From: Polytrichum commune
Lineage: Eukaryota > Streptophyta > Polytrichopsida > Polytrichales > Polytrichaceae
Reading direction: 5' to 3'
Assembly (NCBI GenBank): GCA_950295325.1
Contig: OX485809.1
Coordinates: 13,702,001 to 13,766,000 of the forward strand
Length of the DNA: 64,000 bases
Under the pieces are notes generated by a model that was not told the origin of the DNA, did not search any database, and was given only the letters and a program-made list of their open reading frames with translations. Positions 1 through 64,000 of this stretch are shown here, one piece after another; position 1 is the stretch's first letter, and every line of letters starts with the position of its first letter. A program made the position numbers and the translations under genes.

Positions 1-399
1 TTTTTTAAATTGATTTTGGTGGGGATTAATGACATTGCCTAACTTTGGACGGAGTTTAAATTTCAGCCCTTACAACTTTCTCTAGTATATAAATTCCAGA
101 ATATGTCTTCAGATCATACTTCATTGTGCACACCTGACTTAGGTGAACCCCCTAGGTCTTTGAGGGTTTATATAAGGCGCCTGTCTAATTTGCAAATCCT
201 ACTCCTCTTTGAACTCAAATTCATTCTGTCAACTATGTTTTACTTTTTTGAATTCTACTTAAAGCCCATGAAAAAGGATCATCAGCATTAAGTTTGACAT
301 GAATGTGGTTAATTGGTGACAAGTATTTCACTGCTATGAAAGGAATGAAAGTATTTAGTTACTGATGAAAGGAAAGGGGGGGGGGAGGAGGATCAACAG

Positions 400-1194
400 G
401 TTCTCGTGGCAGATATCAACATAGGTTATGAAGATATTGTCAACACTCAGGTTTGTCCAACTTTATTTTTTACTGGTCAAGTTTGGCTCAGTGCATGTGA
501 ACTTACCATCCAAATTTGGAGATTTGCAAGGTGACACTTAGGAGGTTTGCTTTGAAGCTTTTGTTTATATCCTGCAGTGTCTATCTTGGCACAATTTGGC
601 TCACTAATGAAGACTTGTAGACTGTTTCTCATAGCTTCATTCCAACTTCTAATTTCTCTATCAAACGGTTTCTTTTGATTTGCAGGTTATTGCATTCAAT
701 GGAACACCAGTCAGGAATTTGAAGCATTTGGCGAGCATGGTAGAGAAATGTACCGATCCATTTTTACGGTTTGACCTGGAATATCAGCAGGTTCTTTACA
801 TTATCCTGCCCACTTACTTCTGCTAGGTTAAGTTTGTTAAATTTTGCACAATTTGTTTCCAATCAAGAGATGGGCACTTTTTTTGTTATGACTTGAGAAT
901 TATATTACATTGCAGTTAGGACTTGAAATTCTAAACACAATTGTTTTGATTTGTGATCTCAAACATGTTCACTTGAATTGATCACAAGATGTCCATACTG
1001 TCTGTTGTCTGTTGGCTTTGTGTGCGCTGCTGAAGTCTATACATGTTTTATGTACAAATGGTTTCTTATTGTACATTCTATATGGATCTGTGCAGATTGT
1101 GGTGTTGGAGGCTCAAACAGCCAAGACTGCTACTACTGAGATTCTTGCCACTCACTGCATACCCTCAGCTATGTCAGATGACCTGAAAACATAG
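400..1194 (+). CDS. DEG9: Deg9-type serine protease, C-terminal exons (partial)
   Basis: Three exons encode the end of a plant Deg/HtrA protease of the Deg9 type, a nuclear/nucleolar ATP-independent serine endopeptidase. Exons are 400-450 (start uncertain; the frame stays open back to 349), 686-790 and 1096-1194, all phase 0 with GT-AG borders. The first gives [17 protein letters not shown], the second starts [19 protein letters not shown], and the last ends [14 protein letters not shown] and a TAG. These match, from memory, the conserved second PDZ region and the conserved last residues of plant Deg9. The catalytic His-Asp-Ser domain would lie upstream, outside the window. The acceptor before 400 has a run of G in place of a pyrimidine tract, so the exon may begin earlier or the run may be a sequencing problem. 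Positions 1-399 look like intron. Confidence 0.85.
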
Positions 1195-2412
1195 GCCTGT
1201 TTCATGAGCGAGGAATGTTTCTTGTACGAATGGAAATGATGTCATTATCATGGCAAACCTTTCAATATTTTGTAGCTATGTTTCAAGGTGTGGAGGGTGC
1301 AGAGAGGCTGATTCCCCACACAATTGCAGTGATTGAAACCAACTTCTAGCATTTCCTAGTTTCCCCGTCCTAGATGACAGGATTGTGAACCTGCTTAATT
1401 AGCTTGGTGAGTTCTACATTCAGTAGTGGTATGGAAGGTGGTGGAAGTTGTTTACTGTTTACCACCATATTTGTTGATGCTTGCAAATCAGAGGCTTAGG
1501 TCCCTCTGCAAGTGTCATTTGTTAGTACTTAAGTCACCTGGAAAGATCTTCCATGAAGGTTTCTTGAGATCCAGCATGAATGTGCCTTTGTTTGTTGCTC
1601 GAGGTGGTGATTTCAGGTCAAGTTTCACTTGGCTTGTTATTGATCGGTTGTCACCTTTAAAAAAGCACTAGGAGAACAACGCCATGTTGCCCACTTGAAC
1701 TGGCCACTATCATTAGACTGCTCCTGCCCAGCAAGAATGTTTCCAATTCTAGCCTTTATAACACCATGTTGATTATGCAAGTTTTGGGGTCTGTAGGCAA
1801 AAACTTGAGTACAATTAGTGACTAGAAAAAAAAGTTGACTATGCATTAGAGTTGATGTCTTTTGTTGATGCTGCCTTTGGAGTTACAGCCGATGTAGATG
1901 CAAATTACAGAGGGCCCAAACGGGGTTCCTGCTTGCATGTGATCCTGTATGATTTTTTTTCCTTTTTCATTTTTGTGTTTTATAGTTTAATGCATTAGTA
2001 CATCAGGGATTGGGGATATAACTGTGGCAGTGAATACATTTAAACAGGGTAGACAGACACATTTCCGTTATCCGCAAGCAATTTCACATGAGTGTGAGTA
2101 TGTTTAACAAAAAATCAGAGTGTATTTCCAAGCTTTGAAATTTCTGTAAATTTCCAAAGGCAACATTCTATCCCAAGCCATATATTTGTAGCACAGGTCG
2201 ACTTGTTTCTAATGACTAGCAGACAAAAACTTGAGTACAATTAGTGCCCTTTTTAGGGAACCCAAATCCGTGCCGTTTTAATTTACTTTTTTCATCATGT
2301 CAAATGTGATGGTAACATGTGTGAAACTTGTTAGCTAATTCCATTGTGTTAGAAAATGATAGTCACATGTGTGAGACTTCACGGCTTTGGAGGACTCTAT
2401 GTATTAAGATCC

Positions 2413-2439
2413 GGGGGCGGGGGGAGGGGGGGGGGGGGG
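2413..2439 (+). repeat. G-rich run, potential G-quadruplex
   Basis: The stretch is almost pure G, broken by a C and an A. Such a run could form a quadruplex or could be a collapsed or expanded homopolymer in the assembly. Confidence 0.6.
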
Positions 2440-2604
2440 AACAATTGGAAATGGGTTTGTCTAACCATATTTAATACTTGCAATTCAAATCAATTTGTTT
2501 GCAACTACATTGTGTCAAAGTAAAAGTGTGATTAAACATGTGGGTTGACAAGTAGAGTAAGTTCTACTTCTCAAAATAAGTAGTGTGTAGTGCGAGGTTG
2601 TATA

Positions 2605-2696
2605 GGTTGGGCAAAACAATCCATACACTACTATCTTGGAGGCAAGGCTACAATCATCCAACAAGGAACCAATACATGGATTGGTTTGGCTTCCCC
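2605..2696. repeat. Short foldback repeat, copy 1
   Basis: The ends are imperfect inverted repeats: GGGCAAAACAATCCATAC on the left and the reverse of AAGCCAAACCAATCCATG on the right. The middle (CTTGGAGGCAAGG, then CATCCAACAAGGAAC) recurs at 35585-35669 in the same orientation. It is a roughly 90-bp dispersed foldback or MITE-like unit. I could not define a target duplication. Confidence 0.45.
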
Positions 2697-2963
2697 AACA
2701 TTATAATGGTCATAAGGTATTTGAGGGAGTTGTTGAAGTTAGAACATTAGGTAGCTCGTAGTCATAGGATAGTAATTGTTAAAGGTATGAGACATAAAGA
2801 TGTTCTAATATATGAGACAACATCCGAAGTCATATTGTCCAACACCAATCGTTGTGTTGCATCATCATGATTGATGTAGTAGTCAATTTTTTTGTATGCC
2901 TCCTCTTTGAGTTGTATAACATACATAAAAATAATTAATATACAATATACAAATAGTTATGTA

Positions 2964-5258
2964 TCATAATACATATATCAAACATACATATATATTATAT
3001 ATCTGATACATAAATATATCACATATCAAATAGTAAACTTCATATATAAATACTTGCCACCAAAATGTTCTTGTCAGCCATGGATCCAATGCATCATTTC
3101 CTCCAATTTCTAAAGAAAACGATGCAGCATGTTTTGTGTCATCATTAGCATTCCAGAGCTTTAGCCAATTCGTTTTCTCTTTGGAGTCAACCTGAGATTG
3201 ACAAAGACGATGGAGGCGATCAAGGGTCATTTGCACATTGTCTCCATTTTTGTCATAGTATTTTTTGATTTCATCAAAAAACTCTGTGCCATTTTCAGGA
3301 TCAGCGATGGCCAAAATTTTAACCAATGTTGACCGTTTTTTAGTTTTGATGGATTGTGACGCTGTTGCAATTATTTGTTGCAATCCGATGTGATCTGCAA
3401 CCTCCAAGTTGATATACTTTTCAGTTGCTTTTGCAACCTCGTCCTCAATTTCACTTTGTACAATACAAAGTATTGATGAGCATAAAGAAAAAAAATCTAG
3501 AAATCCATAAATATGAATTGACATAGTTAAAGAAATAAAGAAATACAAAATTTACCTTGTAAAAATGTTCGACCAGGATCTCTTGTGACATTATACTACT
3601 TTTTGGAATATACTGATTTTTTCTTTTTGCACAAAGCCATTTGCTTAGGACTAATCCTTCCTTCTCACCATTCCAGCGGTTGACTTCCATATTTTGTCAC
3701 TTTGAAGAGTGTGTGAATGAATCGGGGTTTGACAACATTTTTCTCTGTTGATCTGAATCATTTCAAAATATAAACATAAATATAAAAATATGAAAAACTT
3801 AAAAATAAAACATGTAAGAAAATTTAACAATATAAGGTAATCAAAATATAAATGAATAAAATACTTATATGTTGATATCATTGCAAAGACATGTGATAAT
3901 AGAGTGATTTTCTTTTCGTCCATCAAGGATTATCGATGTAGGGCTTATATGATATTCAACACCACCCAACTTCATCTCTTTGGTATTGTACCACGCTTTA
4001 AAGCGATGATTTCCATCCCAAATGTGAAACATTTTATTTTTGAATGCATGCAAACCATGCTCTGTCAGATAGGCTTCAAATTCTTCATTTTTTTGTTTCC
4101 AAATTTCATCCCATTCATTCACAATGTCATCATTGACATCAATCGTGTATCCCTCTTCATGCTCTACCGAGATATAAAATGATGCAGACCCAAGAATATA
4201 ACCATTGAGAAACGAAAGTGACAAAATTGCTACATCATCGTCCAATGCGGGCCTAACCACCTCCATGGCAATCATTCGACACAAAGGGATAGGCACAGGA
4301 TATTTCATGACACATATATCACTCAATGTCGAGTTGATTTTTTGTTTTCGCTCCAAGAGTCTCATTCTCGTGTACTTGATGGATTCTCCAATGTAGGCGG
4401 AGGTGTCCATAATCCTTCATGAATATCATTTTTTCCATTCTGCACAATATTTATGTATGTAAGATAATATAAACCTAATAATAATACTATATGTATATAT
4501 AAATTAAAAAATTCAAACCGTTTAATACAAATGAAAATAAAATTTACCTTCTCTTTTTTGCGTCGATTAGTTACACCTTCAGAAGGTCCACCAGTAAATT
4601 GAGATGTAGATATTGTCCCTTGAGACAATGTCAAAGAATGCTCTCTATGCAGTGATTGTTGATTTACAAAAGAAAGTTGTTGTTCTTGCAATTGTTCAGT
4701 ATGTTGAGAATGTGGTGTCTCTTGAAAGTGTTGATTTCCTAGAGAAGTTTGTGTCTCCTGAAATTGTTGATTCTCTAGAGAAGTTTGTGTCACTTGAAAG
4801 TGTTAATTCTTTTGAGAGTCTTGTGTATCATCATATTACAGATTGTCTTGATTTTCTTGATGCGATTTCTCTAAAGTGGATTCCTCAATAACTTATTCTG
4901 CAACTAAATCCACAATATTATCCACAATTTTTGTTGCAACATTTTCAGTGATATTTTTATGTTGTCCCAAAAGTGGCTCCAATCTTTGCAACAATGTCAT
5001 TGTATTTTCTTTAGAATAAACTTGTCGTTGATCGTTTGAATGCATGGAAGATGCACAATCTTCTTCCACTCTTCCAAGAATAACATCAGGTTGAAGTTCC
5101 TTGTTGCGGTGAGACCTTCGCGTAGGGGTCGAGTTTTCACATTGTCTTCTCTTCCTAGTTATTAATTTAATGCCTTATTGATGGATAGTTTGTGTTCTTG
5201 GCAAGAGAGATTGTAATGCATTGGAGGATGGGTCTTTTTGTTTTCCTTTAGGAAACAT
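2964..5258 (-). pseudogene. Decayed transposon-associated gene with ParB-like WDGNHR motif
   Basis: Reading leftwards from an ATG at 5258-5256, the sequence codes for a basic N-terminus (MFPKGKQKDPSSNALQSLL), an acidic middle, and a Gln-rich tract. A central block at 4410-3865 follows, then a C-terminal block at about 3700-3055. The central 181-codon block carries WDGNHRFKAW at residues 131-140 followed by DGRKENHSI. This resembles the D-G-x-H-R signature of ParB/sulfiredoxin-fold domains. The C-terminal block (ending DPWLTRTFWWQ) is well formed but unknown to me. In-frame stops break the N-terminal part (near 5178 and after VDLVAE near 4890), and the frame changes near 4410. Several AT-rich gaps look like introns (for example acceptor before 3460). 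It lies tail to head with the pseudokinase gene on the same strand. Function is unknown; cargo of a DNA transposon is an inference. Confidence 0.5.
4729..4830 (-). repeat. 36-bp tandem repeat coding a Gln-rich 12-residue unit
   Basis: The unit starts at 4729, 4765 and 4801, an exact 36-bp spacing, and on the minus strand codes for units such as TSLENQQFQETQ. The period keeps the reading frame. Confidence 0.7.
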
Positions 5259-5393
5259 ATTTTTTGCAAATAAAAAACATAAATAAAAATGCAAACAAAA
5301 AATGATAGAAATAACTTCATCGTATATATATTTCAAAATAATACATAATGGATTTTACAAATCCAATACTTTATTAATATAAAAATGTATAAT

Positions 5394-6633
5394 TTATTTC
5401 CGATGTTTGAAAGGGATTTCATCATCACAATCAATTCGACGACTATAAACTCTATTCCGTTCTGGTAGAGTAAGATAACGTTGACGGATGTGTTTGTTGA
5501 ATGGAAAAGCATGAAATTCTAGTTCACGAGACAATTCATTTATGACATCAATAGGGGTCATGCGAAGCTCCGTGGTTGAAGTGCATGACATTCGACGAAT
5601 ATAATGTAGCAAAAGATTATAAGAACGAGAATGAATGATTTTGAGATATATTGGATCGACATATAAACCCCAAATAGCCTCTGCAATCTTCGATACAGAA
5701 TATGACTTTGTCTTTTCGGTGTGGCACAGACTAGCATTGTGATCTTTGGTGAAGAACAACTCAGGATCTACCCACCAACGTTCTTGGAGCCTAGAATGTC
5801 TCAAAGATTCAGACTGCAAGAAATGATTTGAATGTCGTCTATCCGACGATATTGTTGCCGATCCCCAATCACCAATGCCTATGTAAATTTCATCTTTGTC
5901 ATCCATCTCACCAAAATGAAATAAGTTGTTTATAAATAATAAATCACAATAAAATACATTGTGAATGGTGACTACATCGGCCATGATTTGAATGAAGGTG
6001 ATCGCAAGGGTACAACGGTTTAACGAGAAAAACTTTAACCGTTCCAATTCTTGAATCTTAGAGATTTTGTCTGGATGATTTTTCTTGAGTATTGTGAGAC
6101 GTTGAAAAACATCATACTCATCAGTTCCATGGTCTTTCACACTTTTGAATATATCTCCCAATGTCCCACCATTCTAATAAGGCAAGAAGATGGCGGGTGC
6201 GTGTATCGTTTAGAAAACAAACGGTTTTGATAACACCACTATGATCTATGGAAGCCACTGAATAAAATTCCTTCATACTTGTCTGATGAGGATTTCTATT
6301 ATGATCCAAGAAAAATTTAATGGCATAGGGTATGAATAGATCAATATCTGAATTGTTCTTAATGAAACATTTCCACACCACTCCATATAAACCACGGCCT
6401 AGTCATTCATGCTTCTCGATAACAACATCTCTCCAAACAAAAATAAAAGCACCACCTCCAAGAATGACGTGTCGATCGACACAGTTCAAATTTTTGACAT
6501 GAGTTTTTCTACATCTTGAGAGTTGTGGAATCTCCACTCGCCACCGATCGGAATTAAATTTTTGCGCTTCTAACTTTTCCAATGTCCAACCATGCGTGAC
6601 TTTCCGATGCACCTTCAAAACCACATTGGTCAT
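5394..6633 (-). pseudogene. Pseudokinase-like gene, broken, transposon-associated
   Basis: The minus strand codes for a protein-kinase fold in order. It shows a glycine loop (LGRGLYGVVW near 6400), a beta3 lysine (YAIKFF), a hinge-like LLALLEWWDIG, a catalytic-loop region (VHNVFYCDLLFINN), GDWGSA in place of DFG, and RWWVDPELFF in place of the APE region. The catalytic-loop Asp and Asn appear replaced by Val and Leu, so activity is unlikely. A TGA at 6403-6405 interrupts the frame just before the glycine loop; the frame continues in register after it. A second frame change lies near 6130. Upstream coding continues to at least 6633 (MTNVVLKVHRKVTHGW). The fold assignment rests on motif order; the family is remembered from transposon-rich non-seed plant genomes and is not certain. 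Confidence 0.55.
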
Positions 6634-7560
6634 TTGTCCAACAAAATTAGAAGAGACGTTGTCTTTTCAAATATTATAATTAGACATTTATTTGCATGAT
6701 GAAAAACGTCTCGAGATGCAATCATCAATCATGATTTTCACACGTTCACGCAAAAGGATAGGGCCGGACATACCCATCGATACAAAATTTTGATGGATTG
6801 AATCCCAATACATATCACCCCACTATTCTACAAGGAAACTTTGCACACTCAAAGTAACCATTTGATTAGGCTTATTAAGAAGAGGTTTCATAGTTGTAAG
6901 CAATAATCACCTTGAATAGTTTTTTGAAAATAGCATCAACGAACAATGAATATCTGTATAAAAGAATCAATAAAACCACATGAAATTACCATATAGTATG
7001 GGTTATATACTTAACGTTGAAGAAATGAAATATAGGATTTAGATACACATTTTAAAAGTCAGTGAAAAAATAGATTGGTACACGGATAGAATGAAAATAT
7101 ATTATAGAAATACATATATGAACACCTAGGACATGAGAATGCATGAAATATCCATCCACGTCTGTTAGGGCCATTTGAAGTTGAATATAAAAAATCAAAT
7201 CCAGGATATGCACATGAAAATTATAATTATGTGGACCATTCTAGTTGAAAATGATGGGTACAATGTTTACGCCAACTGAGATCATTCGGAATTTAGAAGA
7301 AAAACAAAACAAAACAAAACATAATGGAGTGAAAAAATACCTGAAATGAAAGTTGATGCCTTAGAACTTGGCACACAACCAGATTGGAGGTGTAGTATTA
7401 CACATGAAGTTCAGAACATCAATTAAAAAAATCCAATTATAAACAATAATTCTAAATAACAAACCAAAACAGAAGTTGTAAAATTTTCTAAAAGCAATTA
7501 CGAAACAAGATTCAAGCAAATATTAGTAGATAAACCATAATATATAAATCGAATTAGTCC
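6634..7560. other. AT-rich stretch upstream of the pseudokinase gene
   Basis: A further 200 bases next to the kinase may still be decayed coding sequence on the minus strand. The rest is AT-rich with a short CAAAA microsatellite near 7300-7320. I see no further gene. Confidence 0.4.
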
Positions 7561-7569
7561 TCATTGATG

Positions 7570-8165
7570 GTTGTGTGCTGGCGCACAACCAGAAAGCAGG
7601 AGCAAATCAAAACAAGTTTAAAAACATTTATAAAAATAATAAATAAATAAATGAAAAAATACTTGAATAATGATTGTGCGCCAGCGCACAAGCAGAATCC
7701 AACAGCAAGGCAGCTGAAGTGCAAACTAGAAAAAATGAAATGAAGCCTAAACTAAATGCAAGAACTAAAGCAGAAAAATAAATAGAAGCACTAAAAAGGA
7801 TTGTACGCCAGCGCACAAACAACTTCCAACAGAAGGGCGCAACAAATCGTATGCAAATGATAGATCTAAAGAACAAAGTAAACAAAAAGAGTCTTAAAGG
7901 ATGTTTGTTCGCCAGCGCACAAACAACTTCCAGCAGAACGGCGCAACAAATCGTATGTAAATGATAGATCTAAAGAACAAAGTAAACAAAAAAATTCCTA
8001 AAGGATATTTATGCGCCAATGCATAAACAACTTCTAGTAGAAGAACGCAAGAAATCGTATCCAAATGATAGATCTAAAGACCAAAGTAAACAAAAAGAGT
8101 CCTAAAGGATGTTTGTGCGCCAACGCACAAACAACTCTCAATAGCAGGGCTAAACAAATGTTATG
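7570..8165. repeat. 104-bp tandem repeats each carrying a perfect hairpin
   Basis: The palindrome TTGTGCGCCAGCGCACAA and its variants occur six times. The GCCA centres start near 7578 (inverted form), 7680, 7807, 7911, 8015 and 8119. The last four are spaced exactly 104 bp and share the flank ATGATAGATCTAAAGA and AGTAAACAAAAA. The first spacings are about 102 and 127. Copies differ by scattered point changes, and the hairpin arms decay in the third of the regular copies. The array sits just 5' of the pseudokinase gene, where subterminal repeats or a promoter array of a DNA transposon would be expected. Confidence 0.85.
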
Positions 8166-9253
8166 TAAATGATAGAATTAAAAAAAAAATGAACCTGAAT
8201 CTAGCAACTTCTCTACAAACTTGCTCTCATACGTAGTGCTAAACAAAAGTTCGCTCATGTAAGTTTGTTGTAGAAACACCTTCTAATCCTTATTTATACG
8301 CCTTGGCCGTGGCGGCCGTGAACGCGGAGGGATTTAGGATTTAGGTTTAGATTTAGGTTCAAAGGGGAATGAAAATTTAGGGGGAAAAAAAATATAAAAC
8401 CCATAGATTTTAGAAAACTTTAGATAGGTATATCTCTTACATATTAAAATTAATTAACTTGAAATGTTTTTCTTATAGTTACATCCATCATATGTAGTGA
8501 TATACCAAAAAATTAGATTTTTTTCATTAAATTTCAACTTCTTATGAATTTCTAAAAACTCTGAAATTGATGACATTGTAGATTTTTGTGCAATCTTCCT
8601 ATACGGTACATTTTGGAAATTTTCCGAAATCATTTTTTTGCACATGATTGGAGAACATTCTCAGAAGGTTATAGGGTTTAAATCCTTTACTTCCCCACCA
8701 TCATATAAAAAGTGAAATTATTCACCAAATTGTTATTATCGATTCATATGCATTTGTTCATTATATAACACGTTTTTCAATGATGTTTGTGCCCGTGTTT
8801 CTTCCGTTTTCATTTAGGAATTCATAGATATATAGACATATAGATATAGACATATAGACATATATATATATATATATATATTCATATTCTAAATAGTTTA
8901 TATTTTTATTAAGTTATATAAATTAGTTAAACCTCTTCTTCATATAATCTTTCCAATGTTATAATGGACATGACTTATGGTGTCATGGACTTAAGATCCA
9001 CATCTCACTTGTGCATTGGGGTTCGCTATGGTTTTGTTTCCAAATGAGATAGTTTATTGGGTTTGGTTTAGGGTTCTATTTTTGGCCCTAATCTATTATT
9101 TGACTGTCAGTGTGAGATGTCTACTTGTGTATTATTGGATGCTATAGTATTCAAAGTTTTGATCTACACCCGTTTTTTAGTATATACTATTCTGTATAAT
9201 AATCTCCGCCCATTTAATATTATTGTAACGTGCATCTATTGCTTTCTTTCTCC
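8166..9253. other. AT-rich spacer with TA microsatellite
   Basis: A short GC-rich palindromic patch (CTTGGCCGTGGCGGCCGTGA) lies near 8304, next to TATTTATA. An ATAGAC/TATATA microsatellite covers 8821-8880. I see no coding exon. This interval separates the minus-strand pseudogenes from the plus-strand transposase and could be the shared promoter region if all three belong to one element. Confidence 0.4.
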
Positions 9254-12200
9254 ATGGCTACCATTAGAGCTCCTGGATTCTTTGTTCCTTTCCTGCTACC
9301 ACTTCATGATGATGGTTTTGTGTGTGTCTCGGAAGATTTTCTTAGTTTGAGATTCAATCTCCAACTAAGAACCATGTATTTAGACCAAGAGATGTACTCT
9401 GTGGATGGAGAGGTGTATGAAACAATTTTGGTTCAAAAGACCAGAACTGAAGATGGATTTGTGTGGATTTTAGGGCCTGGTTCATTTAGGATCATAGGTC
9501 TTTCTGAGTCGCAGATGTAGCTCCAAATGTCATATTGACCAATAAATCCGGTACATGCACAGTTCAAATCCCCACTGTTGCAACTGTTAAGTTGGAGCCC
9601 AATGATGATAGTGTATTGGTGCTGTCAGATTAAGAAGATGATATTTGTGTTGTTGTTGATCTTTCAGACATGTCGCCATTTCCATTTGAAAGTAAAAACT
9701 CCACTTCTTCACAACTTCCCAAATCCCCATTCAATCCTATGTGCAACACATTGGTTCACCGTATGACATCTTCTCAACGCCCTTCATTGCACCCTTCACC
9801 ATCATCTATAGGGTTGACTATCGTTGATGCCTTGAAGTTCACAAAGTCTAGGAAAAGGTCAAAGTCAGATTTTGCATTCATTGATTTTGACAATATAGAT
9901 GTCCGTGATGTCAAATACTTGCCATCTTCTTTTGACGGCGACATTTTATTTGTCTTGCCCCCTGTGGCATTTGGAGTTCCAAATACGTATGGCCGCTCCA
10001 TGGATGGTATGGATAAAATGTGTGACGGTCACCCTTGGTGCACCACCAAAACCACGAATATCCAAAATGATTTTGGATTATCCTTTCAGCGTTCTACTTG
10101 TGCATGTCATCTCCAATGTCCTAATGACTACTGTGATTACATGCATCGCAATGGGGGTCTGCGCAACAACATTGAATGGGTCAGTTCAACCCCTCTGTTA
10201 TTTCTTGTGGGTAATGTTGCCCCTACTAGGTCTACTATCAAGTGTAAGGCATGTCTTTCAAGACCTGTGTGCATTGCTTTGTGCCCTGCTCGCATTATAT
10301 ATATTCATTCCGCCTCTGCTGGGATGTCCAGAGTTTGCATTCATCTTGGTGTACATGATCATCATGTATCCAATGGTACATGTCGTGAATCATTGGACAT
10401 GGCATACCAATGCGTTGCCAATAAAGTGTGGAAAACACCCACAGCCACAAATTCAGCCATAGTTATGGCCGCGAGCAAACAATTCTTGGCCGATTACCTT
10501 CTTAGATTTCCCACAATTGGAGAAAGCCATCACTTGGTTGGTTCTTCCTTAGAGGTGGTCATGGACAAATTCAGCATTTTTGCCTCCCCAAATTGTCGTA
10601 ATTTTGTATGTGGATCAAAACGTTTTGTGCGTAGTGGAATGAGAACTATGGATAGTATTATGGCACTCAAAGACCATTCTGCTTTCAAGTTCGTCCATGA
10701 TAGTCGATTCCCAGGGCAATTGAAAGACAAGGTTTTTGTTTTCAAGATGTCCGTAGACCTTCCAGGAAGTGGTGTGAAGCTTGTAAAGAGGATGCAAGTT
10801 GGGGGAGATATGAAAAATTCTTGGATCATGTTTGACCATGTCAAACATTTGAAGGATTGAACGACAATGGCTTGCCATGTGTACAACAGTCGATACTGTA
10901 AGGTGTTGACCATTGCGTGTTGTGACATGCAATCTGAAGATGGTGCAGCACAAACTCTCTTTTGGAAAAATCTGAATGTTGTTATGGCCGAGAATGGTGT
11001 TCCAAAAACAAACTTCAAAGGGTTCATGGCAGATAGTGCTAAAGCCAATTGGAATGCGGTGCGGATGGTTTATGGGGACGGCGATCCAAGCATGCCCATG
11101 GACGCACATGAACGCACATGCCTTTTCCACTGGTCTGCAAGCTTGGATAAGGTGACACAAAAATATATCAAACCATCATTGCAGTTTTAACACAAGCAAA
11201 TATGCAAGGATTACAAGGACGCGGTAACAATGGACGATGCCGAGACTAAGTATCAAGTGATTCGTTCTTGGTGGTTGTCATCTGAAGCTGCCACAAAAGA
11301 AGGCACCTTTGGCCTTTCGGAGTGGTTGGGATTTTGGGACTTCCGTTATAAACAATGGGGTGGTCATATGCTACTTGTAAGTGCATACCACACTGCATTA
11401 TTCAATGTCATTGAACTTCCCCGTATTTTTTCCATTTTTATAAATTTGTATCTTGTTTTTCTTAACCCCATATTTATATGTTGTTCGTAGGATATGACAA
11501 TAGATGAGCGTGCAGAAATGTCAACATGCAACATTGCTGAGACTGTTCATAACAAATGGCTCCAACAATCCGGCAACAAGATGACTTGCCTATATGAAGT
11601 TATTGTTGATGACATGATCTGTGCCTTCATGCAAATCGCAAATTACCGTGCATGGTTGAAAGGATGTCTCATGGTAAAGGTCATGATTCGGCGTCCTTGA
11701 AACTTAAGGCGGCTGCCATGTGTGGAGTTCCAAAAATTTTGGTTGATGCCATGAAATCTTTCCCGGGGGCAGAAGACGTCAACACTAGAGATTGTGCATT
11801 GAAAGGCTCCGAGCTATTTGGGTCCACCAAACGAAAACTCAACATGCCCCCGGGTGCTGATTGCGATTCTCATCGACCCGACAAAGTGAATTTTTCAATT
11901 CCTCGCCCTAACACCCGTGCAACTCGTCAACGCATAGAGGAATCGTTGAATTCTGCACAACATGGTGTGACTCATACTACATCCGTGTTAGAGACTGATT
12001 GTCTTGCTTTCAATTGGCACATTGCAAGATTGCCACCCAACTCAGCTAGACGATGTTGGGCATTACAGGCCATTACAGGGACGATGTGCAATGCCAAAGT
12101 CGGTACTGGAAAACATGGCACACCTGCTCCAACATATAAAGGGTTCAAGAAGGAATTTCGCTCTCCCAACAATTTGGAGTATGAATTTTGGTTTTGCCCT

Positions 12201-12857
12201 GACGACATCAAGCGTTGTGTAAGTGGTAGTAAGAAGAAATATGTGTTGGATTGGCCTATAGTGCCTAACACTTGGCCGGTGAAGATAGGCACCAATCTAT
12301 CAAGAGAGGAGGTGTTTGCGCTTGAGGACGCCGGATTTCAACTACAGCAAAGGGAAACATTATCCCCCCGTCGTAGGCTTTCTACAATTGTAACCTTTCC
12401 CATCCCTCGCTTGCATTTTCGTATGCCACCCAACCCGGACGCTCACCCTACATTCAAGTTTGGAAAGACAGTTCGTCGCAATCCGACCGCACCGACAAAT
12501 GATCACAAAAACAAATGGAAGAGCGCCGGACTCATGAATGGTTACTTTGTAGTTGGGGTGACCGCCATTCCATATCCAGGTTTTGGAGTGATAATCAACA
12601 TTGTCTCCAAAGAGGATATTACATACCGTGTCACAATTGGTGACATCCCGCATTGCACATGCCCGGACTTCATGAAAATGTCATGTCATGCATTGGGAAA
12701 GAAAGGAAAATGGGTGTATTGTAAACATCTTTATTATGTGTTTAGATTTTTGTACAAGGTGGATTACGAAAGTGACAACTTAATTCATGCACCTACATAT
12801 ACCTATAATGAGGTCATGCGACTACTTGAACTTGCTGGTATTGTAAAATGTGAGTAG
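9254..12857 (+). pseudogene. MULE-like transposase with SWIM zinc finger, broken
   Basis: The coding frame starts at ATG 9254 (MATIRAPGFF) and ends at 12857. A CDMQSED motif near 10924 and FMADSAKANW near 11025 look like the first two catalytic acids of an RNase H-fold transposase. They are followed by ERTCLFHW. A SWIM finger follows near the end (CTC, then CKH, pattern CxC-n-CxH, about 12656-12730). One short intron, 11376-11490, has good GT-AG borders. The gene is dead. There is a frame change near 9510, a stop near 9631, a TGA at 10858 (probably from TGG), a TAA near 11188 (probably from CAA), and a frame change near 11660. Assignment to the MULE superfamily follows from the D-D plus SWIM layout; a KDZ-type element is possible. 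Confidence 0.75.
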
Positions 12858-14440
12858 TATTGCAAGTGTTCTATTAAGCAACATATATTTGAATGTCAAT
12901 AAATGACATTTTTTGGTTTGGATTAGTATAATAAAAATTAACAATGGACTAAAAATATTTCAAATGATTCAGTAACTTCATTTTTATTTAGACTACGACC
13001 CAACCGTGAGCGGTTTTGTGAGCCCAAATTCTGTGGCCACATGTGTTCTCAAGTTGAAAAACACATTAAAACTTAGGTTTGGAGTTTTCATCAATTAATT
13101 AAAACATAAAAAATGTGGAGGATTGGAGTTGTGTTAGAATTAAGGTTAAGGATAGGAGGTTAGTACTTAGTGTTTGAATAATGAGAGCATGTGTAAGGGA
13201 ATTGACTAGGAGATGATTAAGGTGGTTCTTAGGCTTAGACCTTAGGCCTTGTAAGCATGGGGTTTATGTGACTTGAAAAGGCTTGGGAATTGTTTGAATT
13301 AGGCAGGTGCCACTGCACCCTAGTAAAGTGTGGATCCAGGGACTCGGACGGGCGCGATTGAGGCCGCCGCTCTCACCACTGAGCTCTCTCTCGAACAAGC
13401 AAACTAGCAGGGGGAGGGGGACGCTGTCGCCGAGGAGTAAGGCGCTGCTGAATGCGAGGCTGGTGATGGATGCTGGAGGAGTTAGTAGGGAGCTAGGTGG
13501 GTGCCGCCGAGAATGACGAGGAAGTGTTGTGCCAAGGAGGGGAAAGAGGCTGGAGGCTAAGCTGGAGCAAATGATAGAGGTTGCCAAGGGCGCAGCTGGG
13601 ATAGGGATTGTTTGATTTTGAATGCCTAGAGGTCTCGGCCTTCCAAAAAGAACTTGGCACAATGTCGCAAGGCAGGGGCGAGCTGGAAGGGAGAAGGTGA
13701 ATTCCACATGTTGCGACCAACATTGTTCGAAACAAATGGTTCGGAGGGCACTACAACATGACTAATGTGAGGAATGATCAAAATTGAGCAGGGAAGAGCC
13801 CAGGCCACAAGCCTCATTTAAATGGTGAATCAACACAGAGAGGAGGTTGCACAAATGCGAGGGGGTCGTAGTGTGAACAAATGCGAATTGATGGCTGGAT
13901 GGCCGAGAGCTGTGGCTGGGGTCTCAACAGTTGTGAGCGCAGGGGAAGGGTGCTCAGACCAGATAGGCGAGAGCCGCGTGTGGTAGGAAGGGTGCAAGGG
14001 ATCAGCCTAGCCACGGCTGGTAACATGGCCGGTAACAGGGCCGGTAACGGGGTTGGTCTAAGAGGCCAGGAGTTGGTTGTGATTAGGCCCAAGGGCATGA
14101 AAGGACAACGACCAACTGAGAACTAAGCTGGATTAACCGAGTTAAGCTAAGGCAGTAATATTAGTGAAGTAGTGAAAGGTGATAGTTAAGCTAGGAATTT
14201 AGGTGAAAAACTAATGTGTGACTTAATGTGTTGATTCTCATGTTCGTGTTATGACACGCATGAGTATTAGTAATAAAGTAAACAGTTATTCATTATTAAG
14301 GGTCACCTAGACGTGGAAAGGACCACCATTGGAGGTGGGCATGTTACAAACTGTGAAAGGGTGATCCTCCACTTGGATTACGACGCAGTTAAGGGTGGGG
14401 ATGATCCTAGCTCACAAGTTTGATTAATTCACACAGATAA
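12858..14440. other. Unassigned stretch, GC-rich in the middle
   Basis: The first 200 bases are the 3' flank of the transposase and recur beside its second fragment at 14.8 kb. The motif CCGTGAGCGGTTT at 13004-13016 recurs at 14741-14752. From 13300 to 14120 base composition rises in GC and long frames open on both strands, but none has a recognisable domain or splice pattern. I assign no gene. Confidence 0.4.
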
Positions 14441-14459
14441 ATAATAATAAGTTTCTAAA

Positions 14460-14660
14460 AATAAAATAAAATTGAGAAGATTCTACGCACATCCGCGTAG
14501 TAACGTCTTCTTGGTATCCGCCTATAGATTATTCATGCTTTATCACTAGCTCAATTTGGGATAGCACCAGTCAATGTAACCAACCGGATTCGAACCCGGG
14601 TTGATCCAGACCTAATACCAGTCTCTTACACAACTCGCATCCACAGGCGGATGTCTCAAA
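14460..14660 (-). mobile_element. tRNA-derived SINE
   Basis: On the minus strand a perfect pol III B box (GGTTCGAATCC, plus positions 14586-14596) lies about 45 bases downstream of an A-box-like stretch (GATGCGAGTTGTGTAAGAGA). A non-tRNA body follows that ends in an AT-rich tail near 14440. The tRNA part does not fold into a full cloverleaf, so this is a SINE head and not a tRNA gene. Confidence 0.6.
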
Positions 14661-14704
14661 ACCTAGTAGTTACCTACATATTGACTATTTCTAATATCTA
14701 ATTT

Positions 14705-14960
14705 CCTTTCTTTTGTAGATTATGGGCCTTAACTCAACCCGTGAGCGGTTTGAGTGGCTCACAATTATGGCACCTACATATACGTATAATGAGGTTATGC
14801 ACCTACTTGAACTTGCTGGTGTTGTGGAATCTGAGTAGTTGTGCAAGTGTTGGTTGTAACTACATGTATAAGGATGTCAATAAATGACATGTATTGGTTT
14901 GGATTATTATAATAAAAACCAGCAATGGATTGAAAGTGTTTTAAATGATCCATGAAAATA
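14705..14960 (+). repeat. Second copy of the transposase 3' end
   Basis: Bases 14770-14955 repeat 12790-12970 with about 80-85 percent identity by eye. They cover the last codons of the SWIM transposase (APTYTYNEVM in the first copy) and its 3' flank (TGTCAATAAATGACAT and ATTATAATAAAAA). It is the remnant of another member of the same family, entered at 14705-14769 by a CCGTGAGCGGTTT-bearing sequence. Confidence 0.75.
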
Positions 14961-15099
14961 GGGCCCTTTGACTTGTGCTTCATTTAAAATATTGGCAATT
15001 CACAATTGAAAATATGCAATTAATTTGTCAAAAATTTGGTTGTGTACCCTAAACCCGTGTGTCTTTACTAAATTTGGATTCATTGCTCATATGTTACTA

Positions 15100-15788
15100 C
15101 TCATTGCTCATGTGTTACTGCTCACCGCTCACCGCTCGTTGCTCATCGCTCATAAGATAGCTTCTCTCCTTCTAAAATGCAACCATCATCATTTACACAC
15201 CATAAGAGTCAAAAGACATAATAAAGCAATATGGGAAATTCGTAAACTAATCTTATCATCACAAAAAGCTAGATGCTACACTCTCATGAACGCAAGAACA
15301 TTTAACAACAACCCCCAAGAAAACATAGTACCCTCATGGCTACTAACATGCTCATGCAAACTACCACGATGTCATTGTAATGCCAGATTTAAACCATATA
15401 TTCTCTGCGTTAAAGGACACCCGTGCAACAATGCCCCACCATCAAACCCATCAAACGACCTCACAATCCAATTCATTGAATTTACATACTGTAATGACAA
15501 GTTCCCACAAGAAACAATTGTAAATAAAATCCAGAAATACCAACCCCTCTTGGATAGCATTACAGACTCGGGTGGAAAGTCGACCCACTCATAGTCATAA
15601 CAGCAGGAGCTAGAGGCAGCACACACGCCCCATCAATGAAACTCCTTGAAACAAATTTCAAAATACCAGAAACTACCATCAGACACACATTCAAAGAAAT
15701 CAACACCATCGCCATACAACATGCCGGATCAATTATTCTACATAAAAGGAAAATAGAAAATAACCAACCATTACCCCAAGATCAATAA
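15100..15788 (+). pseudogene. Retroelement ORF C-terminal domain, frameshifted
   Basis: The frame reads through NNPQENIVPSWLLTCSCK, a Cys-rich patch, then IQFIEFTYCNDKFPQETI. After a frame change near 15570 it goes on to WKVDPLIVITAGARGSTH and ILHKRKIENNQPLPQDQ, ending at TAA 15786-15788. From memory this pattern (PD-I-LC, then IEFTYC-D-F, then PLI-ITAG-RG) is the C-terminal domain of a reverse-transcriptase ORF found in many algae, lower plants and invertebrates. It may be a PD-(D/E)xK-type nuclease, which is inference. The codon bias towards A and C differs from neighbouring genes. No reverse transcriptase domain is present upstream, so this is a 5'-truncated copy. Confidence 0.45.
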
Positions 15789-16130
15789 AAAATTTTAAAT
15801 TTTTTAAAAAACTTCTTATGCTACAAACTTTCATGCCTATGAAGAAATCACTAACAACACCAAGTAATGTATATCCCAACTACCTTCCATGGAACCATGA
15901 GTTGGTGTACACCAGGACTAACCGGCATCAATTTATACACACATGATATAAAACTTATTAACGTTTTAAGGTTACTTATACTTATACAGGGCTATTAAAG
16001 TGTCTATTCCCGAAAGGGGAGAGTAGTCCCGTACCAATGACCCTTTGTCATGTGGGCACTGGCTCATTGTCGGGACAAACAAACACTCTATTCATGCCGG
16101 CCCTTTGAAAAGAGGGCAGGAGTTCCTATC
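15789..16130 (+). other. Probable 3' tail of the truncated retroelement
   Basis: The tail is non-coding and holds a compact GC hairpin near 16008-16033 (CCCGAAAGGGG). Further GC patches up to 16125 look like structured RNA. Its end is not defined. Confidence 0.3.
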
Positions 16131-17100
16131 TATCTGCATATGAATCAAATAATGAATATACCAATTTCCAATGCCTTGGAAATTACATATACATTTAGAC
16201 CAACCCAAAGATGAATTGATAGCATAATTTATGTTGGTGGCAACATGAATCACTTTTCCTCTTCTATTGAGTCATTGACATAGAAAAATGTTCAAATTGA
16301 TTTCAATAACAAATTAGACAGCATGAGTGAATGTTCCTTGGAGCTCTGGACCTTCATCAAGTAGTTTGGATCAAGGAGGCGGGGTGATAAACAACTATAT
16401 TTTTTGTATACATAATCAAAAGAAAAGTTAAATCAAATTTTGTCTCATCTTTGTAAGGGCACATGTATTGGGCGTCCCAACATAAATTGGAGAAATAAAA
16501 AAAATTCCTCCTTGAAATTGATCAACAAACCAAACACTTTGGACACATCATGGATCACAAACAAGTATACAAAATGACCAGTATGTAGCAAGTTTATCCT
16601 TTAAATGACTGAAGGTATGTTATACATGATACGTGAAGTATAGGGTAAGCCCAAGGAGAGGGCTTTACATAAGAGATCCTATCTAAAATTAGTCCCATTG
16701 TTTAATGCATACAAGCTCAAATCCAACCACCTTGTCACATATAACTTTCTTTGTCTTGGATGTTTTAACAAGTTGAGCTGAATATGGATTCACTACTTGG
16801 AATCCTGGAACAAATAATAATAAAGTATGTAAATACTTGTTGGGGATCGTACAATACATATATGTTACACCAGTCAAACTTTGGCCGCTGCATCAGCCGC
16901 CGAAAGTCCCCTTCACTTGAAGGTGCCGTGGAAACCTGGATTGAGGTTGTTTGGTGGGGTAATGCGGTGATGGGATTTGCATCACGGACCCGCCCTTTAC
17001 ACAACGGGATGCACTAATAATTAACTTACTGTATTTTATTATACCGGTGGGATGGATGATGATGCTGCAGCGCTAGTGTGAAACGACGTGAATGACTAGG
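16131..17100. other. Spacer upstream of adenylate kinase
   Basis: I see no exon, RNA gene or repeat with support here. The last few hundred bases are the presumed promoter of the adenylate kinase gene; no clear TATA box is visible. Confidence 0.4.
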
Positions 17101-17348
17101 GTATTACCGGCGGGCCGGTATGTGCGGGTGAGCGAGGAGTGCGGTGCGTTCTTCGGCGAGGCGCCTGGATCCTCTCGTCTCGTGGCAGGAGGAGGAGCGG
17201 CACCGCAGACCGAACTTGACAGCGTCATTGATTGGTTGTTGCTGCTTGCTTCTCTTCCTCTCCCTCTCTCTCTCTGCTCGCTACTGCTGCTGCGCTCCGT
17301 CAGTTCCTCGCTGCGGTGCGGTCTGCTCTGCCAGAGCGTGCATCAACC

Positions 17349-20191
<2,843 letters not shown>

Positions 20192-20540
20192 ATACCTTGT
20201 AGCCCAAGTTCCAGCCAAGTGATTTTATGGTCCTTGGACACATTGTTCGAGGCAGTCTTGCCTTTTTGTACTGCCCTCCTGGTTTGGCAATGTGTAAACT
20301 CAGCTTGCTTTTTCACCTAGCTTGCTTTTTTTTTGTCAAAAGGATCAGTACAGATGAGTCAGGTTTAGCTCCTGTGAGCAGAGGAGCTGGTGAAGTCAGT
20401 AGCTATATTGTACTTGCAACGAGTTTAGTCACTTCATTGCTGAGAAATTTTTAATCATGTCAAGAGCTGATGCTGATGCTGATCAATAGTCCCATTTGCC
20501 ATTTCTTTGTGTTCAAGCAGCAATGATTTTTCATTGGGAT
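20192..20540 (+). other. 3' UTR and flank of adenylate kinase
   Basis: No coding content is seen. The transcript end is not marked by a clear AATAAA, and the LINE fragment begins soon after. Confidence 0.4.
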
Positions 20541-20544
20541 GTGT

Positions 20545-21240
20545 CAATGTTGTTTCAAGTACAATTCACATTTACAGTTGCAAAAATGCTTAAGGTGACG
20601 GCTATCTAGTTTCTTTCCCATGAGTTGCAAAAGAGTTCCACTCTTTAGCAATAATGTTTTTTTAGCAATTGTCAAATCCTTGTTTCACTAGGTGTCTATA
20701 GAGTGAGGTTGCTTGATTGACTAACCAAGAGGAGGGTAAGGGGGCAAGTCATTATTTCCACCTATAGCTATACTATTCTGTGTAATTAGTGTGGGTTACA
20801 ATTCAGAGTTATGTGTTGCTATAACTTTTTACCGACATTATTGTACTTTACCAACTAAGTTATATCATGTACTTTAGTGTGCATACTAACTACTTATATC
20901 ATTTGGGTAAAGAATGATGCTCTTGGTAAAATATCATAGCAATGCATAAACTCCAAATGGTAACTTGCACTAATTAGACAAAATAGCGTAGCTCAGAAGT
21001 GCATATAATTTCATAAGGAGTTCTCCTGATTCAGCCAACGATATATGGTAGGATGTTGGAAATGCCACTGACGTGAGTCATCACATGTATCCTCACGCCT
21101 TTCTCAAAGACCTTCCAATGGGACTTTTTCAAATATCTCCTCCAAATGTCTACATCATATGAGAAAGTTGGGAGCACCATACATTGGATCAGATGAGTTT
21201 GTTCCCAACATGTGATTATAACTACCATTTCTTTCCTTCA
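20545..21240 (-). mobile_element. LINE fragment (post-RT region), decayed
   Basis: On the minus strand, HWKVFEKGVRIHVMTHV with upstream and downstream decayed coding matches the region after the reverse transcriptase in the LINE family seen at 33.4-36.1 kb. The stretch 20547-20660 aligns with the flanks 33755-33806 and 34757-34810 of that element (shared TTCAAGTACAATTCACATT and AAAGAGTTCCACT). It lacks the 950-bp insert present there. Stops and indels show it is dead. Confidence 0.6.
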
Positions 21241-21418
21241 TTGTGGTCAAGTAAACTCTTGTAAGTCAATAGGGCACATCTCAACTTTCTTGGTTACTTC
21301 ATGAGGTAAAGTGCTGGAAAAACAGCACATCCATTCTCATATGTTACTTCCACCATGCACACATGTGCTAAGTGAGTCCTAGCCCCATTCCTCAACTAAA
21401 GTCCCTATAGAATGGTAC
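21241..21418. other. Short spacer
   Basis: No feature is recognised between the LINE fragment and the MITE. Confidence 0.3.
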
Positions 21419-21935
21419 TAATGCCCCCTCCCCACTTGACATTAGCTAAGCCTAAAAGTGGGTTCTTAAAAATGAGCGTTCACACCATCGACATTATCTA
21501 ATGCCGAGCCTAGTTGGCAAATGATGTGGCATGGCTTAAAAGTGGAGGTTTTAAGCTAAAACTACCGACCCTCACATCGGTACCTAGACATGAGGCAAGA
21601 ATGTAGGACCTTCAAAAGTGTTGCCTCCCACTCTTGTGATTGATTGCTTTTAGTCTTAGCTATGAGGGCACGAGGAGCTCCATTAACAAAAACCAATGGT
21701 AAGTATTAAGGCATTTGGGGATGGGACAAAAACTATCCAACATTCATTGGTTGGTAGATAAAACAATGAACATGTGTGAAAGCTACTTAACTAAAACCTA
21801 CTTGGAAATCTCCAGAGCAAGATCTTGTAGGTGCATTGGGATAGCCGGACGTGTCCGCTATAACCGAAGGAGCTTTACCCGGGTTTTAGGGAAGTCTTTG
21901 GTTATTTGCTAATGTCAAGTGGGGAGGGGGCATAA
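21419..21935. mobile_element. MITE with 25-bp inverted ends and TAA target duplication
   Basis: The left end, from 21422, reads TGCCCCCTCCCCACTTGACA and continues to TTAGC. The right end, 21908-21932, is its exact reverse complement. TAA flanks both sides (21419-21421 and 21933-21935). A three-base TAA duplication and non-coding 511-bp body fit a PIF/Harbinger (Tourist-like) MITE. The perfect ends suggest recent insertion. Confidence 0.85.
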
Positions 21936-22000
21936 GTTAAACTAACAAGAGTCATTTGAACCAACTGTCCACTTGATGTACGGGAACTACATTAAATATC

Positions 22001-22320
22001 ATATTTAGTGTCACCAATTCTAATTGTCTTGCTCAATACTAATTGTAAATTGCGGTGTACTATTCATCAACACTAAATGCTAACCCAACGTTATTTGTCA
22101 TTCCTTGTAATTTTTTGGGCGAATAACTAGATTTACTGTCACTTACCAAGTGCTTTTTCATCCAAAATTTTATCACCCATGACAAAATCTCATCACAAGT
22201 TGCTGACAAGAGAAGGTAGAGTTTTGGCCAACGGATGAACTCGTCCATCATCCATGACAATATTTGTTCACTTATTCATAAGAAGTGTCATCCGAAAAGT
22301 TATCAAAGTGACACTAAATA
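22001..22320. mobile_element. MITE-like dispersed repeat, copy 1
   Basis: The unit starts ATATTTAGTGTCACC and ends GTGACACTAAATA, an inverted pair of about 13 bases. Its body (CACCAATTCTAATTGTCTTG, ACTGTCACTTACCAAGTG, AAGAAGTGTCATCC) recurs at 52313-52643 in the same orientation. It is non-coding. Superfamily is undetermined. Confidence 0.75.
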
Positions 22321-23354
22321 CCATATGACACTAAATATCATATTTAGTGTTATAGAAATATGTGGGCATTGCCTTATGGCCAATGAGAGAGAGGGGATCC
22401 TGTGTGAGCTGACAAATGGAATTGCTCTAGAAGGAGTGGGGCCAGACAGAGCAAGCCATCCACATATATATATATATATATATATATTGCAAGTTGATAC
22501 ATTAAAATAGACCATCCTGTCACTAACGAAGATTGATACCACTATCTTTGCCCTCCAAGTATCTATCACTATTGCTCTTGGTTGAAGAAATCAAAGTTGT
22601 CCAACACTGATAACCACATATATCCACTATTTTAATCATGGCCTTTTGGATTTACATCAGAAAGAATCTGTAAACGCAGTTTTCAAGTGAAATCACTTGC
22701 CTTTTAACAGGTACCTATTCTGTACACTACATGGGTCCAAAACGAAACAATGTAAAAATATTCACTACAAAATCCAAATATGTCTAAAGCCTGTACAACA
22801 TCAACAAGTTTCTTGACAGTCTCAGCTTCGATCTCACTTAACACCATCTTAAATGGATCAGATTTTGTGTGCATTAACTAACATGTGGATGTCCAAATTC
22901 AAGGTAAATACTTAAGAGTATCCACCCTCTACCCTCCCTGCCTGCCACCCTCCCTGCCACCCAGGAGGCCTGCGGAAACTGATCCCTAGATGATTAAGTA
23001 TCCTTCTGGCTGCACCATGTGAAGGCCTGTGGTCAACACACACTGTCAATACATCTTGTGTGAAACGATGTCACAATTGCCACTGCACAAAATTCTTAAC
23101 TTGGTCCAGTCCACACTAATTCTGAGGACCAGTCGTTGTTACAACTCATTCGATGCCAGACAATCATGCAGTCCACGTTTTGCTGCCACACACAGCTTAA
23201 TCTCAATCCAAGGGTAACACAACTGTCAGGCCACAATAATTGTCCACCTGCACAAAATCAGGAATTTGGTGGAAAAATAAGTGAAGAGAAGGAGATCCCA
23301 CCAGATATACAAGTACTCAGGCAGATTATTCATTGCCTTTGGAAAATGTTGACA
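22321..23354. other. Spacer between MITE and the next gene
   Basis: A second copy of the TGACACTAAAT end motif follows directly at 22327-22350. A TA microsatellite lies at 22463-22487. I see no coding exon. The right part is the 3' flank of the minus-strand gene. Confidence 0.4.
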
Positions 23355-25133
23355 CTAGTCTGATCTCCGTTGCTGCCGGTTTACAAAAAGCTTATCCAGA
23401 TCCTCTGTTGCAACATTGCTCCTGTCAAGCCAAGAACATGCAGATCACATGCAAATTAATGCCTTGAGCTAGGTGTATGCTGAATTACAGAAAATCTAAA
23501 CTCTTTTGATGCACAGCGGCAAACATATATGCATCTTAGATAACTTCTCCCATCTCATTGCAAAATTTTAAATAGAACATGCCTCTACATTGCTACTTAA
23601 ACATGATAAGCTTGTCACTGACCTCCCTCTTAATTGGGGTGGCACAAGGGCACCCCCTGTATTCTCCGACCGTGTCCTAGAAGGAGCTGAATTTCCTCGG
23701 GGGATCTTTGTGTGATGCAAGGCATGTGCACTTCCATTTAATTGGGGTCTTTTCCTGGATGTAGCCATGATGGAAGAGACAGTGGAGGCATCTCCCATCC
23801 CTGAAGAATTGCTAGAACCTGCATGCATAGAACCGCCCAGCAGATCTGCAGCATCTGGTAAACGAATAGATGGTGGCCGTAATGTGGAGGCTAGACCTCT
23901 GGAATCTGATGACGGTGATATTGTTAACTGAGTACTGCAACGAAAGTGCAAAAGTTTTACACAAGTCAGTGGACAAACAATCAGAACTGGTATTCTGAAG
24001 CTTGCGTTGTATGCATTGTCAAGGGGCTGGAAATGCTCTATTATGAGACGATTCTAATTGAATAATATGTAAACCAAGAATGTGCATACTTATGAGTATT
24101 GAGGTAATTACAAATGAAGATAGGTGAACACAAGAATACTACGAAGACTCAATAGGACGTCCCACTTCTCAAACTAAATGGTCAAACTGCGCCTCAAAGG
24201 TCCACATAGTTTAGCGGTGTCTCACGTTTGGTAAGCAGCATTATCAAAAGTAACTTAAGAGAATAAGCCACAAGAACGTTTAAGTAACCAACTACTGCCA
24301 TCAGTTCACGAAAAGATTGTACCACTTAAATACATTATGATAGAAAGAAGATAAACTGAGAATTGGCCTCCACTCACTTCTCCATGACTTAAAGCTGAAA
24401 ACACCGAGCCATCGGCGATAGACATTTTCCAATAGGTGGTTGCTACTATCTGGGATCACAACACCGCCTTCAAACTGCTCTTGAAAATGCCAAAAAGCTC
24501 TGAGTTATTACTAAGACGCTAACATTATACCATGAAACTCTTGGGAGTCCATGAAAGAAGCACCCTCCAGTTACTCTGCGGCGGAAGTTTTTTAATTCTC
24601 TTCAAACTGACACCCTCAAAAAACTTTTCATAATAAAATAGAGCCAAAATGACGGCTACACTTACTCGACATTGCTGGGAGATTACTGGATAAAACTGGT
24701 GACACGAAAGAGTAACTAACAGAATCCGGTTTTCGCTATATTTTTCAGCTACCAGCTTCTGAACCAGAAACCAATGCCACGCACTGAACCAATATACAGC
24801 GAGTAGAGGTGCGAATGAGTGCCAAGCATTCAGCAGGCATAGGCGCAAAATCTCAAAAGTGATCGACAACTACAATTGACCTGTGCTTGCCTATACTTGG
24901 AAACTGAAGTATTGAAGAGAAGTAGAAGAATTGACGAGAGAGCAGCCCTAAACCCTTGTCCTAATTTTCCTCTACCATTACCGCAGTAAGGAGGGAGTGG
25001 GATGAGAAACCGACCTGAAGGAGGTTGCAGGGGCAGGTCCCTCACTGCGCAAGGTAGGAGCACCATCCTCTTCCATGCGCACATGTTCATTCCCATCGTC
25101 ATCCTCGTCGGAAGCATAATCCACCAGCGCCAT
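23355..25133 (-). CDS. Conserved small plant protein with VPPQLRGRSN motif
   Basis: Three exons code for 165 residues: 25133-25015, 23934-23623 and 23421-23355, with matching phases (119+312+67 nt). The protein starts MALVDYASDEDDDGNE, has LPDAADLLGG and SRKRPQLNGSAHALHHTKIP in the middle, and ends GALVPPQLRGRSN, ATEDLDKLFVNRQQRRSD. From memory this arrangement (acidic LVDYASDE start, proline/serine-rich middle, VPPQLRGRSNVVTED end) is a conserved but uncharacterised plant family, often labelled hydroxyproline-rich. The Ser/Thr-rich low-complexity middle and basic patches suggest a nuclear, largely disordered protein, which is inference. I chose the second in-frame ATG because it matches the family start. 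An ATG-led extension upstream (to about 25205) is possible. Confidence 0.8.
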
Positions 25134-25892
25134 TCTTCGCTTCTCCAATCTTTCCACTTCCTTTTTCCTTCTCACCTTCCAAACCCTAATCCTCCCTGCT
25201 TTCAACCACTACCACCCCCACCACCACAAAATCACCTCAGGATGGAGCTACTTCTTCTTCGCCTTGCTCCCAATACTAGGTCAACTTATTACCCTGCCTC
25301 GCAACCGGAGACTGCAAATTCCACGCACTCTTGTCAACTCCAGAGCCCTAGCTTAGCTCGCCGTTAAGTAAACACCACAAATCGCCACCAAATGCCATGC
25401 CGCTACAGAATACTTTGCACAAAAGGCTACGTCCACAGTGTACCTGCATCTGGTTCCAGTTTTATTCTTGTGGCCCCTTTAACCACGCCAAACATCATCT
25501 ACGTGGGTTGCATATAATTCGGAAAACGAAACATGCAAAATTGTCAAATAAACAGTAATTTGTTGTCACCCGTTCAAAGACATGTGGCCGTAAAGATGCC
25601 CATCAAGAAACAGGTTTGAAAATATGCACTTGTCACATTAACCCCTAGCATCTTATGCAACCATAATTTGGTCGTGAACAGTTTGCTCTTACCCCTTTGA
25701 CACCAGCTGGGATGGTTTATAAATTGATTCGACTATTCCTCTTATTTATGTTCAGGTTTGCTATGTCTTGTCATGTGGATAGTTTTGATTTAACAAAAAA
25801 TAACTATTTTTGGATTAATTCAAATATGGAAGTATGCTTTCAACCGGTTTACAAACGTCTACTTGACATTTGTCATCTTTAGGGTTTAGGGG
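25134..25892. other. Promoter-side flank of the small plant protein gene
   Basis: The first part is the probable 5' UTR and promoter of the minus-strand gene. The rest is AT-rich spacer with no recognised feature. Confidence 0.35.
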
Positions 25893-26157
25893 TGTTAAAG
25901 TACAATAAACCTAGAGATTGAATTACACAAGCACATACACAAAGCTATACAAACAATACTTGGAGTGAGATAATCACCTCCACTCCTTATTTTGTTTGTT
26001 ATTCCAACTCAATACCTTTGGTTCATATAATTCATATGGAATATCTCAACTCCATCTTCTCACAAACCATATGACATTTTTATAACCTTATTTGTTCATA
26101 TGCTTCCAACAATTACAACCCTATAGCTATGAGCAATCTAATGTTATAACCACAACA
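25893..26157 (-). repeat. Copia LTR (3' LTR of the minus-strand element)
   Basis: It aligns with 29788-30072 along CTAGAGAT, CACATACACAAA, TTGGAGTGAGAT and GAGCAATCTAATG. The two LTRs differ at roughly one base in four or five by eye, indicating an old insertion. Confidence 0.75.
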
Positions 26158-26479
26158 CTCTCATTTTGCAAGTAGTCAAAAATTTGCAATTTCATTACCC
26201 TTGATAGTGATTGTTACTTCTCCTTCACAAGTGTCATATTTTTTTAATAACATGGCTCCATACAACTTCAAAAGATTTCAAAATATATCATATTGGCCCT
26301 TCTTCACTATATTGGGGCAATATGTGGTTCTTCTACCATTATCCAAGCGGTTGGCATTTCCTTGTGGGGGATATCATCACTCTTCTAAAGATTGTCATTC
26401 TCCATGAATACCTACAGTTGATTGTATGCTCTCATTACAATTATTGTGACGCAAAGGTGTTGAAAAATACCATTAGTTT

Positions 26480-27910
26480 ACTAGTCCTCCCCTCGTTTCT
26501 TGAATTGCAACTTGGTTATCTTCCACTTGCTTCTTACGTTTCTCAATATCGTCACCATCGTTAAATAAACATGATTTGAAAATTCCATTCATAATAACTA
26601 GCATGGGAGCCTCATTTCTCCCACTTGGACACATTTCCAAATCATTTCTAACAATCGTTTTATCCTCCATGAACACAATATCTTTACTTCTTTAAATCTT
26701 GTTGATTTACAAACACATGAATCTATATGCTTTGGTACCTTTACAATAACTAAAGAACAAACACTTGGTGTCTTTCACATAAAGCTTATCATTTTTTGCA
26801 TCGAGCATCATTGCATATGCAATGCATCCAAATACACACATACCGTAGCACCATAGCTGGTTCATGCAAAAATAATTCCCAAATGAAAAACCGAAAAAAA
26901 TCGGAAATTATGAACCCAATCAAACGAGTAAGTGAAATTTTATATTAGGAAAAAAAAACTAATTACTGGAAATTTTGGACTCTTCTAAGCTCCAACCATG
27001 GTGACGCGTCATAAAAGGTTGCATGCTAACGCGTTAATGACTCGGCGCCCTGCTCACTCAAAGCAACAAACTCTCTTTCTATATCCATCTCCCTCTCCTC
27101 GTTGCTAATAGGGATAAAAGAAAAATCAACCCGTCGTTGTTTTGGTGCCATTTCTAACACTCTTCTCACACATGTCAAAGTGCAAATACCTACAAAAGAC
27201 CTAACACGTACATTGTGCAAAGACAAACAAGAGCCACACTAAGTAAGGTTAAGGTGGATACTTAGATTTAAGGCCAAGAAGCCGCCACAAATGAATGAAA
27301 AAAACAACAACCTACTTCTAGTACTGCTGGACCTTACCAAAAAGATTAATTAAATACTTTTAAATCATAGGATTGATGAAATTTCATAAATTATATTTTC
27401 AGTTGACAAACCTTATTACAAATAAATATTCATTTCAAGGTGCACAAACTAGCTATGGTGCTATGGAATATGCAATGCAAGGCCTCCTCCCACTTCAAAC
27501 TTCTTCATGTATAATGGATGGCAAGGTTCTTGTTGGACACTGGTTATGTGTGTAAAACGTGTTTGCCATCACTTTTGCCCACAATGATTTATTGAAATTT
27601 TGAGCATGAAGAACGCTCCTCGCCATCTCCATCATGGTACAATTTGCATGCTCCGCCACTCCATTTTGTTGGAGCCTATAATGGAGCGGATTTTTGCTTC
27701 TTAATGTTCATTAAAAAAATGTTGGAATTCCTCATAAATGAACTCACCACCATTATCTGGTTGAAACACCTTGATCTTGTACTCCAATTGCGTTTTTACA
27801 AGTGCTTTGAAATCTTTGAATTTTTCCAAACACTCTTTAGATTTCATAATGTACACCCATACCTTCCTCGCATCGGAATACCTTTTTATGTTTGATATGT
27901 TTGCCTCCAA
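26480..27910 (-). pseudogene. Copia integrase and integrase-RT linker, interrupted
   Basis: On the minus strand, RKVWVYIMKSK and FQPDNGGEFIYEEFQ near 27880-27740 are integrase core with its second acidic motif. NGVAEHANCTMMEMARS follows near 27640, then HNQCPTRTLPSIIHEE near 27540. After the nested MITE, VFGCIAYAMMLDAK resumes near 26830. The linker MFMEDKTIV, DLEMCPSGRNEAP follows at 26676-26580. Stops and frame changes occur throughout. Confidence 0.75.
26843..27466. mobile_element. MITE nested in the copia integrase
   Basis: The left end CCGTAGCACCATAGCTGGTT, preceded by TA at 26841, pairs with the right end (reverse of CCATAGCACCATAGCTAGTT, ending 27466). Removing it brings RRPCIAY and VFGCIAYAM of the integrase next to each other, which supports insertion. 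The ends match those of the element at 33807-34756, so both belong to one TA-target (Tc1/mariner-like) family. Confidence 0.75.
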
Positions 27911-27953
27911 TGCGCAACGTCATGTCTAAGGTGCCTTTTAAGTATTGCATGAT

Positions 27954-28577
27954 TCACTTGACCGCCATCCAATGCATTGAACCCGGTTTTGACATAAATC
28001 GGCTTACTACGCTTACCACAAATGCGAGGTCCGGTCTTATGGCCACCATTGTGTACATCAACGACCCTACCGCTTCTTGATACATAATATCCTTCGTTTC
28101 ATGCAAATGCTTCTCGTGCTCCTCCTTTGAAAGCTTTGGCAACGGTGTTTTCGTATCAAGCGGGATTCCGATGGGTTTGCTCCAAAATGGGTTCCATGCC
28201 AAACCGCTCCAAAAATGCTTTCAATGTAGTTCTGTTGATGCATGATTATGGTGCAGATTCTTATATCCCTCTCCCAAATGTACTCCAAGAAAAAATACAA
28301 TTCACCAAGGTTGTATATCTCGAATTTGTGTACGAGGCTAGATTTCAATTCGTTGATCATGTCCACATTACTTGCCAAAATAATGAGATCGTCTACATAT
28401 ATGATTATAATCACAATGTAGTAACAAGTTTGCAAAACGTACAATGAGTAATCCACATGGTTTTTCGTAAAGCCTTTGCTCACAAAGAATATGTAAATGC
28501 ATTCGTAGCATGTTCTTCCGGATTGTTTCAATATGTAGAGTGATTTCTTCAACTTGCATACGAGATATTATCGGCAA
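27954..28577 (-). pseudogene. Copia reverse transcriptase / start of RNase H, broken
   Basis: On the minus strand KKSLYILKQSG, YVDDLIILASN (the RT catalytic YVDD) and HQQNYIESI are clear. A different frame then gives LPKLSKEEHEKHLHETKD and QEAVGSLMYTMVA, IRPDLAFVVSVVSRFM. The frame changes near 28200. Just after MHWMAVK and YLKGTLD the sequence jumps into integrase (YSDARKVWVY), a junction that does not occur in an intact element. Confidence 0.85.
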
Positions 28578-29787
28578 TTTTGCTCCGGTTGCTCCATATC
28601 GTGGTCCAACAAGTCGTCACCCTCTTGCATCTTGCACATGAAAAAACTTGCGGTGAATGAACATGATGTTGGACAAATTCTTTGTCTCATAAATATTGCA
28701 AAGGATCCTTTACGCCACCTCAACTTTTGATGTGCGCAAATTGGTTGTTGAGGCTGTTGATAGACATGGCCTTCTTGCCACGTTATTGATACTTCTTTAA
28801 CATTTTGGGATCTCCATTGGAAGGTGAAGCTTCCTGAGATTTGTCCTCAATGTTCATAAAATCCATAGATGCCAACAACGTTTCGATTTTGAACTTTCAA
28901 AAGTTGAAATTCCCTCCATTGAAGTTGTTATTGATTCTAACGATCTCGCTCTCAAATGATTTCATTGTACGTTCGGATATACTATTACAACACTCAAACT
29001 AGTTTTTCTTGGCCTACAATCAACCCAACCCAAGATATAAGATAATTTCTTACACTCAAAACATATGTTTGTACTTCAATATAGTGAAAACATACTCATA
29101 TGCTTTCAAATGGGTCTCTTGGTTTCTAAAATGTTAACTTTCCTATATCCCAAGTTAGAACTCCTACACCTCAAGATAGGCCTTAAGACACTTAAATAAC
29201 TCAAACAAAATTTTCTTCACTCTCAAATATTTCAAGTTAGATCTTTTACACCTCACAAGAGGTCTTAAGACATTCAAATCAATCAAATAAAATCTTCTTC
29301 ACCTCAAATGCCTTACACTCTCAAATCATTCAAATAAGATTTTTTTCAATTCAAATGTGCCTTACACTCTAAAAAAAATCCTCAACACTCAAGCCTCTCA
29401 AGTCATGTGTTATTGGAGTCTAAACACCTTCAAAGCCATAAAAAAAAAACCCGTTGAACACTCAAAACATTCAAGTCAAACGCTTTGAAGTTTAAACACC
29501 TCCAAACCTCTCAAATAAGACTCTCAACATTCAAATATCTAAAGTCATGTGTTATTGGAGTCTAAACACCTCTAACATTTCAAATAAGCCTCTCAACACT
29601 CAAGAAACTCAAATCACATGCTCTTGCATCAAACATATATTCAAGCAAAAACAAAAAAGCAAAAAATACTTACAACGACCAAATGCGGTCTCGGACACCT
29701 CCAACGCTCAAAAGCTCCAAAATGCCAACCCCTCGAGATCCATTTCGCAACCTCAAAACAATCAAAACTCTAGGCACTCCACTTGCA
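28578..29787 (-). other. Copia interior without recognisable coding, with short direct repeats
   Basis: The part next to the RT is decayed pol. From 28970 the plus strand is a low-complexity series of CTCAA(A)CACTCAAA and TCTCAAAT words. A 27-bp word (GTCATGTGTTATTGGAGTCT and on) occurs at 29402 and 29550, about 149 bp apart. Confidence 0.5.
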
Positions 29788-30072
29788 TGATGGGCCCATA
29801 TACCTATTGGATATCAATAAGACTAGAGATAAGATTGCGTAAGCATATAGACATACACAAAATGCGTATGAACAATGCTTAGAGTGAGATGATCTCGTGC
29901 TCTCCTTGATTTGCATTTTATTGTTTTTTTTCATTGGTTCATACAAACAATATGGGATAGATCTTATCCCTCTTTAGACTAATATTGTAACCTTATTTTT
30001 ATTTTTATTTTCATGCCTCTTCTATTATATTTTTATTAACTACGAGCAATCTAATGCTTTGCCTTCTACACA
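29788..30072 (-). repeat. Copia LTR (5' LTR of the minus-strand element)
   Basis: It pairs with 25893-26157. On the element strand it starts TGTGTAGAAGG and ends CCCATCA. A canonical initiator-methionine primer site is not visible next to its end, so the element either used another primer or has decayed there. Confidence 0.7.
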
Positions 30073-30295
30073 AGGGCCGCCCAAGCTATGGAAGCCAAGG
30101 CCATGTGCCCAATCTTTTTTGTGCAATTTTCCTCCAAGTTCTTATGAGTGGCTATTGTTTTCTTCCTATAGTGAAGCTTCTCTTTGTGGGATAACTTATT
30201 TGGAGTATTTGTATTAGAAATGTTAGTTTGTGTGTGATGAGGTTTTAGAAAGGTAGAAGTGGGGTACTTCATGCTTATCAATATTTGTCTTAGTA

Positions 30296-30500
30296 GATTT
30301 GCTTGATGGTTACAAATGAACCGGTTGAGTTTGAGAAGAAACCAATTGAAGTTCAAGACTTCAAGAAGATTGCCAATTTATTTAGAGGAGTTTAGAGAAT
30401 ATACCTAAAATTCATAAAGAAATACCAAAGATGTCCGCATGTAACTAGTTGGTCTTGGAAACACTAGGATTTCAACCAATTATGCTTAGAGATCTTATCA
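30296..30500 (+). repeat. Dispersed 200-bp repeat, copy 1
   Basis: It starts GGTTACAAATGAACCGGTTG and ends AACACTAGGATTTCAACC. A second copy in the same orientation lies at 31442-31650, and a permuted fragment at 62430-62600. Confidence 0.75.
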
Positions 30501-31441
30501 CTATATTTGTTAATTTGAGACTTTCTCTTGTCTCAAATTAATATATGGACCACAACAACATGGTCTAATGTTTGGGTTGTCCTACCTAAACCATCTTGAT
30601 ATGAGTTGTTAATTGGGTTCTTGATATGAACACCCGCTTCAAAGTATTTGCATCTTACAACATTCTCCAATATCTGTGTGATTTTATCCATGTTCTTATA
30701 TTTGTAACTGTCTCAAAATGCCGAAAAAATCCCAAATTAACGAATATAGTGATTCTTCTTGAGAATTACTAAATTATTGAACCTTCATTAACATATTGTC
30801 CAGGCAAGAGCTCCAAGTGAGATAATAGAGGCAATCATGACAATATCCACAAATAAAAGGACTTGATTCTTTGAGCTACTTAAACTTTGTAATGCAAATG
30901 ACCGCTTCTTTTATGAACAAAACCTCAAACATGGAGTTCACATTCATGTTTTTTATGTCACATCACATCATGTGACAGCGACATGACATGGCCCAAAAAC
31001 TAACTTTGGCGGGGTGTAAATCTAACAGTTTACGAGGTCAACCCTATAGTTAATGGTCTAGTCAACAACTAAGTTGACATGATAGTCAATTGCAAAACAA
31101 TAATTGACACTACAGTTGATTGCAAAAAAAAATCAAAAAATTTCAAAAAACTTATGGACCATTAAATTTTTAATTTTTAATTTTTTAATTTTTGGTTTAG
31201 CAAATGACCTAAGTAGTCTACCATGAGTAGTCAACCAATGAACTAGGAGCAATCGACTTGTTGGTTGACAACTACTACCAGTTGACTTCTAAGGAAAAAA
31301 TTAAAAATTAAAATCTCCGTTATTTTGTGTGCTCTAGGTTATCATGGAATTCATAATTATTGTAGAGAATGTTGAAAATGTTATTAGTCTTGCTAATTTT
31401 CTGAGCATGGTCCCTTAATTTCAGGGCAATGATCGGGGAGG

Positions 31442-31650
31442 ACCGGCAGTTAGTTACAAATGAACCGGTTGAGTTTGAGAAATTACCGGTTGAAGTTCAA
31501 GACTGCAGGATAATTACCGATCATTTTAGAGGAATTTAAAGAATATACCCAATTTAATAAAGGATAACCAGAGGATGTAAACATGTAGCTGGTTGGACTT
31601 GCAAACACTAGGATCTCAACCGATAATGCCCAAAAATCTTCCCGATCGCT
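31442..31650 (+). repeat. Dispersed 200-bp repeat, copy 2
   Basis: It shares ACAAATGAACCGGTTGAGTT, AAGTTCAAGACT and AACACTAGGAT with copy 1. The pair, about 1.15 kb apart in direct orientation, could be the LTRs of a small non-autonomous element (TRIM-like), but no PBS or PPT is identified. Confidence 0.7.
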
Positions 31651-31861
31651 GTTTCAAGGATGTTGTCCTTGTTGTATTTGCGTTTCTTAATTCCATGATT
31701 CATGAATATCCATTTGTTTCAAAGCTAAAATACAAATAATGAAGGTTCTATATAAATATATGTATATATGTATATATACATATAGAAAGGTTATCGTCAA
31801 TAGCATCGCCCGTAGCCGCGCATCAGCGAGAAGCCTACGAGAGGAAGCGGCAACGTGTGTA

Positions 31862-31870
31862 TTAGGGTTT
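31862..31870 (-). promoter_or_regulatory. Telo box of RPL41 copy A
   Basis: TTAGGGTTT is the reverse of the plant telo box AAACCCTAA. It is common in promoters and leaders of plant ribosomal-protein genes. It lies 105 bases upstream of the start codon. Confidence 0.75.
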
Positions 31871-31975
31871 GGGGCTAGGGTTTTCACATATAGCTCTGCG
31901 CCTCTTCTCTCAAGCCCTCTTTTCGTCGTTTGTAACTCAGGTGCACCACACGGAGTTTCGCACAGATTGTCGACG

Positions 31976-32444
31976 ATGAGGGCCAAGGTATTTCCTTCTC
32001 TCCACCTTCGATATTTGCGCATGTACTTTTCGTTAGGGATGTGTATGATGCCGAAGTAGTATTCATGAAGACTGTGCTTATGAGTTAGCACTCGGTGTGT
32101 GTGGTGAGCGTTTGCTGATTAGAAGTTACACCCTGAGAGCCTTCTATGAATGGAAACTTTTAGTGCTCTTTGTGGGCCTTTACGCATTTTGTTTTTGGGG
32201 TTTCGCGCTGGATTTATATCCTTATTGTGATTTATACACGAGTTTCGTGCTTGTTTCTTTAGGTTTTGTCGAGTGTTGGATGGCCTGAAGATTTAGGTGG
32301 CTTCATGATCTCGGATACTGGCACGAAGTTCAGTCCTTCCACATCTGACTTTTAAATCCATATGTACGTTTGAAACAGTGGAAGAAAAAACGTATGAGGC
32401 GTCTGAAGCGCAAGCGGCGAAAGATGAGGCAAAGATCGAAGTAG
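31976..32444 (+). CDS. RPL41: 60S ribosomal protein L41 (eL41), copy A
   Basis: The two exons, 31976-31987 and 32379-32444, code for the 25-residue eL41: MRAK in exon 1, then WKKKRMRRLKRKRRKM and RQRSK. It is an Arg/Lys-rich helix of the large ribosomal subunit that sits at the subunit interface. The protein is too short for usual ORF searches and is found by its unmistakable sequence. The intron (391 bases) starts GTATTTCC and ends AAACAG. The leader has a CT-rich stretch and telo box, as expected for coordinately expressed ribosomal-protein genes. Copy B at 54406-54965 codes for the same protein on the other strand. Confidence 0.97.
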
Positions 32445-33366
32445 GCGGTCGTTGGTTTTGCATTGCGAGGATGCTGCAGAGCACTCGACGACCGTTTTCC
32501 AGCAACTGAATGACCTGTGTTGCATTTGCCCTTTACATAGAAATCGCTGGGGTGTCCTTGGAAGCTCAACGACATTGCGAAATTCTGCTTCTCCTTTTTT
32601 GGTTTCTTAGCTGATGAGGTCTCTGTCGTTTCGGACTAAGAGGCTTTGCAATTTGCTATTCCTGCTGAATAAAGTGAAGGCTTTTTGACAATGGAAATAA
32701 TTTTTGTTGCTACCGATGAGCTTGAAAGTCTAAGCGTAGGCTTGTGGGACTAATCCATGTATTTGCAGAGTACACATTGACTCCTATCTTTGTAGTTTAG
32801 ATTTTCAGAGTTGGAGCGATGTAATGCTTTTGTTTTGTTTTGTTTTGTTCTGTTCTGAGATTATCCTTATGGCTGGAGAAAATGTGAGCAAGATTTAGTG
32901 CAGATTGACAAGGAGCCACTACTTTTCGTGGATTAAATTCGAAGTTGAATGTTTACAGAAATGTTGTGCGTCGTCTCTGAATGTTCTAGGACCGATGTTA
33001 GGGTGATGTGGGTTAGCGTTGTCGGATAGTGAGCTCACTATAGAACTGTCAAAATTGGAACGCCAATTTACACCTGGAAAACATTTGTGAGTGTCTCTGA
33101 CACGCAATTTGAAAGGTTCGAATTTAATCCACACCTTGTACAAATTACAGGATGAATGAGCATCTCTGTTTTAGAACCTAGTTGAAGGTCTAAATTGAAT
33201 TACGCTTCCAAAAGACTGTTGTGGAGATAGCATTTAGATTATATCTGTACGGTTCGAATAGAAGTTATTGTCTTCGAAGAACTTGCTTTCAGGAATTTAA
33301 TAAAATTCCAGTGAGGACTGAAATCACGTGAAATTTGCATGGATATGCTAAAAACATATGCAATTG
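32445..33366 (+). other. 3' UTR and flank of RPL41 copy A
   Basis: The segment 32560-32730 (CGACATTGCG, AATTCTGCTTCTCCTT, TTTGCAATTTGCTATTCCT) matches the reverse complement of 54190-54290 downstream of copy B, so the duplication covers the 3' UTR. A TTTTG microsatellite lies at 32829-32851. No other gene is seen. Confidence 0.6.
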
Positions 33367-33806
33367 TGATTGGATGAAATGAAATGAAATTGATTTTGAA
33401 GTCTGGGAAGGTGAAAAGGCTAATGGGACTGAAAATACATCAGGATAATTTCAAGTGGGTTAATTCTCTGAAGTGGCAGAGTGTGGTAGCCTCCATGAGA
33501 TAGAGGCTAATGCTAACTTTTTGGTCTAATTGAAGCTGCTCTCTGGAACTATGTTCTCAAACATGTTGGAAACTTATCTCTAACGGAGTTGTATAGGGGA
33601 CATTCCAACATGAAATGTGCCTCATTTTCAAGTGCACTATAGGAGCAAAAGTGGCAGAGATACTTATAATTGTGCATTGTTGAATTTCAATGACAAGTCT
33701 ATGTTTCGAGGTGTGGTAGGCAGCAATGATCTTGTGTTGTGGTGGAGTTAATGGTTGCTTCAAGTACAATTCACATTCGTATTCATGAAAATCCTTGAGG
33801 TGGAGG

Positions 33807-34756
33807 TACCGTAGGTTCATAGCTGGTTCGACAGAAAATAATTCTAAAAATAGATACCGGAAATTTTGGAATATTATTGGCACTTTTTGCCGAATATGAA
33901 ATTAATTATTTTTCAAAATTGCCGAAAAGTAAGAAATTTTTACTTTTCACTAGAGTTTTACTTACAGTGGAAGCATATGTGAATTTTGAAAGAGAGAAGG
34001 TGCTCCTTTTGTAATCAAGCTCACTTACATTAGTCCACAAAGAATATGGGTTAAGAAGTAGCAAGACTCTAGGTGAGGCTTTTCAAATGTGTTGTACACA
34101 AATTTTTGGAGTCCAATTGAGCATAGAAGATGAAGTTTTATAGAATTTTGTCCAACTAACAAAAGTTGAGAAATCAATCCTTCTTCCACCTCCAACAAGT
34201 TTTGTGTCAAAATAAGTCTTTATGCAAAAGATATGGACAAAACATTGCAGCCGTGTAAAGATCAAAAAATTAAAATGCGTTCATAACAGTTTTTCGGAGC
34301 TCATTTGTGCATAGAAGATCAACTTTTTTGGAATTTTGTTGGTCTAAGAAAAGTTTAGAAATCAAGTAATCTTTCACCTCCAACAAATTTTATGTCATTT
34401 GAAGACTCTATGCAAAAGTTATGCGTGTTATAAAAATGAAGTCTAACTCGGTGCTTCACCTCAAAGTTTACATATCCCATATGCATTGTTGAACACAACT
34501 CCACTCTACTTGCATAAAGCACAGAGCATTCTCAACTCTTATTTGTCTCACATCTTACTTGTCATTCAATGCAAGAAAGATGTACAAGATATAAGCTTAA
34601 ATGGAAAATAGAAAATGAATTTAAACCGAAAATTTAAAATTAAAAGAGAAAATTGCCGAAAATATGAATATTTTATTTTTAGGTGCCGAACCGACTTTTT
34701 GAAATTTAATTAATTATTCGGCTAACATGTGTCGAACCAGCTATGAACCTACGGTA
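33807..34756. mobile_element. Mariner-like MITE (TA target) inside the LINE
   Basis: The ends are a perfect 27-base inverted pair including the TA target: TACCGTAGGTTCATAGCTGG from 33807 and its complement ending 34756. The 946-bp body has no transposase frame. The paralogous LINE fragment at 20547-20660 shows the empty site, with continuous sequence across the point of insertion. TA duplication points to the Tc1/mariner group. Confidence 0.85.
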
Positions 34757-35584
34757 ATCTACTTTCTTCCCGCAGAGATAGAAAGAGTTCCACTGTTTGG
34801 CAAGAAAAACCTTTTTGATATCAACATATGTTGTTTTTTATGTGGTTGGGCTGTCATGTGTTTCATCAAGGCTCTCATACCTGCGATTCTTCGCCTTTTA
34901 CTAGATGGCTCAAAGTAACCATGTGAATAAAAATCAATCCCAAGGTATTTGTATTCATGGGTGATCTCATTTTGGTCCTTGTCTAGGTAAAATACCTTTT
35001 GGATTTCCTTTCGTTATGGCCAATTACTATGATTTTAGTCTTAGCTAGATTGACTTCAAGGCTAGAAGTGCAAAATTCATAGTTTGTTGAAGAGTCTTTG
35101 TAGGCATGTGCTTGATCTAGAGAGTAGAACAAAATTGTCGGCATGAAGAAGAATGGCAATCATTGTACTAAATAAGCATGAAGAGTCCAAGTCGATCTCG
35201 TCCAAATATGTTTCAAATTCATTAGTGTATAAGCCGAATAGTGTGGGGGAGAGGGGACACCCTTGTTTAACACCATGTCGGACATTACTTCACTATGTGT
35301 GTCATATTTACAACCTATTGCAAATGAGGTGGTACCCCTAATATTTGGAAGAGTTCCCAAAACTTGTCATGCGGGAATGTGTCAAAAGCTTTTTTGAAAT
35401 CAACAAAGCAAGAATAGAGACATCAAGATGCAAATATCTCTTGCTCGATTAAAGCATAGTGTAAGGATGTGGGCTAAAGTAGATCTACATTCCTTAAAAC
35501 ACACTTGTCCTCTCACTCTAATCCCTTTCAATTTTGCCATCAATTTTATTTTAATCCCCTCCCCCCCCCCCCCCCCAATTAAGG

Positions 35585-35669
35585 GTTGGGGCGAACTAAC
35601 GCTAGTTCCTTGGAGGCAAGGGTTTAGGCATCCAACAAGGAACGAGTGTATGGGTTGGTTTGCCCAAAT
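35585..35669. repeat. Short foldback repeat, copy 2
   Basis: This matches 2605-2696 (CTTGGAGGCAAGG, CATCCAACAAGGAAC, GGTTGGTTTGCCC) and lies inside the LINE pseudogene, next to a run of about 17 C (35560-35577). Confidence 0.45.
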
Positions 35670-36128
35670 CAACATAAAGCTTGCCAAAGATTGTTCCTAG
35701 CATAATGGTCCTATAGTTCCCTAGGGAATGTCTTTCACTAGATTTGAAGATCGTTTGAATGATGTTGATAGTCCATGATGCTAGAAACCCTCTTTGAAAG
35801 CCATTCTCTACGATCTGTCTAAATGACTAGAGTTTAACACCATATGGAAGTTTTGCCAAGCCTCTCGACAATCGTTATCAAACCATGTGTTGGACAATCT
35901 ACCACATTGTTTACCACCTGGTTTTTTAGAGAAGATTGGTTGAGATGCACGTAGTATCAAGTGTAACCATGCTTTAGCATGGTCATCTAATAAGGTGTAG
36001 ATCTCGCCTTGCACATAAGTGAGTTCATGTTTGATATTGAGAATGTTATGGTTTGTCTTCCTGAGGAGTGGGACATGAAACTTGACCTTGACCAGACGTA
36101 TGATTGAACTTAAGAAATTCTGTACCAA

Positions 36129-36916
36129 AGGAGAAAGGCATTATGGGGATTGTATGTATAAATTTGCCAATTTGTTGGGAATTTGATTGAGATCTAAGTG
36201 ATAATCGTGACCAGGGATTGGTTTAGATGCATGTATTGCCAATTTGTTGGAAGCTTGATTGATTCTCTAAATGACCTTCACCTTGTAAATGTGCATAAGA
36301 TTGTGTAACAGTTAGCAAATTGAGTAGTCCAATCTCTTTTCAACACACATCTTGTTGGTGTCTGTTTAAGATCCACACCTTATCACACGTCTCTCAAACA
36401 TAGGTGTCCATCGAAGATATGTAATTGAGTTAGGCCTGCTTACCTTGTACATTTAATGGGTCGAATAAATCCAGCATAAAAACAAATTCTCAAACCACCT
36501 TATACAACAAATACAGGCCCTTAGCGGTTAACTACTGAAGACTGGTTCGTGCAGAATTGATGAAGGTGACTAGTATAAGATAGTGTACACTCCTTTACTT
36601 AAAAGAAATGCAAGATTCGATCCATGAATATTGGTGCAACTACTGGTTACCTGTGGTGCATTGCACCACCATAGAAATGAAAGGTTGATTCAATCAGTGG
36701 ATGGGAGAGTATCACTCTTCAAAGAGATGCTGGGCCCCTCTATTCCGACATTTCCAAACTGAATACATGACATTGGTTCAGGAATGGTGGCAGGGCAAGA
36801 ATGTGAGTGAAATTTACAACTAGGTTGGTCAATCATGATTTTGCTTCTAATTTTACAATAATCTCATAAGAAATTAAAAGTTGCATCCTAAATCTTGGAA
36901 CTCAAATTGAGGAACT
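36129..36916. other. Spacer between LINE and ARK 3' end
   Basis: This includes the presumed 3' UTR of the kinesin gene on the minus strand. No further feature is seen. Confidence 0.4.
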
Positions 36917-39900
36917 TCAATAAACCAAATGAAGTCGTCTCAACTCTGACTGAAAAGTCCCGCTGGCATTTAATGTTCGTTGGGCAAGATTGCGGATATC
37001 CTCCCGAGAGCATTCTCGGGATATGCGCACAAGTTCCCAAAGGGCCCCTCCAGCAACTAGATCCTTAGCATTGACTTCTGCAGGAGTAGAATGAGATATA
37101 TGAGTCCAACTTGGTTTTGAAAAGAGAGCAGAGCAAAAAGTTAAAACCTTACTTCAATACCGCAGATACAACCATATCATGTACAGTTCCAGAAATGACA
37201 TATCATGGTAACACGATTGACCTATTTAATAATAAAAGTTGCAATAGGTCTCAAAAGTCTTAAGATAAGCAATCAAGCATAAAGTGTAAGATGAGTACTG
37301 AGTATCACTTGAAAATGTAACTTCTGGTTGAGGTATTGGTTACATCTTTTGCAACCTCAAAAGACGAGAGGGTTAAGATGTTCACCATGTTGAGCAAGAT
37401 GGCAAAGGGCTAATTCGATATGACGACGGATGGGGGAGGCATCATTGTTAGCATTGGCAACAATCCATGGCAAGGCCCCATCGTCTATGAGTAATGACCT
37501 CCCTGTTTTATATCCTGCAGTAAAAAGACAATAGTACTTATTTTTGTGAATCCAAGTAGCACGACAAATACCTATCAGGTGACAAACACACCATGATAAT
37601 ATGATTAAGTTGAGTATCCTCCTTAACTACGCACAATGGATGCTTTCTACTTCCATGCACAATCCTCTTCCATTTTGACATTAGTGACGAAAGACCATAT
37701 AAGGTGAGGCTTTGCAAAGTGAGTATGGGCTGCAACAGAAAAAGGCTATCTTTTTAAAAAAAGAATGCAGGATGAATCATACACTTTACAGAAAGAAAAC
37801 CATTTGATACCTTGAGCAGCTCCACGTGATTCACATTTGGCAAAATTGGCAATACCACGAGCAACTTGTGCCAGAACATCTGGATGCCTAGATCGAACCA
37901 TTCCAAGCAGCGCACGAATACCACCTTCCTCCCTTAGCTTGATTTGCAACTTATCTGTACCATGAAGAAAACAAATTGTGGAATCCAAGACAAATATAGA
38001 CTGCTATATTTCTCAACCATGATCTTTAAGGTAAAACATATTGTGTCTGATGCAAAGATTTCTTATTGTTTATGCTGATAGAAGACCAATGAGGGACATG
38101 AAGAGCATACCATTTCCACACAAGTTGGCTATTGCACCAGCAACCATACGCAGAGTCTGAGGATCCTCAGCATCGTCAGCAGTTCGAGCCAACAAACCAA
38201 TGCCTCCTTGTGCCATGATGAGTTCTTGGTTTGTTTCTGCTTCCCAACAACGGTCACAATCAATATGTACAAATTCAAGAAAATTAAGAACAAAAAGAAA
38301 CCACTTTGTCTCATGGTCCCTTTGTAATGCATGTAGTACCCTGTCACTTCCACAAATTAGAAATAGTAGCACAAGGGCCGGGACTAACACCCTCTTGACC
38401 TCCACAATCTGGAAATGGTCAAAATCTCTAAACTGACTATCACACCCATTTTATCAAGTGAAGGGAGAAAAAAAAGAGTAGCCTGACCATTCATTGCAAG
38501 ATTGGCAACAGCACCAGCAGCAACACGTCGGATAGTTTCATCCTCAGAACACTGCAATAAATTAAGAAGAGAACCCAAGCCTCCTGCCTCTACAATCTTC
38601 TCCTGATTCGATTCTGTAATGTTCAGTAAATTTTTGAAATGTCAAGAGACTCCCCCTTCAACCATATTGTAGGATACATGTGAACACAAACATGAAAGTT
38701 GAATCTAGGTGAAATGTTTTCTGACAGATGATATGAATAAATAAATAAAATTCAAAAAATGAGTTCTGGAAAATCAAAGTTTTGTACAGTTCACCTTCAG
38801 CAGCAAGATTTGCAACAACCTTCACAGCATGGACTCGGACATCAACATCTTCAGATTCCAGAAGAGAAAGTATTTTGTGCAATCCCACTGCAAAATTTTA
38901 ATTTTCCATGTAAGCGTCCACCCTGTGGTAGTCAACATCTCGAAATGTACCAGGAGAATCCAAGACTCAACAAGCTTCAGTGACTATCTCCTTCATCAAC
39001 TTCTCACATCTATGAACGGACTACAGCAATAACAAATGTTAATCTGCCTCTTCAACAAGAACAACTCCACTCTGAAGATACAGTACAACTGCTCCAGAAC
39101 AGATTTTTTACAACATATACAAGCAGATGGTGACATACTATTCATCTGTTGTAATCCTTGGCCATGTTTATCATGGTTAAAAATACAGGAAATGCAATAA
39201 AGGTTTCAGGTATGTACCTTGTTCAAAGAGTTTGGCAATTGTTGGACGCTGCCCATTGATTGTGTCGCGCATGTGATTAGGTTTAGAGACACTAACCCGA
39301 GGGCTTTCTGAACCCAGTGAAGTTCGCCCAGACCCTCCTTTGTCACTGATCCTTCTCATCTGGAAATAATTAGCACAGCAATTTATGTAAGATTCGGAAA
39401 ATTGTTGAGCTACCAGATACACAATAATGTGTAGACTGTAATTGCTGTCAGCACATTCACAAAAACTAAAATCATCCAGCCTTGGAAACTGCACTGCTAA
39501 GTCATTCTTAAACATTTCTGCTAGCCTGTAAAGTCAACCTAAGCACATACAAACACGACATTAACAAACACTAAGGAGTTATAAGGTTGTCTGACTTTGA
39601 CAGAGACATTTACCTCATCTCCATCTTCATTCAAAAAACCCACTTGCTCTCGCAAGCTCTGAATCTCAGCCTCGAGTCTCTCCTTCTCCTTTAACTCGTC
39701 ATCCAGTCTTTGTCTCATGGTCAGAAGTTCATCACTTTGCTTCTGTAGATTTCCATGTAAATTTCCATTCATACTCTTTCTTGAGGTTGACATTTTTAGA
39801 GCCCGAATCTCCTGTTCCAACTGCTCCCTTCTTTGAATCTCCATCTCAAGAGACAACCTTAAGCCTGGCACTTCATCACTGTGTTCAGATAACTGCAAAG

Positions 39901-42900
39901 GCATGACATTATTGTGTTGTTAGAGATAGGTCCAGCCTTAAAACAAGAAGTATAAAAAACTGTTGTATAAATCAAGAAATGAATCTGCACTAAAAGGTTT
40001 TTCCCATTGGTCAATGGCAACCTTTACTTAACTAGTTGTAGCACATAGTTGCACTCTGCAACACCTAGATTTTCCCCCCTCACATCATTCTGATATACGT
40101 CCACTGGATGATAAATAATATTGCCCCCGCCACGCATCTAGGAAAAGTCTTTCTATGTGAAAATGACATAGGTTCCACCTCTTTTCTTTGTTGCTGAGAT
40201 TGAGCATCATCAAGAAGCCCTTTTTCTAGTCTTTCACAAAGATCTAGCTCTTGCTTTTGGTTTGCCAACTGAATTTCCAATCTCTCACGATGTGTTTGCT
40301 CTTGCAGATGTATGGTAACAACATCTGCAAGTCCCTTCTGGTGCTTTTGCATCAACTCTGTGAGTTCCTTTTTGTGCTTTTCCACTGCATCTGTTAACTC
40401 TTTCTCAAGCTCCAACTTTTCAGCAAGTGAATTTTCCTGGTAATAAGAGGCAAAAATTTCACTGTCAATGACCCCTATATACACCATTTCCTGAAGTCAC
40501 ATAATTATCTACATTTATCTATTCTTTCCAGAAAGATTGACATTCAAGCACAAAAGATACAAAGGGAACACTTAAAAGTTATTGTTACAAAAAATAGAGA
40601 TGTAGTCTGACCACAGAAGTATACAGAGATCTTGATGCTTGAGTTCAATGAAATTACCTCTTCAATTTGTGTATCACGTTCCCATGATGCTGCTACTAAA
40701 TCCTTCTCAATTTGCTCCCGAAGCCCTGCCTCCATCTCCAGTTTGTGCTTCATATCTATTACTTCCTTCTGACAATGCAATTTTTCTGCTGCCAAAGACT
40801 GTATCAAAGCACAATTATCAGGTTTGCTTGCAACAAACGAATGTCAACCTCAGTGCTTCATGAATTGCATAACTGGCACTGTAGTTAATAAAATATTGAT
40901 AGCTAACATTCTCACCACTTCCTACCGGCAACCTACCTATGACCACTTTGCAGGGCTGAGATAATATTTTAGTTCCACAAGAAACACCCAAGATTTTGTA
41001 ATTGAAGACCCTATCATTTGAGCTAGTCGAACACCACATCGAATAATCCAGAACAAGCATAACAAGCAATGCTGATAGATCAGATACTGTTTGAAATGAA
41101 CAAGAGATAGCCATCAAGTAAAAAGCGTTGTGGCAATACATCAGCTCAAATGACTTTGGAAAAAAAAATTGTAACAACCTCTGTAGCATTTTTGAGTTTC
41201 CTCTCAGCTTCAGAAACAGCTTGACGAGCTTCATCAAGCCTCATTTCACATTCATCCTCGTTATCCTCTCTAGCTTTTATTTGTCTCTCATTCTCTGCAA
41301 CCAATCTGTCCAACTCCATCTCCAGCCTGCGGCAAAGGCTCTTGTAATCAAACTCCTCTTTCAGCTTTACCATATTATCAACCTTCATTGCCTGCATACC
41401 ATAATTACCATGATTAGGGGAAGTCAACAATAGCTATTCAACAACACACTGCACCATGTAACACCCCTCCATTCCTGCAATTCCCACATGCAGTAAGCAG
41501 GAACATTCTGGAGACATGCCTTAGTTTGCCTCATTGCTGAAGCAGTGACTCATTTGGTACAAGGTTCCAAATTGTGTGTGTGTATATATATATATATAAT
41601 GATAATTTATTATATTGAAATTAAATATTAAAAGATAATCATCTAATTTGAACTTGCAGTTTCAAATTTTGCAAGTCAGAAGGGTGAATGTAAATTACAT
41701 AGTGTGCAAATTATCTTCATTGATTTGGAACTATTGTCTTATTGGATGCCATGGACTTTAAGCTTTCAAAGCATTTGATCTAAAATCATCTTATTTTTTT
41801 CAAAAACCATGTGAGTCTTTTCAGGGTAGATTCAGAGATCATTATCCAACCTCCTCGACCTAACCACTATTTGACTCGAATAACGAAGTTCAACTGCTAA
41901 AATAAAAATAATTATAAAAAAATAATACTCCAATTCACAATATTTTAATAGTAGACACCAATGACGAGAGAAAAATATCAATTTTGTGATGCAATCTCCC
42001 ATGCAAGTGGGAACAAGGACTCACACACTGACCAAACATAATTGTGCTGGAGGTTTCTCCTCGATGCCGGGGTGATGGTCCAATTGTCACAATTAGTGAT
42101 GTTCGAGCAGTACCTGTCAATCATAAACAGCAGTTCCTCATGGTTCAACTTCTAACAGGTACATGCCTATTTGCAGAATATACAATGCTGCTATTCTACT
42201 CAGATTGTCAAAACCTGAATGCAACATTGGTCAGAGGTGAAATGGGGTACCTCCAAAGGAATCTCGAAGCAATCTTGTCAATTTTGAGTCACGTATTGGA
42301 ACATGAGGACTATTTTCCGCAAGGGCGTTGATGCATTTGCCAAGTGCTGTTAGAGACAAGTTGATAGATTTTGCCTCCTCCAAAGTATGACCCTCACTTC
42401 CTGCTCATAGCCTCACAATGTTGAAGTCAGTCAATCTAGCCCATTAACAATCACAGAACCACAAAACCCAAACTTAAATATGTGGAAAGCTTGAGTGCAA
42501 TGGCACCTCAGCTAAAGCCTCAATATGGTGACTGAAAGGTGCAACAGACTCAAGGAACCTACCAGATTTGTCAACCCGCTCAGATCCAGCAAGATCAAAA
42601 ATGAGAAGTTTACTTCTACGAATAGTTGGTGCACGAAGTCCCTTAGCCAACTGGGCACCATTACTCCCGTTTTCATTCAAGACAATGAGCTCCCTCTCTC
42701 CTGTTTTGCTTTTGACTGTTTTCTTCACTTGAACCTGCACAATGTGCAATTCCATTGAGAATGCCTCCCTGAAAAATTCAAACAGAGTCTAATTTCAAGA
42801 ACTCGTGAAGGTCTAGGTAAGAAGACAAGTCTCATTGCTTGAAATCATCTTACACCTTTGTTGTCTTGGTTGTGAAGTAAGCAAGCCATTGATGACAACC

Positions 42901-45352
42901 AAATACTTGATATACTCACCAGTAAAATAGCATGACTACGTGAGGATTCTGTGTTGAGTTTTGTGTTGGCTGCAAACCGATTCATCTCACCAACATTCAG
43001 CAGCTGCACAAAGCTGCTCTGGTCCTGAAGTTGAACTTGAGTTGTCCCAGGAACTGACACATCACCAGTCTTCGGGTCCTCTGTGATTGCTATATTGTCT
43101 CTTTCAGGTGCTAATAGGTCTTGCACTATCTCCATGTACAGCTATAGCAGACACCGAGGCATCAGAAGTAAGGAAGGATCCCATGAGCTCATCAAAACAT
43201 ATACTAGACTGCTACATATTCTGCTTCACATCAGGAGCAGCACTTCACCAAAACGGAAGTACTGTGTTCTTATAAGATGACTTTGAGTATGAAGCTGACA
43301 GGCGATTACCTGTTGCCACAGACCTATTTAGATAGGATACTGGACAGACACCTAATAGCATAGGTAATTGACTGAGCATTTTTATCACATCATTGTAGTA
43401 GGGTCAAGCATAACTCTTTAGTCTATGAATAAGATTTCAAAATTCCTAGGGGATAGAATTTCAACAGATTAGGTCTTGACAAGTACCAAAATTTTAGCCT
43501 TTGAGCACATAAAGTGCAAAGAGGTTCTACCTGAAGATATGATACAGTGACGGTATCTTCTCCTGGTGTTATGTTTGTCAGTATGTCCTCCATGGCACGA
43601 ACCATTATACCCCGATCTGAGCGATCTTCCTCCCCCAATCTTCCCAGAGTGAAAGTTTTTCCGGTTCCAGTCTGTCCATATGCCATGATTGTTCCATTGT
43701 AGCCTTCTAGCACACTCTGGTCATACAGACAAAGAAACTTTGGTAAGTTCTGGACAACGGCAGTTTGAAGATGCCAGTAAGTGGGTCCTACAGCTACCAG
43801 GTCTTGAATGACAGGAAGTTTTGAGTAATCCACAGATATGCAACTTCCACAATAGGCATCAGTGATGAACAACTCCACACAAGCACTTTGTCTCAAGAGC
43901 TTGAAGAGAATGTACCTCAACAACCGGCTTAGCGACAACTTCATAAACCCTTTTTTGAGAAGCAGTTTCAGTGAGCACTTCATCGAACTGATAGGTCTCG
44001 CAATCCCAATTATTCTTTCGTAACTTCAGTCTTTTCAACTGGAAATAGCCAATCATGTAGAAGAATTAGCCTCTAAGCAGGGTTCATCACCAAAACTTTG
44101 AGCTCACACTTACGAAGCCTGAATTTCATAGCCTTTTGGAGTTGACCTTGTGCTGAGAATACAAGCACATGCACCAGCTGCTTACATAATTATCTAATGT
44201 GAAGACTAAATCATGGAAAATTGCAGGGACCTCAGCACCTCCAGAACACTCAAACCAGGAATAGAACATCAACGCCAGAAAACAATTCACTTTTTCTAAG
44301 TTTAAAATACAGAGATACCCAAGGGTGTGGCTATTTCGAAGAGCAACTTAAAATGGAAGAAACTCTGGTTGTATAAACATACCTCAGGTTGTAACTCAAC
44401 ACAATCAGCAAAATCGATATCTGCATGCAACTCTTCTGTATTCCGAGGGCGTAGCCGCACAGCAACTCGAACTCGATTGGCAACTATTATCATATAAAAG
44501 CATACCACAACTTGATCACATATCTTAAAACTAACAATAACTGAAAGTCTTGACTGCAACAAGGCATCGTCCACATCAGAGGTTCTAATCCGTGCCACCG
44601 TGCCAATGCAAGCACCACTTGACACTGATACAGTCAATTAGGGATTCTTGCAACCCAGATATTCTTTAGTAAGTGAATCACAAGAATAACGCTAGCACGT
44701 GCTGTTTCCTTTACTTGATAACTAGAATCTCTGCAACCCAACCGATATGGGAAGAATCCAGTCCCTTGACTCTATTAAGGGCAGCTTTACTTTCGAACTT
44801 TAGATCAACATTCAGCTTTTCAAATTGCTCCTTACTGGAAACACAAAATTCTACGAGAAATACAAAACCTATAAAAATCTAGACAGGCCTGCCGGCAGGA
44901 CGATAAATGAATCGGAACGTAAGAAAATAGCGTCACATTAATAGATGTTTTCCAGGTTGTGCAATATGTAACACAGATATGCCAGGCCCAGGGCACATCG
45001 AGGTGTATAAAAGAAGTGCCGCACGTGCTGGAATTCGGCCCTTAGAGATGGCACACATTGTAGTGAAGTGAGAACAAAAGTCCCTGTACATGATAGTAAT
45101 AAAAAACATGCCAATAAAGATACCTCCATTGTCGGAACCATTTTTGCCCGCTGATCCACTGCTCGTGCGCCTGTGATGAGCGGTGGACGACGGCGAAGGA
45201 GAAGCTGACTTGGGGCGCGCAGAAGGCGACGCTGTGGATGTTGGTGAAGCGGCGATGGACTTGCTACTCGTAGTATTTACGGAAAGAGGTTTGACCACAG
45301 TGCGCGGAGTGAGCACCGGGCCCCCATTTTTCTGCGTCGATGCAAATGCCAT
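36917..45352 (-). CDS. ARK: Armadillo-repeat kinesin (ARK / kinesin-ungrouped clade)
   Basis: Nineteen exons give a 3084-nt frame (1027 residues), all phases consistent: 45352-45124, 44483-44383, 44038-43916, 43716-43531, 43141-42920, 42734-42563, 42400-42251, 42113-42025, 41391-41179, 40798-40658, 40436-40179, 39892-39614, 39359-39218, 38887-38795, 38613-38488, 38236-38111, 37954-37811, 37514-37386, 37077-36917. A Ser/Pro-rich head (1-76) precedes an N-terminal motor with P-loop GQTGTGKT, switch I NTESSRSH and switch II DLAGSER. Three coiled-coil exons and about five armadillo repeats follow (from [17 protein letters not shown]). The family are plus-end microtubule motors acting in cell growth, microtubule catastrophe and organelle transport. 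At the neck, FGQC precedes AMKV where relatives, as I recall, have FGQR; a CGT to TGT change explains it. Nothing else looks damaged. Confidence 0.97.
41573..41599 (+). repeat. TG/TA microsatellite in ARK intron 8
   Basis: Alternating TG then TA units lie in the intron between exons 8 and 9. Confidence 0.9.
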
Positions 45353-46950
45353 TGTCCTCGATCACAATCCAACGTGCCCGCTTTTCTCTTCTGATTATAA
45401 TTCCATGGCGCACCCACTTTCAATTCAAACGCCTGGACTGAAGTGACGATTGGAAGATAACAAAAAAGGAAAATGGAGATGCCTTCTACTGCGACATGTC
45501 CGGAATTGCCACTCTAATACATATGATGCACGGGGCCTTAGATCCACGATTGCTGCCAGGCAGGTAATATTGACGGAGTATAGAGACGTGAGAGCAAGAG
45601 CAAAAGAGCCACCACGTTGTCAAATCCGTCCCTTCATCATGATCATCAACAAACAACCAAATCGTGCGCCATTTACGGTTCAGCACGTCATAAATATGAA
45701 GAAGCCCGTTGATACGAGTGATATGCGTCCGACGCTTAACGATCTCCAGTCACTTCCTCGATAGATAGCAATGCGCACTGGCGCCGAGCAGCCGAGTTCA
45801 GCGTACTCAAGACACCAATCCAATGCGCGCGAGAGTCGTATGGCGAGATTGTATAAATTGCGGAATCGTCGCGTCAGCAACAGCACGATGAAGCAGCCAT
45901 AGCGGAGGAAGAAGGGACGGTCAGGGGATTGATAAGACGTAAGTATACGAAGAAATGGTGCCGGATGGCTGGCGTGATAAGTTAACATACACCTAGGGAT
46001 CTCGGAGCGTGCGTGGGGTTGTGGCATGGGAGGCAGGGGTGTGATTGCCTTGCCTTCCTATTGATTGGCATAAGTTAAGGAAGGGCGGAGCCTGCGCGAG
46101 CGTTAACCGTCCTCCGTGCAGTGGCCCTTGTATGACATACTGCCGAATGTCATTATGGCGCGAACACATGACACCGACTGAGCGCGCGGCCCCGCATGTG
46201 CGGCCGCAGTGGCCTGGCAGGCAGGGCAGCCCATCCCAGGATCATCGCCACTGGCCACCACGGCAGACTGATGACGGACGAAGGCCTGGCCTCTCCTCTC
46301 CTTCCGCCTCGCCTCGCCTGCCTCCCGCCCTTCCGCTTGCCTGCCTCCCGCCCTTCCGCTTGCCTGCCCCCCCCGGCCTGAGCGAGCGAGCATGTAGGAG
46401 GAGGGGAGGGCAGGGCAGGGCAGGCGAGGTACCCCTCCCTGCCCCCTCCAACAACAGCAAACGACACTCTACACTTGTGTGCTCTCCTTTCCCCTGGGCC
46501 ACTCCCGCGCGCCTGCATCCCCACGGCCCTGCTCCTAAAGCCTTAATTAAGACCCAAACCACACGGGAGGAAACTTGCATGAACGGCAGTGAGTTGGATG
46601 AATAGCATTGGTTTAAATGAGCAAGTGGTTGCCACTTGAGAGAAAGTATGGGGAGTGGCAACAATGACTTTTTAGCTTTGGATTTTGCTTTGGAATTGCT
46701 TCGGGATCTACTTGGCAATAAAGTAGAGTGACATGGCACAATACATGTAGTTCAATACTACCAGGCACTAGTGCTTGGAATTCCACGGTATAAGGAGAAA
46801 AACAAGGAAAAGGAGACTTTTCAAAAGCAAAGTGCCATGTTGAAGGAAGTTGTGAAACTTCTCTGGCTCTCGTGTGGCGTGGGCCTAAATTAACCTTACC
46901 TTCCTTAACCCAATTCTCCACTCCTCTTTACTGCCAGCCTGACTGCCTGC
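45353..46950. other. ARK promoter side and GC-rich island
   Basis: The first few hundred bases are the presumed promoter and leader of ARK. From 46060 to 46560 the sequence becomes GC-rich with overlapping frames in several phases; none has a domain. A 22-bp tandem repeat (GCCTCCCGCCCTTCCGCTTG) occurs about twice at 46317-46366, and a GGGCA repeat lies near 46406-46425. I assign no gene. Confidence 0.4.
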
Positions 46951-47482
46951 ATGCCACGTCCACTAGGTCCACATTGCAGCTCGGGTGCCAAGCTGGCAAC
47001 ACACGTCAACCATTACAAGAGGAGGTTGTCAAGTTGCCGTTATAGCCACATCACATGTAACGAGAGGTCATCCCATGACGCTCGTAAACATGCATGTCAT
47101 CATGGACACATCATGGCTCCACTCATGGGGTCCCCTCCCATCATCCATCATGGAGGTAGGTCACTCTAGCATTTCGCATTGTACTACCCAAAATTTTGAA
47201 CTTCAGTCTTCGCATAGGGTAACACTAGTGTTCTTCCCCCAATGGATCTCTTGTGGTTTTGTGCTCCGTAGAATGAAGATCCAACAATGAAAGGTTGCTG
47301 CAACTTGCATGTGATGGTGGTAGGAATCTCACTTTGTTGAATTCTATAGAGCATTGTGTGTGTGAAATTAAAAGATAGAACATTGAAATGGCTTGCATTG
47401 CAAGGACTGCAAAGGCGTTTCCTAAGATTGTAACGGCGGAGACATTGTGTAGAGGTGGAGGGTAGGGCAACAACAACAACAT

Positions 47483-47824
47483 GTGAAGGTATTTACCAAA
47501 CCTTACACAACCCACAATTGCAAAGGCTCATATTCAATTCAGTTGCCTCTGGAGGGAACTTTCACGTGCACAACTCTGAACTGGAAGTTTGAGAATTGGT
47601 TGAAGGGTAGGGGGACATATGTAAGGGTTGAGAACACACTACATGTCACATTTGTTCAATGGGCAAAAGTGCATGATTTTGTGGTTGGGAAAGAGAGATA
47701 TATTGAAGCCCCTTGTAAATTCATATGTTGTGGACTCCCACCACCATTCATGGAAAATTGTGGTTCCCACAAACATCTATTCAATTATTATGAATTGCAA
47801 TGGATCACCCACCAATGTTTATAG
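47483..47824 (+). other. Unrecognised 113-codon open frame
   Basis: The frame runs without a stop and has a protein-like composition with four Trp and several Cys (for example TLNWKFENWLKGRGTYV and PCKFICCGLPPPFMENC). It has no ATG at its 5' end and no family that I know. It may be a transposon remnant or chance. Confidence 0.2.
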
Positions 47825-48129
47825 TTTTCATTGCATGTTACTATCAACTGCATTATTATTATCGGTGGAGGAGGTTATGCTCTGTTCTTCTTGTTATCCT
47901 CCACGTTTATTTTTCATGGTGCATCCACATTGTATTGTTGTAACATATATCATACCCTTGCTAATCTTCATAGTTTTTACATATTAGTGTCATCCTTGGT
48001 GTTTATATAGTTATGATATATGAGATTCTTGTTGGTGGATGCGCCCACGCTTTGCTCTTTTACTATTGTACCTATCATTCTTCAATGTAGATGTTCCTTC
48101 CCAAAAGTGTTTGAAAACTTACAATGCCC

Positions 48130-48260
48130 CATCAAGGTGTTATGGCCAAGTTGGTTAACCTAGGGTTTGGGTTGGTTGACCCGGGTGTCGTCTCCCATTC
48201 CCACCTTGTCCCCCATCGTGATAAGTGTGGAGTTGCTTTCAATGCTTAGAGGAGTATGCA
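48130..48260 (+). mobile_element. SINE-like tRNA-derived head
   Basis: TGGCCAAGTTGG at 48143-48154 is an excellent pol III A box, and GGGTGTCGTCTCCC at 48183-48196 is a diverged B box at suitable distance. No complete cloverleaf follows. The tail end is not defined. Confidence 0.4.
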
Positions 48261-51200
48261 AAGAGGTAAGGTTTTGTGCCTCATAAGGCAAGTCCAATAT
48301 ATGCAAGACTTCTACTCGGTCATTAGTTTGTGGTTGAAGTGTACAATTTCTCGCATTAAATGTGAGCTACGATTGAAACTGAATTGTTGAAGGAATTGGG
48401 TTTGAGAGCAATCACGACTAATTTTATCAATAATCACGGATTTATTGGAGCAATGGGACAAAGTAGCTAGAGCAAACTTCTTGCATGTGTGTGTTTCTCT
48501 ATCTATTTATGCATTGCATATATGTCATGCCTATTTTCAATCCAGTCACTCTTTCATGGAATTTCTTCCTCTACTTAAGATTATATATTATATATTATAA
48601 TTTTAAAAAAATAAAAATAAAAACCTTGTGGTCACAAAGCTTCAATCTTATATTGTGGAGGATGGAGTAGCCAAGGATCCATGTGATCTATGAACTAATT
48701 TAATGCTAAAACACAACATAAAACATAAACTCCATATGCTTCACATTGTAATGGTTCCCTTCATCACGTACTTTTCCCACATGACCCTCACCGATATGTG
48801 CAATTAGGTTCGGATCTTTACCCATGCAAAGTACCTTGGGTCAAAACCAAAATTAATTAAATGTATAACTTTTCACAATCACATTAAAATAATTAAAAAA
48901 AGTATTTGATCTTCGTGATATATATTCAAAATAGAATGGAATGTCAATATATTAGCATGGGGCAACCTAGTTGCACATATCAATGTAATTGTATCATAAA
49001 TTTCAATAAGATATTATATTGTAAATATCTATAATACTTTAAGTATTTGGAAAAGTGTTGTTAGAATGCATGATTCCAATTCTGAATATCAATAATTAAG
49101 TGATACAAAGAAGATGTTATAAGACCGTATTAAGAAGATTAATGTATTGTTACATGAGTCAAATACTTTTCTTGAACAAACATCCATTTTGTTGACAAAC
49201 ATATGCATGTATATTTGAGTGGTGTGTGGTTAGGTGTGGATCTAAGAACGAATTGCAATAAAACATGTGTATATGAAACTAGTTGGAGTATGTGAACAAA
49301 ATTTGACAACCATTACATGCTTACACTCTTGTCTTTCAATATTTTTGAAATATGATTACATGAAATAAAATTATTTAAACTATATTTGCCTAAAAACATA
49401 TATTGTCAAGAACATATATCATAAAAAAATATTTTATCAATGATATCAAGAGTATGCGAGTATATATGTTGGAGTAGGAGAATTTAAGTATTTGGGTGAA
49501 AGCTTTCCTTGTTATACCATTGAGACACCCACCTACCAACTTTGGGTTGAAGCTTGAATAGTTCCCCAACCTCAAACCCCCAACCATATGCTTCATCCTC
49601 TCTTATTGGGGTTGGGATCCATTGCCTGTCGTTTGTGCCATGTAATGTGCATTCTCGTATGTAGCATTGAGCATTGCTTTAAAAATATTTATGTGGGAAA
49701 GTATGTTCCACGTATACATGCTAGGAATTCATATGCACGGTGATACTATTGATGATATCATATGTATGTCTAAAGTATTAATTACACAATCCTACATGAT
49801 GATGTCACGTTGCCCGGATAAAAGTGTCACGTTTTCATCCATATGTCTATTCCTAGCCAAAATATTGGAAGCAAAACAACAATTTTCTCTTCTTGCACTG
49901 ATCATGAGCAACTAGGATTTGGATGACACAATTTGATCAAATGGTTGGGTTTTACAAGTTCACGTATATGTTATCCCTCAATTTTTACTCTTTCGGGGGT
50001 AGTGTGAAATTTTCTTGTGACATTGTTCAATTTATTTATTAAATGAGAATGAGTAAAACAACAAAGCATTTTATAAGGAAAAACCAATGCTATAACTATT
50101 GAATGAGCAAAACAACAATGAGGAACAAAAGTATTATAACATTTGCAGGAGTATAACAACTAAGTGCAAAGATAAATAATAATTAAAATAATAATTCTAA
50201 GAGGTCACTCTTCATACCATGTAAAAAGCAAAGTGAATGTACAAAAGGATGCATCAGGGTATCATAGGGGAGAGGTATTTTTATGTCCAATGTGTACAAT
50301 AGACATATAATGTAGGGTCAAACTACTTTAAGTTACATCCTAACAATGATTTTTTTTCTTCTAAATTGAGAGTGGAAGTGGATTGTATACATTATAAAGA
50401 CTTTTTTCATTTCTTTAATTGATATTTTTCATATAAAATGGAGCATTTTAATGTTTATCAAATTAAACATTAAAAACATTAAAAATGTGTATGAGTCTAT
50501 TATCTAGTGTACCATTATAACAAAGACCTTTGTTTTCTCTGTATTTTTCTTGTATATAAAAATTCTTATTTCATAGTCACCCATCTATGTCATTTAGAGT
50601 AATAGTGTAGAGTGCCCTCCACCCACCCCCCTTTCCCTATAAATAAAATTGCTATACATTTGAATAAGTTCATATTCAAAATATTGACATTTATAGTTGT
50701 GTGAATCATGCAATAAAAATAAATAAATTGTTGGTTCCGTTCTAGTACATACACTTCAAACTAAATATATAGGATGTTTTCCCCAAATCTTATTCTCAAG
50801 TTAATCCTGAAACAAATGGTTTTTCACTTAATGAAGACATACAAATACAACAAGGACACCGCAAGGATAAATGCTCCAAATGGGTAGGACCATGACACTA
50901 ACTTAGCAATAAGATATTAAAAACACGTGGAATGATTTCCAAAATGGTCTTTGCAGTGATTACTTATGGATTTTGGAGCAGTGTGGGCATGAGCAAAAGA
51001 TAATGTATGGCCAACAATCTCAAGATATACAATAGGTGGTTTTGTACGAGTAATTCCATAGAATGGTTGTACTTGTATTTTATTTTCCATCAAGGGGTTT
51101 GTGATGGATACGATCACCTAGCTTGTAAATTTCAAAATAGAGCTCAATCTCTTTGGCTTATGAAAACATTTGTGCTTCAATAACTTGGGGCTTTAGTGAT

Positions 51201-52312
51201 TTCTTGCTACACTAGTTTAGTGTTTTCATGATATGTGATACATATATATAGAATAGACTCACCACAAAGTAAAATTTGGAAGGATGTGGCGGAATTTTAA
51301 TAGCCGTCATAAGACTTTGTTTGCCTTGGATATTTCACCCTCCTCCACCACCACCAAAACCAAATAGCAAAATATATTACCAACAAGTTGATGTTGTCCA
51401 AACTTCATTTTCTACACATTGTCAAGTTTGTATTAGAACATGGCTCCCAACACAACACCTCATAATATTTCCAATATGTGTATTTTTTGTGTCCTATTTA
51501 GGATTTAGGGTATTAATATTTTTGGCAAAGTTATTCCCATACAAATTGTTTATTTCACTGTGTGTCATTTGTGGCATGTGATATCCAAACTCATGGAAAA
51601 ATTGCTCTAATTTAAATTTGAAGAGGGAATCAACTAAGAATAAAGATTAAATGCTATACATTTTCGTCTCCAAATTTGACCTTCCAATTGAATGAGTTTA
51701 CCCAGATGGGGTAAGTATTTGACAAGAAATTACCATTGTCCAAGAATGGTTTGTTGTATTTTTATCTTCCGATTTATTCATTTGAAACTAATGGATTTTC
51801 CATAACAAGAGAGAACACAAATAAGGTAGAAGTAACACCAACCTTGAGTGCCACCTATATTTAAGAAGTGTCAACAAGTGAGTACGTTGGAGCATTGAGT
51901 AAGTTAAACCAAAGATAAAAAGCCATTATCACAACCACGAGACCAAAAACTTGTAAAGAGTTGTGCTCGGGGGATTGGGTTAGTGAGCATGGAAGGACTA
52001 AATACCTTTTCAAATGGATGAGTTTAAGCTTACTTTGAATAGTTCCCTGCATTTGACCTTCTAAGGTTGAGGCACTCATATTCGTCAACAACCCCAATTC
52101 TGACACCTACATTTTGTCCCAAAGGACTGAAAATGTACCATATTGTTTCGAGACAAATAAAACGTCAATGGTCAACATTGTTCACATGTGACTAAAAGAG
52201 GTCAAATGAGGTTAGTGACTTACCTGGTCTACCACAATGGAGGATGAAAATGCAAAGAAACATTGTATAGCCCAAGGTATTTCATGTTTGTATTGCACTA
52301 CTTCACTAGATA

Positions 52313-52643
52313 TGATATTTAGTGCCACCAATTCTAATTGTCTTGCTCAATACTAATTGTAAACCGCTAAATGTTAACCCAACATTATTAGTCATTCCTT
52401 GTATTTGTTTTGGGGGTTATAGATTTACAGTGTTGCAATTACTGTCACTTACCAAGTGATTTTCATCCAAATTTTAATCATCCATGACAAGTTTTCATCA
52501 CAAATGGATGACAAGAGAAGGTAGGGTTTTGGCCAATGGATGAACTCATCCATCATCCATGGCAATATTTATAAACATATTCATAAGAAGTGTCATCCAA
52601 AAAGTTACCGTACTGAAATCAAATACAATATGACACTAAATAC
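52313..52643. mobile_element. MITE-like dispersed repeat, copy 2
   Basis: This is a homologue of 22001-22320 in the same orientation. It shares CACCAATTCTAATTGTCTTG, AATACTAATTGTAAA and AAGAAGTGTCATCC, with small indels. The inverted ends (GATATTTAGTGCCAC and TGACACTAAATA) are diverged. Confidence 0.75.
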
Positions 52644-53014
52644 CATATTTCATGTAGATATACCATAGCCAATGAAATTAGATGGTGGTTGACTATGCCC
52701 ATATCTAAAGATAAAAGATTATCCCACTTTTGCTCTTATAATGTAGGTGAAACAGAGGCACACTTTGTCTTGGAGTGTCTTCTATATAAATCCATTAGGA
52801 GTAAGTTCCCATCACTTTCAAAAAATGTAATATTAGGGATTCTCAAATCTTTCTTTCAATTGGACCATGAAGTCCACATTAGACCTATCTCATGGAGGCT
52901 TCTGTACTTTGGTGGAGGAATTAGCTAGTTTGACACTATCCTAATGTATTTTCTAGTCCCATAAGCCTTTTGGGCTCCCTAGACTCTAAAATCGATTTCA
53001 TTTCATTTCATTGT
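52644..53014 (+). mobile_element. LINE 3' end fragment
   Basis: The plus strand codes for KDKRLSHFCSYN, ETEAHFVLECLLYKSIRSKF and LGILKSFFQLDHEV, then ends in CGATTTCATTTCATTTCATT. These match the Cys-rich tail and 3' terminus of the LINE at 33.4 kb. The copy is 5'-truncated and starts beside the MITE. Confidence 0.75.
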
Positions 53015-54405
53015 GCTCAAAAAGCCCTAGCGCAAAGTAAGTATTGGATAATTCCTATGTAAGAAAAGGACCGTGGTGTACAAAATGTCTAGAACAGGCA
53101 GCCTCTACCTTATATGGATAACTTTCTGTAGATTTAGGGTAAAGCTCCAACCTACAGTGACCACTGCTCCACATGCAATGCCCTTGTGAAACAGCTAGTG
53201 TACTGTACATATGAGCATGTTGCAACACCCATGTGCAATTGCCACCCTCACGTTTTGCAGAGTTGCCTGTTAGAACCAAACTCATCTTCACAAGATAGAT
53301 ACTATTTCATGTGCAATTTCACATTTTGACTGCTACTTCTCAGCCACTCTATGGACCTGAAAACAATACACACCCTGTAACCACTGCAGCTTGGAAGGCT
53401 AGGGTTCGTAACATCTCTGTAGACTTCTCCGTCGTGGATGAAGGGCCGATTTATATCTCTCATGACCCATAAGTCTTTTGGCTTCCCATAAATATAATGT
53501 CAGTTCATATGGGGGTCATGAGAGTTATAATGTCCAGTTCTGATAAACCAACAGGGGGTCTAGTGCTATTTCTGCAATCAGATGCTCATTTACAGGCTGT
53601 GGATTGGCTCTCTATGTTTTAGGTTTCCCAATGAATGAGTACACGGGAACACCACCAACCCCTGACCCACCTATGAAAGTGGCAAACAAAGCTACAGCAT
53701 GTATGCGTAGACATCTTTAGATGCACTTGCGGAATAACGCCTTGTGTGGTATTGACTGTCACCGAAGCACTGTTGAATCATATCTCCAATAATCAGCAAA
53801 GACCTCGTGATTTCTTTACCTTCTTTCGTGAACTCCTCCCTATCCGAGAATGTTTCCTAGGAGGTTTTGGTGTTGATGTTGGAATCTTTGTCCATGACCA
53901 ATGACATTTCTGTGAAGAAGCAATGCACTGCAGGAAGATGTTGCAAGATTGGCTTTGATTGATGAAAAGCACTACTGCCCTATTTCTTCTTAACTGGAGA
54001 ATGCGCACATATGTACTAGTCACAGAAATGCTTTCAAACAAAACAAAAGAAATACACCGACTCAAAATCCGAAATATAAAGAAAGAAGTCATTGCTCTGC
54101 AAACACACGAATGATTTCCACCACTACGCGATTGTCGAGCTCATCAAGTAATTCCACTGTCAAAACTCTTTTCTCTTTACTCCGTAGGAATAGCAAAATG
54201 CAGAGTCTCTCAGTCGAAAACGACTGAGGCCTCATCGGCTAAAAAAGCAAAGAAGGAGAAGCAGAATTCCGCAATGTCGTGGAACTTTCAAACATGATTC
54301 CACCGAATCCTATATAATCGGCAAACGCAACGCAGATGATTCAGTTGCTGGCAAACGGCCCTGAAGTGCTATGCAGCATCCTTGCACTGCGAACCCAACG
54401 ACCGC
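53015..54405. other. Spacer and 3' flank of RPL41 copy B
   Basis: Bases 54190-54290 match the RPL41 copy A 3' UTR in reverse. A pair of inverted words (TCTCATGACCC near 53457 and GGGTCATGAGAG near 53514) can form a hairpin of about 70 bases. No coding exon is supported. Confidence 0.4.
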
Positions 54406-54965
54406 CTACTTTGATCTTTGCCTCATTTTTCGGCGCTTGCGCTTCAGACGCCTCATACGTTTTTTCTTCCACTGTTCCACGCAAACACAGGCACTTAAAT
54501 CAGCTTTGGCGGCACTGACTTTGTGCCTCTAACCAAGAATAAGATGTTGTTAATTCCACCCTAGACCCAATAGGACCTGAAGAAACAAGGATGCAACTCG
54601 CGCCAAACACCCCAAAGCACGAAGGAGCATGATTTCACTACAACATACCTACCTCGAAAGCGAACACAGGAACGAAGCAGGAAACCCCTACCATGTAAGG
54701 CAAAGACTGCGCTTCGCAACAGTCTGACGATAGAGGTTTTCCTTTGCATACAAGGTCCTTCGAATATGTATGCTACTCATCAGACGCTCACTCAAGAACG
54801 CGAGCATAGAACTCGATGAGCAATGGATAGAAACCCCGGTTCTAAATCCGAAACACACAGCCTTCAGAGATGATACATTGGCCCCGTGAACATCCTGGAC
54901 GACATGTACAAGAGCAAACATTAAAGGTTGGAAAAATGCAAAGCATGACTTACCTTGGCCCTCAT
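54406..54965 (-). CDS. RPL41: 60S ribosomal protein L41 (eL41), copy B
   Basis: Exon 1 is 54965-54954 (MRAK) and exon 2 is 54471-54406 (WKKKRMRRLKRKRRKM, RQRSK), the same protein as copy A. The intron is 482 bases against 391 in copy A and starts GTAAGT. Third-base differences (for example CGCCGAAAAATG against CGGCGAAAGATG) with no amino acid change show purifying selection on both. The 5' flank carries two telo boxes. The two genes face each other in inverted orientation about 22 kb apart with a LINE, the ARK gene and spacer between. Confidence 0.97.
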
Positions 54966-55056
54966 CTTTGACGATCTGTGCGACGCTCCGTGTGCTGCAG
55001 CGAAGAGGCGAACAACGAAAAGAGGGTTCGATAGAAAAGGCGGAGACGTATATGTG

Positions 55057-55079
55057 AAACCCTAACCCCCAAACCCTAA
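55057..55079 (+). promoter_or_regulatory. Two telo boxes upstream of RPL41 copy B
   Basis: AAACCCTAA occurs at 55057-55065 and 55071-55079, about 95-115 bases upstream of the start codon of the minus-strand gene. The same block (GCGCGGCTACGGGCGAT nearby) is present upstream of copy A in reverse. Confidence 0.75.
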
Positions 55080-55139
55080 CATTGCCGCTTCTATGTCCGC
55101 TGACGCGCGGCTACGGGCGATTCTATGGACGTTATTAAA

Positions 55140-57000
55140 TGTAATATAGACTTCAAAATAAATTAATAGGACTTGTGTTATCATTTTGAGAGTCTGGCTT
55201 CAAAGAGATCAAAGCTCTATAGGGTAGACAATATACGATTATGTTTCTCATTAGGACACCTATATTTAAGTGTTATATAGTTTGGTCTCCAAGAACGAAA
55301 ACCATTAAGACAGGTGTTTAAAAGAGATTACATTGCATGCTCAAAATATGATAATCATTTTAGGTTCATCAATCAATCTAATTGGGGAGACTTGAATGAC
55401 CACTATATGAGCATCAAAAAAATTACTTTGATATTGAATAAGACAGTTATATGAGTTCCGGAAATTATAAAGAATGTGGCTACAACCTTGATTTGGAATT
55501 GCTAATCATCTTGTACTAATCTCATGTTTCGTATCCTAGGGAAGTGGGCTAGTTGGAAAGAGTGACCATTTAAGACCCATCAACCTTAAATATCAAATTA
55601 ATGTGCACGAATATGAACATGAAACTTTTATGTGTGGCTTATGATGGACTTTAACCTTGAATTGTGTCAGCTTGCAACTCAACAATTTCGGAAATTTCAT
55701 ATCACCTAGTCAAGGGCATTTGAGTCCACAATCACCAACATTTGTTTAATCAATTGCTTGTATGTGGAACCCAACTCCATAATGAATGTATTGGAAGTAA
55801 ATATTCTTCATTGCAATATACTCCTTTGGTAAGATGACTTCACATAAATGCAAAGTCAATTTCATGAAGGTTCCAAGCTAGTCCATGAACCTTCCAACTG
55901 ATGTTACAGGAGTGTTCTACCAATTTCATGAACTCTCTGAATTAGTTCATGACCCTTCTAGACCGACTAGACATGTGGCACACCTCCAATGATAGTGGAC
56001 CTTCACCTTTAGCAACTTCAGTAATCTTCAAGACCAATTTCATGAATCTTTTTGCACTATGTGGTTCTTGTATTCTCAACTTCTCGCTAGGCTCCTCATT
56101 TTGAAAACATGGTCTTTGTACCATGTTTGACAATAGAATCAATTGGAAACAACTCATACAATAGTATTGTATTTGAAGGGTATGTTTTGCATTGGTTAGG
56201 GTTTCAGTTTGAGGGATTCATTGTTTAACTATATTTGTTTCTTGATTGGAAGTAGTTGGAAACAATTCACTTTGTGTTGTTTTGTGTTGATTCGGATTAG
56301 GATTGGTGTCAATTATGGGTTACAATTAGCTTTTGTTTGGTAGGGCTACAATTTGTTCTTCTAAATTGGTTCAGTTCGGTAGCTATGCCTAGTCGTCCAT
56401 GTAGATATAACCACATAGATGATACACTTCGTTCATGAATCATACATTTTATTTTAATGAGGGTTTATCTTATGTTGACATAAGTAAACGTTACAGTTAT
56501 CCTTATGAAACTATTAGCATCATAGCCATAGTTTTTGAAGAAAATGGTTAATTAATGCCCAAACATAGAGGTGTTCGTTGTATCCAATTTTACAATATGA
56601 AATTGACATTTAAGTATATTTGGACAAACCATTGGTCCAAAAATATCAAGGAATGTGCACTTGTAAGAACAAAAATATCAAACGACAACAACAAAACCAG
56701 TAACACAACAACCACAACTTTGAATGTTTGTATTCCATGTTCGCCAACCATCATATTTGTGTAATTTTGTCATTTATTGTATGTCATATTGGCGGTTGGA
56801 ATTGTCCAAAATTCATGCATAAATTCAAATATGCTTAAATCCTAGTTATGAGCATATTCAATGCTTAGTAGAGAGGCTCGATGTAGATGCAGACACTAGA
56901 AGAATTTCTTCAATCAACAACTGTATTTAATACTCTAATACATGTAATAAAGGACAAGAATGACTATAAAAATGTTAGTTATTATGGACAAGTTGTAACG
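55140..57000. other. AT-rich spacer
   Basis: No gene is recognised. Words such as TTTCATGAA and AGTCCATGAACCTTC recur at 55860-56050, an irregular repeat without clear period. Confidence 0.35.
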
Positions 57001-57032
57001 GACATATAGTGATTGTGGACATGACATGGCTT

Positions 57033-57420
57033 CCACGTCAACTTCATCCAAATCGGACACACGTGAGAGACATTTGCCACGTGGCTCCGACGTGGTAGCC
57101 ACCTCATGACTAGGCATACATGATGGCATCCTTGTCACCATCTATGTGGCAGGGCCTTTGAGGATGTGGCATTCCTATTTTGGCATGTGAGTGTGTGCCA
57201 CGTGTCATTATGTCATAGTTACATGTGGCGAAACCATTCGAGTCGCATAATGCCACGTGTGAAAATGCGTAGTGATTGTCTAGTTGAATGTATGTGTTTA
57301 TTTGCCACGTAGGATACGCGTGACGGTCATGCCGTGAATTGCATGCCACGTCATCTTTGGTGATTAGGCCATGTCCCACTCGGAGATGCTGCCACGTACA
57401 TGCCAATAGTGCCATGTGGA
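57033..57420. promoter_or_regulatory. Cluster of CACGT (G-box/ABRE-type) motifs
   Basis: At least eight CACGT cores occur in under 400 bases, most as GCCACGT(G). They lie near 57034, 57060, 57078, 57198, 57253, 57305, 57346 and 57392. G-boxes bind bZIP and bHLH factors in plants. No gene start is adjacent, so they may be part of a degenerate repeat and not a promoter. Confidence 0.45.
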
Positions 57421-57427
57421 CTTCGTT

Positions 57428-57665
57428 ATAGTCATATACTAGTCGTTGATTATAGTCATATAGTACTATTTGATTATAGTCATAGCTTACTTATTGATTG
57501 TGGTCATAGAGTAGTCATTGATCCCAGTCATAGAGTAGTCATTGATTGCAGACATAAAGCGGTCATTGGGTACAGTCATAAAGTTGTCGTTGATTACAGT
57601 CATATAGTCCTCGTTCATTACATGCATACAGTAGTCATTCAAGAGTCATAGAACAGTAATTGATT
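57428..57665 (+). repeat. 30-bp minisatellite, about eight units
   Basis: The unit resembles TAGTCATTGATTACAGTCAT followed by AGAG/ATAG and repeats every 30 bases. Because 30 is a multiple of three, the frame opens across it and reads as ten-residue repeats around (V/I)DYSH, which is not evidence of a gene. Confidence 0.85.
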
Positions 57666-57971
57666 GTTATATATTATTGGTTCCATGTCACATGTCAAAT
57701 AATCACACGTCATTGAAAAAATCACCATGTGTGAACGTTGATAGTCATCAGGGCGTGTTCATTCAACAACTCAAACTTCAGGCAATTCATGCCTGACTAC
57801 ATTGATTCAAAAATAGGGTACATTCATACATTCACTAATCCGCTTTCGATGTCATATGTGCAATAAAGCGTGGTTCAACACTTACAACAAGTGCCACCTG
57901 ACTGTTCATTTGGCAGTCCTAGCCCCTTCAGTGTAGTACCTTCTAAACATGTTTGCTATGCCTACATTTTC

Positions 57972-60900
57972 CTAAGCCTTCAAATACTTCTGGCTCCATA
58001 AGACACTGCCTCCTATCACATCACCTACAACGAATTGATCTCCTTCTGCATGTGGATGCATAAGAGGGGCATCACCTACTTGTACTTGTGTAACGTCAAC
58101 CTTGTAGAACGAGTGGGGAATTGGCTTGAAATGAAATTTATCTACCCCCCACACACCACTAACAGTTCCAAATGCCACTATCTGCCGCGGACTCTTGAAA
58201 TTCATCAAGTGCACAACTTCGCCAATAGTAAACTGCCCCAGCCCAACATCCGCAACACGCAACATGTCAAGGGGCATGGAAATTATGCAACAAAAACAAA
58301 TTCAAGCTTTGGAACCTATACATCAATCAAATTGTAGTTGAGTACTTACCCGGTGCACATTGGGTCCTTCATTCAATGCGGCGTCAAGTGCTTTCACCGT
58401 CCTTGTTCGAAGCTCCTTCCCTTGATTTACCTGCACACAATCCAACATATGAAGCCCATTAGTGAATTCAATGTCAACATAGGCAAGGGGACATTGCAAA
58501 GTGTGAACCAGTAGTTCACAGCTCCCCTAACCTGACAACGGAGGATGTCCCGACAATATTGTGTCTGCAAGTTTCATCTTTGAGCTCCTCGTTGTCCTCC
58601 CACCCGCGTGTACATTTCGCGAATGATCCCCAATTGCCTGCTTGGTATTAGGCAACACACTACCATGTGTGTGAACATCAAGACTATCACCTAGGCCTTT
58701 CAGAATAGGCCACAAACCAAATCTCAGGTAATTGTTATCATCTGCAAGCTTTGTGATGTCCTCCACATAGAAGGGGGGCGGGATAATGACGTTCGCATCT
58801 CGATTGCAGTCCACCATAGCTCGGTGGTGGTCGATGATCACTGTGTTCCCCTCATTCCATTCTGGCCACATCCCCCACACTTTGGACAGTGGTTTTCTCC
58901 ACTTTGACACCCCACTCTTCCCACTATCTGCCTCACATTCCTTTGCTGACCATATGAACACAGGTTTGTGGCTACCCAAGCCACTAAACTTCCGCAACAT
59001 CGAGGCCACAACATCTTCCATGTTTGTTGTGCTCTTGATTCCCCAAAATGCAACTCTAAAATTTCTGAAGCACTTGTCTATGAATTCAACAAGCCATGGC
59101 CTAAACACCATCCGTCGTGTCGAGGACCGCGTAGTCACACGGATAGATGTGTTAGGATTAGGCTCCGTCAATAGACTGCAATCTAACAGCGTGCCATGGA
59201 CATTAAAAATCAATAATTTTACTGGAACTTGGGTACCAATTCTCTCGATGTCACTGCTCACCTGCTCTCGTGGATGAGCCTCTTGACTGCCACTACCACC
59301 TACTCTGTTAGGGGAATGGTGAGGCTTTTTCCTCCTTGGTTTAGTAGGAGTGGCTCTCTTCCCTGGTGACAATGGCGGAGCCATGTCCACATTCCCACTT
59401 CGAATGCACCTACCTTCTCCATTGCCAGACCCTCCACTCCCACCCTCCACCGCCAATGCAATCGCAGTCCCACCATCAGCACTTCCCTCTATCAAGGTAG
59501 CAATTCCTGCACCCTTTGCACAAACATCAACCCCATCCTCCCCATTACCACCTTGGCTAGGAGTAGGGTCCCCAACCGCTGCGCCTCCACCTTCCATGAG
59601 TGCACCTGCAAGGATCTCAACTACCTCTGTTCCACCTACCTTGCTAGCGCCTACCTCGCTAGCAAGCTCCGGGCTCCTACCACCCCCCATCACACCCTCC
59701 CCATTCAACTTGGCCACATTAGTGGGAGCTTCAGACTCAATCACCTTAGTGACTGGGTTTAGGGTGGTGTCACCTGCACTACCATCCCATGAATTCAACA
59801 TGGGTTCTGAACTAGGCATATGGGAGTTAGTATATTGGGGTGTGGCTGACTTGGGCTTGCATACAGTCACTGGGTTCCCTAGTTTCTCCATCATGATGGT
59901 GAACATTGATGAAAGGTTATTGAGGACCACGGTGTTTTGTTGAGAAGTGTGCAAAACTTCGGATAACTGCTGCTTGAAGTCATTTTGTTGGCTCTCAACT
60001 ACACTCAACCGTGTTGACATCCTCCCAGAAACACCTTGCTGCACACATACCCACCAAAGAGGAGAAGGGTTTCAAAACAACAGACTTCATGAAGACGTTG
60101 ACCTCATGATGGCAGCATGGACCCAACATAAACACGGACATCACAGCAGTATGCTAGCGGCATTAATCCAATATAAACACATGCAAAGATTGCTGTTCCT
60201 ACATTACTAAGTGATAAACACATCGATCCACTGAAATATGTTAGTAAGATGTTGCAACATAAACCTTTTATGCCACCTAATGTAAACCCAGAAAGTATGA
60301 CTGTAAACTTACTACAAGAAAAGAGAGCAATATGACTGCGATGTTACTACATAAATCCAGCATTATGACTATGAACTTACTGCATGGCCCCAGGGAGTGA
60401 CTCAACATGGAACCTTATGCTACTTTAATGGACAATGACTGCAAGTTTACTTCATAAACCCAAGCTCAAACCCAGCCTGCACCCATCATTATTGCAGCAG
60501 TTCACAGTGGAATGCATCATGACAGATATTGCTCGAACACTTAAATCACTAAAATCACCCAAAAATTACTCTCACAAAAGTCCAACATAAACACAGCGAT
60601 GCACTGAAATATGTTAGTAAGATGTTGCAACATAAACCTAGGCTGAGCATGCCACCTAATGGAAACCCACCAAGTATGACTGTATGCTTACTACAAGAAG
60701 AGAGCAATATGACTGCGACGTGAGTACATAAAGCCAACATTATGACCAACCACTTACTGCATGGCCCCAGCAAGTGACTCAACATGGAACCCTTGCAGGT
60801 GATCTACATGAACCCAAGACAGCAAACTTAGTTGAATAGAGCCTCATTACTTACAGATGTACAAGCTCCAGTCTGCTCAGACTCTTGTAGCTCTTCCGCG

Positions 60901-63649
60901 ATTTCAGTAATCCCTGGGCTCCTTTGCCTCTTTTTTCGCTGTCATAGCAATGCAGCGGAGCACCATTAGTTCAATTATGATATAATAAACATGTGAAATG
61001 GCTTACAAGATATGGAGTTTCTGCATTACTTACCAATTGAGCTTCTTTTCCAGCCTTTCCAGTCCTCCCAACATTCGACATGTTCTTCACTTGCTGCCTT
61101 GCTTTCGCCATCAACTGCGCCTTTTGTTCTGTCTCGGGCGCCGACCAATATTCACATAAACGTGCCCATTGATCCGGTTCAATGAAAACCGGGCATTGTT
61201 TTTTGCCGAACATAAACCAACCTTTCATTTTGGCCCTCTCAGTTTTCATTTGTCTTTTGACTGCATCTTTGAAGCCACCATCTGATAGCCTATGTCCCAA
61301 GTACTCAAACTCATTGTCTATGGCAGACCTCAGCTTCTCCACGGAGCTAGGATGCTGGAACTTCCACTTTAGCACGCTTACATCCAAAATACGAGGAACG
61401 AGGCTGCGGAGCGCCTCATCAAAGGCATTTTTGCCTTCACAGCCGCCATCTATGCCACCACCGGCTTTCACTCTCAGTGTGTAAGGTTTTTGGCCTCCAG
61501 AGCGCCGCAAGTCCACATTTGATTCTGCCTCCTTCCTATTGGCTCTCCGTGTCGCTCTTGCTTCACTCTCTGCCTTTACCTTAGACTGGTTTTCAAGGTG
61601 TTCCGGCAGTTCGGGCGGGGGAATCCAGTGGCTAGGGTATGGTTGGCCCCATGGCCCCAGATGGCTAGGGTATGGTGGGCCCCATGGGCCCATGCCCCCA
61701 TGTTGCTGTTGCATCCACGGAGGCTGCATCCAATTGGGGGGCCATTGATTCTGAGGTTCCCTTGATCCCTTGTTTCCTTGTTTCGCTGCAACCTAACCAC
61801 AACCACAACAAAGGCTTTGTTAAGGGTATATAATTGTGTATATAATGGTTGAATCTAAAATATGGCTTTAGGCACTTAGCTCTAGACACAGAAAACTGCA
61901 TACGTAGTTCACAAGTAGGGTAAAAGTAGTATGGCGGAAGTCAGATTGGGTATACTAATACTACAAACTTACTGCAGAGCAACTGCAAAATAACTGCAAA
62001 CTAACTGCAAACTAACTGCATAATTACTGCAATCTAACTGCAATCTAACTGCAAACTAACTGCAAAATTACTGCAACAGTAGTGCAGACCCTTAACACGT
62101 ACCTTTTTCTGTGGAGACTTCAAAATTTGTCTAGCTCGTTTTCGCTTTGTAGCACTGGAGCCAGCCAAACCATGAGTGCCTTCGTGTACAGACTCGGAGT
62201 CCTCAGAGCAGTCTGCACCATGGAAAAAAAATGAGGGGTTAACTACAATGCTTGGGAATCCGAGGAACCATTCCTGAATCAAACTTTGGGCCAGGTATGC
62301 GTTCACTTCAATTATTTATCCTACAGGTTTACAGTGGGAGTTACTCCGATCTGACATTAGGGAAAAAAAGCCCAAGAAGCGAGCAGGAGAAGAAAAAGAT
62401 GGGGGGATGAAATCTGCAAAGCCATGAGTAACCGGTTGGACTTGCAAACACACTGATCTCAACATATTATGCATCAAATCGAACCCAAACACACCCCCAA
62501 CCTCAAGAACCGAAATTTAACAGGTGTTGTTTCTTCTAGAAAAACAATTAGTCCAACCTATGATGTGGGAGAACCAGCAGTTAATTATGGATGAACCGAA
62601 GGATGTCTACAGCTTTCCCAATGTGTTGTAGTTTGGCAACCCCATACTCCAAATCTAGATTATGATAGTACATCACCTAAATAACCACAGGAATTGGCTT
62701 AGGTATAGTTCAAATAAGACAAGTGTTCGCTTCTGTTTGATGACAATTTTCTGAAGTATTGACACTTAATTCTCCAGATTATGAAGCAACATAAAACTTG
62801 CATAATGATGAATGAGTGCCCTCAGATGTATTACACTAATAAGGCAAACCCCTAACCACTAATAAAATGGAAATAGAATATAGGCAAGGTTTAAACGCAG
62901 CAAAAGCCAACCCAACGTTTTTTTCTTCCTAAAATGGATTCATAAAGTCAAGTGTTGCAATCTACATCTAAAACAGATTAGACACCAGCAACAGAGGGTC
63001 CACGAAACAATTACTCTTTCATTTTGATCACCCTAGAGAAGAACCCTGTGAGGTATGCATCAACTCCGTACAGACACAGAGCTTGGAAGTCGAGACTCTT
63101 TTGAGGGCAGCTCATCCGAAACAGGCTCACTTGTTTTGGATTCCATTACAGACACTACAAAAAGCTGGGGACACAAGCAGAGAGTTCGAAATTCATGTCT
63201 TTTAATCTGAAATATACCGAAAATGTTCTTTAAACCGAGCAATGAAGCAAGTGACCGCAAGTAAGCAAGGAAGCAAGTATGCAAGCAAGCAAGTATGGAA
63301 GCACGCAAGTAAGCATGCAAGCAGGTAAGAAACCAAGTGTGCACACGACTAGTATCAAGGGAACCCTTCAACAAAGACTAAACCCTAGACTTTGGATTAA
63401 ACCCTAGACTTTGGATTAAACCCTAGACCAGTATGCATACGAAGTAAGTAAGTAAACAAGTAAGCAAGCAAGTGAGCATTCAAGTAAGCAAGCTAGTAAG
63501 TAAGCAAGCAGGCAAGTAAGATGACAACCCCAACATAACCCTAAACCCCAACAAAATCCACGCCAAGGCAAGAGAGATGGAGTGAGAGACTTACCTGGGA
63601 CGTACTCGTCCTCGGTCTTGGACTCGTCCGCTTCCTCGGCGCGCGGCAT
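57972..63649 (-). CDS. Transposase_24-like / FCP1-like pseudophosphatase fusion protein
   Basis: Eight exons give one frame of 956 residues without stops: 63649-63595, 63154-63131, 62212-62103, 61792-61034, 60938-60855, 60038-58532, 58420-58350 and 58232-57972. Exon 2 (24 nt) and the exon 7 acceptor are the least certain. Residues 40-62 carry a basic nuclear signal (KRKRAR). 85-115 are Pro/Gln/Gly-rich. About 145-316 (ILDVSVLKWKFQ, KDAVKRQMKTERAKMKGW, QWARLCEYW) resemble Transposase_24/En-Spm accessory proteins. 360-400 form a coiled coil, followed by a Gly/Ser linker. 617-800 form an FCP1-like HAD phosphatase: KLLIFNVHGTLL, FRPWLVEFID, FWGIKS, KPLSKVW, VIIDHHR, PFYVEDITKL. The last 86 residues (FYKVDVTQVQVGDAPL, VLWSQKYL) resemble the C-terminal module of the same transposon proteins. 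The HAD DxD motif is N-V-H, so catalysis should be lost. It may be domesticated or a young element gene. Confidence 0.7.
60219..60791 (-). repeat. Duplicated 200-bp unit in intron 5
   Basis: Copies at 60219-60412 and about 60590-60791 share GAAATATGTTAGTAAGATG, ATGACTGT, TACTACAAGAA and CTTACTGCATGGCCCCAG, with a shift of about 375 bases. Individual CTTACT(G/A)CA words recur at finer scale. Confidence 0.75.
61970..62095 (-). repeat. 11-bp minisatellite in intron 3
   Basis: About ten units of AACTGCAAACT and close variants lie just downstream of exon 3. Confidence 0.85.
63240..63520 (-). repeat. AAGC/AAGT tetranucleotide tracts and 18-bp repeat in intron 1
   Basis: Two tracts of AAGCAAGTAAGCAAGC-type sequence (63240-63345 and 63442-63520) flank a tandem repeat of ACCCTAGACTTTGGATTA (two full units and a partial one, 63380-63429). 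Confidence 0.8.
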
Positions 63650-64000
63650 TTCGGACTGGCCACCCCCCTGCGAGTTTTTTGCAACACAAGTCCTGTTGCT
63701 CCTGCGCGGGGGTTTGAGTGGGTTTGGAGCGGGTTCGCGGCGTACTTTGGGGTGCTGTGCGTCGCAGCAATCACGCCTGCCACCCAACAAAATGCTTTAA
63801 CCGATGTACACTAAACCCTACCGATCCACACAGTGGGATGCACACCGGACGTCTTCAGGCGAGCAAGTGCGCGGAGAGAACTCACAGGGTTGGAGACTGA
63901 CGTGAGTTCTGGGCGTTCTCGACGTGTGGGAGAGAGACCCAGTCTCAACCGTCCACGTGTGATGGCCCTACCCATCACACGTCAGCAGGGACCTCAAACC
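63650..64000. promoter_or_regulatory. Promoter side of the fusion gene, with inverted repeat
   Basis: Upstream of the chosen ATG the sequence is GC-richer. It contains a perfect inverted pair, ACGTGTGATGG at 63955-63965 and CCATCACACGT at 63972-63982, with a six-base spacer. A G-box CACGTG overlaps the left arm. It could be a factor site or a transposon end at the window edge. Confidence 0.5.

Follow-up and report, generated by a model that had tools for sequence, protein, structure and literature searches.

A probable TnpA-like gene with a predicted FCP1/SCP-type pseudophosphatase domain in a CACTA transposon of Polytrichum commune

The gene described here runs on the minus strand from 63649 to 57972 of a 64,000-nucleotide stretch of Polytrichum commune DNA (the window), and our reading is that it is probably the TnpA-like second gene of a CACTA transposon that was active recently, and carries a dead binding module of the FCP1/SCP fold. 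Judged from its sequence, its place as the second gene of the element is the most likely assignment, with TnpA-like referring to position and multi-exon structure alone; the transposase frames of its element lie on the other strand. The protein would consist of an element-specific N-terminal module, a fast-evolving linker, the FCP1/SCP-fold domain and a small C-terminal beta module. CACTA elements with added domains are known, and what appears to be new is a NIF/FCP1-SCP pseudophosphatase as the addition. In the open-licence literature that was searched, by titles and abstract openings, we found no precedent for a CACTA element with a NIF/FCP1-SCP domain.

The element carrying the gene is full-length by copy alignment and spans 16,312 bp, from window position 56894 to C7:13775205, with its in-window part at 56894-64000. 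When it is aligned with two other genomic places, identity begins exactly at 56894, with CACTA, and the alignment of the other copies stops at both ends. The left end at 56894 reads CACTAGAAGAATT and has AGA directly before it (56891-56893, the left half of the target-site duplication by copy comparison), and the right end, read in L001, is ATTCTTCTAGTG with AGA directly after it. A CACTA-type terminal inverted repeat, CACTAGAAGAAT, is present at both element ends, the left one (56894-56905, plus strand) equalling the reverse complement of the opposite end in 12 of 12 bases. Elements of the En/Spm type make a 3-bp target duplication, and such duplications, which the original prediction had proposed to look for, were found in all three copies examined: AGA/AGA for the window element (copy A), TCT/TCT for copy B (C7, about 6.49 Mb) and CTT/CTT for copy C (C5, about 47.08 Mb), the last two read in the orientation of copy A. 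The two further full-length copies are 99.82% and 99.96% identical to the window element; there are 7 differences in 16,312 bp between A and C, and 10 mismatches plus one 19-base gap between A and B. Three near-identical full-length copies, each with its own 3-bp duplication, point to very recent movement of the family, in agreement with the earlier suggestion that the protein belongs to an actively spreading element and has kept its frame. Exon 3 of copy C contains a stop, so the whole protein is not made by every young copy.

The subterminal region at 56960-57750 contains TAGTCAT repeats, a word chosen after inspection of k-mer counts. The terminal 1050 bp contain 9 occurrences on the left and 6 on the right, against 5 in the 14.2 kb between them. 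On the plus strand, the element's other half has Pfam matches to Transposase_21 (3.3e-64), DUF4218 (3.9e-33), DUF4216 (1.6e-12) and Transpos_assoc (4e-8). These TNP2-type transposase domains sit in separate open frames just beyond the window. The claim that every other transposon-derived gene in the window is broken was not confirmed. The CACTA ends, the 3-bp duplications, the TNP2-type transposase and the subterminal repeats together assign the element to the CACTA (En/Spm) superfamily, and from its sequence it appears to be a recently active, autonomous-looking transposon. The element also contains two WD40-like frames, at 2119-2517 and 2679-3083 of L001 (66119-67083 in the numbering of a virtually extended window), for which all Pfam matches fall under the cut-off. 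The second of these has 5 genome matches, namely the 3 element copies, C3:34444473 (89% amino acid identity over 106 residues) and 1 short match, and the two frames look like a captured host gene fragment.

In our model seven exons join to 2847 nt and encode 948 amino acids with no internal stop. All on the minus strand, these are exon 1 (63595-63649, ATG at 63649), whose donor GTAAGT is also found in L010; exon 2 (62103-62212), with splice sites conserved in L010; exon 3 (61034-61792), the element-specific N-terminal module; exon 4 (60855-60938), taken from the closing splice model; exon 5 (58532-60038), the linker followed by the NIF/FCP1-SCP-type pseudophosphatase domain; exon 6 of the closing model (58350-58420), with an uncertain start; and exon 7 (57972-58232), the C-terminal module. 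A multi-exon gene with a frame closed without a stop had been predicted and this stands, but its eight exons and 2871 nt do not, as the candidate sites gave no closing chain for them; the seven-exon chain closes with an AAG acceptor. The two models agree from the altered N-V-H motif to the stop (1005 nt) and the earlier one is 24 nt (8 residues) longer upstream, so that the motif placed there at residues 623-625 is found at residue 615 of the seven-exon model. The 514-codon open run exceeds chance, given a maximum of 322 and a median of 137 codons in 1000 first-order Markov sequences (58001-61800, six frames). A search of Rfam over 56000-64000 gave no match at gathering scores. Intron 4 contains a direct duplication of about 200 bp (60214-60414 and 60587-60791, 86% identical), present in all three copies, and introns 1 and 2 contain simple-looking repeats as judged by eye (63220-63520 and 61960-62080), with runs resembling GCAAGTAA and ACTGCAAACTA.

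The C-terminal splicing is the weak part of the gene model, and we are unsure of it. The closing model relies on the AAG acceptor before 58420. A better GCAG acceptor lies ten bases upstream, and with this alternative start at 58430 the frame reaches an early stop at codon 854. By eye, the AAG route loses the frame in 2 of 5 aligned relatives, L011 and L012. The exon 7 module (58232-57972) is itself indicated to be coding, since its changes among five relatives number 53, 34 and 112 at codon positions 1, 2 and 3. It is predicted by AF2 to form a small beta fold (pLDDT 79.2, pTM 0.70), with the five models spanning pLDDT values of 39.5-79.2. Compared with PDB folds it has no match at E<=0.001 (best E 0.22), and the CAP-Gly, PWWP, Tudor and KOW chains among the 50 fold matches listed are not significant. 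For the transposon accessory region that had been proposed at the other end of the protein, Pfam gives exon 3 a weak Transposase_24 match (18.1 bits, curated cut-off 28.7), and copies of the exon 3 region occur at many places in the genome, together with transposase copies.

By its sequence and its predicted structure, the exon 5 domain is an NLI/FCP1/SCP-type HAD domain. The phosphatase part of the original prediction proved to be real, with a Pfam NIF match of 3e-10 and 40.5 bits (cut-off 21.8). The domain as modelled comprises 205 residues (58647-59261, minus strand), with a mean AF2 pLDDT of 88.0 and a pTM of 0.86 from 27 aligned sequences. The structural comparison with FCP1/SCP phosphatases that had been suggested was carried out with Foldseek, and every one of the 32 PDB matches with E<=0.001 is to CTDNEP1, SCP1-3, UBLCP1, Fcp1 or Tim50, with moderate TM-scores on the query of 0.50-0.65. 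A viral fold library gave 18 matches at E<=0.001 (best 8e-11, 9-23% identity), which are mostly giant-virus NIF-type phosphatases and no closer than the PDB ones. Sequence kinship was judged from a profile of 18 transposon copies alone (A2), which has a single PDB match, UBLCP1 at 6.3e-9; the A1 profile, in which host and second-family rows are included, favours SCP1/2. With the whole of exon 5 the matches among solved structures are UBLCP1 (0.00054) and two weaker, chance-like ones.

The nucleophile Asp is required for the phospho-aspartyl intermediate of the NIF/FCP1-SCP family. In the window gene, motif I (59196-59204, minus strand) reads Asn-Val-His in place of Asp-x-Asp, and the same change runs through 21 aligned CACTA copies, which were picked from the better exon 5 matches with copies B and C left out. 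The nucleophile position is Asn (N20) in 19 of them and Asp in two (L010 and L022), and the second Asp of the motif is replaced by His (H22) in all 21; motif I thus reads N-[VIML]-H in 19 copies and D-V-H in two, which differs from DxDx(T/V). The predicted loss of two catalytic Asp was therefore right for the second in every copy and for the first in all but two. The alteration is also wider than had been claimed: the motif II Ser/Thr is Gly (G74) in 20 of the 21 copies and Ser in one, and motif IV is Asp-His (D144, H145) throughout, with the Asp kept and the second acidic residue replaced. The motif III Lys (K123) is retained in 21/21, G23, T24, L25 and D27 are likewise invariant, and overall 60 of the 205 domain positions do not vary, counting positions filled in at least 18 rows. 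The near-identical copies have N-I-H (B) and N-V-H (C). Of three apparent host genes in the same genome, L035 and L036 have Asp-Val-Asn together with Asp-Asp, and L034 has Asp-Leu-Asp together with Asp-Asn. From these residues the domain should no longer dephosphorylate, and we predict it to be a pseudophosphatase. In the domain tree the two Asp copies are nested among Asn copies, which would make Asn ancestral to that group, and with moderate support the Asp looks like a return. This is possibly a return towards an active residue, and with Asp at the nucleophile position those two copies may have some chemistry.

The dN/dS calculation that had been proposed for the phosphatase part indicates that the domain is under purifying selection. 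By the Nei-Gojobori method, 15 of 17 domain pairs have dN/dS values of 0.13-0.47 and the other 2 are saturated; some copies enter more than one pair, which means that the pairs are not independent. The corresponding values are 0.15-0.20 in 5 of 6 pairs for the exon 3 core (one saturated), 0.23-0.73 in 12/12 pairs for the linker (three with dS about 1.5), 0.19-0.66 in 7 of 8 pairs for the exon 7 module and 0.09-0.52 in 10/10 pairs for the transposase. The linker thus appears fast-evolving relative to the domain, whose dN/dS is the lower of the two in 9 of the 10 pairs with both measured; the exception is the very close pair L013-L025 (domain 0.28, linker 0.23). Bootstrap intervals (95%) are non-overlapping for L011-L012 (domain 0.18-0.43, linker 0.53-0.99) and L012-L013 (domain 0.17-0.44, linker 0.46-0.86), and overlap for A-L010, where the domain interval is wide (0.23-0.70, linker 0.43-0.97).

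The original prediction saw the gene as a joining of modules, and comparison with related elements shows that this is no one-off: the flanking modules recur in elements without the phosphatase domain. In L038, L039 and the outgroup L040 the exon 3 and exon 7 modules are present and no NIF domain was found between them; exon 3 identity over the matched stretch is 63-64% for the first two and 38% for the outgroup. In the more distant L041 the exon 3 module alone was found. L039 has a weak 29-residue match (E 0.02) to the NIF domain of a second repeat family, outside the interval between its modules. Beside the transposases L053, L054 and L055 there is no domain match among the matches listed, whose counts are lower bounds. 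The transposase of L038 (L045) has the near copy L053 at a dS of 0.018, so domain-free elements appear capable of spreading, and the domain would hardly be needed for transposition and would be accessory.

With domain and transposase paired by nearness in the genome, each of the three ingroup clades of the transposase tree contains domain-bearing elements. The histories of second gene and transposase seem to be partly separate. The exon 7 modules of L038 and L039 differ, by eye, at 2 of 86 residues and their transposases fall in different clades; dS between A and L010 is 0.19 for the domain and 0.05 for the transposase, and between A and L011 it is 0.40 and 1.00. This module likeness and the discordant dS values suggest that modules have been exchanged between CACTA subfamilies, and with such exchange the gains and losses of the domain are not safely countable. 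The exon 3 and exon 7 trees are too poorly supported to decide the number of gains, and a single gain with later loss or exchange is our preference and not a result. We also observed that L038/L045 and L039/L046 combine near-identical C-terminal modules with transposases from separate CACTA clades.

These data allow other readings of the gene to be weighed. It could be a plain transposon relic whose frame is open through youth, as the three near-identical copies differ by 0.04-0.06% and are too young for decay. Exon 5 has at least 94 matches in the genome (58 typed and counted, and 36 others assessed by eye, none of which spans the domain), and 17 of the 45 that span the domain contain stops. 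Such copies with stops are part of what the original prediction had named as arguing for a relic, namely many near-identical copies with stops. However, 28 of the 45 are stop-free, the three young copies included, and these extend down to 42% identity to the query; motifs are retained in the 20 other aligned copies, which are 53-89% identical in the domain. Older copies compared with one another give dN/dS values well under 1, so a plain relic does not follow from the stops, and we consider it improbable. The open frame and the purifying selection would also be expected of a domesticated host gene with a regulatory role, and there is a parallel in the MAIL3-type host genes, in which, according to passages of PMC7156037, a plant mobile domain related to transposons is fused with a phosphatase domain. 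But the gene is flanked by CACTA ends, 3-bp duplications and open transposase frames, and it exists in three near-identical places, so that the copies largely refute the domestication proposed in the original prediction; as selection at the level of the element accounts for the open frame, this reading is scarcely credible.

It could also be asked whether the domain is kept as host-like DNA that makes silencing costly to the host, with the function of the protein being irrelevant. Camouflage of this kind has been proposed for domains captured by CACTA elements, in passages of PMC8978399, and the same element holds the captured-looking WD40-like frame with 89% identity over 106 residues to C3:34444473. 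Such a role predicts high DNA similarity to the host, whereas at the protein level the domain shares 19-23% identity with the three apparent host genes that were aligned, and its stem in the tree is long (2.38 changes per column). Selection moreover acts on the protein, with dN/dS below 0.5 in 15 of 17 pairs, making this very improbable. A further reading is that the domain remains an enzyme of another kind, in which Asn, His, Lys, Asp and His build a new metal or phosphate chemistry. The invariance of H22, K123, D144 and H145, and also of G23, T24, L25 and D27, in 21/21 copies is what would be expected. Near-site invariance is equally expected from folding or ligand binding, however, and of the 21 copies 19 lack the nucleophile Asp and 20 lack the motif II Ser/Thr, so we regard a new chemistry as unlikely.

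A binding role for the domain, on a second TnpA-like gene of the element, is then the most natural reading. The protein would act at the subterminal repeats, by analogy with TnpA of En/Spm, and the dead phosphatase domain would serve as a binding module that tethers or shields a host (phospho)protein, and in this way would raise expression of the element or reduce its silencing. Candidate partners would be the Pol II tail, a silencing factor or, as the UBLCP1 kinship might hint, a proteasome-linked protein. A more specific and rather doubtful proposal is that a CACTA lineage has made a CTD-phosphatase-type domain into a phospho-reader on a TnpA-like protein; bound at the element ends, it would catch RNA polymerase II in its phosphorylated form, or some other phosphoprotein of silencing or transcription, without dephosphorylating it and so keep the element expressed. 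If this were true, the NIF-type domain in the second repeat family would mean that mobile elements make recurrent use of such domains. A polymerase-tail-reading fold selected for non-catalytic use would be a testable handle on how transposons steer transcription or silencing, and since the family has many copies, some with the domain and others lacking it, natural controls are at hand.

Tim50 works by binding proteins. Fungal Tim50 resembles the transposon domain in its imperfect motif, and passages of PMC8346121 describe it as having no perfect motif and no phosphatase activity; they describe human and trypanosome Tim50 as active, which we counted against the binding-module explanation. As described in parts of PMC2613891, the TnpA protein of En/Spm is a regulator of the element that recognises subterminal repeats and is able to block RNA polymerase. 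Repeat recognition by TnpA, the inactivity of fungal Tim50 and the protein binding of Tim50 together lead us to infer that the protein is TnpA-like and that its phosphatase-shaped module serves for binding. The domain shares fold and family with SCP1-3, UBLCP1, CTDNEP1, Fcp1 and Tim50, and unlike SCP1-3, UBLCP1, CTDNEP1 and Fcp1 it has N-[VIML]-H where these have DxDx(T/V).

Among transposons, En/Spm, Tam1 and Tgmt* as described in parts of PMC2613891 are like the present element in their CACTA ends, tnp2 transposase, subterminal repeats and multi-exon TnpA-type product, and Tgmt* is also very large (20.5 kb). Unlike in these, the second gene here has a NIF/FCP1-SCP-type pseudophosphatase domain and lies on the strand opposite the transposase; the word phosphatase is absent from the available text of that paper. 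The Chenopodium CACTA elements, in passages of PMC8978399, have the same four basic transposase domains (TAD, Transposase_21, DUF4218 and DUF4216) and likewise a second coding region that takes in extra domains, their ORF2 carrying Transposase_24 and Peptidase_C48; Orbi_VP1, SANT and ribosomal_S8e_like are named in other CACTA combinations. The added domain here differs in being a dead phosphatase, and phosphatase, CPDc, FCP1 and NIF do not occur as whole words in the available text of that source. MAIL3 likewise joins a transposon-derived plant mobile domain to a phosphatase-type domain, but this is a PP7-type domain of the PPP family in a host gene and not in an element gene, and its relatives MAIN, MAIL1 and PP7L have roles in gene expression and in the silencing of transposons (parts of PMC7156037). 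The AlkB-type RNA demethylase of orchid Ty3/Gypsy elements is similar in that a domain of host type has become fixed in a lineage of plant mobile elements, with a proposed role in countering host control, but it is an active enzyme in a retrotransposon (parts of PMC9289625).

A second, very abundant repeat family in this genome has its own NIF-type domain, in frames of 257-281 amino acids with the motif D-L-N-G (L016 4842-5624, L017 4771-5613 and L018 4383-5153; also L058/L059). Genome-wide there are at least 152 Pfam NIF matches (965 candidates, 150 scored), and, judged by frame size and score, most of those listed look like this second family. Asp-Leu-Asn-Gly and Asp-Asp are retained in its domain, the latter being Asp-Asn in L018, and in the domain tree, for which the program warns of long branches, the family groups with host genes and not with the CACTA domains. 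The frames neighbouring the domain have what we take to be a ParB-like look; they gave no Pfam match, and in the open-licence literature searched we did not find ParB in moss or Mutator-like elements. A frame like those of the second family also lies within the outgroup CACTA stretch (L040 2914-3576), perhaps as a nested insertion. L058 has a SWIM finger match under threshold (E 0.071), and two copies of the family share about 6.4 kb. Beside the second-family NIF domain of L018, self comparison reveals an array of tandem units of about 170 bp at 1-2876.
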